Origin: Bacteroidota bacterium | GTDB lineage: Bacteria; Bacteroidota; JABWAT01 | Direction: 5' to 3' | Assembly (NCBI GenBank): GCA_023151185.1 | Contig: JAKLJL010000001.1 | Coordinates: 744,001-808,000, forward strand | Length of the DNA: 64,000 bases | In this document: one piece after another, positions 1 through 64,000 of the stretch | How the letters are laid out: each line of letters opens with the position of its first letter | Position numbering within the stretch: the stretch's first letter is position 1 | Program-made: the position numbers and the translations under genes | Notes under the pieces: generated by a model | The model's database searches: none | What the model was told of the DNA's origin: nothing | Seen by the model: only the letters and a program-made list of their open reading frames with translations

Positions 1-2
1 AT

Positions 3-3000
3 AGCGGTAACGGCTCTTACAATAAGATTATTGATGGGGCAACTTTAACTGTTGCTGGAAATATGACCCTGAACAGTACCTACACTGCGGGTGTTCTGAC
101 TGAATTTGTTCAATTGGATTTGTCCGGTAAAACCTTGAATGTTGCCGGTAATTTCTATGTAAACGACGGTGTTGTTTTCAATACAACAACTGGTACACTT
201 AATTTTACCGGAACAACTCAGGCCATTAATAACCCTAGTGGTACTGCCGTTACCTACACCATTCAAAATCTCGGATTTTCTGGTGTTGGAACTAAAACTT
301 TTGGGAATGGCGGTGATAGTTTCATTATTACTAACAGCCTGACAATTGCTTCTGGATCAACAGTGACAACTGCCCGGAATATCAATTTCTCTGGTGCAAC
401 CTGGACTAACTCAGGAACTTTTACTGCAACTGGCGGGACCGTGACATTTGATGGCCTTACCAATCAAACCATTGATCCGGGTGCTGCGAACTCATTCAGT
501 GCAGTCACTTTCGTTGACACTGATGGTGCAACCGGCGGGAATACCAAAACAATTTCAACCAACGGACTTGTAACTACCGGTGTTTTAACAGTTGGAGACG
601 GTACCAATGTGGTTGCCCTTGATTTTGGATCTCTGACCCATACTCTCGGCAGCACCGTTACTGTAACGGCAAATGCAACCTGGACCACCACAAGCGCCAA
701 CCTGATCTTTAATGGAAATGCCGGTCTGACTCTTCCTGCACTGACTGCCAACAACGTTCAGGTAACCCGAACCAATACTGGTGCTTATACGAAGACCCTG
801 GGTGGTGACTGGACGGTCAATGACCTTACAATTGGGGCTGGAATCACCCTGGATGCCAATAATACTACTCCTTTTAATATTACGGTTGGTGGAAATTGGA
901 CAAACAGCGGAACGTTTACTGCCCGGTCGGCTACCGTGTTTTTTGAATCCTCCAACACTACCGCCAAAACCATTACTTCAGGTGGTTCAGCGTTCAATAA
1001 CTTATCGTTCAACCAAACCAATACCTCTGCCAGAACTTACACTCTGGAATCGGCCTCCAACACGGTTAACGGTAACCTGGTGATTGGGAACAATGCCAAT
1101 TTGGATATGAACGGGAAGTCTCTTGTTTTAGGTAACGATGATAACCCAAACGTAATTGAAGCTCACACGATTCAATCCGGCGGAACACTGGAAGTTGATG
1201 GCAGCTCAAGTCTTGGGTTTAATAACGTTGACGGTCAATCCACTTTTACGGTTGCCAATGGTGGTACTTTCCGTGTGGTTGGAACAGACGTTAACCACGT
1301 TGCCACAGTTACCCAAAGTGCTGGAACGTCCAGAACTCTGATTACCGTTAACGGAACAATTCATGCCAGATACTACCTGTTTGAATATCTTGCCGATGTG
1401 GGTCTTCTTGTAAACTCGGCTGCTACCGTTGACGGAACAAACAACTTCTCTGATGGGGCATGGTCCAATCTGACCACAACTGCATCGGGTAACAGAAGAT
1501 ATTTACAGCTTGATGCAAATTCTGGTGATATGACCATCAACAATGTTTCGTTTAACTTCAGCGGGACCCCGACAGCAGGATTCCATTTCAACGTTGGCCG
1601 GGTTAACACCGCAACCGGAACCATTACCTTTGCCGGAACGGTTGACGGAGCACTTGCCGGACTCACGTCCAATCCTGAGCAGTCTACCTATGAAGCTGAT
1701 CCGACTACGGCTGCAACCGGGCTTTTGGACTGGCCGATTTCCACCACCAAAACCTGGATCGGTGGCGATGTCAGTGAGGTTGATGACTGGAATGTTGCCG
1801 GTAACTGGTCGCCTTCAGGTGTACCAGATGGTACCTATGATGTTATAATTCCGACTGCAACAAACTATCCCCGTATTCAAAGTGCAAATGCATCTGCAAA
1901 AAGTCTTACACTGACAAACGGTAACCTTGGCCTTGAAGGTGGTTATGACCTGACGGTTACTGGTGATGTGATTCTTGCGACCTCAACCAATGCGGCAACA
2001 ATTGCGGCAGGTGCAAACAGCGACATTACTGTTGGCGGAAACTGGACACGGGGAACCAATGGTGTGTTTACCGGGACAAGTTCCTCCAAAGTTATTTTCA
2101 ATGCGACTGCCGGTACCAAAACTATCAATATGTCGAGCACAAGCCAGAAGTTTACCAACGTTGACTTTACGGGCGGTGCAATCTATTCTGTTTCTGGCGC
2201 CATTGCTTTCAATGGTGACATTTACATTGAGTCAGGTTCAACCCTGACTATTTCAACTGCAACAAACTTTGAATTATATGGAGATTTGAACAATCAGGGG
2301 ACCTTAACGCCTGGTACCTCCTCTACATACTTCATTGGTACCGGTACTCAGGATATTACAAATGGCCGGTTTTATAATTTGATTGTCAGCGGTACCGGAA
2401 ATAAAAACGTGATGAACCCGATGACAGTTTCCAATAACCTTACTGTTAATCCATCCCGTACATTAATAGCAAATGATGCATCAGCATCAATTTCCATGAG
2501 TGGCGGTTTTACTAATTCCGGAACATTTAATGACGGGGGTGCATCACATTCCTTTGCAGGTGGAACATGGACCAGTACAGGAACCTATACAGGCTCCGGT
2601 ACCGTTACCTTCACCGGTGGTACCCAGTCAATAAATGCTGCAACTTTCTATAATCTGGTACTGGCCGGTACAACCAACTCAACCAAAACACTTGGTGGCA
2701 ACCTCACGATAAATGGTGATTTGACGGTTAACAGCACCATAAGCCTGAATATGGCAACCTATACCATAACCGGTACTGGTACCAAAGCCTTCACATTTAA
2801 CGGAACTACTTTAACGGTGGCAGGTGAAACTGTACCCGGAACAAGTAACTTCCCAAGTGGTTTTGGCTCTGCTACGATGGTTTCGACTTCTACTACTACC
2901 TATTCTTATGCTGGTGCCCAAACCATCAGAGGAAATGTGACGTATGGTAGCCTTACCTTGACTCAAGCTTATACCAAAACCCTGAGTGGTGATATTACCG

Positions 3001-6000
3001 TAACAGGAAACCTGAGTATCGGGGTTGCCACACTTGATGTCAGTGCCAGCAATTACACGATTTACCTTGCCGGTAACTGGACCAATAACAGTACAGGATC
3101 TTTCGTAGCCCGCCTCGGTGAAGTTATTTTCAACGGTTCAGCAACTCAGTACATCTATAATGACGCCAATGCCGCAGCTAACTATTTCTACAAGCTGACT
3201 GCATCCGGTACAACAGTACAAGTTCAGACTTCTGGTGTCACGATCACCAATAACCTTCAGGTTTCTCAGGGTACATTCACGTTGAATGGAACAACTTCTT
3301 ACGTTGGCGGTAACATTGTTGTATCAGGTTCTGGTGCAATGGCCGCAAGCGGAACCCTGACTCTGAATGCTACTGTCAGCCCGCAGGATCTTTACCTGAA
3401 CAGCAGCTCTCTTGCTAACTTAGTAGTCAATGCCCCCGGTGTTACCTACAATGTTCAGGATAACTTAACGACTACCGGTGCCTTTACCCTGACTGCAGGA
3501 ACCTTCAACGGGAATTCAAAGGTCATCACCCTGGGCGACGGGAATGGTTCTGATGCAGTTTCAATTACCGGAACCTACACGGCTGGTGCTGGCGGTTATT
3601 TACGTTTGGGTGGTGGATCTGCAAACCTGACTGTTAATTCAGGCGGACAGCTAAACCTTGTCGGTACATCTGGCAGTGCTGTTTATGTGACAAGGCCCAA
3701 TGCTGCCGGGACTTATGGATTTACAGTAAATGGCACAATTGCTGCCAGGTATGCAACTTTTGAGTATATGAATGCCAATGGTATCAAGGTATCGACTTCT
3801 GGAAGTGTGGATGCCACCAACAATTTCAGTGACTGTACCTTTACAAATGGTACCGGCGGTGGCTCAGCGACTCTTCTTAAGCTTGAGCATTCCACAACCG
3901 GGATGACCATCGACAATGTCTCCTTCCCTCTGAATCCAGGAAGCGGAGCAGCAAACGTTACACGTAATGAAGCGCTAACCGGCATACTCTCCTTCAATGC
4001 TGCAAGCGGGGCATTCAGTGGTGAGTCCTTTGATATGGACCCGAACAGTTTGATTTCATGGCCAACCCCGGTCACATTGACCTGGAACGGTTCTGTTTCA
4101 ACTGATTGGGAAACTGCAGCCAACTGGACTCCGAGTTCTGGTCCGGCTATGGTACCCGACGCAACTACCAATGTGGTGATTGCAACCGCAACTAATCAAC
4201 CTATTGTTTCCGTTGCCGGAGCCGTGGCCAATAACCTGACAATTAATACCAGTGCAACTCTGACAATCAATACTACTGACGATGGTTCAGCTAATGACAT
4301 TGAAATCAATGGCGATTTGACCATCAATGGAATTCTGACTGTTTCCGGGAATGATGACATCATTTCTCCAAGAGGTAACTGGACCAAGGCAACCTCAGGT
4401 ACTTTCAATAATGGTTCTTCAACAGTTGTGTATGAAGTTGCATCCGGCTCAAAAACAGTCAATAACGGAACAGCTAACTTTTATAACCTGACTGTAAACT
4501 CAGTTGGAACCGTAAGCCTTGGTGCCAACACGACTGTAACCAATGACTTAACAATTTCAGCAGGAACTCTTGATGTCAGCAATAATGCTTACGTCCTGAC
4601 GGTTGGCCGAAACTGGGTCAATTCATCGGCGTTCACTTCACGGGCCGGAACTGTTGTGTTCAATAATACCGGCGTGCTGGCAACCATAACTGCAGGAAGT
4701 TCCTCCTTCTACAACATGACGTTCTATGGGGCTTCGGGTACTGAGTTCCGTATGCTTTCTAACCTGACAACTACCGGAAATACCACGTTATCATCAGGTA
4801 TCCTTACTCTCAACGGGTACACCTTTAACCACGGGGACGGAACAGGTGTTGATGCGCTTTCTGTTACCGGTACTTTGAATGTAAACGGTGGTGCCTCCCT
4901 CAGAATGGGCGCAAGCTCAACTTTGACCGTCAATAATGGCGGTCGGGCGATTATTGTTGGAACCAGCGAAAGTTCCATTGCCACAGTAACCCGTCAAAGC
5001 AGCGGGACTTATTCCTTCACAGTTGATGCTGGCGGAACCATTGAAGCTGCCTATTACTCTTTCGAGTATCTGGGTGCCAATGGAATTCTAATTAATTCCG
5101 GCGGATACATAGATGACAACAATGATTTCGACTACGGAACCTTCTCGAACGGTACCAGTGGTGGGGTTTACCTGAACTTTCTGGGTGAATTCAGTGATGC
5201 TGCCAACCATACGTTTGGCCTGAATCCAATTTCGACTGTTGTTTTCAATCCAGGACCAACTTACAACGTCAGAAGAACCTCTGGTGCAAATCTGATGGAA
5301 TTCCGTGACGCATCCGGTTCACTGGCCGGATACCTTTATGAGGATGATAATACAACTGTAGGTGCCGGAACAGGAGCTATCAGATGGTCCTCCTCCGGAA
5401 GTACCTATACCTGGGTTGGCGGAACTGATACCGATTGGGGTAATGTGAATAACTGGGATGACGGCGATGGAGTTCCTTCTGCTGACTGGCCAAAATCAAC
5501 TCACGTTGATGTTGCCAATCTGGTTGTTGTCATTCCGTCCGGAACCACATTTGCACCAACAATTGATGTTGCCGATGATGCCGCCTGCCGGAATCTGACG
5601 ATCAACAATGGGGCCACCCTGACGCTTTCAGGAGCTGCAACCCTGAGTGTAAGCAATATTCTTTCCAACAGCGGTACTATTTCTGCTGGAAGTTCGACCA
5701 TTACGGTTAGCAATACCTTTACCAACAATGGTACCTTTACTCACGGCGGTGGCTCTACAGTTGTTCTGAATTCTGCTTCAGGAACAAAGACCATTACGGA
5801 TGGCAGCTCAGCATTCTATAACCTGAGCCTTACAGGTGCCTCAACCTTCAACCTCTCGAGTACACTTGATGTGGCCAATAATTTGACCATCAGCGCCGGA
5901 ACTCTGGATGTAACCACAAATAATTATGCGGTTAATGTTGGTGGGGACTTTACCCTATCGGGAACCGGGGTATTCACCTCAAGATCCGGAACCGTCACAA

Positions 6001-8147
6001 TGAACAGTACCGGTTCCAAATCGCTTGATCCAAGAACCAGTAGTTTCTACACCCTGGTTATAAATAAAACCAGTGGCGGGTCTGTAACCCTTACCGGGAA
6101 TGATTTGTCCTTGTCCAATAACCTGACATTGTCTGCCGGGACCTTTTCAGTAGGCACCCGCAACATTTCGATGAATGGAACCTGGGCAAACACAGGAGCA
6201 ACCTTCTCAGCCGGTTCAGGCACGGTGACCTTCGGTGGTGCTGGTAACTTTAACCTGACTACCAATTCACAAAGCTTCAACAACCTGGTGGTCAATAAAG
6301 CTTCTTCATCCAACATCATTACTATGAATTCAAATCTAACCCTGACCGGTACTCTGACGGTTACAACAGGGACCCTGTTTGTAAACGGAAAGATTGTAAC
6401 GTCCGGAAATGATGCAAGTGATGTCGTTACCGTCGGAGCAAATGGCGTTCTTTCTGTTGATGCCGGGTCTCAGGTCAAGTTCTACCCGGGTTCAACAAAC
6501 TCTATTTCCGGAACATTGCAGGCTATTGGAACCAATACCAGCAGCAGGGCCGTCGTGACGAACGTTTCGGCTGGGAATTATAACCTGACTATTGCCAACG
6601 GTGGAAATTTCACAAACGGATATTCCACAGTTCAAAATGCAGTGATTGGCGTCAGCGGTACACTCACCGTAAATTCAAACAGTGACATGAGACTTTCAAA
6701 CGGATCTGTCATCACGGTAAACAGTGGCGGAACGTTAACGGCAGTCGGTGCAAGTACCTCTGCAAACAGCACCCTGACCAGTGAGAACGGAAGCAGCTAC
6801 TTTACTGTCGATGTTCTTTCAGGCGGTACCCTTAATGCGAAGAATGCGATCTTCAGTTATGTAGGTTCAACCGGTGGTTATGGTGTTCGTGTCAGAAGTG
6901 GTGCAACAATTAATGCAACGAATAAACTGGATAACGTTCAGTTTGCATCCGGAAAAAGTGACGCCGTTTCTTACCTCAGACTTGAGAATGCACAGACTCT
7001 CCAGTTTGATGGTATGAATTTTACTTCAGGGCCAACTTATAATATCTCTGCTTCTGCAGGTTCCTATATTGTAAACAATTACAAAGGAGCATTTTCCGGA
7101 GCCAGATATGAGCAGGATGTAACCGGAAGTGTTGGACGTGGCTATGTTCGCTGGATTTTCAATGAAACTCAGGCTATTGCTGCCAATACATCCTATACCT
7201 TTGGAAACGACCTGGTCCTGAATTTTACCGACCGTGGAAGTGTTAACAGCGTGACTGTCCAATTGGTTGATGACTATGCTGATCCGCTTAAAAAGATTGT
7301 CATGCAGCGGTATTACGTTGTTACCCCTACCGGAACTGCCAATACAGTTGCCATGACTCAGTATTGGGGTGCAAATGATCAGAATAACCAGATTGCTGAT
7401 GCCACCCTTAATGCCTGGAGAAAAGTTGGAATTGTTTATACACCATTCTCCACAGGTGGTACGGCCAGCCAGGCTGCCCGTTCTGCAACAACCACAGGCC
7501 TTGGCGCCAATCTTGCCGGAACCTGGTTCCTGTCAAATGCCGCAGATGAGTCAAGTCTGCCGGTTGAATTTGCCGGTGCAACCCTGATTGCTAAACGGAC
7601 CGGGATTGAAGTAAAATGGGAAACTGAATCCGAAAAAGGAAACAGCATGTGGAGAGTCGAACGGTCGGATGTTACAGAGAAAGACAGTCTCGACTTCTCG
7701 GAAATCGGTAAGGTTGATGGTGCTGGTACAACTGCATCCAGAAGCAAGTACTCCTACCTGGATAAAAATGCACTTGTGGGTATGAAGTACAAATACCGCC
7801 TCGTCAGTATTGATTATGACGGAACAGAATACCGCCACAACATCAATTCGATCAATTATGACGGACCGCGTGAATTTGCACTGTATCATAACTATCCGAA
7901 TCCGTTTAACCCTTCAACAACGATTCCTTTTGATGTTGCCAAGGAACAGCGGGTAACTATTACCATCTATAACATGCTGGGTCAGGAAGTCAGAATTCTG
8001 ATGGATGAAGTTAAGAAGCCCGGTTATGTCAACCTGGTATGGGACGGCCGTGACCGTGCAGGCAATATTGCTGCAACGGGTCAATACTTTGTCCGGATTG
8101 TAACGGATGGATTTGTTAAAACTCAAAAAATGATTCTTCTGAAGTAA
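3..8147 (+). CDS. Giant repetitive beta-rich secreted/surface protein with type IX secretion C-terminal sorting tail; 5' end truncated by window edge
   Basis: The frame is open from base 3 (SGNGSYNKIIDGATLTVAGNMT...), so the ATG at 63 is probably internal. Many G-N-W-T-N-S-G-T-F-type repeats. C-terminus ...HNYPNPFNPSTTIPFDV...GQEVRILMDE...ATGQYFVRI...KTQKMILLK is a Por/T9SS-type tail. Confidence 0.9.
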   Translation, partial: SGNGSYNKIIDGATLTVAGNMTLNSTYTAGVLTEFVQLDLSGKTLNVAGNFYVNDGVVFNTTTGTLNFTGTTQAINNPSGTAVTYTIQNLGFSGVGTKTFGNGGDSFIITNSLTIASGSTVTTARNINFSGATWTNSGTFTATGGTVTFDGLTNQTIDPGAANSFSAVTFVDTDGATGGNTKTISTNGLVTTGVLTVGDGTNVVALDFGSLTHTLGSTVTVTANATWTTTSANLIFNGNAGLTLPALTANNVQVTRTNTGAYTKTLGGDWTVNDLTIGAGITLDANNTTPFNITVGGNWTNSGTFTARSATVFFESSNTTAKTITSGGSAFNNLSFNQTNTSARTYTLESASNTVNGNLVIGNNANLDMNGKSLVLGNDDNPNVIEAHTIQSGGTLEVDGSSSLGFNNVDGQSTFTVANGGTFRVVGTDVNHVATVTQSAGTSRTLITVNGTIHARYYLFEYLADVGLLVNSAATVDGTNNFSDGAWSNLTTTASGNRRYLQLDANSGDMTINNVSFNFSGTPTAGFHFNVGRVNTATGTITFAGTVDGALAGLTSNPEQSTYEADPTTAATGLLDWPISTTKTWIGGDVSEVDDWNVAGNWSPSGVPDGTYDVIIPTATNYPRIQSANASAKSLTLTNGNLGLEGGYDLTVTGDVILATSTNAATIAAGANSDITVGGNWTRGTNGVFTGTSSSKVIFNATAGTKTINMSSTSQKFTNVDFTGGAIYSVSGAIAFNGDIYIESGSTLTISTATNFELYGDLNNQGTLTPGTSSTYFIGTGTQDITNGRFYNLIVSGTGNKNVMNPMTVSNNLTVNPSRTLIANDASASISMSGGFTNSGTFNDGGASHSFAGGTWTSTGTYTGSGTVTFTGGTQSINAATFYNLVLAGTTNSTKTLGGNLTINGDLTVNSTISLNMATYTITGTGTKAFTFNGTTLTVAGETVPGTSNFPSGFGSATMVSTSTTTYSYAGAQTIRGNVTYGSLTLTQAYTKTLSGDITVTGNLSIGVATLDVSASNYTIYLAGNWTNNSTGSFVARLGEVIFNGSATQYIYNDANAAANYFYKLTASGTTVQVQTSGVTITNNLQVSQGTFTLNGTTSYVGGNIVVSGSGAMAASGTLTLNATVSPQDLYLNSSSLANLVVNAPGVTYNVQDNLTTTGAFTLTAGTFNGNSKVITLGDGNGSDAVSITGTYTAGAGGYLRLGGGSANLTVNSGGQLNLVGTSGSAVYVTRPNAAGTYGFTVNGTIAARYATFEYMNANGIKVSTSGSVDATNNFSDCTFTNGTGGGSATLLKLEHSTTGMTIDNVSFPLNPGSGAANVTRNEALTGILSFNAASGAFSGESFDMDPNSLISWPTPVTLTWNGSVSTDWETAANWTPSSGPAMVPDATTNVVIATATNQPIVSVAGAVANNLTINTSATLTINTTDDGSANDIEINGDLTINGILTVSGNDDIISPRGNWTKATSGTFNNGSSTVVYEVASGSKTVNNGTANFYNLTVNSVGTVSLGANTTVTNDLTISAGTLDVSNNAYVLTVGRNWVNSSAFTSRAGTVVFNNTGVLATITAGSSSFYNMTFYGASGTEFRMLSNLTTTGNTTLSSGILTLNGYTFNHGDGTGVDALSVTGTLNVNGGASLRMGASSTLTVNNGGRAIIVGTSESSIATVTRQSSGTYSFTVDAGGTIEAAYYSFEYLGANGILINSGGYIDDNNDFDYGTFSNGTSGGVYLNFLGEFSDAANHTFGLNPISTVVFNPGPTYNVRRTSGANLMEFRDASGSLAGYLYEDDNTTVGAGTGAIRWSSSGSTYTWVGGTDTDWGNVNNWDDGDGVPSADWPKSTHVDVANLVVVIPSGTTFAPTIDVADDAACRNLTINNGATLTLSGAATLSVSNILSNSGTISAGSSTITVSNTFTNNGTFTHGGGSTVVLNSASGTKTITDGSSAFYNLSLTGASTFNLSSTLDVANNLTISAGTLDVTTNNYAVNVGGDFTLSGTGVFTSRSGTVTMNSTGSKSLDPRTSSFYTLVINKTSGGSVTLTGNDLSLSNNLTLSAGTFSVGTRNISMNGTWANTGATFSAGSGTVTFGGAGNFNLTTNSQSFNNLVVNKASSSNIITMNSNLTLTGTLTVTTGTLFVNGKIVTSGNDASDVVTVGANGVLSVDAGSQVKFYPGSTNSISGTLQAIGTNTSSRAVVTNVSAGNYNLTIANGGNFTNGYSTVQNAVIGVSGTLTVNSNSDMRLSNGSVITVNSGGTLTAVGASTSANSTLTSENGSSYFTVDVLSGGTLNAKNAIFSYVGSTGGYGVRVRSGATINATNKLDNVQFASGKSDAVSYLRLENAQTLQFDGMNFTSGPTYNISASAGSYIVNNYKGAFSGARYEQDVTGSVGRGYVRWIFNETQAIAANTSYTFGNDLVLNFTDRGSVNSVTVQLVDDYADPLKKIVMQRYYVVTPTGTANTVAMTQYWGANDQNNQIADATLNAWRKVGIVYTPFSTGGTASQAARSATTTGLGANLAGTWFLSNAADESSLPVEFAGATLIAKRTGIEVKWETESEKGNSMWRVERSDVTEKDSLDFSEIGKVDGAGTTASRSKYSYLDKNALVGMKYKYRLVSIDYDGTEYRHNINSINYDGPREFALYHNYPNPFNPSTTIPFDVAKEQRVTITIYNMLGQEVRILMDEVKKPGYVNLVWDGRDRAGNIAATGQYFVRIVTDGFVKTQKMILLK

Positions 8148-8162
8148 TTTCAGGAGAGTCCC

Positions 8163-8190
8163 AAAAAAGGCAGCTTCGGCTGCCTTTTTT
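8163..8190 (+). terminator. Rho-independent terminator
   Basis: Perfect 12-bp inverted repeat AAAAAAGGCAGC-ttcg-GCTGCCTTTTTT directly after the giant CDS stop. Confidence 0.93.
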
Positions 8191-8201
8191 ATTTAGATCA
8201 A

Positions 8202-9290
8202 ATGAAAAGTTATTCTATTCTGATTAAAGGGTCCGGTTCCTGTATCCCGGACAGAATTATTCCCAATTCTGAGTTTGAAACCGGTGAATTTTATTCATCA
8301 TCAGGAGAAAAAATTCAGGATCCGCCTGAAACCACAATCCGGAAATTTGAAAAAATAACCGGGATTAAAGAACGAAGATGGCTTGAAAATTCACAGGTAA
8401 CCTCCGATTTGGGAACAATTGCTGCAGAAAGGGCTATACGGATGGCCGGGATTGATCCTGAGAAAATTGGATATATTCTCTGTGCACAAAATTTTGGGGA
8501 TATTAAGGCGGGAAGCAACCGGGCGGACCTGATTCCCAGCGTGGCTTCACGGATTAAACACAATCTGGGCATCCGGAATCCCTATTGCTTTGCCTTCGAT
8601 ATTAATTTCGGATGTCCGGCATGGATACTTGGGTTATCCCTTGCCAAAACCTGGCTGGACTCACAACAGGAAGAAACTTATGCGCTTGTGATCGGGGTTG
8701 AAACACTTTCAAGGGTTATTGACCCATTTGACCGGGACCGAATGATTTTCTCGGACGGTGCAGGTGCGGTCATTCTGGAAAAAGCTGAAACAGGAACACA
8801 TCGATTCGGAATTCTTGCTGAACTGACCCGAACCGACACGGCCGATCATAACCTTCTGCTGAAAATGGGAAAATCGAATAACCCGAATGCTGATCCTGAG
8901 GATCTTTTTGTGAAAATGGAAGGGCCTAAGCTTTATGAATATGCACTGAATTTGGTTCCGCCTTCGATTTTTCAGGTTGTGAACAAGGCTGGGCTCAAGC
9001 TGGAAGACATCCGGATGGTTCTCATTCACCAGGCAAATGAAAAAATGATTGACGCCATGATCAAGCGGTTATTTCAACTGAATCAGAATCAGCAAACTCC
9101 GCCGGATTTTGTGCCAAAGGTTTTATCCTGGCTCGGCAATAATGCAGTAGCCTCTGTACCGACACTTTTTGACTTAATCAACAGGAAGAAATTGGAGGGT
9201 TATTCCTTTTTGCCGGGGGATAAAATCGTATTTGCTGCCGTTGGTTCAGGAATGAGTATTTCGGCATTGGTTTATCAAATTCCGGAATAA
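8202..9290 (+). CDS. 3-oxoacyl-ACP synthase III (FabH/KAS III-like)
   Basis: Thiolase-fold KAS III pattern with Cys in FGCPAW, His in IHQANEKM, Asn in GNNAVASVPTL; length 362 aa. Confidence 0.85.
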   Translation: MKSYSILIKGSGSCIPDRIIPNSEFETGEFYSSSGEKIQDPPETTIRKFEKITGIKERRWLENSQVTSDLGTIAAERAIRMAGIDPEKIGYILCAQNFGDIKAGSNRADLIPSVASRIKHNLGIRNPYCFAFDINFGCPAWILGLSLAKTWLDSQQEETYALVIGVETLSRVIDPFDRDRMIFSDGAGAVILEKAETGTHRFGILAELTRTDTADHNLLLKMGKSNNPNADPEDLFVKMEGPKLYEYALNLVPPSIFQVVNKAGLKLEDIRMVLIHQANEKMIDAMIKRLFQLNQNQQTPPDFVPKVLSWLGNNAVASVPTLFDLINRKKLEGYSFLPGDKIVFAAVGSGMSISALVYQIPE

Positions 9291-9317
9291 CCTGCCCGGA
9301 AACCGAATCCGGGCAGG
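9291..9317. terminator. Bidirectional hairpin between convergent genes
   Basis: CCTGCCCGGA-aaccgaa-TCCGGGCAGG, perfect 10-bp stem; no strong U-tract. Confidence 0.6.
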
Positions 9318-9333
9318 ATGTGAAGAAGGGAGG

Positions 9334-10758
9334 TTAAACCTTCTCAGATTTCAACGCGGCTTCCATTCCGCGATGAAAAGCTTCAACATTCAGCGGGTAC
9401 AGGTCCTTTTTATCCTTCAGACCCTGTTTCACTGCATTAAGAAATGAGTTTTCAGGAAACAGATCGGTTGCTGCCTGAAGTGCACCCAGAGCCACTATGT
9501 TTTTCACCATCAGTTTTCCCAGTTCAGATGCAATATCCGACATCGGTACCATGACAATTTTGACCGAACTGTCTACTGCCGGCAGGGTATGAATCACGGT
9601 GCTGTCACCGATAATAATCCCACCCTTTCTTACTTTTCCTGCAAATTTATCCATACTGGGCTGGTTGAACGCAATTAAGATATGCGGATCAGGCGCTGAA
9701 GGGGAGAGAACCTCCATTTTTGCAATGTGTACATCAGCATAGCTTGTGCCACCCCTGGATTCCGGTCCATAGCTTGGAATATGGGTTGAATCATAGCCTT
9801 CATTGATTGCAGTTCGGGTAATCAGGAGTGCGGCAGTTTGAGCGCCATCACCCCCGCTTCCTGCCAGTTTCAGGCTGATATCAAGCGGATCAATATGCTG
9901 CGGAAACCCTTCTGCGAACCGGTTAACTTCATCTGAAGTTGCCCCGATCAGTCCCAACAGTTTTTCCGGCGTAAAGTCAGGCTTTTTAAAGTCAAATGCC
10001 TGGGTTGGTTCTACATCTTTTTTCACACCAAGCGGATAGACCGGCACCATTGAGTTTTTTACCCACTCCTGAGCATCGGCAGGTGGGAGATGGAGGTGGG
10101 TCGGACATTCTGCCAGAACTTCCACAAAGGAGAATCCTTTATTTTCTACCTGAAGCTGGAGAGCTTTCTTAATCGCTTTTTTGGCTCTTATCCGTTGTTT
10201 TGAGTCGAATAGAGCCACCCGTTCGACATAAATGGGTGAATCCATCTGTGCAATCATTTCAGCCATTTTCAGCGGCATACCCATGAAGTTGTTTCTGCCA
10301 TAGGGCGAAGTCATGGTTTTCATGCCCGGGAGTGTGGTAGGGGCCATCTGGCCGCCAGTCATCCCGTAAATTGCATTGTTAATGAAGATGACGGAAATAG
10401 GAAGGCCGATCTGAGCAGCATGAACGATTTCTGCGAGGCCGATCGAAGCCAGGTCACCATCACCCTGATAGCTGATGACCACAGATTCCGGATTGGCCAT
10501 TTTATGGCCGATTGCCACAGCCGGAGCCCGTCCGTGGGCAGCCTGAGAGTTTCCGACATCCATATAATAATACAGAAATACAGAGCACCCGACCGGTGAA
10601 ATGGCAACCGTTCGGTCCTGAATGCCCAATTCATCAATACTTTCGGCAAGAAATTTATGAGCCAGTCCATGGCCGCACCCGGGACAATAGTGAGTTGAAT
10701 GTCCCTTCAGGCCTTCACCATGTGAATGCCGGGTGAATGTACTGTAAAATGCACTCAT
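9334..10758 (-). CDS. 2-oxoacid:ferredoxin oxidoreductase, fused TPP-binding beta + gamma subunits (probably 2-oxoisovalerate type)
   Basis: N-terminus HYCPGCGHG...GDGDLASIG...NNAIYGMTGGQMAPTT (beta, TPP motif); C-terminus LAGSGGDGAQTAA...SYGPESRGGTSYADV (gamma). Confidence 0.88.
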   Translation of the reverse strand: MSAFYSTFTRHSHGEGLKGHSTHYCPGCGHGLAHKFLAESIDELGIQDRTVAISPVGCSVFLYYYMDVGNSQAAHGRAPAVAIGHKMANPESVVISYQGDGDLASIGLAEIVHAAQIGLPISVIFINNAIYGMTGGQMAPTTLPGMKTMTSPYGRNNFMGMPLKMAEMIAQMDSPIYVERVALFDSKQRIRAKKAIKKALQLQVENKGFSFVEVLAECPTHLHLPPADAQEWVKNSMVPVYPLGVKKDVEPTQAFDFKKPDFTPEKLLGLIGATSDEVNRFAEGFPQHIDPLDISLKLAGSGGDGAQTAALLITRTAINEGYDSTHIPSYGPESRGGTSYADVHIAKMEVLSPSAPDPHILIAFNQPSMDKFAGKVRKGGIIIGDSTVIHTLPAVDSSVKIVMVPMSDIASELGKLMVKNIVALGALQAATDLFPENSFLNAVKQGLKDKKDLYPLNVEAFHRGMEAALKSEKV

Positions 10759-12152
10759 ACCGCTGCTCCTTCCAGAAGGTGAATTTTTTCAACAATCTCA
10801 TGAGTTTGGGGCAAAATTCCGCCAAACCGTCTGACGTGTTCAATCGGCGGGACATCCGAATACCCGGCCTTACTCAGAGCTAACCGGATTTCATCTTCAA
10901 GCTGGCCATTGCTCGCTTCAACCACGACAATCTGCCGGATCTGTTTCAGCCTGCTGATAAGACCATTTACCGGGAAAGGCCAGGCGGTTACCGGGCGGAA
11001 AAGTCCTACCTGAATCCCTTCAGACCGTAACTGCTGAACGGCACCTTTTGCCATCTGGGCAGGAGTATTCATGGCCACAAGTAAAATTTCAGCGTCATCA
11101 CAGTAAAATTCATCAAACCGCTGTTCAGCTTCTGCCATCCGGGCATATTTCTCATTCAGGCGAATATTTCTGGCTTCCAGATCGGCTTCGGTAATATCGA
11201 TGGAAGCAATGAGGTTTCCACGATGATCAGCATCGCCATAAACAGCCCAGTCGGGTATTCCGGGTCTGATCATATAGTCCGGAAGTGAGACTTTGCCGGT
11301 TATCTGCCCCAGATATCCATCCCCGATCAGAATCACCGGGTTTCTGTATTTGAAAGTCAGTTCAAAGGCCAGCATGGTGAAGTCCAGCATTTCCTGGGGT
11401 GTTGCCGGCGCAAGAACAATGGCATGTGTGTTTCCATGACCCAGTCCGCGGCAGACAAGCTTGATGTCACTCTGCTCGGGTGCAATATTTCCAAGTCCGG
11501 GTCCGCCGCGCATGATATTGACTACAACTGAGGGAACCTCAGCTCCGATCATGTAGGAAATCCCTTCCAGCATCAGCGAAAAACCGGGTGAAGAAGTAAA
11601 GGTCATGCAGGGAAGTCCGGCACCGCCGGTTCCGTACAGCATATTAATGGCAGCAACCTCTGATACAGCCTGAATGAAAATTCCATCCAGATTGGGTAAG
11701 AGTTTTGCCATCAGCTCGGCTCCTTCGGTCGATGGGGTAATCGGGTAGCCATAAAAGTGGCGGCATCCTGCAAGAACTGCGCCGATGGACGAAGCATAGG
11801 TGCCTTTGATCAGGATTGGTTTTCCGGGGTTGATCGGGACCCTGATATCCGGAATGGTCACTGCCTTTGGCACCGTCCGGGTAATACCCGTGAAGGTATC
11901 CTTTGTGACAACTGAATAATCATCCGTGACCGAATCCATGTGAAGCCCATAGGGTTCCGGACAGGCCGTAACACATAAACCGCAATGACTGCAGTTTTCA
12001 AGGTGAAGAACCACCGGGGTAAGCCCGGTAAGCGGGTTGATTTCATTTCCCATTTCAATACAGTTGTGAACACAGGCATCGATGCACCGTGCACACCCTT
12101 TACAGTAAGAAGGGTCAACCGCCGGTAAAAGATGTTCTCTTGAATTTGGCAT
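10755..12152 (-). CDS. 2-oxoacid:ferredoxin oxidoreductase, N-terminal 2[4Fe-4S] ferredoxin (delta) fused to alpha subunit
   Basis: CKGCARCIDACVHNC...CSHCGLCVTACPEP then GYPITPSTEGAELMAK...MRGGPGLGN. Overlaps the downstream gene by 4 bp. Confidence 0.88.
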   Translation of the reverse strand: MPNSREHLLPAVDPSYCKGCARCIDACVHNCIEMGNEINPLTGLTPVVLHLENCSHCGLCVTACPEPYGLHMDSVTDDYSVVTKDTFTGITRTVPKAVTIPDIRVPINPGKPILIKGTYASSIGAVLAGCRHFYGYPITPSTEGAELMAKLLPNLDGIFIQAVSEVAAINMLYGTGGAGLPCMTFTSSPGFSLMLEGISYMIGAEVPSVVVNIMRGGPGLGNIAPEQSDIKLVCRGLGHGNTHAIVLAPATPQEMLDFTMLAFELTFKYRNPVILIGDGYLGQITGKVSLPDYMIRPGIPDWAVYGDADHRGNLIASIDITEADLEARNIRLNEKYARMAEAEQRFDEFYCDDAEILLVAMNTPAQMAKGAVQQLRSEGIQVGLFRPVTAWPFPVNGLISRLKQIRQIVVVEASNGQLEDEIRLALSKAGYSDVPPIEHVRRFGGILPQTHEIVEKIHLLEGAAV

Positions 12153-12483
12153 AACTAACTCCTGAGAGTTCTGATTTTTAATGAACCCAATTTACCGTAT
12201 TTATTTTTTAAAGGGAAGGTTTTTCAGGAATCCTAATCCGATTATAATTAGCACTTTATTGTCTTTAAGTTCATAAAAAAACGATACTTAAGGAAAATCT
12301 GACGACCTCTGTACCCGTCACTCCGGCTGAGGTAGTTTCCCTTAATTTAAAAAGTTAATCTGGTGAATACTTAAAAATATTAAGAGACGGGGGATGAACT
12401 TGTCTGGTGAATTTTGTATTTTTCAGGAAGCTGCAACCTGATGTCAGGGCAGATATCCAAACCAGATACCCGGAGTTTTTCCA

Positions 12484-14163
12484 ATGAAAAAGGACTTAAA
12501 CCAGTTCAGTTCTGAATTAACACAAAAGGTCAGCCAGGTCGGATCAAAAGCGATGCTTTACGGCATCGGGATGACAGATGCAGACATGGAAAAAGCTCAG
12601 GTTGGTATTGCAAGCATGGGATGGGATGGAAACCCCTGCAACATGCATTTAAATGCCCTTGCTCAGGAAGTTAAAAAGGGTTGCCAGGAAGCCGGACTTT
12701 ATGGATTGGTGTTCCATACGATTGGAGTTTCGGACGGAATTTCGATGGGCACACAAGGAATGAAAGCCAGCCTCCCGAGCCGTGATATCATTGCAGATTC
12801 CATTGAAACTGTGATGAAAGCGCAATGGTATGATGCCTGTATCAGTTTACCCGGATGTGATAAAAATATGCCGGGTGCCGTCATGGGGATGTCCAGAATT
12901 AACCGTCCTTCCATAATGGTCTATGGCGGTGCAATCCGTGCAGGAAAATTAGGGGACCGCAAACTTGATGTGGTTTCAGCCTTTGAAAGTTACGGGGAAT
13001 ATCTATCGGGAAAAATTACCCAGGAAGAAATGAATGCAGTTTTGCGGGAAGCCTGTCCCGGGCAGGGAGCCTGTGGTGGGATGTATACTGCAAATACCAT
13101 GGCAGCCGCCATCGAAACCCTTGGGCTTTCGCTGCCCTACAGTTCATCCATTCCGGCCAATAGTGTTGAGAAAATCGCCGAGTGCCGTGCTGCCGGAAAG
13201 GCCACGCGTCACTTGCTTGAAAAGGACATCAAACCGTCAGATATCCTCACCCGCCAGGCCTTTTTAAATGCCATTGCAGTTGTCATCGCACTTGGTGGTT
13301 CCACCAATGCAGTTCTTCATCTTCTTGCCATGGCCAGAACAGCAAAAGTTCAGCTTTCTATCGATGATTTTCAGACCGTTTCGGATAAAGTTCCCTATCT
13401 GGCAGATCTGAAACCCTCAGGAAAGTATGTCTTCGAAGATTTATATGCGGTTGGCGGAGTTCCCGCCGTACAAAAACTGCTTCTGAAACATGGATTTATT
13501 GACGGATCCTGCCTGACTGTAACCGGTAAAACTCTGGGCGAAAATCTGGCCGCCTGCCGGGATCTTGAAAAGGAACAGGTCATTATCATGCCGGTTGATC
13601 AGCCGCTGAAAGCTTCCGGTCACCTCAGGATTCTTTACGGAAATCTCTCACCCGAAGGTGCCGTAGCTAAAATTACCGGAAAAGAAGGGTTGGTTTTTAC
13701 AGGTCCTGCCCGGGTTTTTGATGGTGAAGAGGCGGCCCTGACCGGTATTCAAAAAGGAGAAGTCAAGTCCGGTGATGTTGTGGTCATCCGGTATGAAGGC
13801 CCCAAAGGCGGGCCGGGGATGAGGGAAATGCTGTCCATTACTGCGGCTATTATGGGTGCTGGTCTTGGGAAAAGTGTAGCTTTGATAACAGACGGCAGAT
13901 TTTCTGGTGGAACCCATGGGTTCGTTGTTGGTCATATTACACCTGAAGCCCAAACCGGCGGCCCCATTGGGTTATTGCAAAATGGCGATGTCATCACCAT
14001 TGATGCGGTGAAAAACAGCCTTTCGGTTGCGGTGTCCGGGACAGAGCTGGCCGCCAGAAAACAAAACTGGATTGAACCGCCGTTAAGCGTAACGGAAGGA
14101 GTCCTGTACAAGTATGCCAAACTGGTTTCCTCTGCCTCTGAAGGGTGTGTAACTGATCTTTAA
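12484..14163 (+). CDS. ilvD: Dihydroxy-acid dehydratase
   Basis: [55 protein letters not shown]; length 559 aa. Confidence 0.95.
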
Positions 14164-14181
14164 ATCTGAAAGAGTAGTCCA

Positions 14182-14793
14182 GTGCTTGAAGAATCACCAG
14201 TTGCATCGGTCATTTTAATACTTATTCTGGGACCCGGATTATACGGGCTTTTATACGACGGGTCCCTGATCCGGAAATGGATGCTTTCTCCCTATTCTGT
14301 AAAGCGGGGAGAAGGAATTCTGACTCTTGTAACCAGCGGATTTGTACATGCTGACTGGGGACACCTTCTTTTTAATCTGATTTCCTTTTTCTTCTTTGCT
14401 TTTCCGCTTGAAAAAACAATCGGGTCGCTTGATTTTTTTCTGGTTTACTCATTAAGTCTTGTAATTTCCATCCTGCCGGATATGATTTCTCAGCGGGATA
14501 ATCCCAATTATGCCACCTTGGGTGCTTCTGGTGCTATTTCGGGGGTCATCTACAGTTTTATCCTGTTCTACCCGATGACGGAAATCTATCTGTTCCTGAT
14601 TCCCGTCGGAATTCCGGCCTGGCTTTTTGCCCTGCTTTACCTGGCGGGCTCAGCCCTGGCTGCCCGGTATCAATGGGGAAATATCAACCACTCGGCACAT
14701 TTTACCGGTGCGGTCACCGGGGCCCTGGTCACTTTTCTTCTTTTTCCGGATCTGTTCAGGGAATGGGCATCATTTCTATTCCCCTGGTTCTGA
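14182..14793 (+). CDS. Rhomboid family intramembrane serine protease
   Basis: HADWGHLLFNLISF, catalytic GASGAISG, later HSAHFTGAVTG; multiple hydrophobic helices; GTG start. Confidence 0.85.
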   Translation: MLEESPVASVILILILGPGLYGLLYDGSLIRKWMLSPYSVKRGEGILTLVTSGFVHADWGHLLFNLISFFFFAFPLEKTIGSLDFFLVYSLSLVISILPDMISQRDNPNYATLGASGAISGVIYSFILFYPMTEIYLFLIPVGIPAWLFALLYLAGSALAARYQWGNINHSAHFTGAVTGALVTFLLFPDLFREWASFLFPWF

Positions 14794-14818
14794 AGGGTAA
14801 ATCCAGATAAAATTCGGG

Positions 14819-14849
14819 TTGATCCTTTCTTCTGCTTTGGATACCTTTG
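14819..14849 (+). promoter_or_regulatory. Bacteroidota-type promoter TTG-N20-TACCTTTG
   Basis: TTG at 14819-14821, 20 nt, TACCTTTG at 14842-14849, 25 nt before the ATG at 14875. Confidence 0.65.
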
Positions 14850-14874
14850 GACTTACCAAATTTCTGGAGACACT

Positions 14875-15501
14875 ATGAATTTCAGATCAGTATTACTTTC
14901 CGCCCTTGTTGTATCCGGCGCTTTTTCAGCAGTCGCCCAAACAGAAGCAGAATCTTCGGCAAAGGAGGCTCTGGATGCGATTAAGGCTAAAAAATGGGCA
15001 ACTGCCGGAACGGCACTTCAAACGGCACTGATGGAGGTCAACAACCAGATAGCAGAGGAATTTAAGCTGGCACTTCCAAAACCGGCAGCCGGCTGGACGG
15101 AAGAATCCTCTGATGGAATACAAACCGGTCTTGGAATTCTGGGCGGTGGCTCAGGTGCTGAAAAAACCTATCAGTTGATCCAAAACCAGACAGATGAGTC
15201 CTATACTGAAACGCCGTCTGTAAAAATTTCGATTCTTGCTAACTCCCCAATGGTCAGTACCATTTCAATGGCCATCAGCAACCCGATGATGATGGGCGCA
15301 ATGGGGAAATCGGTTAAAGTTGGCAGTGAAAAGGGAATTGAGAAAGCAGAACCCGAGAACAAATCTTATGAAATAACCCTCCTGGTTGGCGGAAATGTGC
15401 TGGTCACCATTTCAGGGACCGGAATTACCGACCGGAAAGTGGTTCTGGATTATGCCCAGGCAATTGATTTTAAAAAAATAAAAGCTGTAATGGCCGAATA
15501 A
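14875..15501 (+). CDS. Secreted protein of unknown function
   Basis: Signal peptide MNFRSVLLSALVVSGAFSAVAQ; no motif recognised; 208 aa. Confidence 0.7.
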   Translation: MNFRSVLLSALVVSGAFSAVAQTEAESSAKEALDAIKAKKWATAGTALQTALMEVNNQIAEEFKLALPKPAAGWTEESSDGIQTGLGILGGGSGAEKTYQLIQNQTDESYTETPSVKISILANSPMVSTISMAISNPMMMGAMGKSVKVGSEKGIEKAEPENKSYEITLLVGGNVLVTISGTGITDRKVVLDYAQAIDFKKIKAVMAE

Positions 15502-15513
15502 AAAGGATCCGAA

Positions 15514-16728
15514 ATGAAAAAAATTCTTGTTTTTGTTGCCGGGGCACTTCTTGCAGGCGGAGTTTCCGGGCAGGATAAATCGAGGTTTGTTGAGCCGAAA
15601 CCCGGTTATTTTGATCAGCTTAAAAAAATGGCTGAGGACCAGAAAGGAAAATTTACAGAAAAGAAACGGGTTTTCAAGGCTGACTTTTCTTCCGTAAATC
15701 CACCTAAAGAGAATTCAGAATTTAAAGTTATCTGGCATCAGAATCCGGTTTCACAGGGAATTACAGGAACCTGCTGGTGCTTTTCGACTACCTCCTTTTA
15801 TGAGTCTGAAGTTTACCGCCTGACAGGTAAAAAAGTCCGGATTTCTGAACTTTATACAGTTTACTGGGAATATGTTGAGAAAACGGTGCGGTTCATCAGG
15901 GAAAGAGGAAATTCTTTCATTGGAGAAGGATCCGAATCGAATGCAGTAGCCCGTCTGTATAAAAAGTACGGTGCTGTTCCGGCTGAAAGTTATGATGGGC
16001 TTCTTCCGGGATATTCCTGCCACGATCATGAAGCCATGTTTTCCGAAATTGAAGCTTTCCTGAAATCAGTTAAAGAACGGAATCAGTGGAATGAAGAATT
16101 TGCAGTTGAGACAGTAAAGTCAATCCTGAACCATTACATCGGAAAACCACCGGTCAGTGTTTCGGTTGGCGGTAAGTTGCTGACCCCTTCTGAATATCTG
16201 GCCACTGAGCTGAAACTGAAAATGGATGATTATGTTGAAATTCTCAGTTTACTCGAAAAGCCGTACTGGCAGCAGGTAGACTATCCGGTTCCGGATAACT
16301 GGTGGAAAAACTCAGATTACTACAATGTCCCGCTTGAAGACTACATGGCTGCCCTGAATCAGGCTGTTGAGAAAGGATACACTGTTTCTATTGGCGGGGA
16401 TGTCTCTGAACCCGGTCTGGATGGGTTTGAAGGGGTTGCTTTTATTCCATCTTTTGACATTCCGGCTGCGAACATTGACGAAAATGCCCGCCAGTTCCGG
16501 TTTTCGAATGGAACCACGACCGATGACCATGGAATTCACCTTGTTGGCTATGCCGATAAGGACGGAAAGCGGTGGTACCTGATCAAAGATTCAGGATCGG
16601 GCAGCCGGAATCACCCCAATGCTCCTGGGTATTTTTATTTCCGGGAAGACTATGTGAAGCTGAAAATGATGGGATTCACTGTCCATCGTTCTGCGGTAAA
16701 AGACCTTCTCGCCAAATTTAAAAATTAA
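15514..16728 (+). CDS. C1 (papain/bleomycin-hydrolase-like) family peptidase, secreted
   Basis: Signal peptide; catalytic Cys region QGITGTCWCFSTTSF; His region DDHGIHLVGYA; YLIKDSGSGS where papain-type enzymes have KNSWG. Confidence 0.85.
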   Translation: MKKILVFVAGALLAGGVSGQDKSRFVEPKPGYFDQLKKMAEDQKGKFTEKKRVFKADFSSVNPPKENSEFKVIWHQNPVSQGITGTCWCFSTTSFYESEVYRLTGKKVRISELYTVYWEYVEKTVRFIRERGNSFIGEGSESNAVARLYKKYGAVPAESYDGLLPGYSCHDHEAMFSEIEAFLKSVKERNQWNEEFAVETVKSILNHYIGKPPVSVSVGGKLLTPSEYLATELKLKMDDYVEILSLLEKPYWQQVDYPVPDNWWKNSDYYNVPLEDYMAALNQAVEKGYTVSIGGDVSEPGLDGFEGVAFIPSFDIPAANIDENARQFRFSNGTTTDDHGIHLVGYADKDGKRWYLIKDSGSGSRNHPNAPGYFYFREDYVKLKMMGFTVHRSAVKDLLAKFKN

Positions 16729-16737
16729 TTCCTGCCG

Positions 16738-16767
16738 GCATCCGTACCCGATTTCAGGTACGGATGC
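16738..16767 (+). terminator. Intergenic hairpin after C1 peptidase gene
   Basis: GCATCCGTACC-cgatttca-GGTACGGATGC, perfect 11-bp stem; weak U content. Confidence 0.5.
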
Positions 16768-16830
16768 TGAACTTCCTGCCCGGTTTCTGTGTTTCCCGTC
16801 TGTTCACCCATTACCAATCCGGAAAAATTC

Positions 16831-17763
16831 ATGGCTTCTGTGATCGAATTACGCGATGTTTCAAAAACATTCAAGGATGTCCGGGCAGTAAAATCTCTTT
16901 CTGCTGATATTAACCAGGGAGAATTTGTTGCTTTGCTTGGGCCGAATGGCGCAGGAAAAACCACTTTGGTTGAAATGATTGAAGGGATCCAGAAACCGGA
17001 TTCCGGTCAGATTCATCTGTTTGGAAAACCCTGGGCAGGAAATGAACCCGTTCTGAGAAAGAAAATTGGTCTTTCACTCCAGGAAACCCATTTTATTGAC
17101 AAAATTACCGTGTGGGAAACCCTCGATCTTTTTGCCTCTTTTTTTGGAATCGGGAAAGACCGGTGTACTGAAGTCCTGAAACTTATCCGTCTCGAAGACA
17201 AAAAGACCTCCTATACGGCCAACCTCTCAGGCGGACAGCGGCAACGGCTTGCTCTTGGTGTAGCATTGCTCAACGAACCGGAACTGCTGCTTCTTGATGA
17301 ACCCACCACCGGTCTTGACCCTGCTGCCCGCCGGGATATCTGGGACATTCTGCTGAAACTGAAGGAAACGGGTACAACTCTGATTCTGACCACCCACTAT
17401 ATGGAGGAGGCAGAATTTCTTTGTGACCGGATTGTCATGATGAACAAAGGAGAAATTCTGGCACAGGGTACTCTGGAAGACTTGCTTGCCACGCACGGCA
17501 GCCGGGAGCAGATTCAGATTCAGCTAACCGAAGCGGTTGATCTCCAGTTTCTTGCGGGACAACCGGGTTTTTTAACCTGTCATTCTCTTGAGAACAAAAA
17601 AGTACATACGTTTGCCGTAACTGACACACCAGGTGCTGTTCAGATTTTACTGACAGAAGTTAAAAAATCGGGTGCTGAAATCAGGTCACTTGAATGCACC
17701 CGTCGCACGCTGGATGATTTATTTATTGAAATGACAGGCCATCACCTGTCTGAGGAGGCCTGA
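16831..17763 (+). CDS. ABC transporter ATP-binding protein (ABC-2 export type)
   Basis: Walker A GPNGAGKTT, signature NLSGGQRQR, Walker B LLLLDEPTTGLD. ORF track starts at 16789; MASVIELRDVSKTF at 16831 is the likelier start. Confidence 0.92.
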   Translation: MASVIELRDVSKTFKDVRAVKSLSADINQGEFVALLGPNGAGKTTLVEMIEGIQKPDSGQIHLFGKPWAGNEPVLRKKIGLSLQETHFIDKITVWETLDLFASFFGIGKDRCTEVLKLIRLEDKKTSYTANLSGGQRQRLALGVALLNEPELLLLDEPTTGLDPAARRDIWDILLKLKETGTTLILTTHYMEEAEFLCDRIVMMNKGEILAQGTLEDLLATHGSREQIQIQLTEAVDLQFLAGQPGFLTCHSLENKKVHTFAVTDTPGAVQILLTEVKKSGAEIRSLECTRRTLDDLFIEMTGHHLSEEA

Positions 17764-18845
17764 TGTCACGATCTTTCTTGAAACTGGTTTTGGTTCAGTT
17801 CCGTGAATTTTTCCGGGAACCGGCCATTATTTTCTGGTCTATCATTTTTCCGGTTGCCATCGCCTCGACTCTGGGTGCTGCCTTTTCTGATAAGCCTGAA
17901 GTTCACCAAACGGTCGGCCTCGCCGGTGGAATTCCGGAAAAAGGCTCTTTTGGTGGATTACTGAAGTCGGGCCAAACAGACAACGCAGGCGGGGTGATTG
18001 TAAAAACCGGGTCGGAAGCCTCGGGAGAAATTATCCTTCACTTCAGAACAGTGTCACCTGATTCTGCGATTCTGCTGATGAAAAGAGGGATCATCCAGCT
18101 TTATGTCCTGAAGGAAACCGATTCCACAGTTTCCTTTCACTTTGACAAGGCGAATTCTGCTGCACAGCTTGCTTACCTGGCGATTCTATCTGGGATGAAC
18201 GGGAATGAAACCCAACGCCATTCTGTCGTGCCGATGACCCTGCCGGGAACCCGTTACATTGATTTTCTGATTCCCGGACTGATGATGTTCGGGGTCATGA
18301 ATTCCTTTTTATGGGGAATCGGTTTTTCCCTGATTGAATTCAGGATGAAAAAACTCCTCAGGCGGATGCTGGCAACGCCAATGAAACGCCATGAGTTTAT
18401 TCTTTCGGTAATGGTGGCCCGGTTGTTTCTGGCCATGATTGAAGCCGGGATTCTTCTTGGATTTAGCTGGTTCTTTTTCGGGATTTACCCGGAAGGAAGC
18501 TGGATCGCCGTCCTGTTGCTGTTCCTGACCGGCGCTTTTGCCTTTACCGGAATCTCACTCCTGATAGCAGCAAGAATTGAAAAAACCAATATCGGAATCG
18601 GGTTTATTAATGCTGTTTCAATGCCGATGATGGTTCTTTCCGGGATTTTCTTCAGTTACCACAACTTTCCGCCGTTTCTGGTGTCGGTGATCCAGTATTT
18701 GCCGCTGACACTTCTGGCTGATGCAACACGGGCAGTGTTTGTTGAAGGGGCCGGTCTTGGAGAGACACTCATACCGGTTACCCTTTTACTGGCAACCGGT
18801 ATGGTTACATTTCTTGGCGGATTGAGGTTATTCCGCTGGCACTGA
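17763..18845 (+). CDS. ABC-2 type transporter permease
   Basis: Starts at the last base of the ATPase gene (TGATG); several TM segments, PGLMMFGVMNSFLWGIGFSLIEFRMKKLLRRMLATPM. Confidence 0.88.
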   Translation: MSRSFLKLVLVQFREFFREPAIIFWSIIFPVAIASTLGAAFSDKPEVHQTVGLAGGIPEKGSFGGLLKSGQTDNAGGVIVKTGSEASGEIILHFRTVSPDSAILLMKRGIIQLYVLKETDSTVSFHFDKANSAAQLAYLAILSGMNGNETQRHSVVPMTLPGTRYIDFLIPGLMMFGVMNSFLWGIGFSLIEFRMKKLLRRMLATPMKRHEFILSVMVARLFLAMIEAGILLGFSWFFFGIYPEGSWIAVLLLFLTGAFAFTGISLLIAARIEKTNIGIGFINAVSMPMMVLSGIFFSYHNFPPFLVSVIQYLPLTLLADATRAVFVEGAGLGETLIPVTLLLATGMVTFLGGLRLFRWH

Positions 18846-18853
18846 TCCGGTAA

Positions 18854-20059
18854 TCAGGCCAGTTTCACCAAATCGATAGCAATGATATTGGCGTTGAGTG
18901 ATTTTACTTTTTCAACCGTTCCCTGATGGGGTTCATCTGCCAGATTAATCCGGGCAACGGCAGCCTGAGCATCGGCAAACACAATGTTTTCCATTTCAAG
19001 TACGTTGATATTTTCAGCCTTAATTCCGTCCAGAACTGAAGCCAGTACACCAGGCTGATTCAAATGCCGGACGATAAGCCGCCAGGTGGCTGGAGATTTT
19101 ACCGACAGGTTTACAACATTGGGAACGTGGCCTGTTTCCTTGAATTCCCTGATGATCCTGACGGTTTCTGAGGCAATTGCTTCCTGTGCCTGATCGGTTG
19201 ATGCTCCAATGTGGTGGGTTCCGTAAACGCCCGGAAGCTGGACTACCGGATCTGTAAAGGCGGCCTCACTGGCATCCGGTTCATTGGCAAAGACATCAAG
19301 GCCTGCACGCAGCCCTTTTTCCCGGATGGCAGAACTTAGTGCATCCTGATCAATGATTTCACCCCGGGCGGTATTGATAAAGTAAGCCCCCTTTTTCATT
19401 GCATCAAAAAAGTCTTTTCCGATGATCCCACGGGTATCTTTTGACAGGGCCAGGTGAACACTGACCAGGTCTGAGTGACGGGCAACATCTCCCAGGGTTG
19501 GTGCAAAAGTAACCCCAAGTGCCGCTGCCTTTTCCTGAGTCAGGCTCCGGCTCCAGACTAAAACCGTCAGACCGAATGATTTCGCCCGGACGGCCATTTC
19601 CTTTCCGATATTTCCAAAACCAACCAGTCCCAGTGTTTTCCCGTAAATGCCTTTGGCTTTTGAATAGTCCTTTTTATTCCATTTCCCAGACCTGAGGTCT
19701 GCAACATTGTCCGGGATTCTCCGGTCCAGTCCAAGCAAGAGTCCGAATGCCAGTTCGGCAACAGCAATTGAATTTTTTCCCGGGCAGTTCGAAACGTAAA
19801 TTCCCTTCGAAGAGGCTGCCTGAACATCGATCGTATTGTATCCGGCACCAGCCCGGACTATCAGTTTAAGGGTCGAATTTTCCATCATCGGGGCCGTTAC
19901 CTTTGTTGAACGGACCACAAGGACATCAGGTGTGTTAGTCAGAATTGAGCGGGTCAGGGAATCGTCTTTAACATCCGGGTCGTAAATGACGGTGCATCCG
20001 GCCAGTTTTAATCCGTCCAGTCCGGACTGCTCAAATTTATCAGCAACAAGAACTTTCAT
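18854..20059 (-). CDS. serA: D-3-phosphoglycerate dehydrogenase with C-terminal ACT-like domain
   Basis: LGLVGFGNIGKEMA, NTARGEIIDQDAL, HIGAST, C-terminal regulatory region; 401 aa. Confidence 0.88.
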   Translation of the reverse strand: MKVLVADKFEQSGLDGLKLAGCTVIYDPDVKDDSLTRSILTNTPDVLVVRSTKVTAPMMENSTLKLIVRAGAGYNTIDVQAASSKGIYVSNCPGKNSIAVAELAFGLLLGLDRRIPDNVADLRSGKWNKKDYSKAKGIYGKTLGLVGFGNIGKEMAVRAKSFGLTVLVWSRSLTQEKAAALGVTFAPTLGDVARHSDLVSVHLALSKDTRGIIGKDFFDAMKKGAYFINTARGEIIDQDALSSAIREKGLRAGLDVFANEPDASEAAFTDPVVQLPGVYGTHHIGASTDQAQEAIASETVRIIREFKETGHVPNVVNLSVKSPATWRLIVRHLNQPGVLASVLDGIKAENINVLEMENIVFADAQAAVARINLADEPHQGTVEKVKSLNANIIAIDLVKLA

Positions 20060-20257
20060 GGTCGTGTATCTCCGTTTGGTTGGTCATGGTCAAAACTCAA
20101 TTTACGACACCAGGGTATTAATTTAAAGGGGTTCCGGAAAATTAATCCGCTGCTAATCCTTAGCCGGGAACAGTCAGTTAAAAATCTAATCTGCATTTTG
20201 AAAGCAGGACGGAATTTGAATTGAATTTCTTTATTTAATTCCTCATTTTCCTTAATT

Positions 20258-20467
20258 ATGAAACCAGAACCCACAATTCACAACACCTTTCAGGATTCAT
20301 TACAGAGTTTACTTGAACCGGTTAGGTCTAAGGCAACCGGTATTTTTGAAGAAATTCCGGTTCCATTCCGGAAAAACTGGTTTTATTCCCCGACCGGCGG
20401 GCAGTTTACGGCTGATCCCGAAATAATTTTATCAGACCTTCATCAATTTGCAGAAAGCCTTGTGTGA
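20258..20467 (+). CDS. Small hypothetical protein (69 aa) overlapping metF start
   Basis: ORF ends in GTGA overlapping the GTG start of metF at 20464; no recognised domain. Confidence 0.45.
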   Translation: MKPEPTIHNTFQDSLQSLLEPVRSKATGIFEEIPVPFRKNWFYSPTGGQFTADPEIILSDLHQFAESLV

Positions 20468-21321
20468 GAATTTCAGATATCCTTCAGAAGAAAACCCGAA
20501 CCTTTTCCTTTGAGTTTTTCCCGCCGAAAACAGATGCAGGATACCAGACTCTGTTCAATACCCTGAAAAAGCTTAAACCGCTGAACCCGGATTTTGTCTC
20601 GGTAACCTACGGTGCCGGTGGTTCAAACCGGCAGAATTCCTTTGATCTGGTAGACAAAATAAAAAATGAAATCGGCCTTGAGGTGATGGCTCATTTTACC
20701 TGTGTCGGGCATTCGGTCACTGACCTTCAGCCCTCTCTCGATGAACTGAAACGCAGGGGTATTGATAACATCCTGGCACTGAGAGGTGATCCGCCCAAAA
20801 ACCAGCCTGACTGGTCTCCGTCACCGGATTCTTACCAGTTTGCCTCTGACCTGGTGAGGCACATCCGGATCGGAGGACATTTTTGTATTGGAGTTGCCGG
20901 TTATCCTGAAGTTCATCCGCAGGCAGAAAGCCGTCAGAAAGATCTTGAAAACCTGAAGCGAAAGGTGGATGAAGGGGCCGATTTTGTCATCACCCAGCTT
21001 TTCTTTAATAACGAGGATTATTTCCGGTTTGTAGATGACGCTGCAAAAGTCGGGGTTTTTTGCCGGATTATCCCCGGAATTATGCCGATTACGGCTTACA
21101 GCCAGATTAAACGTTTTTCCGAAATGGGAGGAGCCAAGGTTCCGGAGTCACTGGTGACTTCTTTAACCGAAGTTGAAACAGATGCAACTGAAGTGGCCCT
21201 TGTCGGTCTTGAATATGCCATGAACCAATGCCGGAATCTGCTTGACCGCGGTGCTCCCGGACTTCATTTCTACACCCTGAACAAATCTGCCGCCACACGG
21301 CTGATTTTTGAGAATCTGTGA
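20464..21321 (+). CDS. metF: 5,10-methylenetetrahydrofolate reductase
   Basis: FSFEFFPPKT, VSVTYGAGGSNR, ALRGDPP, QLFFNNEDYFRF; GTG start. Confidence 0.95.
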   Translation: MRISDILQKKTRTFSFEFFPPKTDAGYQTLFNTLKKLKPLNPDFVSVTYGAGGSNRQNSFDLVDKIKNEIGLEVMAHFTCVGHSVTDLQPSLDELKRRGIDNILALRGDPPKNQPDWSPSPDSYQFASDLVRHIRIGGHFCIGVAGYPEVHPQAESRQKDLENLKRKVDEGADFVITQLFFNNEDYFRFVDDAAKVGVFCRIIPGIMPITAYSQIKRFSEMGGAKVPESLVTSLTEVETDATEVALVGLEYAMNQCRNLLDRGAPGLHFYTLNKSAATRLIFENL

Positions 21322-21328
21322 GTTACTG

Positions 21329-22906
21329 ATGAAACGGGATGCCCTGATCCGAAGAACCATTTTTCTCTCAATTCCCCTGTTCCTCTGGGGGATTTCGGTC
21401 TGGTTTTTTTCGGGATCTTACCTGGATCAGGCTGTTGTACATCTGGGACGGATCAGTAACTGGGCCTCATTCATGCTCCGGAATGACCCGGTCTACCATC
21501 AGGCAAAATCGGCCAAAGAGCTGTCCTATATCCCCATATCCACAAAAAAGGCATTTAACTCGTATGTTATCAAATTTCCCATCTCTTTTTACGGATTTTA
21601 TAATACCGAGAAATTTCTAAGGGTCAGATCACCGCTTTCTGAACTGAAAAGCCTGCCGGAAATGCTGGAGTGGGAACCACCAATTTATGTGGATGGCGAT
21701 TCGATCAGATGGGCTAAGGGAGTTACCGCAGAAAATACCACGGTCGTGTACGTCCGTTCAGATCTTAGCACAGCACCTGGCAAACAGATAAGTCTGATTC
21801 TTTCTCAGGAACTGGCCGATTATGACGAGGTTTTCTGGTTATTTTTCTGGGGGTCAGCCGTATTCTTCCTTGTCGTTTCGATTGTGGCTGTTTCATCCTA
21901 CAAATACACAACGGGTACCCTGATTTCACAAATCAGTAAGCTGAACCGGGCAGTCAGGCCCGGGACTTCAGGCAACATCGCCATTCCGTCAGAATTGCTG
22001 GATTCCCGGTTTGATCAGGTAAAAGGTCTTGCAGATGCTCTGAACTCTGCATTTCTTGCCCAGGCTGAACTCAGTCACAAAATTCAGACAACCGGTCATG
22101 AACTGATTGCCCAGGCAGACTATCTGAACCAGTTTATAACTGGTCAGCAGAAATCGTTCAACGAGTTTAGTCTGAACCTGTCAGAAGTCAGCGCCTCGGC
22201 CAATCAGATTGCCAAATCATCCGAAAATATCACAGCCCTGGCAAGAACCATCAACTCGCAGACTCAGGAAAATAAACGGAAAATTGATTCTGCCAGCCTT
22301 ACCATGACAGACATGGTTACCCGGATGGATAAAATTCAGGAAAATACCGCAGCGTTTCTGGAATTGCTTCAGAAAAATATTGAGGAAATTGAGGCGATTA
22401 CCCGCATTGCAGATGTGATCAACCAGATGAATGAAAACCTGAAACTGATCAGTTTCAATGCCCAGCTTGAGGCAGCCGGTGACCGTAAGCAGATCCTCCG
22501 CTTCCAGGTTGTCGCCGAAGAAGTCAGGGATCTGGCCAAAAATGTTGAAGAAACTCTGAAAAAGATCAAACATCAACTTGCCGATATTATTGATAAAAGC
22601 CGGGAATCCGGGGTAATTTTCTCGGATGTGAACCAGTTGGTTGCCGAAGGAACCCATAAACTGCATGATGTGGAATCGGTCATTCAGGTTCTTGAAAAGT
22701 CACATACCCAAACCCTGAAATCGGTTAAAACGATTACAACCTCTGCTGCCGAACAGCTTTCTGCCCTTTCCCAGATTGCTCAGGCTATGAACCAGATGAG
22801 GATGGATTCTGATCATTTAAGTCAGTCGATTACCCATCTTTCCGGAAGAACCCGGGAACTGAAACAAAACGGTCAGAATCTGGCCGATTTAATGACGGAG
22901 CTCTGA
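21329..22906 (+). CDS. Membrane sensor with divergent methyl-accepting chemotaxis-like signalling domain
   Basis: Two TM segments flanking an extracytoplasmic region of about 150 aa, then long coiled coil with INQMNENLKLISFNAQLEAAGDRKQILRFQVVAEEVRDLAKNV, resembling an MCP hairpin tip. MKRDALIRR at 21329 is the likely start. Confidence 0.75.
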   Translation: MKRDALIRRTIFLSIPLFLWGISVWFFSGSYLDQAVVHLGRISNWASFMLRNDPVYHQAKSAKELSYIPISTKKAFNSYVIKFPISFYGFYNTEKFLRVRSPLSELKSLPEMLEWEPPIYVDGDSIRWAKGVTAENTTVVYVRSDLSTAPGKQISLILSQELADYDEVFWLFFWGSAVFFLVVSIVAVSSYKYTTGTLISQISKLNRAVRPGTSGNIAIPSELLDSRFDQVKGLADALNSAFLAQAELSHKIQTTGHELIAQADYLNQFITGQQKSFNEFSLNLSEVSASANQIAKSSENITALARTINSQTQENKRKIDSASLTMTDMVTRMDKIQENTAAFLELLQKNIEEIEAITRIADVINQMNENLKLISFNAQLEAAGDRKQILRFQVVAEEVRDLAKNVEETLKKIKHQLADIIDKSRESGVIFSDVNQLVAEGTHKLHDVESVIQVLEKSHTQTLKSVKTITTSAAEQLSALSQIAQAMNQMRMDSDHLSQSITHLSGRTRELKQNGQNLADLMTEL

Positions 22907-23803
22907 ATGACCCCCTATTTTTCTCTCACGTCATTTTTTCTCGCAGGACTTTTCCTGTTGTCCTCCTGCCGGCAGGAGAAAAAGGAGCTTACTTTTGGTT
23001 TCATCCCGGCAAGCCAGATCGAAGAAGTTGAAATTGTTGGTGACAGTCTCTGTTCAGAACTCTCTGCCCGGACGGGATTGGACATCCATGCTTTTGTTGC
23101 TCCTGATTATTCATCCCTGATCGAAGCGATCCGGACCCGCCACGTGGATTTGGCCTGGCTTGCACCGATGAGTTTTGTTGAAGCTGAGCAGGTGGTTGCG
23201 CAAAAACCGCTTCTGACCTCAGTCAGGCAGGGAAACCCCTTTTTTTATGCAGCTTTGTTTGTCAGAACCGATTCGGGAATCCGGTCGGTTGGGGATATGA
23301 AAGGCAAACGGATGGGCTGGACCGACCCGACCAGTACAGCCGGCCGGATTTTCCCTGAATTCGAATTACGGAAAATGGGAATTGACCCCGGGGTATTTTT
23401 CTCGGAAATCCGGTATGTTGGCGGACATGACCGTGCAGTCCGTGCAGTACTTGAGGGTGATGTTGATGTAGCCGCAAGTTTTGCCAATGATACACTGAAC
23501 CATGACAATGCCTGGCATCAGTTTTTAAAGGAATCAGGGCAGGTATCGTCCATCCGGCCGGTTTTATATACGAAACCGATTCCGGGTGATGTGATTACCT
23601 GTTCACTGCCGGTTTTTGAAAAAAGGGGAGAAGAGGTTGAACGGCTGATAGCTGAACTCAAGGCATTTTCTGAAACACCGGCGGGGAAACGCCTGATCAG
23701 AAAACTCAACCGGACCGATTCTTTAGTCCCGGTCCGGCTGGAAATGTATGAAACAGTCAGGGAAGCTGCAAAACTGGTTTTAAACCAGGGTGCCGGTCAC
23801 TGA
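22907..23803 (+). CDS. PhnD-like phosphate/phosphonate-type periplasmic binding lipoprotein
   Basis: Lipobox LLSSC; LTFGFIPASQIEEV...HVDLAWLAPMSFVEA...RMGWTDPTSTAGRIFPEFELRKMGIDP. Starts directly after the sensor stop codon. Confidence 0.85.
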   Translation: MTPYFSLTSFFLAGLFLLSSCRQEKKELTFGFIPASQIEEVEIVGDSLCSELSARTGLDIHAFVAPDYSSLIEAIRTRHVDLAWLAPMSFVEAEQVVAQKPLLTSVRQGNPFFYAALFVRTDSGIRSVGDMKGKRMGWTDPTSTAGRIFPEFELRKMGIDPGVFFSEIRYVGGHDRAVRAVLEGDVDVAASFANDTLNHDNAWHQFLKESGQVSSIRPVLYTKPIPGDVITCSLPVFEKRGEEVERLIAELKAFSETPAGKRLIRKLNRTDSLVPVRLEMYETVREAAKLVLNQGAGH

Positions 23804-24366
23804 AGTTTTTTCAGGAAATCAATGACTGACGGATCGTCCCATTGGGCAGATCCAAGGTGGAATGCAGCAAGTTTTCCTTCCTTATCGATAATGTAGGTTG
23901 CAGGAATGCCCTCTGTCATGAAATCTGAAGGATATTCACCTTCGGCCAGAAATGCGGGTAACCGGCTGTCAATCGGTTTAAAGAATGAAGTAACCTCATC
24001 GGCTGATTCATTCGAGACCAGCAGAAATTTGACATCAAGTCCCTGCTCTGTCAGTTTTTCAATAGAAGGCAGTTCCATTTTGCACGGCGGGCACCAGGTT
24101 GCCCAGAGATTCAGGAAAATCACTTTTCCCTTGAAATCAGACAGAAGGACTTTTTCACCGGCCAGAGTTTTTAATTCCCAGTTCAGTTCAACCGGCTGAC
24201 CTGATTTTGGGTGGGTTCCCGGTGACAGATCCGGGGATCCAAGCCCGGAGATATACTCCATTTTGGTTTTATTGTCACCCGGAACTGTCTGGTCCGAATT
24301 TTTATCACAGGCGGTTACCAGAGCAAGAGTAAAAAAAGCTAGTAAAGACAAACGAAAAGCAGACAT
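23797..24366 (-). CDS. TlpA/ResA-like thioredoxin-fold lipoprotein
   Basis: WATWCPPCKMELPSIEKL; lipobox ALVTAC. Start at MSAFRLSLL (24366) preferred over the 24606 ORF start. Confidence 0.88.
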   Translation of the reverse strand: MSAFRLSLLAFFTLALVTACDKNSDQTVPGDNKTKMEYISGLGSPDLSPGTHPKSGQPVELNWELKTLAGEKVLLSDFKGKVIFLNLWATWCPPCKMELPSIEKLTEQGLDVKFLLVSNESADEVTSFFKPIDSRLPAFLAEGEYPSDFMTEGIPATYIIDKEGKLAAFHLGSAQWDDPSVIDFLKKLQ

Positions 24367-24433
24367 TGGGTTGGTTCTCCTTAAAAATGCCAAAATTACA
24401 CACTGAACATTCCGAAACAAACCGGAGGGGAAT

Positions 24434-25696
24434 TTGGGTATCGCAGTTACCCTGACCGGAAATCTGGTTTTTGAAAACAAAATTGAACGGAAAACGGTAT
24501 TTTTCTCTTCGGAAACCGGACTTATTGAACAGATCACCGATCCGGTTTCCCAACCGGATGTGGAGTATTCAGAAGATTGTCTGGTTTTTCCGGGATTTGG
24601 AGACATTCACATTCATGCCCGGGAGGATGTAACGGGTAAACACGTTTACAAGGAAGATTTTTTTTCCGCCGGCATGGCGGCACTGAATGGCGGTGTCGTT
24701 CATGTTGCGGATATGCCCAATAATCCCGTTCCGCCAACCGATGAGCCGACTTATCAGTCCAAACAGGATCTAACCCAAAAATCACCGGTTCACATCACCC
24801 TCTACGCCGGTATCGGACCGGAAACCAGGCCACTCAAGTATCCGGTGCCCTACAAGGTCTTTATGGGACCTTCAATTGGCGAACTATTCTTTAAATCCAA
24901 TGAAAGTCTGGAGGAAACCATCAGGCAGTATGAAGGCCAGTCTGTCAGTTTTCATTGCGAGGATCCCGAAATTCTTGAGGCCTGCAAAAGTCAGCCCGAT
25001 CATGAAGACCGCAGGCCGGTTTCAGCAGAGATTACCGCAACCGGATTTGCCATTTACCTGATTGAAAGATACAGGCTAAAAGGGAAACTGTGTCATTATT
25101 CTTCAGGTGAGGGCCTTCGTTCGATTATTTCTGCCCGGAAGGCGGGACTTCCGGTTACCTGTGAAGTCACACCAACCCATCTCTTTTTTGACCGGACCTT
25201 CATTACCCCAGAAAACCACCGGTGGCTTCAGATGAACCCACCCCTGCGTTCACCAGAAGACAGGAAAATTTTACTCGATGCAGTAAGGTCGGGTCTGATT
25301 GACTACCTCGCCACTGATCATGCTCCGCACAGCAGGGAAGAAAAGGAAAAGGGAATTTCGGGAGTTTCTCACCTGGATACCTATGGCGCATTTGTAACCT
25401 GGTTGATGAAGTCTGAATCTGTTTCTGCAGAAACCATCCGGAAAATCTGCAGTGAAAATCCGGGTCAATTCGTTAATCCATACCTGAATTCACGGTACGG
25501 ATTGGGTTTTGGGAGGATTTCACCCGGTTGGTCAGCAAGTTTTTCGGTAATTAATTTTAAAAAACCCTATCTTGTTTCGAAAGATAAAATCAAATCCAGG
25601 TCCGGATGGTCACCGTTTGAAGGAATGACTTTTCCCGGTTCAGTCGAAGATGCCTGGTTTCACGGACGCCGCCGCCACCAATTCGGGGAATTCTGA
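24434..25696 (+). CDS. Dihydroorotase-like amidohydrolase
   Basis: GFGDIHIHARED, CEVTPTHLFF, YLATDHAPHSREEK. Confidence 0.82.
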   Translation: MGIAVTLTGNLVFENKIERKTVFFSSETGLIEQITDPVSQPDVEYSEDCLVFPGFGDIHIHAREDVTGKHVYKEDFFSAGMAALNGGVVHVADMPNNPVPPTDEPTYQSKQDLTQKSPVHITLYAGIGPETRPLKYPVPYKVFMGPSIGELFFKSNESLEETIRQYEGQSVSFHCEDPEILEACKSQPDHEDRRPVSAEITATGFAIYLIERYRLKGKLCHYSSGEGLRSIISARKAGLPVTCEVTPTHLFFDRTFITPENHRWLQMNPPLRSPEDRKILLDAVRSGLIDYLATDHAPHSREEKEKGISGVSHLDTYGAFVTWLMKSESVSAETIRKICSENPGQFVNPYLNSRYGLGFGRISPGWSASFSVINFKKPYLVSKDKIKSRSGWSPFEGMTFPGSVEDAWFHGRRRHQFGEF

Positions 25697-27147
25697 TGGG
25701 TCAGTTTCTTGAGTGGGTTACCCGCCTCAACTATGATCAATACCGGTTTGCAGATGCAGATTCCCGCCGGATCCGCAACCATGAACTGATTGGATTTCTG
25801 GTCGGTTTGGGAATCAGTCCGGTCAGGAAAAATGCAGTCGGGTTTAGTTTCGAAGGCCGGAAGATTGAGCATTTATCCTGGGGCCGCGGCCCAGTCTCCA
25901 TTTTACTCTGGAGTCAGATGCATGGCAATGAGCCCACTGCAACTCTGGCCCTGCTGGATCTTTTATCCTTTTTACATCAGGAAAAGGACAGTCCGTTTTG
26001 CCAATGGCTGTCCGGAAAAGTAACCCTTCATCTGGTTCCGATGCTGAATCCGGATGGAGCAGAACGGTTTACCCGGCGGAATGCACTGGGCATTGATCTG
26101 AACCGGGATGCACTCGATCTGGTGAGCCCTGAAAGCCGGTTTTTAAAAGCGGTCAAAGACCAGGTTAACCCGGTTTGGGGATTTAACCTTCACGATCAGA
26201 ATCCAAGATACAGTGTAGGATCATCCGGGAAACCGGCCATGCTGAGTTTGCTGGCGCCTGCCTTTGACCGGGAACGCAGGGATAATGAAAACCGGCTGAG
26301 GGCAAAAAAACTGACCGGCTTTCTCCGGCAGCAGGCCGAATTGCGCATCGGACCCCATGTCGGAAAATATGACGACGCCTTTGGAGCCCGGTGTTTTGGG
26401 GATAATATGCAGAAATGGGGAGTTTCAACCATTCTGATTGAGTCCGGCGGGTGGTACCAAAGTCCGGAAAAGGCAAAAATCAGAGAATTGAATTTCCGGT
26501 TGTTTCTGGCTGCCTTCGAGGCTATTGCATCCGGTGAGGTCGATCAGTTCCCGGTTGAATGGTATGAGACGATTCCCTTTAACGGACCGCTCCTGCCGGA
26601 GCTTAAACTGGAACGGACTTTCCTTGCTGACCGCCGGGTTGCAGAGCCTGTCCTGACCGATCTGGCCATCAACTACCCGCCAATGAATGACCTGGTCACA
26701 GGGAAGGAACAAATGGTGGGAGTGATTGCAGATGTCGGCGATCTGCATACAGTTCCGTCAATGGCAACGCTTGATTTTTCTTCGTGGATTTTAGAGCCAA
26801 TGCGGGCTAATTTTATGCCGATGCCTGTCACGACCGATGTGGTAAAACGGTCTGTCATGGAAGGAATAGATACTTTCTTTTATCCGGCGGCAACTGATCC
26901 CAAACGATTGAAATCACAGATTGCACTTTCGGTGAATCTGCACCGTGAAGATTTTCATTTTGACCATAACACCACGTCACTTCTTCCCGGTGAACGGGCT
27001 TCTTTCAGGATTCTGGATAAAGCCACCGGCGAGGTGGCAGCGATCTGGATTAATGGATTTGAAGTATACAGCCGGGAAAGAGGTTGGCAACAAGGTGTGC
27101 CCTGGGTGATGCCAAACCACGTCAGGGCACTGGAAGTTGAACTCTGA
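25696..27147 (+). CDS. M14 family zinc carboxypeptidase-like protein
   Basis: QMHGNEPTAT (HxxE), NPDGAERFTRRNALGIDLNRD, FNLHDQ. Start overlaps the previous stop (TGATG). Confidence 0.82.
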   Translation: MGQFLEWVTRLNYDQYRFADADSRRIRNHELIGFLVGLGISPVRKNAVGFSFEGRKIEHLSWGRGPVSILLWSQMHGNEPTATLALLDLLSFLHQEKDSPFCQWLSGKVTLHLVPMLNPDGAERFTRRNALGIDLNRDALDLVSPESRFLKAVKDQVNPVWGFNLHDQNPRYSVGSSGKPAMLSLLAPAFDRERRDNENRLRAKKLTGFLRQQAELRIGPHVGKYDDAFGARCFGDNMQKWGVSTILIESGGWYQSPEKAKIRELNFRLFLAAFEAIASGEVDQFPVEWYETIPFNGPLLPELKLERTFLADRRVAEPVLTDLAINYPPMNDLVTGKEQMVGVIADVGDLHTVPSMATLDFSSWILEPMRANFMPMPVTTDVVKRSVMEGIDTFFYPAATDPKRLKSQIALSVNLHREDFHFDHNTTSLLPGERASFRILDKATGEVAAIWINGFEVYSRERGWQQGVPWVMPNHVRALEVEL

Positions 27148-27148
27148 T

Positions 27149-27673
27149 TTATTCTGCCGGCTCTGAAACCGGTTCTGCCGGTTTTCTGCTTTCCAGAAAG
27201 GCAAGAATTAGAAGCAAAATAATTCCGCTGGTAATGCACATATCGGCGTAATTGAAAATAGCCGTCCTTACATAACCAAAACCCACGTTCAGAAAGTCTA
27301 CAACTGCCCCGTCTCTGAAAAACCGGTCGATCACATTACCCGCACCGCCCGATATTATAAAGGTAAAAGCCAGCACTTTTCCGAATGACTGGTTTTCAAG
27401 GTCCCTCCAGACGTAGACGCCAAGTCCGATCAGAAAAATCAAAACGACGATGTTAAAAACCAAAAAACGGATCTCAGCCGGCCATTCAGATCCAAGAGAA
27501 AAGGCAACCCCTGAATTTTCGACGTATACAACCCGCAGGATGTCATAGAAATACGAAGTAACCACTCCGTATTCAAGAGTTGTTCTGGCGATCCATTTTG
27601 TTAACTGATCGAACAGGAGGTTGAATATAACAACCAGGGATAAAATACGGATGTGGCGGGATGTGAGTGTCAT
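27149..27673 (-). CDS. lspA: Lipoprotein signal peptidase (signal peptidase II)
   Basis: FDQLTKWIA, VENSGVAFSL, GGAGNVIDRFFRDGAVVDF, AIFNYADMCI; four TM helices. Confidence 0.93.
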   Translation of the reverse strand: MTLTSRHIRILSLVVIFNLLFDQLTKWIARTTLEYGVVTSYFYDILRVVYVENSGVAFSLGSEWPAEIRFLVFNIVVLIFLIGLGVYVWRDLENQSFGKVLAFTFIISGGAGNVIDRFFRDGAVVDFLNVGFGYVRTAIFNYADMCITSGIILLLILAFLESRKPAEPVSEPAE

Positions 27674-27801
27674 ATATTTCCGGTCAGGTTATAAAAGTTC
27701 AAAAATATTGTATTCCGTCATCTAAGTCCATTTTGGCACGGCGAATTCGCAGTTTGCCCGATCTTCCGTATTTTTACAGTTTTCACGGTTCCAGAGTTCC
27801 C

Positions 27802-30699
27802 ATGGCAGAATCACCGGTTCGGATTGCACTGATCCATTTTTTTATGACGGGTCCTTCGTTGAAGTATGACCAATGCTTCCAGTTTGGAATCCGGATCATT
27901 TCTGATCAGATGCAGCTTCCGGTGACCAGAATCCAAACCTTTCCGGTTACCCGGCCAATCACCGAAACTGTTCTCAGAGAATCCGGGTACAAACCCTCCG
28001 AAACTGAAAATCTGCCTTCTTTTTCTTCCTCAGTTGCTGACCTCAGAGAACTTGCAGCGTCCTGTGACTATCTTTATTTCTTTGGCGGACAGCATGAACA
28101 GGAATGGCTTAAAAACCAGTTTCCGTCACTCTGGCCGGATAAAATCCTGAACTTAAAACTGGCTGCCCAGCTTTTATTTCCTTTCCTGGATAAATTTACC
28201 CTGAAGACTCTTGAAAAACTTTCCGGTGTTTCCAGGCAGAGCCCACGGCTGGATATGGAAAGCAGTTTAACCGTCCTGACGGGATTTCTTAAAACCTGCT
28301 ACCTCAAATATCAGTCAGATGAGAAGGTCCGGTTTTTTATCAGCAGGTGCCGGGCTCTAACTTCGCCCGATCCGCTTCATTACTTTCTGGGATCCCTCAT
28401 TCCGGACCTTGACCGGTTTCAGGCCTTCCAGCTCAGTCAGCCTGATTTGCTCATGTCTGTTCCCGACCAGGTTGCCGGAATTGAACTGTATTTTAAACAA
28501 CAGCTACGGCTTAAAAGCATTCCGCTGAATCTTCTGCCCGAAACTGAAGACAAAATTGCTTTCCGCCCGGTCTCACCGGCTGTTATCCGTGATTATTTTG
28601 ATTCCGGAAAATTGGGACGGGGAACTGATGGATTTGACCGGCGGGATTCACAGGTCGATTATGCCCTTTCGGTCACGTCTGCCATCAATCAAAAAACCGG
28701 ACTTCTGCTCGAAGCCGGGACTGGAACCGGGAAAACCCTGGGATATCTGTTGCCGGCGATGGAGTTTTTAAGGTTAAATCCCGGAAAAAGAATCATTGTT
28801 TCGACAGCGATGAAAAACCTCCAGCATCAGATATTCTGGAAGGAAATTCAACGGATTAAATCTTTTTTCCCTCAGGCTTTCAGGGATCTGCAGGTGTCGG
28901 TTCTGAAGGGCAAATCCAACTACGTCTGTCTGGGGCATCTCAAGAAAAAACTGATACAGACCTGGAATGAGGAACTGTTCAATTTTGCAAAAGATGACAC
29001 CCTGCTTTCATTATATCTGGTCCACCTTGCCGGTTACCGTCATCTGGTAGATCTGGAAAGCATCCCACAGGAAATAGTTCAGCGATTTCCTGACCTGCCT
29101 GAACTTCTTGAACAGGTGAGGTCAGACATTGTCTGTTTTAAAGGTTCCTGTGATTACGGCGGTAACTGTGTCTACGACCAAACCGTCAAAGAAGCAGAAC
29201 GGAGCCAACTGGTCATTGTCAATCATGCCAAGTTTTTCAATATGCCGCAGTTTCTGACCGATAACTGCCATGCCATTATTATAGATGAAGCCGATTTGTT
29301 TCCGGCGTATTTTAAAGGGAGTTTGTCCGTCGAAATCAATGCCTGGGAAATCAGAAAACTGATATCTTCTGCCCTGGGTAAAAAAGGCCGGCCAGGCTGG
29401 CGAAGTCAGATCAAACTGGCAAAGGGACAGGACAAACTACTGGATGCAGATGAACTGATTGACAGGATCGGGGCCGGACTTCAGAAAATTACCAGAAAAC
29501 TGCAAACACTTGCCGCCAGCCGGCAGAACTTTTATTTGCCGGATTCCGCTGAAATCACCAGTGAATATGAACTGAAGCAGGTTTTCAGTGAATTGAGTGA
29601 ACCGGTTCAGGGTCTCAATCAGCTTATGCAGGAAATCCGCCAGGAAGAAGGATTTTCAGTTCCCGTCAGGGTTCAGAGCCTCTTTGCGGTTTTTCTGTTC
29701 CGGCTCGAGACACTGGCAGCAGCCTTTAATCTGTTTTCCCGGGATTACCTCAGTAAAACCTACTGCCATTTTGCATCGGTCAGGGATCAGGACTGGACGG
29801 TGGGAAAACGGGCCGTTTATCTTCATGAACGGTTCAGGGAATGGGTTGAAGACCACTCGCCAAGCTGGATATTTACCTCGGCCACCATGACTCTGGACGG
29901 AAGCTTTGATTTTTTTACACGGGAGTTGGGTATTCCGCCAGGTGACTACGAGGAAGTCATTATTCCCTCACCCTTTCACTATCCTGAACAGGCGGCGATG
30001 GGGATTGCCGGTTGGATTCCGCCGTACACGCATCATGATTTCAGGGTTCGCCTTGAATGGAATAACCTGGTTTCGGATACCTGCGGTTATCTCTCAGCGG
30101 CAGCCAATGGCCGGACCCTGATTTTATGCACCAGTTATGAGCAGATGGAAAGTATTTTCAAGTCCATTTCCGATCCGCTGGAATCAGCAGGTATTATGGT
30201 TTACCGTCAGGATGGTGCCAGTGTCGACATCATGAACCAGTTTGCTGAAAATGAGCATTCAGTTCTCATCGGCGTAGACCGGATGTGGACAGGAGTTGAT
30301 TTCCCCGGATCAACTCTTTCTCAGGTGATTATTGTCAAGTTACCGTTTACACCGGTTGATGACCCAGAAATGAAGCACCGGCAGGTTGTTGAAGGTCAGG
30401 GCTTCTGGTCATATTACAACGGAATTGCCAAATTGAAATTCAGACAGGGAACCGGCCGGTTAATCAGGACCCGGAAGGATACGGGGATGGTTGTGGTTCT
30501 CGATTCCCGGATTTCTGCAGGGAAAAACCAGCAGTTTCTTCATAATATTCCCAATATGCCGGTTTATCCGTTTAAGAACCTTTCTGAACTTGCCGGATTT
30601 CTGCTCAGGAAAACCAGACTGGATCAGGAATTCCGCAGCAGGGAACAGGTAATTCTTCCTGTATTGAAAAAGTTTGGCGCAGATCCTGTATCTTTGTAA
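27802..30699 (+). CDS. DinG/XPD-like superfamily 2 helicase with degenerate DnaQ-like N-terminal domain
   Basis: Walker A LEAGTGTGKTLGYLLP, IIIDEADLF, Fe-S-type cysteines (YVCLGH, IVCFKGSCDYGGNC), motif VI QGTGRLIRTRKDTG. Start at MAESPVRIA (27802) preferred; ORF track 27667. Confidence 0.88.
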   Translation: MAESPVRIALIHFFMTGPSLKYDQCFQFGIRIISDQMQLPVTRIQTFPVTRPITETVLRESGYKPSETENLPSFSSSVADLRELAASCDYLYFFGGQHEQEWLKNQFPSLWPDKILNLKLAAQLLFPFLDKFTLKTLEKLSGVSRQSPRLDMESSLTVLTGFLKTCYLKYQSDEKVRFFISRCRALTSPDPLHYFLGSLIPDLDRFQAFQLSQPDLLMSVPDQVAGIELYFKQQLRLKSIPLNLLPETEDKIAFRPVSPAVIRDYFDSGKLGRGTDGFDRRDSQVDYALSVTSAINQKTGLLLEAGTGTGKTLGYLLPAMEFLRLNPGKRIIVSTAMKNLQHQIFWKEIQRIKSFFPQAFRDLQVSVLKGKSNYVCLGHLKKKLIQTWNEELFNFAKDDTLLSLYLVHLAGYRHLVDLESIPQEIVQRFPDLPELLEQVRSDIVCFKGSCDYGGNCVYDQTVKEAERSQLVIVNHAKFFNMPQFLTDNCHAIIIDEADLFPAYFKGSLSVEINAWEIRKLISSALGKKGRPGWRSQIKLAKGQDKLLDADELIDRIGAGLQKITRKLQTLAASRQNFYLPDSAEITSEYELKQVFSELSEPVQGLNQLMQEIRQEEGFSVPVRVQSLFAVFLFRLETLAAAFNLFSRDYLSKTYCHFASVRDQDWTVGKRAVYLHERFREWVEDHSPSWIFTSATMTLDGSFDFFTRELGIPPGDYEEVIIPSPFHYPEQAAMGIAGWIPPYTHHDFRVRLEWNNLVSDTCGYLSAAANGRTLILCTSYEQMESIFKSISDPLESAGIMVYRQDGASVDIMNQFAENEHSVLIGVDRMWTGVDFPGSTLSQVIIVKLPFTPVDDPEMKHRQVVEGQGFWSYYNGIAKLKFRQGTGRLIRTRKDTGMVVVLDSRISAGKNQQFLHNIPNMPVYPFKNLSELAGFLLRKTRLDQEFRSREQVILPVLKKFGADPVSL

Positions 30700-30729
30700 C
30701 CTGATTTTTAAAGTAATTCATGGAAACCT

Positions 30730-31140
30730 ATGTCAATTGATCTGATTCTTGTCGTCATTCTCGCAGGGCTTATTCTCGCAAAATCGTTCGAACTGATTTA
30801 CATCCGGGTAATTGGCGGTCATGTTGAAAAAATAAACGTTGCCGAATTGAAAGAATATCTGAAAAATAAAAAACCCAACCGGGATTTTTTGCTGCTTGAT
30901 GTCAGAACAGAACCTGAATTGAAGATGGGCAAAATCGGTGGAAGTGTGAATATTGATTACCGGAAGTTCGATGCCAATGACGTTCTGATCAAAAATTTCA
31001 GGGAAAAGCCGATTGTGATTTATTGTGAAACCGGACCCAGAAGCCGGAAGATTGCAAACAAGCTGGCCAGAAGGGGATTCCCAAGAGTTTACTTTCTTGG
31101 CGGCGGTTATAAGGTTTGGCGCGGAGATGTTTCTATTTAA
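30730..31140 (+). CDS. Rhodanese-like domain protein, membrane-anchored
   Basis: N-terminal TM; FLLLDVRTEPE, IVIYCETGPRSRKIANKL (active Cys), GGGYKVW. Confidence 0.88.
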   Translation: MSIDLILVVILAGLILAKSFELIYIRVIGGHVEKINVAELKEYLKNKKPNRDFLLLDVRTEPELKMGKIGGSVNIDYRKFDANDVLIKNFREKPIVIYCETGPRSRKIANKLARRGFPRVYFLGGGYKVWRGDVSI

Positions 31141-31201
31141 CCGTTAAAAAACCGGCTCATCGTTCAGAATCCCCGAAAACCAGGGGCCGAATCCGGAAGA
31201 A

Positions 31202-31230
31202 ACAGGGTAAATCCCTGTCCTTGTTTTTTT
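31202..31230 (+). terminator. Terminator of rhodanese-like gene
   Basis: ACAGGG-taaat-CCCTGT followed by ccttgTTTTTTT. Confidence 0.75.
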
Positions 31231-31245
31231 CTAATTTTGCAGGTC

Positions 31246-31276
31246 TTGACACAGACTTTACAAGTTATTACCTTTG
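31246..31276 (+). promoter_or_regulatory. Bacteroidota-type promoter TTG-N20-TACCTTTG for the putative small RNA
   Basis: TTG at 31246-31248, 20 nt, TACCTTTG at 31269-31276. Confidence 0.7.
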
Positions 31277-31280
31277 TTGA

Positions 31281-31440
31281 GTCACTTTGAAATCAGGCCA
31301 GTCCGGGCGCCTGCTTGCTCCGGATGGCCTTTAGAAGTAAGGAATGGGGACTCCTTACTTCGCTCGAAGGGGTAGAGCATGGGGACGCTCTACTCCGCCT
31401 GTCAGGGGGAAGGTATGGGGACGCCTTCCCCTTTTTTTTT
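31281..31440 (+). ncRNA. Putative small RNA: 5' stem-loop plus three hairpins with identical ATGGGGAC loops, the last a terminator
   Basis: 5' stem AGGCCA-g-TCCGG/CCGGA-TGGCCT (31295-31330). Hairpin A AAGTAAGGA[ATGGGGAC]TCCTTACTT (31335-31360). Hairpin B GTAGAGC[ATGGGGAC]GCTCTAC (31372-31393). Hairpin C GGGGAAGGt[ATGGGGAC]gCCTTCCCC (31406-31431) followed by nine Ts. 5' end is inferred from the promoter. Confidence 0.75.
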
Positions 31441-31448
31441 GTCTCATT

Positions 31449-31479
31449 TTGTTTCATTAATAATCTCTTCCTATCTTCG
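31449..31479 (+). promoter_or_regulatory. Promoter-like TTG-N20-TATCTTCG for the PPIase gene
   Basis: TTG 31449-31451, 20 nt, TATCTTCG 31472-31479 (one mismatch to TAnnTTTG), 28 nt before the ATG at 31508. Confidence 0.5.
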
Positions 31480-31507
31480 CCTTTCTATTTTTAAAATCGG
31501 ACGTTTT

Positions 31508-32437
31508 ATGAAAAAATTTGGCATTGTCACGACAGGACTGCTGATGGCAGTTTTAGGGTGTTCAGATAAAGTTCAGGAAGGTGAAATCCTGCGGGTTGAC
31601 TCCATTCCTGTAAAAAAAATCAGAGTTGATGCTGCAGTTAATAACTACCTGGAGCAAATGGGTTCTCATAATGCTGATGATTCCATTAAAGTCAGAGAGC
31701 AAATCATTGAAGGCATGGTGAAAAATGCACTTCTTACCCTGAAAGCGAAAAAAGAAGGCTATACCTACGACTCGACCGAAGTTAACCGCTTTATCGCCAT
31801 GTACAAAGCTCAGATGGGCAGTGACTCTCTGATCAATAAAAAGCTGAAGGAAGCTGGTCTGACCATGGAAGACTGGAGAAATGATGTCCAGGATCAGAGC
31901 ATGATTGGCAAGTACCTTAAAGTTAAACTGGATTCTGTGATTAAAGCACCAGATTCAACTGCGGTGGATTCTGCCCGTAAAATGATGAAAAATTTCGAAG
32001 TTAAAGCCTCCCACATCCTGCTGAAAGTTCCAGCCGATGCTGCACAATCTGAAGTCGAAGCTGCTGCCAAGAAGATGGAAGGAATTCAGAAGGAAATTCA
32101 GTCAGCCGAAGGAAAAAACTTTGCCGCAATGGCCAAGAAATATTCACAGGATGGTTCTGCCCGTTACGGTGGTGACCTCGGTTATTTTAAAAGAGGAACC
32201 ATGGTACCCCAGTTCGAAGAAGTTGCTTTCGGAATGGCCCCCGGGCAGGTTTCCGGAATCGTCAGATCCCAGTTCGGGCTTCATCTGATAAAGGTTGAAG
32301 ACAGAAGAGAAATTGCAGTTCCCGAAGAAGCAGTACAGCGGGCAGCTCTGAATCTGACCAAATCAATTGCTTTCGATAAACTGATTGAAGAATTGAAAAA
32401 GGAATTCCCGATCGTCAAGCCGGAAGAATCCAAATAA
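31508..32437 (+). CDS. Parvulin-type peptidyl-prolyl isomerase lipoprotein
   Basis: Lipobox LMAVLGC; KASHILLKVP...DGSARYGGDLGYFKRGTMVPQFEEVAF...FGLHLIKVEDR. ORF-track start at 31379 lies inside a hairpin loop of the putative RNA; MKKFGIV at 31508 preferred. Confidence 0.9.
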   Translation: MKKFGIVTTGLLMAVLGCSDKVQEGEILRVDSIPVKKIRVDAAVNNYLEQMGSHNADDSIKVREQIIEGMVKNALLTLKAKKEGYTYDSTEVNRFIAMYKAQMGSDSLINKKLKEAGLTMEDWRNDVQDQSMIGKYLKVKLDSVIKAPDSTAVDSARKMMKNFEVKASHILLKVPADAAQSEVEAAAKKMEGIQKEIQSAEGKNFAAMAKKYSQDGSARYGGDLGYFKRGTMVPQFEEVAFGMAPGQVSGIVRSQFGLHLIKVEDRREIAVPEEAVQRAALNLTKSIAFDKLIEELKKEFPIVKPEESK

Positions 32438-32444
32438 GAGTACT

Positions 32445-32470
32445 AAAAGGGGCTTATGGGCCCCTTTTTT
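32445..32470 (+). terminator. Rho-independent terminator
   Basis: AAAAGGGGC-ttatgg-GCCCCTTTTTT. Confidence 0.88.
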
Positions 32471-32798
32471 ATATCCCCCCAAGCTCAAGATTCATCAACA
32501 GGGACTGAAGTTCAGACTTTGTGTGCTGGTTGCCCGCAAGAGCAGCCTGTTGAATACCGGTACGTAAAATTAGGGAAGCAGCCTCTTCTTTCCCGGTTTG
32601 AATCAGCAGTTGCCCCAACTGATAGTATGTCCCCAGATAATCCGGTTTTTCATTGACCAGCCTTTCCAGAAGGCTGATCGCCTCTGCCAGATTTCCTTCT
32701 GATTTAAATTCGAGTGCAAGGGCATACCGGGTAAATGCATCTTCCGGGTCTTTTTCAAGGAATTTAACCAACTTGCTTTTTCTGTCTGTCATGACCAA
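32469..32798 (-). CDS. Small tetratricopeptide-repeat protein
   Basis: FTRYALALEFKSEGNLAEAISLLERLVNEKPDYLGTYYQLGQLLIQTGKEEAA matches the TPR pattern. Confidence 0.75.
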   Translation of the reverse strand: MVMTDRKSKLVKFLEKDPEDAFTRYALALEFKSEGNLAEAISLLERLVNEKPDYLGTYYQLGQLLIQTGKEEAASLILRTGIQQAALAGNQHTKSELQSLLMNLELGGI

Positions 32799-32888
32799 AA
32801 CTCAGTTTATTTCTTTTTTTCTTGTTTTGTGACACAATTTTTCAGATATATGTCTAAACATGTGTCCGTTAAACCAAAGGAGAATGTT

Positions 32889-33071
32889 ATGCTGAAAAAT
32901 GTGGGTTCTGCTGATAAAGTTGTGCGCTATATTGTCGGTGCGGTAATTTTAGCTGCCGGTTGGTACTACGAATCCTGGCTGGGTCTCATCGGGTTGATTC
33001 CAATCGGAACTGCCCTGATCGGGTGGTGTCCGTTATATGTACCGTTTAAAATCTCGACTGAAAAGAAGTAA
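32889..33071 (+). CDS. DUF2892-like small membrane protein
   Basis: KNVGSADKVVRYIVGAVILAAGW...GLIGLIPIGTALIGWCPLY; ATG at 32889 preferred over 32829. Confidence 0.75.
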   Translation: MLKNVGSADKVVRYIVGAVILAAGWYYESWLGLIGLIPIGTALIGWCPLYVPFKISTEKK

Positions 33072-33075
33072 ACCA

Positions 33076-33095
33076 GGGGCCAAGGCCCCTTTTTT
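33076..33095 (+). terminator. Rho-independent terminator
   Basis: GGGGCC-aa-GGCCCC-TTTTTT. Confidence 0.85.
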
Positions 33096-33624
33096 ATTTT
33101 CTGAAAACCATTTTCCGGATTGAGTCAAAGCAAATTTCTTCCGGATGAACAGTTTGTATATTCCTGAACTCAAACCCTGCAACATCATCTGCAGGCAAAA
33201 TGGTTTCAAAGGATTCCACTTCACACCTGAATGCCAGATCCAAAGTATAATAAACAACCTCTCTGAACTCATACCGGTTGGGAAATGATCCCAGGTAGGT
33301 TAGTCCGGTAACAGCCAGATTCAGCTCTTCCAGAATTTCCCGTTTCAATGCTGATTCTGCCGGCTCACCCAAATCCACAAACCCGCCGGGAAGGTCCAGC
33401 ATTCCTTTAGCCGGCTGATGGGCCCTGCGGGTAAAAAGCAGGTCTCCCTTTTCATTAAAAATCAGGCCGGCAACAGCACTTCCTGCATTAATATAATACA
33501 GATGTCCGCATGCCGGACATGAAAATGACTTTTCTGATCCGGGTTTAAACCGGTCAGAACCGCACCTGGGGCAAAACCGGAAACTGGAATTCAGCGCCTC
33601 AATTGAAAAAAGTGTATCTTCCAT
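33094..33624 (-). CDS. NUDIX hydrolase with N-terminal zinc ribbon
   Basis: CPRCGSDRF...CPACGHLYY; Nudix box GGFVDLGEPAESALKREILEEL. Confidence 0.9.
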   Translation of the reverse strand: MEDTLFSIEALNSSFRFCPRCGSDRFKPGSEKSFSCPACGHLYYINAGSAVAGLIFNEKGDLLFTRRAHQPAKGMLDLPGGFVDLGEPAESALKREILEELNLAVTGLTYLGSFPNRYEFREVVYYTLDLAFRCEVESFETILPADDVAGFEFRNIQTVHPEEICFDSIRKMVFRK

Positions 33625-33665
33625 ATATCCAAATTTATTTCTCGGTTAAAAATGGAGACAAACCT

Positions 33666-35081
33666 GTGAAAACTCAATTTATGATTCCATTCTTTCTCTT
33701 TTACTTTTCTTCGGGTTCCACACAACCACCCGGTTCCTGGACCGATGGAAAAACACTTCGTCTGGACTTTATTCATTCCGGAACGGATAAAACAGAGGAA
33801 ATCAGTTTGGATGAGTTCCGCCTTGAAGGGCCATGGTCTGGACCGGCTGGAGTTCGGGTTGATTCATCCGGTCTGGGCCTGTTTCGTGGCGAGGTGGTCC
33901 TGAAAACAGGGGAAACGGTTTATGCAGAGGGTTTTTCTTCGATATTTGGGGAATGGCAGACTACTTCTGAAGCAAAGAACGGGTACCGCAGGGCCTTCCA
34001 TGAATCCTTCCGGTTTCCAAACCCAAATGTTCCGGCCGAAATCCGGATTTTGCGAAGAACTCCAGATGGCCGGTTTTCACTAATCGGGGCCTTCCCGTTA
34101 AACCCGGAGTCCCGCCAGGTCAACCGGGCACCTGTCCTTCGGTCAGGAAAACTAAAGGAGTGGTTTATTGGCGGTGAACCGGCTAAAAAGGTGGATTTGG
34201 TTGTTCTTGCTGAAGGGTATTCTGAAGCGGAAATGGAAAAGTTTTTCCTGGATTCTGACCGGCTTTGCACCTCACTGTTTTCAACAGAACCGTTTCTAAG
34301 CCGTAAACAGGATTTTAATGTCCGCCATTTATATATGGCGTCTCCGGAATCGGGGATTCCCAACCCAAGAAAAGACCAGTGGCCGGCAACCGCCTTTGGA
34401 TTTCAGTTCAATTTTTTTGATTCGGACCGCTATGTTCTCAGCTCAGCCAATAAGCAGATCAGGGAATCCCTGTCTCAGGTGCCCTATGATGCGGTTATCA
34501 TAGTCTGCAATTCACCCAAATACGGTGGTGGCGGAATTTATCACCTGTACGCATCTGTTACCTCAGATACAGAGCCGGCAGAATATGTGTTTATTCATGA
34601 GTTTGGACACTCATTTGCAGGTCTGGGTGATGAATATTATACCAGTGATGTGGCGTATGATTCTTTCAATCCGCCTGGATTTGAGCCCAATGAGCCCAAT
34701 ATTACTGCTTTGCTTCAGGACGGCAAATTAAAGTGGCAGGAACTGGCAGATCCCGGAATTCCCATCCCGACACCCTGGAAAAAAATGGGTTTCGACAGTC
34801 TTTCTGCCGGCATTCAGAAAAGGAGATCGGAACTGATCAGGACGGGCGCATCAGAAATTGAAATGGAATCCCTTTTCAGGGAAGACCGTGAAAAAACTCA
34901 AAATTGGCTGCGATCCGAGCATTATTATGGAAAGACCGGGGCATTTGAGGGAGCCGGATATGAATCCAGAGGACTTTTCCGGCCCGAACTGGATTGTATC
35001 ATGTTTTCAAGAAACCCCGATCATTTTTGCAAAGTGTGCAGAAAGGCCATTTCAGAGGCAATAAACCGGTTAACCCAATGA
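33666..35081 (+). CDS. M64 (IgA-peptidase-like) family metallopeptidase, secreted
   Basis: FIHEFGHSFAGLGDEYY zinc motif; VDLVVLAEGYSEAEM; CxxC near C-terminus. Real start probably GTG 33666 or ATG 33681. Confidence 0.82.
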   Translation: MKTQFMIPFFLFYFSSGSTQPPGSWTDGKTLRLDFIHSGTDKTEEISLDEFRLEGPWSGPAGVRVDSSGLGLFRGEVVLKTGETVYAEGFSSIFGEWQTTSEAKNGYRRAFHESFRFPNPNVPAEIRILRRTPDGRFSLIGAFPLNPESRQVNRAPVLRSGKLKEWFIGGEPAKKVDLVVLAEGYSEAEMEKFFLDSDRLCTSLFSTEPFLSRKQDFNVRHLYMASPESGIPNPRKDQWPATAFGFQFNFFDSDRYVLSSANKQIRESLSQVPYDAVIIVCNSPKYGGGGIYHLYASVTSDTEPAEYVFIHEFGHSFAGLGDEYYTSDVAYDSFNPPGFEPNEPNITALLQDGKLKWQELADPGIPIPTPWKKMGFDSLSAGIQKRRSELIRTGASEIEMESLFREDREKTQNWLRSEHYYGKTGAFEGAGYESRGLFRPELDCIMFSRNPDHFCKVCRKAISEAINRLTQ

Positions 35082-35225
35082 CAGATAACTTATTGTTTTA
35101 ATAAGATTTAACAAAGTTTTGTTAAACGGCCGACGGGAAGAAATCATCAAAAGACCGTATTTTTGCCAGTCCTAAATCGACGGGTGTTTTCCATACCATT
35201 TCCTAATTAAAATTCCGGAACTTCC

Positions 35226-37679
35226 ATGACTGCCAGGCTTCTATCTGTATTTTTGTTTTTGAGCTCAATTCCATTATTTGCACAATCCCCTCAGGGCCGC
35301 CAGGGTCAGGGCTTGGGACCCGGCGCCGGCGCCGGCAGCCTTTCAGGACAGTTAATGGATGAGGAATCCCGCCATCCGATTGAATACGGAAATGTAGTTC
35401 TTTTCAGAGTGAAAGATTCTGTTATGGTGACCGGGACCATTTCAGGCCGGGATGGTAAATTCAGGATGGATAAAGTCCCCTTTGGCCGGTATTTCTGCAA
35501 AATTTCCTTTATCGGTTATGAAACCCGGATCGTGTCACCGGTTCTGGTGAATCCGAAATCTCCCGACCCCGATCTTGGAATTTTATACCTGAATCTGACA
35601 CCGGTCAATCTGAAAGAAGTCCTGGTTACCGGTGAGAAGGAAATGATCATCAATAATCTGGATAAAAAAGTTATCAATGTGGATAAATCCATTGCAGCAA
35701 CCGGTGGGTCTGCCGTTGACGTCATGCAAAACATTCCGTCTGTTACCGTTGACTCTGATGGCGGAGTTAAATTGCGGGGAAATAAAAACGTGACGGTTCT
35801 GATTGACGGAAAGCCCTCTGCAATGGAAGGGGTATCAACCGGTGAAATTTTAGCTCAGATTCCTGCAAGTTCGATGGAATCGGTTGAACTGGTAACCAAC
35901 CCGTCAGCGAAATATGACCCCGAGGGAACGGCCGGGATTATTAATATTGTACTGAAAAAGAAACAGGAATCGGGCTATAACACAGTCGTGACTCTGAATG
36001 CCGGAAACGGCGACCGGTACAACGGAAGTCTCAATCTGAACTACCGCACCGGAGGATGGAATTTTTACGGCAGCCTGGATGGACGGTGGAACCGGTTTAA
36101 TGCAGAAGGGAATTCAAACCGGCTGACTACTTTACCCGACACCTCCCGGCTGACACAGGACAGCCGGAACACCAACCAAATGACGATGAACGGCTTCAGA
36201 ACCGGAATTGATTATGCGCCTGATGAATGGAACACTTTTTCAATCGGGTTCCGGGGACGCAATATGGGTTTTGACAACTCGGGTGACGTGAATAACTCTC
36301 TTTTTGACGGTAACCAGAGTTTGGTCAGATCCTTTAACCGGGAGTCAGATGCTGAACGGAATGGCCGGCACATTGAATATTCACTTGAGCACAAACGGAC
36401 GTGGGAGACGAAAGGCAGGGAATGGACAACAGACCTTGAGTTTGGAACCCAGAAAATGAAAAGGACCGAAACTGCATCAACCCTTAATTCTGCCGGTTCC
36501 GGCAACTACCTGTCCAAACAGAAAAATGAAGGAACAATCAATGGCCTCACACTTTCTCTGGAATCAAATTATGCCCATCCGACCCCGGAATGGGGCCGGT
36601 TTGAGGCCGGATTTAAGTCACGGTTACGCCAAAATGACTCAGAAGGTCTCTATGACACCCTCGGGGCTAATGGGATGTGGTATCCCAACTCTTTTTTAAC
36701 TGACAAGTTTGACTATACCGAACAGGTTCATGCCGGTTATGGAACCTATTCCAATAGTCTCGAGGGATTCAACTATCAGCTTGCTCTCAGGGGAGAATAT
36801 GTTCGGACGGTTCTTTCATCCAGGCAGTTCACCTCCGATTTTATTACCGACTATACCAGTCTGTATCCCTCAATCCATATCAGCCGTGAACTTTCGGAGG
36901 CTCATGAACTTATGGTCAGTTACAGCCGCCGGGTTGACCGGCCGAATAACCGGCAACTGAATCCTTTTGTTGACTATTCTGACAGTTTAAATCTCAGGTC
37001 CGGAAATCCGAAACTGCTTCCGCAATACACGAATTCAATGGAGTTTGGGTATAATTTCAATCAGAAAATGACCAGCTTGTCAGCCTCACTTTTTTACCGG
37101 CAAACAGAAGATCTGATTTCAGAAATCACCCGCCAGGAAAATGCACGGGTAACCCGAACCACACTTGAAAATGCAGCAACCGGGACTTCTGTCGGAGTGG
37201 ATCTTTCGGCAAACCAGACAATTACCCAGGGTTTCAGACTAAATGGCGGGATTTCCTGGTTCAGGAATGTGATCAAAGGCAAACTGGATTCAGATAATGC
37301 AGATGCCGACAATGTTTCCTGGAATGCCAAAGGGTCGGCTATGGTTACTCTTCCTCTTGAAATTCAACTTCAGGTCATGGGAAATTACAATGCCCCGATG
37401 GTTATGCCCCAGCGGAAAATAAAAGAACAGTACTCGGTTGATCTTGGATTGAAACGGGATTTTCTGGATGGAATGCTGACGGCAAACCTTCGTGTTCAGG
37501 ATGTTTTCGATTCAAGGGAATTTGATTCAGAAACAACCGGTACCGGTTTTACTCTGACAAGTTATAATAAACCGGATTCCCGAACCATTTTTCTGGGGAT
37601 AACCTGGCGGATTTCAACTTTAATGATGAATGAACGGGAACGTCAGAAGAACCGGGAACCGGAAACTGATGACTTCTAA
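35226..37679 (+). CDS. TonB-dependent-receptor-type outer membrane beta-barrel protein with carboxypeptidase-regulatory-like N-terminal domain
   Basis: Signal peptide; SGQLMDEESRHPIEYGNVVLF...GKFRMDKVPFGRY; plug-like DVMQNIPSVTVDSDGGVKLRGNKNVTVLIDGKPS; barrel-type C-terminus. Confidence 0.88.
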   Translation: MTARLLSVFLFLSSIPLFAQSPQGRQGQGLGPGAGAGSLSGQLMDEESRHPIEYGNVVLFRVKDSVMVTGTISGRDGKFRMDKVPFGRYFCKISFIGYETRIVSPVLVNPKSPDPDLGILYLNLTPVNLKEVLVTGEKEMIINNLDKKVINVDKSIAATGGSAVDVMQNIPSVTVDSDGGVKLRGNKNVTVLIDGKPSAMEGVSTGEILAQIPASSMESVELVTNPSAKYDPEGTAGIINIVLKKKQESGYNTVVTLNAGNGDRYNGSLNLNYRTGGWNFYGSLDGRWNRFNAEGNSNRLTTLPDTSRLTQDSRNTNQMTMNGFRTGIDYAPDEWNTFSIGFRGRNMGFDNSGDVNNSLFDGNQSLVRSFNRESDAERNGRHIEYSLEHKRTWETKGREWTTDLEFGTQKMKRTETASTLNSAGSGNYLSKQKNEGTINGLTLSLESNYAHPTPEWGRFEAGFKSRLRQNDSEGLYDTLGANGMWYPNSFLTDKFDYTEQVHAGYGTYSNSLEGFNYQLALRGEYVRTVLSSRQFTSDFITDYTSLYPSIHISRELSEAHELMVSYSRRVDRPNNRQLNPFVDYSDSLNLRSGNPKLLPQYTNSMEFGYNFNQKMTSLSASLFYRQTEDLISEITRQENARVTRTTLENAATGTSVGVDLSANQTITQGFRLNGGISWFRNVIKGKLDSDNADADNVSWNAKGSAMVTLPLEIQLQVMGNYNAPMVMPQRKIKEQYSVDLGLKRDFLDGMLTANLRVQDVFDSREFDSETTGTGFTLTSYNKPDSRTIFLGITWRISTLMMNERERQKNREPETDDF

Positions 37680-38815
37680 CGGCTGACCCTGACAAAATAC
37701 TTTCCTTCAAAAAGGCGGCTGACTTTTTTGAAGTCACCGGGTGAAGTGAGTCTTTCCATGATTTCCCCGGTCTTGAACTGCCTGTTTTCGGCCAGAAACC
37801 GGGAAACTTCGGGGTTTAGGTCCCAGGCAGTTCCGTCTGCAAAAAACCAGGATTCCGGCCCGTGACCAGTCCAGGCCATTCTGACGCCAGGTGCACGACG
37901 GAGCGTTTCATCCTTTCCGAGACCGGATAGCTTTAGGTTTTCACCCTCCCGGCTGCCGGTCCTTTTTTGCCGGGTCAGCCATAAACCATACCACTTTCTC
38001 ACTTCGGCCGAATCTGCAAACCGGGACATTATGGCTGAAAAGGCTGTGAAATCAACCGGACGAATGAAACCGGGTGATTTCCAGTTTTCGGGTTCAGGAT
38101 CTTTCAGTCTGAGCTCAGAAGCGGGAAATTCAGAAATGCGCCCGGCAAGTTCTGCAAAAAAGTCACCGATAGCAGGTGTTCTGAATCCGACTGAAAAGGT
38201 CAGGCAGTGATCAAGTGCCACTCCGTGATGAGCCACACCCGGCGGAAGGTAAAGAATATCCCCCGGTTCCATAATCCATTCTTCATCAAATTCCGGGTTT
38301 GCCAGCAGCTTGATGTCCATATCCGGAATCCAGTTTTCCCTGACCGGCGGTTTCGTCGAATAGTGCCATTTCCGTCTTCCCATCCCCTGAATCAGGAAAA
38401 CGTCATACTGATCGGTATGCGGTCCAACCGAACCACCCGGGACGGCATAGCTAACCATAATATCATCCAGCCGCCAACCAGGAATAAAGCTGAAGGCATC
38501 CAGGATTTTGTCTGTATCCGGGTTTAGCCGGTTCATTTCCTGAACCAGAACGGTCCAGTTGGTTTCAGGCAGCTTTGAATAGATTCTGTCAGAAAGTGGG
38601 TTAAACCGGACTTGCCAGGGATAGTCACCTTCTTTCTCAATTACCAGTCTTGAAACTGTTTTCCGGGTTTTGGAAATCTCAAATAACTCTGCCGGTGAAA
38701 CCGGGGAGGAAAATCCAGGAAAACCCTGTGGCAGCCGAAGCGGTTTTTTCTGCCACCAGTCGGCTAAAAAAGTGGAAGGAGAAAGTTGAGTTGGGAATTT
38801 TAGCCTGAAATCCAT
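37676..38815 (-). CDS. JmjC/cupin ribosomal-oxygenase-like protein (YcfD/RoxA-like)
   Basis: GGSVGPHTDQYDVFLIQGMGRRKW (HxD), PGDILYLPPGVAHHGVAL. Confidence 0.82.
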   Translation of the reverse strand: MDFRLKFPTQLSPSTFLADWWQKKPLRLPQGFPGFSSPVSPAELFEISKTRKTVSRLVIEKEGDYPWQVRFNPLSDRIYSKLPETNWTVLVQEMNRLNPDTDKILDAFSFIPGWRLDDIMVSYAVPGGSVGPHTDQYDVFLIQGMGRRKWHYSTKPPVRENWIPDMDIKLLANPEFDEEWIMEPGDILYLPPGVAHHGVALDHCLTFSVGFRTPAIGDFFAELAGRISEFPASELRLKDPEPENWKSPGFIRPVDFTAFSAIMSRFADSAEVRKWYGLWLTRQKRTGSREGENLKLSGLGKDETLRRAPGVRMAWTGHGPESWFFADGTAWDLNPEVSRFLAENRQFKTGEIMERLTSPGDFKKVSRLFEGKYFVRVSR

Positions 38816-38890
38816 TTAAATTCCTGAAAATCTGTAAAAGTAGAGAACCCGGGGAATACGGTCAACCCGCAAAGCAGGGTTTGAAGGGAT

Positions 38891-38928
38891 AAAAAAAAGG
38901 GCCGTCTTTTTGAGGCGGCCCTTTTTTT
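38891..38928 (-). terminator. Bidirectional terminator downstream of pckG
   Basis: A8-GGGCCG...CGGCCC-T7. Confidence 0.8.
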
Positions 38929-38950
38929 AAGTAACGGAAGGCTGTCAGGA

Positions 38951-40792
38951 TCAGTGATCATCCCGTTCTGCAGCAAGTTCCCACCGTTTCGGTGCGCGCC
39001 ACAGGGAGGAAGTAATCAACTCACGCAGCCAGATAAATTCCTTCGGAAGTTTATCATAGAGCTTCATGAACAGGTCCTCATGGGAAGCAATTTCCTGTTT
39101 CCACATTTCACTTTCGATGGCCATGACCTTATTGAAGTCATCCCGGCTGTAATTCAGGCCGGTCCAATCGATATCCTCATACTTCGGAACCCAGCCAATC
39201 GGACTTTCGATTGCAAAGGTTCTTCCATGCACGCGTTCTACAATCCACTTCAGGATTCTCATGTTATCGCCAAAGCCTGGCCACAGGAATTTATTATTTT
39301 CGTCCCTTCTGAACCAGTTAACCCCAAAAATCCGCGGAGGATTCGGCAGTTTCCGGCCAAAGTTAAGCCAATGATTGAAATAATCACCGGCATGGTATCC
39401 CATGAACGGAAGCATTGCAAACGGGTCACGGCGAACAACACCCTGCTGGCCAAATGCGGCTGCCGTGGTTTCTGAACCCATTGTTGCGGCAAGATATACC
39501 CCATAGTTCCAGTTAAAGGCCTGATAAACGAGCGGTACAGTTGTTGCACGGCGTCCGCCAAAAATAAAGGCGCTGATCGGTACACCTGCAGGATCTTCCC
39601 ATTTCGGATCAATGCTTGGGCATTGATTTGCAGGGGCAGTAAACCGGGAATTGGCATGTGCGGCCGGTTTCCCGGATGTTTTGTCGAATGGTTTTCCTGT
39701 CCAGTCAATCATGCCGTCCGGAACTTCTTTGGTCAGACCTTCCCACCAGACATCGCCATCAGGCGTGAGTGCAACGTTGGTGAAAATGGTATTTTTTTGC
39801 AGGGACGCAAGTGCGTTCGGGTTGGTATCTTCGTTTGTTCCCGGTGCTACACCAAAGAATCCGGCTTCCGGGTTGATGGCACGGAGAGTCCCGTTTTCGT
39901 CAGGTTTAATCCAGGCAATATCATCACCGATGGTGGTAACTTTCCATCCATTCATTGTTTTGGGCGGGATGAGCATGGCAAAGTTAGTCTTACCGCAAGC
40001 CGAAGGGAAGGCGGCAGAAACGTAGGTTTTTTCGCCTTTCGGATCTTCAACACCCAGAATCAGCATGTGCTCGGCCAACCAGCCCTGATCCCGTCCCATT
40101 GTAGAGGCAATCCGGAGGGCAAAACATTTCTTACCGAGAAGTGCATTTCCGCCGTATCCTGAACCGTAGGAAATAATGGTATTTTCTTCGGGGAAGTGGC
40201 AAATGTACTTGGTTGTGGGATTACATGGCCAGGGTTTATCCTGTTCGCCGGCTTTCAGAGGAGCACCAACTGTATGCAGTGCCTTTACGAAAGTACCGTT
40301 ACCCAGTGCATCATAAACTTGCTTGCCCATCCGGGTCATAATTCTCATGTTAACAACAACGTAAGCCGAGTCAGTCAATTCAATCCCGATGTGGGAGATC
40401 GGTGAACCCAAAGGTCCCATGCTGAATGGAATAACATACAGAGTCCGGCCGGTCATACACCCTTTGAAAAGACCGTTCAGGGTTTCTTTCATTTCAACCG
40501 GGTCAACCCAGTTATTGGTGGGGCCGGCATCTTCTTTTCTGCGGCTGTTGATGAAGGTCTTGTCTTCGACGCGGGCTACGTCGCTGGGGTCAGAAAAAGC
40601 AAGAAATGAATTGGGCTTTTTAGCCGGATTCAGACGGATAAAAGTTCCTTTCTGAACCATTTCTTCGCAAAGACGGTCATATTCTTCCTGGGAACCGTCG
40701 CACCAATAGATGCTGTCGGGAGTGGTCAGGTCGGCCACTTCTTTCACCCATTGAACGAGTGCCTGATTTTTAACGTACGAAGGTACTTGCAT
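38951..40792 (-). CDS. pckG: Phosphoenolpyruvate carboxykinase (GTP)
   Basis: [52 protein letters not shown]; 613 aa. Confidence 0.96.
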
Positions 40793-40863
40793 ATGAGTAT
40801 CACTCCTGTTTGATTAGAGAAATTCGTTCTAAGTTATAGTTTTTATTTGACTTTCAACTAATG

Positions 40864-40871
40864 CAAAGATA
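40864..40871 (-). promoter_or_regulatory. TAnnTTTG promoter element upstream of pckG
   Basis: Minus strand TATCTTTG, about 70 nt upstream of the pckG ATG; -33 TTG spacing is loose (about 23 nt). Confidence 0.45.
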
Positions 40872-40986
40872 CCGGAATTCTGGCTTTGGATAAACAAATA
40901 TACGTTAAAGTGGTATTAGAATGGCTGAATAAGGGAGGCAGGAAGATTAGAGTTTATAATAAACAGACAAAAATGTCTGATGGTGT

Positions 40987-41163
40987 TTATAATTTGTCAG
41001 AATTGTCAGGGATTTCGTCAAGAGGCTTCCCCGATTCAAGGGCTTTCCTGATGAGTTCTGCAGCAGGTTTCATTTCAAGATTGTGGGTTGGCGGAAGAGT
41101 CCCGAACTTTTCGCGGTATAGATCAAGGAGATCATAGAATTCAAATTCTTCGGGTTCAAGCAT
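40987..41163 (-). CDS. Small 58-aa protein (absent from supplied ORF track), start coupled to MFS gene stop
   Basis: Reverse strand reads MLEPEEFEFYDLLDLYREKFGTLPPTHNLEMKPAAELIRKALESGKPLDEIPDNSDKL*; its ATG (41161-41163) lies inside the last codons of the MFS gene (CC-ATG-C-TTGA). Confidence 0.65.
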   Translation of the reverse strand: MLEPEEFEFYDLLDLYREKFGTLPPTHNLEMKPAAELIRKALESGKPLDEIPDNSDKL

Positions 41164-42373
41164 GGTTGGAGCCCTTTTTGTTACGGGTAAAAAGAAAAAG
41201 AAAAACTGACAGAATCAATCCGCCGACAAGAAAAGGAAGCTCAGGGATGGTTTTTTCTGCCAGGCTCCCGGCCCATAACGCCCCGATTGGTGTTCCAAGT
41301 GTAAAGGTAAAGGTATAAATGCTCATAACCCGTCCACGGAAGGCATCTGTAGTTTCAAGCTGAAGCAGAGTGTTGGTCCCGGCAATCTGGATCATCATCC
41401 CGAGGCCACCTAAAAAAAGAACGCCAAGTGCCGGAACGAACCAGGGAACAATAGCCATCATCAGCAGCGAAGCCGCCAAAAGACCCGTCCCGGCTTTTAA
41501 AACCCGTTTAAGGCTGTCCGGCCTGACCCGGGTTCCGAGAAGAATTGCACCTGTAAAAGCACCTAAACCGGAAGCACCGGTCAAAAGAGCCAGTCCACGG
41601 GCACCCTGATGGAACTTTTCGTCGGCAAAAAGCGGCAGCAGGGAAGAGTAAAACATACCAAGCAGGTTACAGGATCCGAAAAGCAGCAAATAATTTCGAA
41701 GGGTTTTATTTTGAAATACATACCGGAATCCTTCTCTGATCTGAACCAGCAATCCCTGCTGGTAAGCAGGTTTTTCGGATGTAGTTGGGTGAACCCAGAC
41801 CATGGAAATCAGGATAACCAGGTAAGTTGCTGCATTTAGTCCGAAAGCCCAGCCCACACCGACCATGGGAATAAGTATGGCACCGGCTGCTGGTCCCAAA
41901 ATCCGGCCCAGATTAACCATGACAGAATTAAGTGCAATCGCCTGCGGCAGGGACTCCCTGTCAGTCAGTTCAGATAAAAAGGATTGGCGGGCCGGCATAT
42001 CAGCACCGGCGACAAATGCCTGAAAGGAGGATAAAATCAATAGAAGGCCAATCGAAATGGTGCCGGTCAAAGTAAAAAAACAAAGCAGCCCGGCTTCAGC
42101 CAGAAGCAGAATTTGTGCGGCTATAATAATGGATTTACGGGAATATCTGTCGAGCAGGGCACCGGCAAACAGGTTGGAAAAAATGCCCGGGAACAAACCC
42201 ATAAACCCGACAAGTCCCAGATAAAAAGCAGAATGTGTTAATTCCCAGGCAAGCCAGGATTCAGCAATCCGTTGCAGCCACGTTCCGGTAAGTGAAATAA
42301 ACTGCCCGGTGAAATAAACTCTGAATGAAGGGTATCTTAATACACCGACCAGTTTGGAAAGTCCGGTCGTCAT
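41156..42373 (-). CDS. Major facilitator superfamily transporter
   Basis: Twelve-TM pattern; SWLAWELTHSAFYLGLVGFMGLFPGIFSNLFAGALLDRYSRKS. Confidence 0.88.
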   Translation of the reverse strand: MTTGLSKLVGVLRYPSFRVYFTGQFISLTGTWLQRIAESWLAWELTHSAFYLGLVGFMGLFPGIFSNLFAGALLDRYSRKSIIIAAQILLLAEAGLLCFFTLTGTISIGLLLILSSFQAFVAGADMPARQSFLSELTDRESLPQAIALNSVMVNLGRILGPAAGAILIPMVGVGWAFGLNAATYLVILISMVWVHPTTSEKPAYQQGLLVQIREGFRYVFQNKTLRNYLLLFGSCNLLGMFYSSLLPLFADEKFHQGARGLALLTGASGLGAFTGAILLGTRVRPDSLKRVLKAGTGLLAASLLMMAIVPWFVPALGVLFLGGLGMMIQIAGTNTLLQLETTDAFRGRVMSIYTFTFTLGTPIGALWAGSLAEKTIPELPFLVGGLILSVFLFLFTRNKKGSNHA

Positions 42374-43335
42374 TTGGCCTCAGGCCCGGTCCTGCAGTTT
42401 TCTGCCCGGCTGAAAATTTCTTCCGCAAAACTGGATTCACCAGCCCGTACAATTAAATCGAACCGGTTTTCAAACCGGAATTCGGAGGTCCGTGAAAAAA
42501 AGCAGCCTCCGGCGATTTCGAATAACCAGGGTGCCCCGCCGATGATAAACACGCCTTTTGCCCGAAGAACCCGGTTGTCGCCCTCAAGATCACGAAACAG
42601 AGCAGTGAGCATTTTTTCATGGAACTCACCGTCCGCCCAGATTCTTCCTTTGCCGGTGTATTCCAGGGCGGGCAGATGTCCGTTGTTTTTTTGACTAACT
42701 CTGAAGCTGAACCTGGGGGGAAGCTGAAGGTCAAGAACTGATTCCGGAATTGCCCCGAAACCGCATTCATAAATAGCCAGTTTGGGCGGAACCTGCTGGT
42801 CAAGATCGAGTCTGACTTTTTCAGTCTTCTCAGGTCCGGCAAGGTCAATCCGGGATATGACGGCAATATCTGCAGATTCAATCTGATCATCAAAAACGAC
42901 TGAGTCTCTGAAATCTTCATCCAGATAAAGAATTGGATCAATCAGGGTGATGAGTGGCCGCAACTCAATCCGGCGTATCAGATCAGATCCCTTTAACCGG
43001 AAAATCAGATCAGAGGGTCGGGCAATACCCGATGGCTCGATGATGATCCGGTCCGGTTTTACCTCAGTTAGCAGAAAATTAAGCGAATCAAGCAGCATTT
43101 CATTATCGGCACAGCAGATGCAGCCGCCGGGGATTTCGACAAGGTCAAAAGGTTTGCCATCAGCCGTTATCAGGGTTCCGTCAATTCCGGTTTCTCCGAA
43201 TTCATTGACGATTACTGCAATTTTTTCCCGGTCTTTTCTAAGCTGAAGCAACCGGATGATGGCCGTTGTTTTCCCAACACCAAGAAACCCGGTTACCAGA
43301 TGAAGCGGAATTTTGGGTGAATTGACTTGACTCAT
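42370..43335 (-). CDS. CobW/COG0523-type GTPase (metallochaperone family)
   Basis: TGFLGVGKTT, EIPGGCICC, SRIDLA; overlaps MFS start by 4 bp. Confidence 0.9.
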   Translation of the reverse strand: MSQVNSPKIPLHLVTGFLGVGKTTAIIRLLQLRKDREKIAVIVNEFGETGIDGTLITADGKPFDLVEIPGGCICCADNEMLLDSLNFLLTEVKPDRIIIEPSGIARPSDLIFRLKGSDLIRRIELRPLITLIDPILYLDEDFRDSVVFDDQIESADIAVISRIDLAGPEKTEKVRLDLDQQVPPKLAIYECGFGAIPESVLDLQLPPRFSFRVSQKNNGHLPALEYTGKGRIWADGEFHEKMLTALFRDLEGDNRVLRAKGVFIIGGAPWLFEIAGGCFFSRTSEFRFENRFDLIVRAGESSFAEEIFSRAENCRTGPEAK

Positions 43336-43388
43336 AACGTAAAGGTACAGAAATTATTGATTTAAGTCAGAATAAACTGCTGGATGCT

Positions 43389-44258
43389 ATGAAAAACATG
43401 ATGCTTTCACTGCTCGTTATCTTTTTGGGATTTTCCTCCTGCGCCCATCTGTCTGAGAGGGAGAAAACGGTTTCAGACCTTCAGGAAGAATTCAGGTGGA
43501 AGGCGGACAGAACGCTGTGGGTCAGTGCCCACCGGGGCGGACCGGTTGCAGGATTTCCGGAAAATTGTCTGAGCACATTTGATAAAACCGCGGCACTTGG
43601 CCGATTGATGATTGAATGTGATGTCAGACTCAGTGCCGATTCGGTGCTCGTTTTCAGCCATGATGAAGAGATGGGAAGAACCCATTCTGTTTCCGGAGTA
43701 AAAATTTCGGACATGACCTACCGCGATCTCAAAAAGGTAAGGTTGAAAGATGATAACGGTCAATTGACGGAAGCAGGAATTCCTACCCTGGATGAGGTCT
43801 TAACCTGGGCAGGAAATAAAGCTGTTCTGACTCTGGATGTAAAGCAGGGTGTACCATTTAAAATGGTCACAGATAAAATCAGGCAGCACCGGGCCGAAGG
43901 GTATGCCATGGTGATCACTTACACACTGGCTGACGCCGAAACCGTTCACAAGCTGCATCCCGGAGTCATGATTTCGGTCGTACTTCAAACGGTTGAGGAA
44001 TGGGAAAAATTTAAAACTACCGGAATTCCCTATTCCCTGATTACGGCGTTTACCGGGGTAAGAGAACCTTCGGGTTCGTTATATGACAGCCTGCACGCAA
44101 ACGGGATTTATGCAGCTTTGGGCGTGTTTTCAGAGGATAAACTTGCGGGTGGAACTGGGGATACAGTGTATGCCGGATTTTTTAAACGGGGTGCAGATAT
44201 TCTGGCAACTGACCGGCCCGAGGCGGTCATGACTGTCATCAGGTCACTTGAAAATTAG
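43389..44258 (+). CDS. Glycerophosphodiester phosphodiesterase family lipoprotein
   Basis: SAHRGGP...PENCLSTF, IECDVRLSADSVLVFSHDEEMGRT; lipobox GFSSC. Confidence 0.88.
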   Translation: MKNMMLSLLVIFLGFSSCAHLSEREKTVSDLQEEFRWKADRTLWVSAHRGGPVAGFPENCLSTFDKTAALGRLMIECDVRLSADSVLVFSHDEEMGRTHSVSGVKISDMTYRDLKKVRLKDDNGQLTEAGIPTLDEVLTWAGNKAVLTLDVKQGVPFKMVTDKIRQHRAEGYAMVITYTLADAETVHKLHPGVMISVVLQTVEEWEKFKTTGIPYSLITAFTGVREPSGSLYDSLHANGIYAALGVFSEDKLAGGTGDTVYAGFFKRGADILATDRPEAVMTVIRSLEN

Positions 44259-44590
44259 TCCTGATCTTCAGAAACCTGAACTTTGTACAAGGTCTCACCG
44301 GGTTTTACCATCCCGTATTTTTCGCGTGCGGCCTTTTCAATTCTTTTTTTATCGGTCTGGAGCAGTTTGATTTCTTTTCTGAGTGAATCCTGAATTTCAG
44401 TTTCCCGTTTCAGCGCCGTTTTCAGTTCCCGGTTTTCGAGTTCAAGATTCAACCGGACCCTGAGGCCATTATCCCCCATAACCAATGTCCACCCGATCCA
44501 GAGAACAACAGCCAGAAAAAGGACAATCACTCTCTTTTCTTTCAGAAAGCTATAGAGGGTGAGAAGAATTTGTTTCAGAGTGGTCAGCAT
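44255..44590 (-). CDS. FtsB/DivIC-like septum formation initiator protein
   Basis: N-terminal TM then coiled coil, AAREKYGMVKPGETLYKVQ. Confidence 0.82.
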   Translation of the reverse strand: MLTTLKQILLTLYSFLKEKRVIVLFLAVVLWIGWTLVMGDNGLRVRLNLELENRELKTALKRETEIQDSLRKEIKLLQTDKKRIEKAAREKYGMVKPGETLYKVQVSEDQD

Positions 44591-44594
44591 ATCA

Positions 44595-44624
44595 CAAAGG
44601 TAAATTCTCTGTTGACAAGATCAA
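44595..44624 (-). promoter_or_regulatory. Bacteroidota-type promoter TTG-N19-TACCTTTG
   Basis: Minus strand TTG (44624-44622), 19 nt, TACCTTTG (44602-44595), ending 4 nt before the FtsB-like ATG. Confidence 0.62.
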
Positions 44625-44640
44625 AAAACCTGTAAAAATA

Positions 44641-44667
44641 AAAAAAGGCCGGCAGAACCGGCCTTTT
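44641..44667 (-). terminator. Rho-independent terminator of T9SS cargo gene
   Basis: AAAAGGCCGG-cagaa-CCGGCCTTTT. Confidence 0.88.
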
Positions 44668-44688
44668 CAGTTGAAAACAAGTGAGGTC

Positions 44689-47600
44689 TTATTTCATCAG
44701 GGTCATAGACCGGGTCATGGTTTTCCCATTGGCTGTAACAGAATAGAAATAGATCCCGCTGGCAAGTTCAGATCCATTTAAAGTAATTTCAGAAACCCCG
44801 GCTACAAGCTTCTGATTTACAGGAACACTGACTTCCTGCCCCAGAATGTTGAATATCCGGATAAGAACTTTCTGTTCAGACGGAAGGGTGATTCTGATTT
44901 TTGTAGACGGGTTAAACGGATTTGGGTAATTCGCAGATACCTCAAATTTATCAGGAACCGGATTTACTTCCAGAATCCGGGACAAGGTTGTTTTACCATC
45001 GGTATCAATTTGTTTCAGGCGGTAAAGGGTTCCCGTTAAACATCCGGAATCAGTAAAACTGTATTCTCTTGCTTCGGTTGTTGTCACTGAGCCGGGAATA
45101 AATCCAGCCGAAACCCAACCGGTGTTTTTCGACGGGATGGACTTTTGTACTTCAAATCCTGCATTATTGGTTTCTGACCGGGTTTGCCATTTTAACAGAA
45201 CCGAATTACCGGATGGTACAGCGGTAAAAGATGTCAGTTCAACGGGAACCGTAATTCCCGGGTTGGTAACCTGAATGGTCATTCCGGATTTGACGAGGTT
45301 CTGATCGTAGAAAATGGTGATTCCCTGATCACCTGCTGCATTCTGGAAGCCCAGTGTTGCATCATTCTGGCCCATGGTAACCGGACCGAAAATCCAGTTG
45401 AATGAGCCATCAGGATACAAAACAAGCTGATAAGAAACAGAAGGCGGGCCTGTTTTGGTACTCTTGGCAAGCCGGGTTTGGGGTGCTGGTTTTGCAGTTC
45501 CCCGGGCCGTGCTGCCACCAATTGATTCCCAATCCTGATATCTGATCTGGTTGTCGACCTGAAGGATAAATTTATCCGTTCCGGAAAGGTAATGAACCTG
45601 TGTATAACTTTCCCAAACCATGTCATTCCAGTACATCATGATGGCGTTATAACCCAGTGCAGATTTGGGTAAAAGAGTATTACTGTAATCGGTTGAATAA
45701 TTTCCAAAACTGAGCTGTCCGTTAGTGGTGACGAAGAGGGAATCAAATGACCCGGAATAAAACGGAAAATTAAATCCGATCGGAAATTTCCCAAAAGCCT
45801 CATCATCTGCGGATCCTTCATTTCCCCAAATCCGGGTTCCGGTTTCAGAAATATCTACCCAGGGGAGAATTTCCCCGTCAGGGTCATCACTGAATTTCCA
45901 GCTATAACCAGCCAGGTCCGTTCTGGGACGAGCCGCACAGCGCAGAGTGTTTGAATAATCAGAATATCTTGTACCTCTTACAACTGCAACAACTGCAAAA
46001 TCATACCGATCATGGTTCTGCAACCCGGTAATTGTTTTTGTAGTTACAGAATTTCCAATAACAGAGTCGATTGGTGCGGGTTGCTCACTCTGCAGGGCGC
46101 GTTCACCAGTTTCCACCGGAACAGGCAGCGCATAGATCAAAAATTTTGAAACATGTTCAGGGTTTTCGTAAAGCCAAGAGAGGGTGACCTCTGTGTCATT
46201 GGGTATTGCCTTTTCAAGAACCGGTGGGGCAATGACAGGGGCAGAAAGTAAAATTGACATTGCCGACCGGATCAGATTCTGATTGTGGAACAAGGTAAGA
46301 CCCTGACTTTTGTCATTATTCTGGAATCCGATTGTTGCATTTCCCTGAGTCAGAGAAACCTCATTGAACTGCCATTCCACATTCCCGTTTGGATACAGAA
46401 TCACCTGATAGGTTAAAACAGGGTTTCCTGCTGTGGATTTTAGTTGGGTGAATTTTTGACTGTTCTTATATCCCGGTTCCAAAACTGTATTTGCCCCACC
46501 GCCACCACCTTCTCCCAGATTGTGGGTTTGGCTGATCTGGATGATCAGGCGGTTTCCGTCATTGAAATAATAGGCAGTTGTTGTCTCTGTCCACTCCATG
46601 TCGTTCCAATAGGTTGCAATGACAGAACTGTCTGAAGCCGTTGCTGAGGGAAGTGCCTGATTGATATACTCAGTACTGCCGTGGTCGAAGGTTAAAAGTC
46701 CGTTGGATGATATATAGAAGGAGTCAAAATCGGCGGAGTAAAATGGAAATTTAAATCCTATAGGAAATTTCCCGAAAAACTCATCATCAACCGGTGCTGT
46801 GAACAGAATTGGCGTTCCGACTTCCGAAATATCTGTCCAGGCATAAGACGGTCCATCTGAATCGTCTGTGTATTTCCAATTGTATCCGTTATTGATTCTC
46901 GGTCTTGCTGCACCGGTAAGACTGTTGGATGGCAGGGATTTTAGTCCGTAGGGTGTTGAAGCCTGCACTGTTAGATTAAAATGATCTCCATTAGTCAAAC
47001 CTGAGATCACTTTCGAAACAGCCGAGCCGGATTCAACACTATCCACAAAGTCTATTCCGGACACACCTGCAGGATAGGTTGGCTCTCCCTCACCTTCATA
47101 AGCATCTGTGCCGGAAAATGTACCGTAAATGTAATATTTGGAGATCCGGGTATCTGCCGGGGCTGTCCATTTGACCAGAATTGAACCGTCATCCGGAACG
47201 GCTGCATTTAAAACAGGATAGGGCAGGGTTAAATAGTCGGATGGAATAAATGCCGGGGTTCCGCTGATAGATCCGTTATGCCCGTTAAGCGTGACATCCG
47301 GAATTGATTCGGCCCCGTTTGTTTCATCAAAAACCCACACCAGGTAAGGATTTGCAGAGGTAATGGACGAATAGAGGTTTTCTCTGATTTCCTGCGGAGT
47401 TCTTGCAGATTCCCAAAAGCGGTATTCGTCAAAATCGCCGGTTACATACTCATTTGCAGCACCATGACCGATCGAAAGGGAGTCACCTGGTATTATCGGA
47501 TTTATCCCAACCTGAAAAGAATCAATTCTTTCGCCATTCACATAAAGGAGTGCGGTGTAATCCTCAGTTTCCAGTTTGGTCACTGTTGCAGCAAGATGAA

Positions 47601-47916
47601 TCCACTGTTCTGATGGAAACTGATATCCGGTTTCTCTGAAGGTAATTCCGCCTGAAAGGAACACAAGCTGGTTTCCCCAGGCAATCAGTCCCCAACCTCT
47701 CGAACCGGTGTTTCCGAGATAGGATATAATCTCGGTTTCCTGTCCGGGGTGTTTTTTAAACCAGAATTCCATGGTTTGATCGGTTATTGTTTCAAAGCCC
47801 GGAACAATGGAAATGGTCTGGCTTCCATCCAGAGAAAGTGCATTTCCTGTCTGACCGGTTACCGGGATTGAAAACAGGAAAAAGGAAAGAAATAAACCTG
47901 TAGCCTTCAGTTTCAT
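44689..47916 (-). CDS. Type IX secreted protein with LamG-like domain, fibronectin III-like domains and duplicated module
   Basis: MKLKATGLFLSFFLFSIPVTGQ signal peptide; C-terminal NYPNPFNPSTKIRI...SGIYFYSVTANGKTMTRSMTLMK. Confidence 0.85.
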   Translation of the reverse strand: MKLKATGLFLSFFLFSIPVTGQTGNALSLDGSQTISIVPGFETITDQTMEFWFKKHPGQETEIISYLGNTGSRGWGLIAWGNQLVFLSGGITFRETGYQFPSEQWIHLAATVTKLETEDYTALLYVNGERIDSFQVGINPIIPGDSLSIGHGAANEYVTGDFDEYRFWESARTPQEIRENLYSSITSANPYLVWVFDETNGAESIPDVTLNGHNGSISGTPAFIPSDYLTLPYPVLNAAVPDDGSILVKWTAPADTRISKYYIYGTFSGTDAYEGEGEPTYPAGVSGIDFVDSVESGSAVSKVISGLTNGDHFNLTVQASTPYGLKSLPSNSLTGAARPRINNGYNWKYTDDSDGPSYAWTDISEVGTPILFTAPVDDEFFGKFPIGFKFPFYSADFDSFYISSNGLLTFDHGSTEYINQALPSATASDSSVIATYWNDMEWTETTTAYYFNDGNRLIIQISQTHNLGEGGGGGANTVLEPGYKNSQKFTQLKSTAGNPVLTYQVILYPNGNVEWQFNEVSLTQGNATIGFQNNDKSQGLTLFHNQNLIRSAMSILLSAPVIAPPVLEKAIPNDTEVTLSWLYENPEHVSKFLIYALPVPVETGERALQSEQPAPIDSVIGNSVTTKTITGLQNHDRYDFAVVAVVRGTRYSDYSNTLRCAARPRTDLAGYSWKFSDDPDGEILPWVDISETGTRIWGNEGSADDEAFGKFPIGFNFPFYSGSFDSLFVTTNGQLSFGNYSTDYSNTLLPKSALGYNAIMMYWNDMVWESYTQVHYLSGTDKFILQVDNQIRYQDWESIGGSTARGTAKPAPQTRLAKSTKTGPPSVSYQLVLYPDGSFNWIFGPVTMGQNDATLGFQNAAGDQGITIFYDQNLVKSGMTIQVTNPGITVPVELTSFTAVPSGNSVLLKWQTRSETNNAGFEVQKSIPSKNTGWVSAGFIPGSVTTTEAREYSFTDSGCLTGTLYRLKQIDTDGKTTLSRILEVNPVPDKFEVSANYPNPFNPSTKIRITLPSEQKVLIRIFNILGQEVSVPVNQKLVAGVSEITLNGSELASGIYFYSVTANGKTMTRSMTLMK

Positions 47917-48102
47917 ACTGGATCCTTTCTTTATAGTAAATAAAAATGATAAAAAGGTATTGTTATTCAAAAATGAATTTGCTTTACCGGACGAAATTGT
48001 TTTATAGATCACAAAATGTCCGGTATTTCATTCAACTGAAACGGATAACGGGAGTTTCTGATTTTGATGCCTGGTAAGGTCAGGAGGGGGGAGCATATGT
48101 AC

Positions 48103-48141
48103 AAAACACCGGCAGGTTATAGGTGGGCCTGCCGGTGTTTT
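48103..48141 (-). terminator. Rho-independent terminator of T9SS cargo gene
   Basis: AAAACACCGGCAGG...CCTGCCGGTGTTTT, perfect 14-bp stem. Confidence 0.88.
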
Positions 48142-48157
48142 ACAGGAAAAAGCAGGT

Positions 48158-49474
48158 TTACTTCATCAGGGTCATGGACCGGGTGATTGTTTTTCCATTA
48201 GCAGTGACAGAATAGAAATAGACACCACTTGCAAGATTGGCGGCGTTGAAGCGAATTTCCTTTTTACCGGCAGTCATTTTTTCGTTTGCAAGAACTGCGA
48301 TTTCCTGCCCGATAATGTTTGATACCTTCACCAAAACCTGACTGTCTGCAGCAAGGTTAAACCGGATTTTGGTTTCTGGGTTAAACGGATTCGGATAGTT
48401 TCCTTCAACTTCGAATGTTCCGGCAGCACCGGTGAAAGTCAGAATTTCTGATAGAGTCATCTTGCCATCGGTGTCGGTCTGGCGAAGCTGATAGGTAACC
48501 TGTCCTGAAACTGCTTTATCCATCCATTGATAGGATTGCTTCTCAGTTGTATTTCCTTTGCCGTTAATAAATGCAACCGGTTCACCGTTCTTTAAAATTT
48601 CAAATCCGGCATTGTTTACTTCAGAGGCTGTTTCCCATTTTAAAAGAGCACCGCCATGAACCGGACTTACAGAAAATGAGGAAAGTTCCACCGGGAGGGT
48701 ACCAGGGTTCAAATTCGTCCAGGCATCAGCACTGGTTGCTCCAAACCCAACCCGCAGAGCATCAAATGCGCCAGTAGGGTTATTAACCCCACGGGAATGC
48801 CAGGTGATATTTCCAATATCGGATGGAACTGGGTCTGAAGCTGCTGCTGCAGTCAAAATAGAAATTGCCGCTGTTTCGGTTGCCGGCTCACTGGTTCCGG
48901 AAGGATTTACCCAAACAAACGCTTCGTCGTCATTCGTTGCGCCATTGTGAAAAGTGTACCTGACCACTACCAGATAAGTTTCGCCAAAAACTCTTTCGGT
49001 TCCTTCAAGTACTGGGGTATTGGAGAGTTTAGAAAGCCCGAATTTGAACCCGCTTCCTGAAGGAATAGCAAATAACCGGGCAAAATATGTTGTTCCGGTT
49101 CCCGAATTACCGACTGTCATAAAATAATTTGAACTGGTTCCGGCAGCGGTATTAATTCTGATCAAAGCCGAGTACATAACAGTATGAGTTGAGAAAGTCG
49201 TAATTGGGGTAAAGCCCTTATAAGCACGGCTGGCAGTTGCAGTTGGGGTAGGCATTTCAACATACTCCATATCTCCGCCATTATAACCGGGATAGGTAAG
49301 AGGCGAGGTGATCTGCACCGTTGGCTCAGGGCCGGTGCCACCTTTTGTCCAGGATGACTGGCCAATAAGTGTTGCTCCGGTTGTCAGCCCGGTAAAATCA
49401 TCCGTAAACGTCTGGGCAGTGGAAATTGAAACAACTGCCAATGCCGTTATTAAAGTCAGGAACAATTTTTTCAT
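48158..49474 (-). CDS. Type IX secreted protein
   Basis: Signal peptide MKKLFLTLITALAVVSISTAQT; C-terminal NYPNPFNPETKIRF...SGVYFYSVTANGKTITRSMTLMK. Confidence 0.85.
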   Translation of the reverse strand: MKKLFLTLITALAVVSISTAQTFTDDFTGLTTGATLIGQSSWTKGGTGPEPTVQITSPLTYPGYNGGDMEYVEMPTPTATASRAYKGFTPITTFSTHTVMYSALIRINTAAGTSSNYFMTVGNSGTGTTYFARLFAIPSGSGFKFGLSKLSNTPVLEGTERVFGETYLVVVRYTFHNGATNDDEAFVWVNPSGTSEPATETAAISILTAAAASDPVPSDIGNITWHSRGVNNPTGAFDALRVGFGATSADAWTNLNPGTLPVELSSFSVSPVHGGALLKWETASEVNNAGFEILKNGEPVAFINGKGNTTEKQSYQWMDKAVSGQVTYQLRQTDTDGKMTLSEILTFTGAAGTFEVEGNYPNPFNPETKIRFNLAADSQVLVKVSNIIGQEIAVLANEKMTAGKKEIRFNAANLASGVYFYSVTANGKTITRSMTLMK

Positions 49475-49585
49475 ATATACTCCAGGATTTTGTGTGGGGT
49501 AAATATACCAATCGCAGAGGCAATGCTCCATGTTCAGGATCACCGGAACACTTAAAATCAGATTAAATTTACAGAAGGAAAGGAA

Positions 49586-49612
49586 ATCCTCCGGAGGGAA
49601 CCTCCGGAGGAT
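49586..49612 (-). terminator. Terminator hairpin of T9SS cargo gene
   Basis: ATCCTCCGGAGG-gaa-CCTCCGGAGGAT, perfect 12-bp stem. Confidence 0.8.
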
Positions 49613-49621
49613 GAGAAGGGG

Positions 49622-52516
49622 TTACTTCAGGAGAGTCACTGTATGGGTCAGTGTTTTTCCGTTTGCCGTCACCGAGCAGAAATATAGACCGCTGGCCAGA
49701 TTCCGGGCATCAAAACGGAGTTCCTGCACACCGGCATCCAGTTTACCGTTTGCAAGCGTTGCGATTTCCTGACCTAAGGTATTATGTATTTTTACTACCA
49801 CATGGGTTGGATCAGGAAGTAAAAACCGGATGGTTGTTTCCGGGTTGAACGGGTTCGGGTAGTTGCCTTCAATTCTGAATTCCGAAGGAACTGCAAAAAA
49901 GGTTAAAATTGGGGACCAGGATTCAGATCCATCCGTATCAAGTTGCCTTAATCTGTAAAAAGCCTTCCCGGTCACAACGGCATCGGTGAAATTATAAGTC
50001 TGCTTTTCAGTTGTGGAACCCTTTCCGGAAACAAATCCCAGCGGAGTCCAGACGGTCTGATCGGCAGACTTCAGGATCTCAAATCCGGCATTATTCTTTT
50101 CAGAAGCTGTTTCCCATTTCAGAAGGGCGGAAGTTCCCCGGCCGGTAACTGTAAAAGAAACCAGTTCAACCGGAAGAGTCGACTCTTCCCAAACAGTAGA
50201 AACTGAAAGAGCATCCAGAGTAAGATGAGGTGAACTGCTGCCCTGACGGATGCAAATTGCACCAAGAGAACCTGAAAAATCAGTTTCTCCTGTGGATTTA
50301 AACACAGTCGGAAGCGGTTCTGCCCCACCCAATGCCGGATCTACAAATAATTCCAGCAGGTCATCATCTGTTGCCCCGGTGTTGAAGGTGTATTTCACAA
50401 CAATATAATGAGTGGTATCCAGTCCGTATTCAACTGCAGAATAAGCTGCTGAACTTCCGGTTTTAGCAATTCCGAGGGTGAACCCGGTTCCCTGGGATTT
50501 AATGTAAACTTTTGCCCCAAAAGTGGAGGCAACCGGTGTTGAGGCCAGGTGAATGAAATAATCAGCAGCAGGGACTGACGTTACATTCAGCATAAAACTG
50601 AAGTATATAGAACCGGATGAAACCGGTGCAAAGGTTTTGTTGACGTCTTCTCCTGTGGCCGTAATTGCAATCGCATTTCCAACTGCATTATGAGGCGATC
50701 CGTCAAAGGATAGTCCGGGTGAAACCACTTTGATTGCATTGGACCCTGAACCGCTGTGGGCTGCCCAGTTATTTCCGGATGCAGTTATATTGATGCCGGC
50801 TGTATAATCAAAATTTTCTGTAAAGGGAAGCGTTTCTGCACCGGGCTGAATAGAAATGCTGCTGCTGGTTCCGGCAGTCAGTACGGGTGTTCCATCGGTT
50901 TGTACAGCCTGCAGGGTTATCGTTCCGCCTTTTGAGAATGTCAGGTCATCGAAGGTCACTGAACTGGTCCCGGCTTTGATGGTATCCGTCAGGGTTCCGC
51001 CCAGAGTTCCGGTTCCGGAAGCCAGAGACAGGGTCACCAGTGTATTGGTTGAAACGGATTGTGCTGTATTGCCGGCATCCTGTGACTCAACCACAACTGT
51101 GAATACAGATCCGGTAGCGGGTGAAGATGGTGACACCGATTTGAAAGCCAGTTTAACCGGACCGGTTACAGAGAAAGAGGATGAAATTCCTGCCGAAAGG
51201 TCATCACCTGATGTTCTGGTTGCAGTAAAAGTTATATCTGACTGAACTTCAGAAAAGGACAAACTGCTGAGTGTAACTGAGTTGGATCCGGCTGGTATGG
51301 TTCCGGTTAAAGTTCCTGCAAGCCCGGTTCCGGAAGTAGAAAGAAGAAACCCGGTATCCGTGGTCACTTTTTGAAGGGTATTCATTTCATCTGCAGAAGA
51401 AACAGTAACAGAAAAGGCCTGATTGACTACAGGATTCGAAGGAGAAATTGAGGAAATCACCAATTTGGTTGGATTTGTAACTGCTGAAAACGTGAGTCCT
51501 GAGCTCAATGCGTCAGATAAGGTATCCCCTAATGAAGTAACGACTTTCAGAATGACCCCCGTTTCCGCTTTTGAGTAAGAAAGAGCTGAAAAGGTAAAGA
51601 CGGTCAGACCGGAATCCATGACAGCTTCGGTTGTTCCGGTAAGTGAACCTGTCCCGGTATCAACAGAAAGAGTGAGGTAGGTATCCCGGGTAAGGGGAGT
51701 GGCAACCCCGGAAGCGGATCGGGATTCGACTGTTAGCGAAAACAGGGAATCGGCATACAGGGAGGATGGTGTGACTGATTTAACGACCAAAACTTCGGGG
51801 GTTGTCCCAGCAAATTCTGCAGAAACCGAGATATCATCGATAGCGAGCTGGTGATCATTTCCGGAATCGTTCAGGTCTTCCCAGCGAAGCATAATTTCCT
51901 GGCCGGGAGAAACTGTTACCGGTAAGGTAAAGGTTATGTTGGATACTGAATTGGCGGAAAGCGTTCCGTCCAGAGCTGCAGCGGTTGTTGCCCCGACAAC
52001 AGGTGAAATAAACTCTGAGGTAGTTGTGGTCCAGGTTCCCGCTTTTGGGTCCGTAAGATTCGTTCCGGTTTGATAACTGATAACCAATTTATTAGTCGAT
52101 GCATTGTTTTCTTTTCTCCATTGCTCGCCGGTCCAGCTTATGGTCAACGATTGAATATCAGAAGATCCTGCATTGGAAAAGCGTAATCCCATGTAATTTT
52201 TACCGACACCGGAAGATCCGGAAAAGGAATTAGAGGAGGCGAACCCGAAGGCTCGGTCTGTATCCCCGGTCTTTCCGTATGAATATAATCCGGCAGTGGT
52301 CGAAGAACCTGTATTTACTCCGTAAGTGGTAATGCTGGCTGTATTATCCGTTTTGGTGTACCACCCAGGTAAAGTGGTATTATTGGACCAGGAACCAGCA
52401 GCAGACAGGGAATTAAAATTTTGAGTATACACATAAGATGCTGGTGTCAGGGTAACCTGTGCAGAAAGTGGTAATGAAATAATCAGTGAAAAAACCAAAC
52501 CGGATAAAAATTTCAT
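49622..52516 (-). CDS. Type IX secreted protein with three tandem Ig-like repeats
   Basis: Signal peptide MKFLSGLVFSLIISLPLSAQ; C-terminal NYPNPFNPETTIRF...SGLYFCSVTANGKTLTHTVTLLK. Confidence 0.85.
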   Translation of the reverse strand: MKFLSGLVFSLIISLPLSAQVTLTPASYVYTQNFNSLSAAGSWSNNTTLPGWYTKTDNTASITTYGVNTGSSTTAGLYSYGKTGDTDRAFGFASSNSFSGSSGVGKNYMGLRFSNAGSSDIQSLTISWTGEQWRKENNASTNKLVISYQTGTNLTDPKAGTWTTTTSEFISPVVGATTAAALDGTLSANSVSNITFTLPVTVSPGQEIMLRWEDLNDSGNDHQLAIDDISVSAEFAGTTPEVLVVKSVTPSSLYADSLFSLTVESRSASGVATPLTRDTYLTLSVDTGTGSLTGTTEAVMDSGLTVFTFSALSYSKAETGVILKVVTSLGDTLSDALSSGLTFSAVTNPTKLVISSISPSNPVVNQAFSVTVSSADEMNTLQKVTTDTGFLLSTSGTGLAGTLTGTIPAGSNSVTLSSLSFSEVQSDITFTATRTSGDDLSAGISSSFSVTGPVKLAFKSVSPSSPATGSVFTVVVESQDAGNTAQSVSTNTLVTLSLASGTGTLGGTLTDTIKAGTSSVTFDDLTFSKGGTITLQAVQTDGTPVLTAGTSSSISIQPGAETLPFTENFDYTAGINITASGNNWAAHSGSGSNAIKVVSPGLSFDGSPHNAVGNAIAITATGEDVNKTFAPVSSGSIYFSFMLNVTSVPAADYFIHLASTPVASTFGAKVYIKSQGTGFTLGIAKTGSSAAYSAVEYGLDTTHYIVVKYTFNTGATDDDLLELFVDPALGGAEPLPTVFKSTGETDFSGSLGAICIRQGSSSPHLTLDALSVSTVWEESTLPVELVSFTVTGRGTSALLKWETASEKNNAGFEILKSADQTVWTPLGFVSGKGSTTEKQTYNFTDAVVTGKAFYRLRQLDTDGSESWSPILTFFAVPSEFRIEGNYPNPFNPETTIRFLLPDPTHVVVKIHNTLGQEIATLANGKLDAGVQELRFDARNLASGLYFCSVTANGKTLTHTVTLLK

Positions 52517-52590
52517 ATCAGGATGTCCATCTTAATTTACTGTTGTAAAATACATAAATGGGTTTATATTATAAAGCGAACGGGATAAAA

Positions 52591-52620
52591 AGCAAAAGCC
52601 GGTAACAACCGGCTTTTGCT
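52591..52620 (-). terminator. Rho-independent terminator of T9SS cargo gene
   Basis: AGCAAAAGCCGGT-aaca-ACCGGCTTTTGCT, perfect 13-bp stem. Confidence 0.85.
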
Positions 52621-52635
52621 GCTGACCAGAATGAG

Positions 52636-54621
52636 TTACTTCATTAAGGTCATGGATTTGGTAATGGTTTTGCCATTGGCAGAAACTGAGTAGAAATAAA
52701 CGCCGCTTGCGAGCCCGGAAGCATCGAACGGAATTTCCTGAAGGCCGGCTTCAAGTTTGCCGTTAACCAGAGTTGCAATCTGCTGGCCAATGATGTTATG
52801 GACTTTTACAACAACCGGAGAGGCAACCGGCAGAGTAAACCGGATGGTGGTTGCAGGGTTAAACGGATTCGGATAGTTTCCGGAAACTTCAAAAGCTGCA
52901 GGGGTTCCGTTAAAGGATAGAATCTCACTCAGGGTTGCAGTTCCGTCAGTATCGACTTGTTTAAGCCGGTAGTAAACCGTGCCGGTTACATTCTTGTCGC
53001 TGTAGGAATAAACCTGTTTCTCAGTGGTTGTGCCCTTCCCATTGATAAAAGCCATTGAATTCCAGGTTTTTTTATCTGAGGATTTCAGAACTTCGAAACC
53101 AGCATTACTTTTTTCGGTAGTAGTCTCCCATTTCAGAAGGGCAGACTTGCCACTTGCAGAAACAGTAAAGGATGACAATTCAACTGGCAGCGTGTTGGCA
53201 GGTGCAAAGTCATCTGTTGAACGAGGAGTAATTAAATAACCGCCTGTGTAGGGGGATGTGTTATCATTTTGCCTAACGACACCGATTATATCAAAGGCAC
53301 CTTCTGGTTGGGTTCCAGCAGTAATGTTATTAATATTTAATACGGTTGTGTCGGTTGAACTTGAATTATCCTTTATTCCCAAAGTAACAAACGTAGTTGA
53401 GGAAGGCCAAGTGCCACTTTTTATAATAACGTTTTTAAAACCAACCAATTCACCTTCATAAGCTTCAGGATCGGCAATAAAAGAGGCGAATGGAACTAAT
53501 GAATAATTAATACCAACAATTCCGTTATCGATAATGTCACTCGTGGATGAGGGAACAATTTCAACTCGCCCATTAAAAGCAGTAATTGTTCCGGTAACTG
53601 TATAGCTGTTACCAATTGTGGTAGTAAAAGTATTATCTCCGAATTTGAAAATATTTAAACCGCCAGTTGCATCCTCCAGATACCAATCCATATTAGCACC
53701 ACCAAGAATACCATTTGCATAGGAAGCAACACCCGTAATTTTTGCGAGGACATTATTATAAACATTTTGTCCCAAACCATCATTTATTCTAATTGAAGAC
53801 ACTGGAGTTGTTCCAACAAAAACCTTTTGAGTTGCAGAAGTTGTTGTTTGAGGTACAACGTCCTGTGCTTCAACATAATACTCGAGAAAATCCCCATTAC
53901 TTAAAGCAGAACCTGGAATGATTCCAGAGTAGTTGAATCCAGAGGTATTTGTCATATTTACTGAATTATAAGACCCGCCGTTAATCCGGTAGTATACCGT
54001 TGCAGTCGGGGTATCGTTATCATCCGAAATAGTAGCTGTTATTGTAAGGTTAGATGATGCATCCGGAATATTTGAACTTCGTCCAAGATTACTGATGGAT
54101 GGCGGGTTATCTGCTCCGAACGCTGTTATTGTAACGTCATCCAGGTTAACCCGAAGTGTTCCGCCAGCCGCATCTGCACCTGCAAACCTGAAACGAATTG
54201 GAACATTGGAGTTCACAGTAAAAGTTACAGCCGACAAAGTTGTTGAAGAAGCAGTCTGAACAGAACCAACATCTGTCCAATTGCTGCCATTATCTGTGGA
54301 TTGTTGAAGTTTCCAGGTTGAATTTGCATCAGACCCATATTTAGCATGGTATACCGTAACATCACCTGCATTACTAACATTGAAAGACATTTCAGTTACA
54401 TTTCCTGCACCTGTTCTCATTCTAACCGATTGAATACCATTCTTTCTGTCACTTGCAGAAGTCCCCAATAATGAATTTGTAAAAATCCAGTCACCAGAGG
54501 TTAATGTAACAGTTCCGGTTGCATACCCAGTTTTAGTTCCGGTTTCAAAGTTTTCTGTTGTTTGAGCAAAAACAGAAAATGCAAGCAGAAAACTGGCAAA
54601 TCCCAATACCAATTTTTTCAT
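52636..54621 (-). CDS. Type IX secreted protein with OB-fold-like region
   Basis: Signal peptide MKKLVLGFASFLLAFSVFAQ; LAKITGVASYANGILGGANMDWYLEDATGGLNIF...GTITAFNGRVEIVP; C-terminal NYPNPFNPATTIRF...SMTLMK. Confidence 0.85.
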   Translation of the reverse strand: MKKLVLGFASFLLAFSVFAQTTENFETGTKTGYATGTVTLTSGDWIFTNSLLGTSASDRKNGIQSVRMRTGAGNVTEMSFNVSNAGDVTVYHAKYGSDANSTWKLQQSTDNGSNWTDVGSVQTASSTTLSAVTFTVNSNVPIRFRFAGADAAGGTLRVNLDDVTITAFGADNPPSISNLGRSSNIPDASSNLTITATISDDNDTPTATVYYRINGGSYNSVNMTNTSGFNYSGIIPGSALSNGDFLEYYVEAQDVVPQTTTSATQKVFVGTTPVSSIRINDGLGQNVYNNVLAKITGVASYANGILGGANMDWYLEDATGGLNIFKFGDNTFTTTIGNSYTVTGTITAFNGRVEIVPSSTSDIIDNGIVGINYSLVPFASFIADPEAYEGELVGFKNVIIKSGTWPSSTTFVTLGIKDNSSSTDTTVLNINNITAGTQPEGAFDIIGVVRQNDNTSPYTGGYLITPRSTDDFAPANTLPVELSSFTVSASGKSALLKWETTTEKSNAGFEVLKSSDKKTWNSMAFINGKGTTTEKQVYSYSDKNVTGTVYYRLKQVDTDGTATLSEILSFNGTPAAFEVSGNYPNPFNPATTIRFTLPVASPVVVKVHNIIGQQIATLVNGKLEAGLQEIPFDASGLASGVYFYSVSANGKTITKSMTLMK

Positions 54622-54880
54622 AAAGTCTCCTTTGTATGATGATCCCTGAAATTACGATAATCCGATGCCGGGTTCAACTATCCGGCAGGCCTTTCGGGAA
54701 AATTCATTTTAAGGTAATAATCGGTCACAGGGCTCTGTCCCGAAAAAAGGGGAAACTGAGTATTCCGCAGGAAAATCTGCCTTCAATAGACCACCCGGGT
54801 AAAAAAAATGCCGGAATCCGGAAGGAAATGTCCCTCCGGGCCCGGCACATAGTCAGGAGAAAAAGGCAGTTAACGGGTTA

Positions 54881-56896
54881 TTACCAGATTTTGACTCTCT
54901 GATCGGCTCCCCGGAATAATTTGTCACCGGCTTTTACCCCGAAGGCGGCATAGAAGGGCTCCAGGTTCGCAACAATTCCATTGCAGCGGTATTCACTTGG
55001 TGAATGCGGATCGGTCAGGAGCCGGTTTCTGAGCTCATCATCCCGGTACTTCCTTCTCCAGATCTGACCCCAGCCAAGGAAAAACCGCTGTTCACCCGTA
55101 AATCCGTCGATGATCGGTGCCGGTTTGCCGTTCAGAGCCATCTGATAGGCGGTGAAGGCAATGGTCATTCCGGCCAGGTCGCCGATGTTTTCCCCAAGGG
55201 TGAACCGGCCGTTGACTTTCATGGTATCAATCGGGGAAAACTGATTGTATTGATCCACCAGCATATCTGCCCGTTTATTATATTCCCCGGCATCTTTTTC
55301 AGTCCACCAGTCTCTCAGAACGCCATTTCCGTCAGAAAGCCGGCCCTGATCATCAAAACCATGGCTGATTTCGTGCCCGATCACGGCACCGATTGCCCCA
55401 TAGTTCACGGCATCGTCTGCCTCCAGATCAAAAAACGGAGGCTGCAGGATCGCAGCAGGGAAAACGATTTCGTTGGCTACCGGGTTGTAATAGGCATTAA
55501 CTGTCTGCGGAGTCATAAACCATTCGGTTTTATCAACCGGTTTGCCGAGCCGGCTGATATTTTCATCGAATTGAAACCGGACTGACCGCATTACGTTGCC
55601 AACAAGATCTTTTTTGTCAATTGAAAGTCCGGAATAGTCTTTCCATTTATCCGGATAGCCGATTTTGGTAGTAAAGTTTGCCAGTTTATCCAACGCCTGG
55701 GTTTTGGTTTCCGGGCTCATCCATTCCAGCTTTTCAATCCGGACTTTCAGTGCTGCTTTCAGATTCGTAACCAGTTCGGCCATCCGTTTTTTTGCTTCCG
55801 GTTTAAAATGTTTGGAAACATATACTTTTCCGGCTGCTTCACCCAGATTTTCATCTATCAGGTTCACACCTCTTTTCCACCGGGGCTGCATTTGTTCAAC
55901 ACCCCTCAGGGTTTTGCTGTAAAAATTGAATTGAGCTGTCACAAAATCTGAACTGAGATATTCAGCAAAATCGCGGACGGTTTTCAGGGTGAAATAGGTT
56001 TTCCAGTCTTCAACCGGATATTTGGTCCAGACTGTGTTGAATCCGTCGAGATAAGAAGGTTGTGAAACAATAAGGTTGGCAGGGTTTTTAATTCCGATTT
56101 CTTTCAGATAAACTGACCAGTCAAAACCCGGAGTTGCTTTCTGAAGATCGGCCAGGGTATACTTATTGTAGGTTTTTTCCCGGTCTCTGTTCTGTACCCG
56201 GGTCCAGTGATACCCGGCAATATCGGTTTCGATTGCCAGAATGGTTTCTGCTGATTTTGCCGGGTTTGTACTGCCGGCCAGTGTCAGCATTTTTTCCAGA
56301 TACTGGATGTAGGCGGTGCGGTAACCCACAAATTTATCTTCTTTTTTGAAGTAAAAATCACGGTCGGGTAGTCCGAGTCCGCTTTGGTTGATGTAGGGAA
56401 TGTAGACTTCAGGATTTTTTTCGTCCTGAGTGATATAGAGAGAAAAGGGGGCCTGAATCCCTGATTTGTACAGGGAAGCAACCAGTTTATTCAGTTCCTC
56501 CCGTGATTTTACGGCCTGGATCCGGTCCAATTCCTGTCTCAGCGGCTTCAGACCGGCTTTTTCAATTGAAACCGTATCCATGAAGCTGGTATATAAATCG
56601 CCGACCAGTTGGGCTTCGGTTCCTTTTTTTGCTTTTGTTCCGGAAGATTCCTGAATGATTTCAAGAAGATCTTTTTCGGCCTGATCAGCCAGAGCAGAGA
56701 AGGATCCGTAGTTGGATTTATCAGCCGGGATTTCGGTTTTCTTCAGCCAGGTTCCGTTCACATAGCGGTAGAAATCATCCTGCGGGCGGATGGACTGATC
56801 AAAATTGGACTGATCAATTCCGGATTTAAGCTGGGCTGCAGCAGGGAGTGCTGCCATCAGAAAAAGTCCGGCAGCGGCAAGGCGGGTAATTGTCAT
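54881..56896 (-). CDS. M13 (neprilysin/PepO-like) metallopeptidase
   Basis: VIGHEISHGFDDQGR, ENIGDLAGMTIAF; signal peptide. Confidence 0.93.
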   Translation of the reverse strand: MTITRLAAAGLFLMAALPAAAQLKSGIDQSNFDQSIRPQDDFYRYVNGTWLKKTEIPADKSNYGSFSALADQAEKDLLEIIQESSGTKAKKGTEAQLVGDLYTSFMDTVSIEKAGLKPLRQELDRIQAVKSREELNKLVASLYKSGIQAPFSLYITQDEKNPEVYIPYINQSGLGLPDRDFYFKKEDKFVGYRTAYIQYLEKMLTLAGSTNPAKSAETILAIETDIAGYHWTRVQNRDREKTYNKYTLADLQKATPGFDWSVYLKEIGIKNPANLIVSQPSYLDGFNTVWTKYPVEDWKTYFTLKTVRDFAEYLSSDFVTAQFNFYSKTLRGVEQMQPRWKRGVNLIDENLGEAAGKVYVSKHFKPEAKKRMAELVTNLKAALKVRIEKLEWMSPETKTQALDKLANFTTKIGYPDKWKDYSGLSIDKKDLVGNVMRSVRFQFDENISRLGKPVDKTEWFMTPQTVNAYYNPVANEIVFPAAILQPPFFDLEADDAVNYGAIGAVIGHEISHGFDDQGRLSDGNGVLRDWWTEKDAGEYNKRADMLVDQYNQFSPIDTMKVNGRFTLGENIGDLAGMTIAFTAYQMALNGKPAPIIDGFTGEQRFFLGWGQIWRRKYRDDELRNRLLTDPHSPSEYRCNGIVANLEPFYAAFGVKAGDKLFRGADQRVKIW

Positions 56897-56987
56897 TGTG
56901 TCTCCTCGTTTTTTACAGAAAGGGCCACATACGGCAGGGTTCGTGAGATGTTACGTCCAGACGGGTGAATTAGGTTAAAATAATGGT

Positions 56988-59900
56988 TCAGGCCTGGCTG
57001 TCAGAACTTATTATGGAAGGGAGTTCAAACCAGAACCGGCTTCCGTGCCCCGGTTTACTTTCGACCCCGGTTGATCCGCCATGCAGTTCTACCAGTTGCT
57101 TTACGATAGAAAGCCCGAGTCCGGTCGAGGTTTCGCCACCGGTTGGTTTTGCGGAAAGGCGCTGGAATTTTCCAAAAACTTTTTTCAGGTCATCAGAAGA
57201 AAGTCCGGGACCTTCGTCAGTCACGAAAAACAAAATCCTGTCTTTTTCCCGGGTAATTCCGGTGCGGATGCTGGTATTGGGCGGGGAATATTTTACTGCA
57301 TTGCCCAGGAGGTTTTCCATGCACTCTGCAATCCGGCCTTCATCGGCCAGAACGGATGGATCCAGGTCGGTTTCAATCCGGATTTCCTGATTTTTTTTGG
57401 AGGCAGCCGGTTGAAGATCACTTACGACCCGGTTCAGCATTCCGCCAAGTGAAACCGGTTTCCGGGAAAGTTCCATCCGTCCGCTTTCAATGGTAGCCGA
57501 AATAAGCAGTTCATTGATCTGATGCAGCATCCGTTCTGCCGCAAGCCGGATCTGTTCGGCCCGCTTCTGAACCTGAGGGTTTTCATTTTTTGCGGAAAGA
57601 AGCAATTCAGAATATCCTGAAATGGCCTGAAGGGGATTTTTTAAATCATGGGCCACCAGGTTCATAAATTCGGTTTTCAGTTCATTGGCATCCCGTAGCT
57701 GTTCATTGGTTTGTGACAACTGCTGGTTGATCCATTTCACTTCCATTTCCTGCCGGTACATACTGATCAGGTTTTTTGCTCTGGCCTGGAGTTCACGGGC
57801 ATAAAACGGTTTGTACATGTAGTCATTTGCACCCGATTCAAGGCCTTCGACCTTCATATCGCCGGTGGCTTTTGCTGTAAGCAGAATAACCGGAATATTG
57901 CTTGTTGCCGGGTTGGATTTTAGTGCACGGCAGAAGTCATAGCCATTCATTACCGGCATCATCACATCGCTGATTACCAGATCAGGGTGGCGGCCCGAAA
58001 CGAACTGCAGCCCTTCCTCACCGTTTCCGGCTTCAGCAATCTGATATTCCTTTTTCAGGATATCTTTTACATAATTCCGGATATCCTTATTATCATCGAC
58101 CACCAGAACCAGTTCCTTTTTATGACGATGGACTGTTTTGGTCTGTTTTTCAGAATCCCGCTTCAGATTCAGGTCATCCTGTTCCAGATCTGCCAGTTCC
58201 ATTTTCAGGTTTTCTGATGTCATTAGATCGGGAACGGCCGGTGACTCTTCAAAAATAAACTCAGGAGGCAGATGGGATTTGCCTTTCAGCAGCCTGACGG
58301 TAAACCGGGTACCCTTTCCGGGACTGCTTTCTGCCCGGATGTACCCGCCGTGAAGTTCAACAAAATCCTTTACCAGAGCCAGACCGATTCCGGTCCCGCT
58401 CATCCCGGATACCGAAACATTCTGGGTTTGCCTGAATCGTTCAAAAATGAAGGGAAGGTCATCAGCAGCAATTCCCATCCCCGTATCTTCAACGGAAACT
58501 TCTACAAAAGACGGTTCTTCCCCCGGTTGTGATTCAGTAACCGAAAGGGAAATCATTCCGCCTTCAGATGTGAACTTAAACGCATTCGAGAGCAGGTTGT
58601 AAAAAACTTTATCAATCTTATCCTTGTCGAAGAAAACGGGTATTTTTTCTGTCTGAAAGGTAATCTGGAGGTGAATTTTACGGCGTTCAGAATAGGCAGA
58701 AAAGGCAGCAGCCAGGTCTTTAAGAAATGAAACCAGATTGCTTTCAGTGGCATGAAGCGTCATTTTACCGCTTTCCATTTTGGAAATATCCAGCAACTGA
58801 TTGATCAGGCGCAGGAGCCGCCGGGCATTCCTGAGCATCATTTCCATCTGGTTTTTAAGTTCTGCCGGTATTTCGCCATATCCGCCGGTCAGGGCATGTT
58901 CCAACGGCCCGATTGTAAGGGTAAGCGGGGTTCTGAATTCATGTGAAACGTTCGAGAAAAACTGGGATTTCGCCCGGTCCATTTCCAGAATTTTCTGCTT
59001 TTGTGCTTCGATCACGGCGGCAGACCGTTCGGCCTCATGCCAGGCAATTTCGGCTTCCTCAAGCGCCGATTCAGCCCGGTTTTTCTGGGATTCCAGATCT
59101 TTTGTCCGTTCTTCGACCAGAACTTTAAGGCGGTACCGGGTTTCTTTCAGTTTATTGATCCGGCGTTTAAAGTAAATGTATACCGCTGCAGAGAAAGCCA
59201 GAAATGCCAGAATGTAAAACCAGGGGGTTTCAAAAAAGCCGGGTTTCCGGGTGAAGGTGACTTTGGCCCCGGTTTCATTCCACTTTCCGTCCTGACTTGA
59301 TGCTAAAACCTGAAACGTGTAGGTGCCGGGTGGCAGATTGGTGTAAAAAGCTGTTCGTCTGGTTGATGTGACGGTCCAGTCATCATCAAACCCAATCAGT
59401 TTATATTTATAAGTGACCCGGTTAGGAGCCTGGAAATTGAATCCGATAAAGTGGAACTCAATTTTATCCTGATCCGGTTCGAGGAAGAAATCTGTTTTTC
59501 CGCCGAAATCAGTTTGTCCTGCCAGTACAGATTCAATCAGGACATCGGGAACCGGAGCTTCCGGTGACATTTTACCCGGGTCGGTAATCATGACTCCTTC
59601 AGCGGACGGCAGCCAGATCTGGCCATTGGTCATTTTCCACCCGGCGGGCTGGGAGCCGCCGTTGCACTGCAGGGATTTCATTCCGTCACTTTTATCATAT
59701 TGTCTGATACTGAACCGGCTGATAATGCCGTCTGCGGCATCGTTCAGATCGCTGATTTTAACCTGATAAGGGCCCCGGTTGCAGGTAAGCCAGAAATTGC
59801 CGTAATCATCTTCAAGAATTCTGAGGATCAGGTCATCAAGAAGGCCGTTCTGCCAGGTCAGCCGGGTGATGAACCCATTTTTAATGCGGAACAATCCATT

Positions 59901-61481
59901 ATTGGTTCCGACCCAGAGGGTTCCATCCCTTTGCTCGTGAAAGGCAAAAACTGCCGCGGTCTGGTCGAAGCCCTGAAGCGGATTAAGAATGAGAGAATCA
60001 TTTCGGAACTGATGCAGTCCGTTTCCGTTGGTGCCTACCCAGAACCGGTTGCGGGAGTCAATAAACAAGGTGCGGAGGTAATTGCTGCTTGCAACTTCCG
60101 GGTTTGAAATCACTTTAATCTTTCCGTTGGAAAGCCGGTTTAATCCGCCGCCGGCTGTTCCAAAAAACAGAGAACCGGTAGAATCCTGCAGGATACTCAT
60201 TACCACACTGCCTGAAAGGCCGTCTTTTGCCGTGATGGTTTTGATCCGTTCGGACGTCAGAATTGCAGAAAGGCCATTTCCTGTTCCCAGCCAGATGGTA
60301 TGATCCCGGTCTTCAAAAATTGAGAAAATCCGGTTGTCGGAAAGACCGGATTCAGAGGTGAAAATTGCCCGTTTTCCGTTCCTTAGTCTTACGGCCCCGG
60401 CCCCGTCTGTTCCGATCCAGATATCGCCGTTTTTTGACTGGAATACAGACCGGATAAAATCCTCGGGAAGTCCGTTTGTTGAGTTGAGGGTCGAAAACCG
60501 TCTTTGGCTCAGCCGGTTCAAGCCGTTTGTCGTGCCAACCCAGATGTTTTTCGCCTTATCTTCAAAGGTACACCATACATTATTGTGTGATAACCCTTCT
60601 TTGGTCGAAAGCCTGTCAAACCGGGAACCCGAATACCTGAAAAGTCCGCCTGCCGTCGATACCCAGACAAAACCACCAGAGTCTTTCATGAGATTGGCAA
60701 CGGAAAGATTGGTCAACCCGTCTTTCTCATTCAGGACTGAGAGTTTTTCATTTTTAAGAACCAGAACTCCACGGTCAGTCCCGATCCAGAGTTCCACCGG
60801 CGAGATTTGAAGAAAACAGTAAACAAAAAGTCCGGAGGTTTCCGTTTCCCATGGATTTGGACTGATTTTCCCATCCCTTAAAATGGAAAGTCCCTTCGAG
60901 GTTCCAATAAACATTCTCCCGTCGGGGTGTTGCCAGAAAGCATAAACCAGATCACTGACGAGTCCATCACGTGTGGTGACAGGTTTGAATCGGGATCCTT
61001 CCCTGATTGAAAGTCCACCACCGAGAGTCCCGGCCCAGATCCGGCCTTCCCGGTCTTCGGTTAATGCCCTGATGTAGTCAAATAAAATGCCTTCAGGTTT
61101 AGAAAACCGGGTCAGGACTCCGTTTTTCAGGTGGTAAAGTCCCGACCCGTTTGATCCGATCCACAAACCAGAATCTGCAGAAGATAAAATATTGTGGAAA
61201 GAATTATTCAGGATTCCTGAGTTTGTTTTTTTATCGAAAGTGAGAAAATCTATGCCGTTGAACCTGACAAATCCTTCATGGGTGGTCAGCCACAAATAGC
61301 CATCAGGTGTCTGAATGATATCCTTTACCGTGTTTTGCGGAAGCCCGTTCTCAACCTTCCAGATATCAATCTGGTATTTTGAAAAGGGGGAACCGGCAGA
61401 AAAAGGAGCCGTGCCGGCTGTCTGTGCCGGAAGGCAAAGAGGCAGGAGAAACAGAAATACGGCCAGTATGCGATGGATCAA
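56988..61481 (-). CDS. Large hybrid two-component regulator: reg_prop/Y_Y_Y-like sensor, TM, histidine kinase, receiver, second histidine kinase
   Basis: Repeats NGLPQNTVKDIIQTPDGYLWL...; YKYKLIGFDDDWTVTS...LPPGTYTFQV; FFSNVSHEFRTPLTL; receiver LVISDVMMPVMNGYDF; second VAHDLKNPLQAISGY plus two ATPase regions. Confidence 0.9.
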   Translation of the reverse strand: MIHRILAVFLFLLPLCLPAQTAGTAPFSAGSPFSKYQIDIWKVENGLPQNTVKDIIQTPDGYLWLTTHEGFVRFNGIDFLTFDKKTNSGILNNSFHNILSSADSGLWIGSNGSGLYHLKNGVLTRFSKPEGILFDYIRALTEDREGRIWAGTLGGGLSIREGSRFKPVTTRDGLVSDLVYAFWQHPDGRMFIGTSKGLSILRDGKISPNPWETETSGLFVYCFLQISPVELWIGTDRGVLVLKNEKLSVLNEKDGLTNLSVANLMKDSGGFVWVSTAGGLFRYSGSRFDRLSTKEGLSHNNVWCTFEDKAKNIWVGTTNGLNRLSQRRFSTLNSTNGLPEDFIRSVFQSKNGDIWIGTDGAGAVRLRNGKRAIFTSESGLSDNRIFSIFEDRDHTIWLGTGNGLSAILTSERIKTITAKDGLSGSVVMSILQDSTGSLFFGTAGGGLNRLSNGKIKVISNPEVASSNYLRTLFIDSRNRFWVGTNGNGLHQFRNDSLILNPLQGFDQTAAVFAFHEQRDGTLWVGTNNGLFRIKNGFITRLTWQNGLLDDLILRILEDDYGNFWLTCNRGPYQVKISDLNDAADGIISRFSIRQYDKSDGMKSLQCNGGSQPAGWKMTNGQIWLPSAEGVMITDPGKMSPEAPVPDVLIESVLAGQTDFGGKTDFFLEPDQDKIEFHFIGFNFQAPNRVTYKYKLIGFDDDWTVTSTRRTAFYTNLPPGTYTFQVLASSQDGKWNETGAKVTFTRKPGFFETPWFYILAFLAFSAAVYIYFKRRINKLKETRYRLKVLVEERTKDLESQKNRAESALEEAEIAWHEAERSAAVIEAQKQKILEMDRAKSQFFSNVSHEFRTPLTLTIGPLEHALTGGYGEIPAELKNQMEMMLRNARRLLRLINQLLDISKMESGKMTLHATESNLVSFLKDLAAAFSAYSERRKIHLQITFQTEKIPVFFDKDKIDKVFYNLLSNAFKFTSEGGMISLSVTESQPGEEPSFVEVSVEDTGMGIAADDLPFIFERFRQTQNVSVSGMSGTGIGLALVKDFVELHGGYIRAESSPGKGTRFTVRLLKGKSHLPPEFIFEESPAVPDLMTSENLKMELADLEQDDLNLKRDSEKQTKTVHRHKKELVLVVDDNKDIRNYVKDILKKEYQIAEAGNGEEGLQFVSGRHPDLVISDVMMPVMNGYDFCRALKSNPATSNIPVILLTAKATGDMKVEGLESGANDYMYKPFYARELQARAKNLISMYRQEMEVKWINQQLSQTNEQLRDANELKTEFMNLVAHDLKNPLQAISGYSELLLSAKNENPQVQKRAEQIRLAAERMLHQINELLISATIESGRMELSRKPVSLGGMLNRVVSDLQPAASKKNQEIRIETDLDPSVLADEGRIAECMENLLGNAVKYSPPNTSIRTGITREKDRILFFVTDEGPGLSSDDLKKVFGKFQRLSAKPTGGETSTGLGLSIVKQLVELHGGSTGVESKPGHGSRFWFELPSIISSDSQA

Positions 61482-61542
61482 ACAGCCTCCGGCAAATGCA
61501 TACGACTTGGAAAATTTATTCCTGAAAGGCCGAATTCATCTG

Positions 61543-64000
61543 TCATGATTTCAGGACCTCTTTCAGAATTTCGAGTACTTTTTCTACCCGGAAGGGTTTA
61601 GTCAGCAGCCTGGCAACTGAAACGCCGTCTTTAGCCAGGTGAAGTTCATTTTCTGAGTGACCGCTCATCGCAATAATTTTGACTTCCGGCCGGATCGCCT
61701 GAAGCGTTTTAATTAGTGTTCTGCCATCCATGACCGGCATGTTTATATCGGTAATCACCACCCGCAGGTCTGGGTTTCTGGCAAACATACTGATGGCTTC
61801 AGGGCCTTCTGAGGCTGTAAAAACGGAGTAATTGTGTGATTGAAGGGCGTTTCCGAGAATTAAAGTAATTGCAGATTCATCATCTACAACCAGAATCTGC
61901 TCACCGTTTCCCAGATAGGTTTCAGCAGGTTCTGTTTCCTGACGGGAATCATCTGCCGTATCAAAAACCGGGAAGTAAAGCCTGAATTCAGACCCTTTTC
62001 CAGGTTCACTTTCAACTGTAATGAACCCGCCATGGCTTTTTACAATTGCCATCACGGTTGAGAGCCCGAGCCCGGTTCCTTTTTCAAGTTCCTTGGTTGT
62101 AAAAAACGGGTCGAATATTTTTTCAATGACTTCTCTGGGGATTCCGGTTCCGGTATCTTTGACCCGGATCAGGATATAATTTCCCGGCTGGGCTTCCTGA
62201 TTCTTGTGGATGTAATCGTCATGAAACCGGAGAAACTCAGTCTCAATTCTGAGTTCACCGCCAAGCGGCATGGCATCGCGGGCATTTACACACAAATTCA
62301 GCATGACCTGATGAAGCTGGGTAAGATCTCCCCGCAGTGGTGGTAAATCGGATGGAACCGTCATGAAAACTGCAATGTTTTTCGGGAAGGTTGAACGCAA
62401 AATGTTTTCGAGTTCAGCCAGAAGGAGATGAATCCTGATCTGATCACGCCGGCTTTCGGTGCCCCGTGTAAACATGAGCAGACGTTTCATCAGGTCAGAA
62501 GCCCGTTCTACATTGCTTTCCATCATCCCGATCATTTTAACACTTGTATCATCCCGCAGTTTTTCTTTGAAGGACTGAACTGCAATCAGAATTGGCGACA
62601 GAATATTGTTCAGATCGTGGGCAATGCCGCTTGCCATCCGGCCGATGCTTTCCATTCTCTGGGCTCTGAGGTACTGCTGCTCAGTTTTTTTACGTTCCGT
62701 GATGTTGGTGATAATATGCAAAATTGACCGGGGTGATCCGTCCTGATTCCGGATCAGGCTTTTACGGATTTCAACCTGAATTTCGGACCTGGTCCGGGTA
62801 AGGTGAGAAAACTCACCGGCATGTTCGCCTTTGGTTAAAACCTGGACATACCCGGAATACTGATCATCCGTCCGGTTTCCCGTCAGGGTAATAAAATCGT
62901 AGCCGGGTATTTCTCCCGGATTGAGTCCATACAGAGTCTCGAAGCTGTGATTCCAGTATAAAACGTTCCGGTTAAGGTCAGTCACGATAATGGCATCTGT
63001 AGCGTTGTCAAGCAGCATAGCCTGTTCGGTGATGGTTTCCTGTGCCTTTTTCTCAAAGGTCACATTCCGGGCAATAATAACTAACCCAAGCCGGTTTCCG
63101 TTCTCAAAAATGGGGATTTTGGTTGTTTCCAGGTAAATAGGGTCGGCATCGGTGAATTTCAATACTTCAAGTTCGTCAATCCGGCTTCCTTTTCCCCAGG
63201 CCATTTCATCAAGCTCAATACAGGCCGTGTGAGCCTCTGCAGTTTCGGGAATCAGGGCAGCAAGTTCCTGATCCGTTTTTCCGTACCAGGGCTTATTTTC
63301 TATCCGGAATAGTTTCTGGGCTGATTTATTGGTTACCAACCATCGTCCTGTGGCATCTTTGAAAAAGACAGAATCCGGAATTCCCTCAACCAGAATTTCG
63401 AGTTCATTCAGGGTTTTCAGCAAATGGCCGTGAAGGTGAATGTTTTCAAGTGCAATCGAAACTTCAGAAGCCAGGGCAGTGACAAACTCAAACTCATCCT
63501 GTTTCCAGTGATGGATGGCAGTCATCTGATTAAAAGCCAGAAGAAAAAATCCATCCGATGAAATCTCAAAAGGGAACCAGAGCAGAGATTTAATTCCCAT
63601 TACTGTGTGGATCAGGTGGTCAGATCCGTCTTTTTTGAACAGCGGATTTACTTTTTGGATATGGCTGTCGATGTATTGAACTTTCCGTAACCTGATTGCC
63701 CGTTCGGCTTCACTGAAAAGTCCGACAGGGAAGCTTTCCTGCCCCGGATTTTTCTCTTCATAATTCGCCCGGTGCCATTTGGCAATACTGGTTGCCTGAC
63801 CCGAAATATAGTCAATTTTAAAAATCAGGCACCGGTCAGTTTCCATGGTTTCGCCGGCAAGCCGTGCCATTTCTTCGAGGATACGGTTCTGGTGATCCTT
63901 TCCGGTTGCAATAACATCGGCAATGCTGTTTAAGGCCCGGGTAAATTTAAGCTGTCTTTCAAGAAGCAGACTGGCTTCTTTTTTCTGGGTGATATCCCGG
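61543..64000 (-). CDS. GAF/PAS hybrid histidine kinase with C-terminal receiver; 5' end truncated by window edge
   Basis: Frame stays open to the right edge (DITQKKEASLLLERQLKFTRALNSIADVIATGKDHQNRILEEM...). IAHDLNNILSPIL, GTGLGLSTVMAIVKSHGG, receiver VVITDINMPVMDG. Confidence 0.88.
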   Translation of the reverse strand, partial: RDITQKKEASLLLERQLKFTRALNSIADVIATGKDHQNRILEEMARLAGETMETDRCLIFKIDYISGQATSIAKWHRANYEEKNPGQESFPVGLFSEAERAIRLRKVQYIDSHIQKVNPLFKKDGSDHLIHTVMGIKSLLWFPFEISSDGFFLLAFNQMTAIHHWKQDEFEFVTALASEVSIALENIHLHGHLLKTLNELEILVEGIPDSVFFKDATGRWLVTNKSAQKLFRIENKPWYGKTDQELAALIPETAEAHTACIELDEMAWGKGSRIDELEVLKFTDADPIYLETTKIPIFENGNRLGLVIIARNVTFEKKAQETITEQAMLLDNATDAIIVTDLNRNVLYWNHSFETLYGLNPGEIPGYDFITLTGNRTDDQYSGYVQVLTKGEHAGEFSHLTRTRSEIQVEIRKSLIRNQDGSPRSILHIITNITERKKTEQQYLRAQRMESIGRMASGIAHDLNNILSPILIAVQSFKEKLRDDTSVKMIGMMESNVERASDLMKRLLMFTRGTESRRDQIRIHLLLAELENILRSTFPKNIAVFMTVPSDLPPLRGDLTQLHQVMLNLCVNARDAMPLGGELRIETEFLRFHDDYIHKNQEAQPGNYILIRVKDTGTGIPREVIEKIFDPFFTTKELEKGTGLGLSTVMAIVKSHGGFITVESEPGKGSEFRLYFPVFDTADDSRQETEPAETYLGNGEQILVVDDESAITLILGNALQSHNYSVFTASEGPEAISMFARNPDLRVVITDINMPVMDGRTLIKTLQAIRPEVKIIAMSGHSENELHLAKDGVSVARLLTKPFRVEKVLEILKEVLKS

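Follow-up and report, generated by a model that had tools for sequence, protein, structure and literature searches.

The window (the whole 64-kb stretch of DNA that was analysed) carries, on its + strand, a gene for a rhodanese-domain protein (30730..31140; PF00581, E 9e-18) and, downstream of it, a gene for a SurA-like peptidyl-prolyl isomerase (PPIase) with a lipoprotein-type signal (31508..32437; PF13616, PF00639). Between the two, on the same strand, lies an array of hairpins. Three hairpins with an identical 8-nt loop, ATGGGGAC, had been described there in the sequence-only reading; a pattern search of the window returned exactly three occurrences of this octamer, all of them here, starting at positions 31344, 31379 and 31415, and the predicted fold agreed with the description. 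The minimum-free-energy fold of 31281-31445 (-73 kcal/mol, z -3.3, with none of 200 shuffles as good) consisted of the bulged stem already noted at the 5' end (P0, 31295..31330), followed by three hairpins with stems of 10, 10 and 11 bp, G-U pairs counted. Hairpin 1 occupies 31334..31361 (10 bp, loop 31344-31351) and hairpin 2 occupies 31369..31396 (10 bp including one G-U, loop 31379-31386). Hairpin 3 (31404..31433, 11 bp, loop 31415-31422) is followed by a T9 tract (31432..31440) and doubles as the stem of a predicted intrinsic terminator. The recurrence of the loop is unusual for this DNA: the window has 45 hairpins that combine an 8-nt loop with a stem of 9 bp or more, and among these ATGGGGAC (three times) was the sole loop to recur, and in 30 first-order Markov randomised windows the commonest loop was never counted more than twice.

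The source genome, G000 (a 3.7-Mb assembly), was compared with those of two other species of its genus (G001 and G002) and one species of another genus (G003), giving four species of two genera in one family, which represents the class as sampled and amounts in effect to two informative lineages. By DNA search, G001 and G002 both carry the element. A covariance model built from these three species (R1), the kind of search of related genomes that had been advised from the sequence, then matched G003 with 97 bits (E 2e-24), where both the paired stems and the loops were conserved; over 398 genomes of the phylum, the same model returned no credible homologue outside the family. In all four genomes the array sits between the rhodanese and PPIase genes and on the same strand as both, next to a PPIase that in G003 is only 38% identical to that of the window. 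Further arrays elsewhere in the genome had also been envisaged; a model of the single unit (R2) matched nothing besides the array locus at E < 0.2 in the four genomes, and a plasmid collection gave no match to the array. By these searches, the RNA is lineage-restricted.

Compensated stems and invariant loops

Pairing statistics were derived from a four-species alignment, A6, in which 99.2% of the pair cells held standard pairs and seven pairs showed changes on both sides, three of them in hairpin 1 (100% of cells paired) and four in hairpin 2 (97.5%). None of 500 shuffles of A6 reached the observed values, and sliding the pairing partners out of register lowered the paired cells to 48-61%, with at most one pair changed on both sides. 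RNAalifold independently gave the same three stems. In G003, an A-A beside the hairpin 2 loop was the sole unpaired cell. Among the 124 pair cells, non-canonical pairs were G-U in ten cases and A-C in none, indicating that the + strand RNA is under selection rather than the DNA or the other strand; judged by these pair counts, the + strand RNA is the molecule that folds. P0 was predicted in all four species as well, with its shape (stem, 1-2 nt 5' bulge, stem, loop) kept, its sequence hardly alignable and its fold significant in three of the four. The structured RNA of about 160 nt proposed from the sequence is accordingly borne out by the fold and by pairing across species.

The 12 loops of the four genomes read ATGGGGAC, GTGGGGAC or ACGGGGAC; all of them fit RYGGGGAC, and GGGGAC is invariant in 12 of 12. 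Between the window and G003, 0 of 18 GGGGAC sites differed, compared with 24 of 76 sites in stems and linkers (Fisher p = 0.005). Given the degree to which the neighbouring PPIase has diverged, these counts argue that the stems have drifted, with compensation, around loops that stayed fixed, as had been supposed. From the comparison of species, a conserved + strand structure and a constraint on the loop in its several copies can be taken as shown. The description of the stems as unrelated did not hold, for the cross-species alignment reveals them to be diverged copies of one unit, with the consensus GGGGTAAGGT[ATGGGGAC]NCCTTACTCC. The linker CCTGTCA follows hairpin 1 in G003 and hairpin 2 in the genus of the window. 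Local duplication of a unit of ~36 nt is the likely origin of such an array.

Transcription signals and the downstream PPIase gene

Upstream of P0, a Bacteroidota-type promoter motif, TTG-N20-TAnnTTTG, is predicted at 31246..31276 on the + strand (TTG at 31246-31248, a 20-nt spacer and TACCTTTG at 31269-31276), from which we infer a transcription start at about 31282-31285. Since this motif occurs in the window about as often as expected (5 sites, 4 expected), the evidence for a promoter lies in its conservation in place, the motif recurring at the same position and with an identical 20-nt spacing in 4/4 genomes. Hairpin 3, with a tract of T7-T9, forms an intrinsic terminator in all four as well. 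Conserved motifs frame the array on both sides, which supports a promoter and a terminator of its own, and the comparison shows them in place in every genome. Read in this way, the locus probably encodes an independently transcribed RNA of ~157 nt with its own Bacteroidota-type promoter and its own terminator.

Although no adjacent gene had been taken to explain the array, the proximity of the PPIase gene makes a serious rival of a cis-acting leader (attenuator), in which a protein or other ligand would read the loops and the terminator would set the amount of PPIase mRNA; we consider it possible, if on balance unlikely. In each of the four genomes the same PPIase gene follows the array directly and in the same orientation, although such synteny inside one family would also be expected of a trans-acting RNA. 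Hairpin 3 is at once a loop display and a terminator, as a leader of this kind would have it. What gives the leader its weight is G003: the distance from the T tract to the PPIase ATG is 24 nt there, no separate PPIase promoter is visible, and the intergenic gap holds only the RNA's own promoter-like site. In the genus of the window, by contrast, a weaker promoter-like site, TTG-N20-TATCTTCG (31449..31479, + strand), stands 3' of the terminator and before the PPIase gene, and G001 and G002 have TATTTTTG at the corresponding position. Nor was any conserved antiterminator pairing seen, the three stems of 10-11 bp being independent of one another both in the fold and in RNAalifold. Even as a cis leader, the array would represent a new class of repeated-loop regulatory RNA.

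Possible protein capture and candidate partners

The reading that we favour, if tentatively, is that of a lineage-restricted non-coding RNA, likely independently transcribed, which would show its repeated loops to a protein in a sponge-like manner. Following a variable 5' hairpin, a hairpin unit of ~36 nt would have been duplicated and have diverged into three copies, the stems drifting by compensating changes and every loop keeping RYGGGGAC. Each loop would offer one copy of a putative binding site, and the RNA as a whole may serve as a multivalent platform capturing an RNA-binding protein, the first candidate being the single RRM-domain protein of these genomes. Capture would leave a smaller free pool of the partner, a CsrB-like logic applied to another protein, and the neighbouring PPIase gene may in addition receive some read-through. 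We infer that the array is transcribed, that a partner binds it and that this partner is a protein; titration of that protein by the array is plausible.

CsrB, CsrC and RsmZ are intergenic small RNAs with several hairpins, a G-rich GGA motif in the loops and an intrinsic terminator at the end. The array resembles them in its three hairpins with the same GGA-containing, G-rich loop in 4/4 genomes and in ending with a terminator; the likeness to an independent small RNA depends here on the promoter and terminator motifs. It differs from them in having three copies only, on long perfect stems, in matching no Rfam model, and in a loop, RYGGGGAC in 12 of 12, whose GGA is preceded by GG and which is not ANGGA. 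CsrA itself (PF02599) was detected in none of the four genomes, in which control profiles did match. The absence of this match and the form of the loops are both in line with the earlier expectation of a partner other than CsrA. Were the array a CsrB-like sponge whose mRNA targets share the site, a second set of genes with the same hairpin would be expected, and the failure to find one in the four genomes therefore counts against a sponge, with the qualification that single-stranded targets would escape that search.

Exactly one RRM protein (PF00076) was found in each of the four genomes. This protein (in the source genome at G000:C21:143065-143274; L186, L201) has a glycine/arginine-rich tail and is encoded beside a glycosyltransferase gene. 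Bacteroidota RRM proteins bind small RNAs, and in Bacteroides they do so globally (PMC11697453); for one such protein, B. thetaiotaomicron RbpB, a preference for a GGA-containing GUAGGAUA probe is reported in PMC12119571. It is for these two reasons that the RRM protein comes first among candidate partners. According to PMC12119571, Bacteroides has none of Hfq, ProQ and CsrA, and proteins with RRM and other domains serve in their stead. In such a lineage, a repeated-loop RNA would point to a new RNA-binding regulator and its recognition sequence, and the loop and stems are defined sharply enough for direct binding tests.

FopS and GibS, which occur in Bacteroides with RbpB (PMC11697453), share with the array the phylum, the promoter type and a short RNA with a terminator, and RbpB's domain family is represented by the RRM protein in all four array genomes, its binding here being putative. 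FopS forms a multicopy family whose members have a single-stranded 5' seed and a single terminator hairpin (PMC11697453), whereas the array is present in one copy per genome, has four hairpins and shows no obvious single-stranded seed. A covariance model of FopS/GibS is said to be deposited in Rfam, where the array matches nothing. Repeated hairpins with a conserved loop, lying upstream of a gene and by a terminator, are also seen in the guanidine-II riboswitch and in the dual hairpins bound by ANTAR proteins. Both of the latter have two hairpins, with an ACGR loop in the guanidine-II riboswitch and a hexaloop in the ANTAR-binding RNAs. The array, in contrast, has three hairpins on long, strong stems, has neither an ACGR nor an ANTAR loop, and precedes a PPIase gene. 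A check against Rfam had been recommended from the outset: in Rfam 15 no family reached its gathering score, nothing related appeared up to E = 10, the best sub-threshold matches were at chance level, and none of the cis-regulatory or riboswitch models matched. By these searches, the array would be a non-coding RNA new to Rfam.

In G130, G234 and G182, which belong to another family of the phylum, a model of the single unit also scored 35-36 bits on hairpins whose loop is GTGGGGAC; some 0.06-0.08 such matches are expected by chance for each over 398 genomes. They lie in small-RNA-like units (L030:1440-1960 in G130, L332:1440-1740 in G234 and L333:1465-1575 in G182) that begin with a 5' CATAAGTARGT box, continue into a terminator hairpin, AGAGRGY[GTGGGGAC], in which one pair is compensated, are present as tandems of two or three in G130 and G234 and singly in G182, and have no Rfam match. 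Because these units are otherwise unlike the RNA of the window, and in view of those chance expectations, a common partner for the two is only a suggestion. A wider scheme, in which the array would be, in a deep lineage of the Bacteroidota, a CsrB-like sponge for a global RNA-binding protein other than CsrA, for example the RRM protein, and the terminators bearing this loop in G130, G234 and G182 further ligands, seems doubtful to us. Terminators with a TGGGGAC loop were not enriched in the phylum.

Other readings of the repeated loops

The array might instead be a trans-acting antisense RNA whose G-rich loops pair with C-rich GUCCCCRY sites in mRNAs, which we regard as improbable. Multi-loop antisense RNAs are known to carry several identical accessible loops, and those of the array are identical, probably accessible and present in several copies; one gene start does lie within GTCCCCATG (L300; G000:C20, about 506990). 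The exact complement of the loop, GTCCCCAT, is nevertheless rarer than its reversed control (63 and 91 sites, respectively). When the stretches around the 8-mer sites were read, only 1 of 60 GTCCCCAT sites outside the array overlapped the start of a long sense frame, most being antisense to coding frames, so that the proposed action of the loop at translation starts found no enrichment behind it. A terminator whose loop reads GTCCCCAT closes a hemerythrin-like gene in G001 and G002 (L199, L200), at a distance of ~1.8 kb from the RRM gene. This was the only candidate for loop-loop kissing and was rejected, the same place in G000 being without it.

It is very improbable that the array is simply a strong terminator preceded by its own decayed copies, with the loop kept for structure as a GGGG tetraloop closed by U-A and R-C pairs. 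Hairpin 3 is indeed the terminator, units 1 and 2 resemble it, and hairpin 2 of G001 and G002 can close to a GGGG tetraloop. Loops with A opposite C and C opposite A (window, G003) cannot make the tetraloop stem, however, and still keep GGGGAC in 12 of 12, and the stems have stayed paired across deep divergence though free to decay. Hardly credible is a repetitive or mobile element of REP/BIME-like palindromes, or a palindrome array acting at the DNA level without RNA function: the units are near-copies of one sequence, and tandem hairpins with a GGGGAC hexaloop occur in unrelated bacteria (L037, L043, L053, L078), but in each of the four genomes the unit is confined to the array locus rather than dispersed like REP elements, the non-canonical pairs are G-U on one strand only, and a promoter and a terminator frame the array throughout. 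A small coding sequence is excluded because the frame shifts from unit to unit and from species to species: the loops are 35 and 36 nt apart, the frames into the PPIase gene read MGTLYS... in the window but MGTPYF... in G001 and G002, and two of the G003 loops carry GTG and ACG.

Scanning GTDB genomes and viral contigs for exact triple loops gave tandem repeats, a few of them with GGGGAC hexaloops and none like the RNA of the window. On Pirellulaceae, Cytophagia and Verrucomicrobia contigs (L043:3114, L078:6945, L053 and L037), these hexaloops sit on tandem perfect hairpins, an example of the unit being GAGCGATT[GGGGAC]AATCGCTC.
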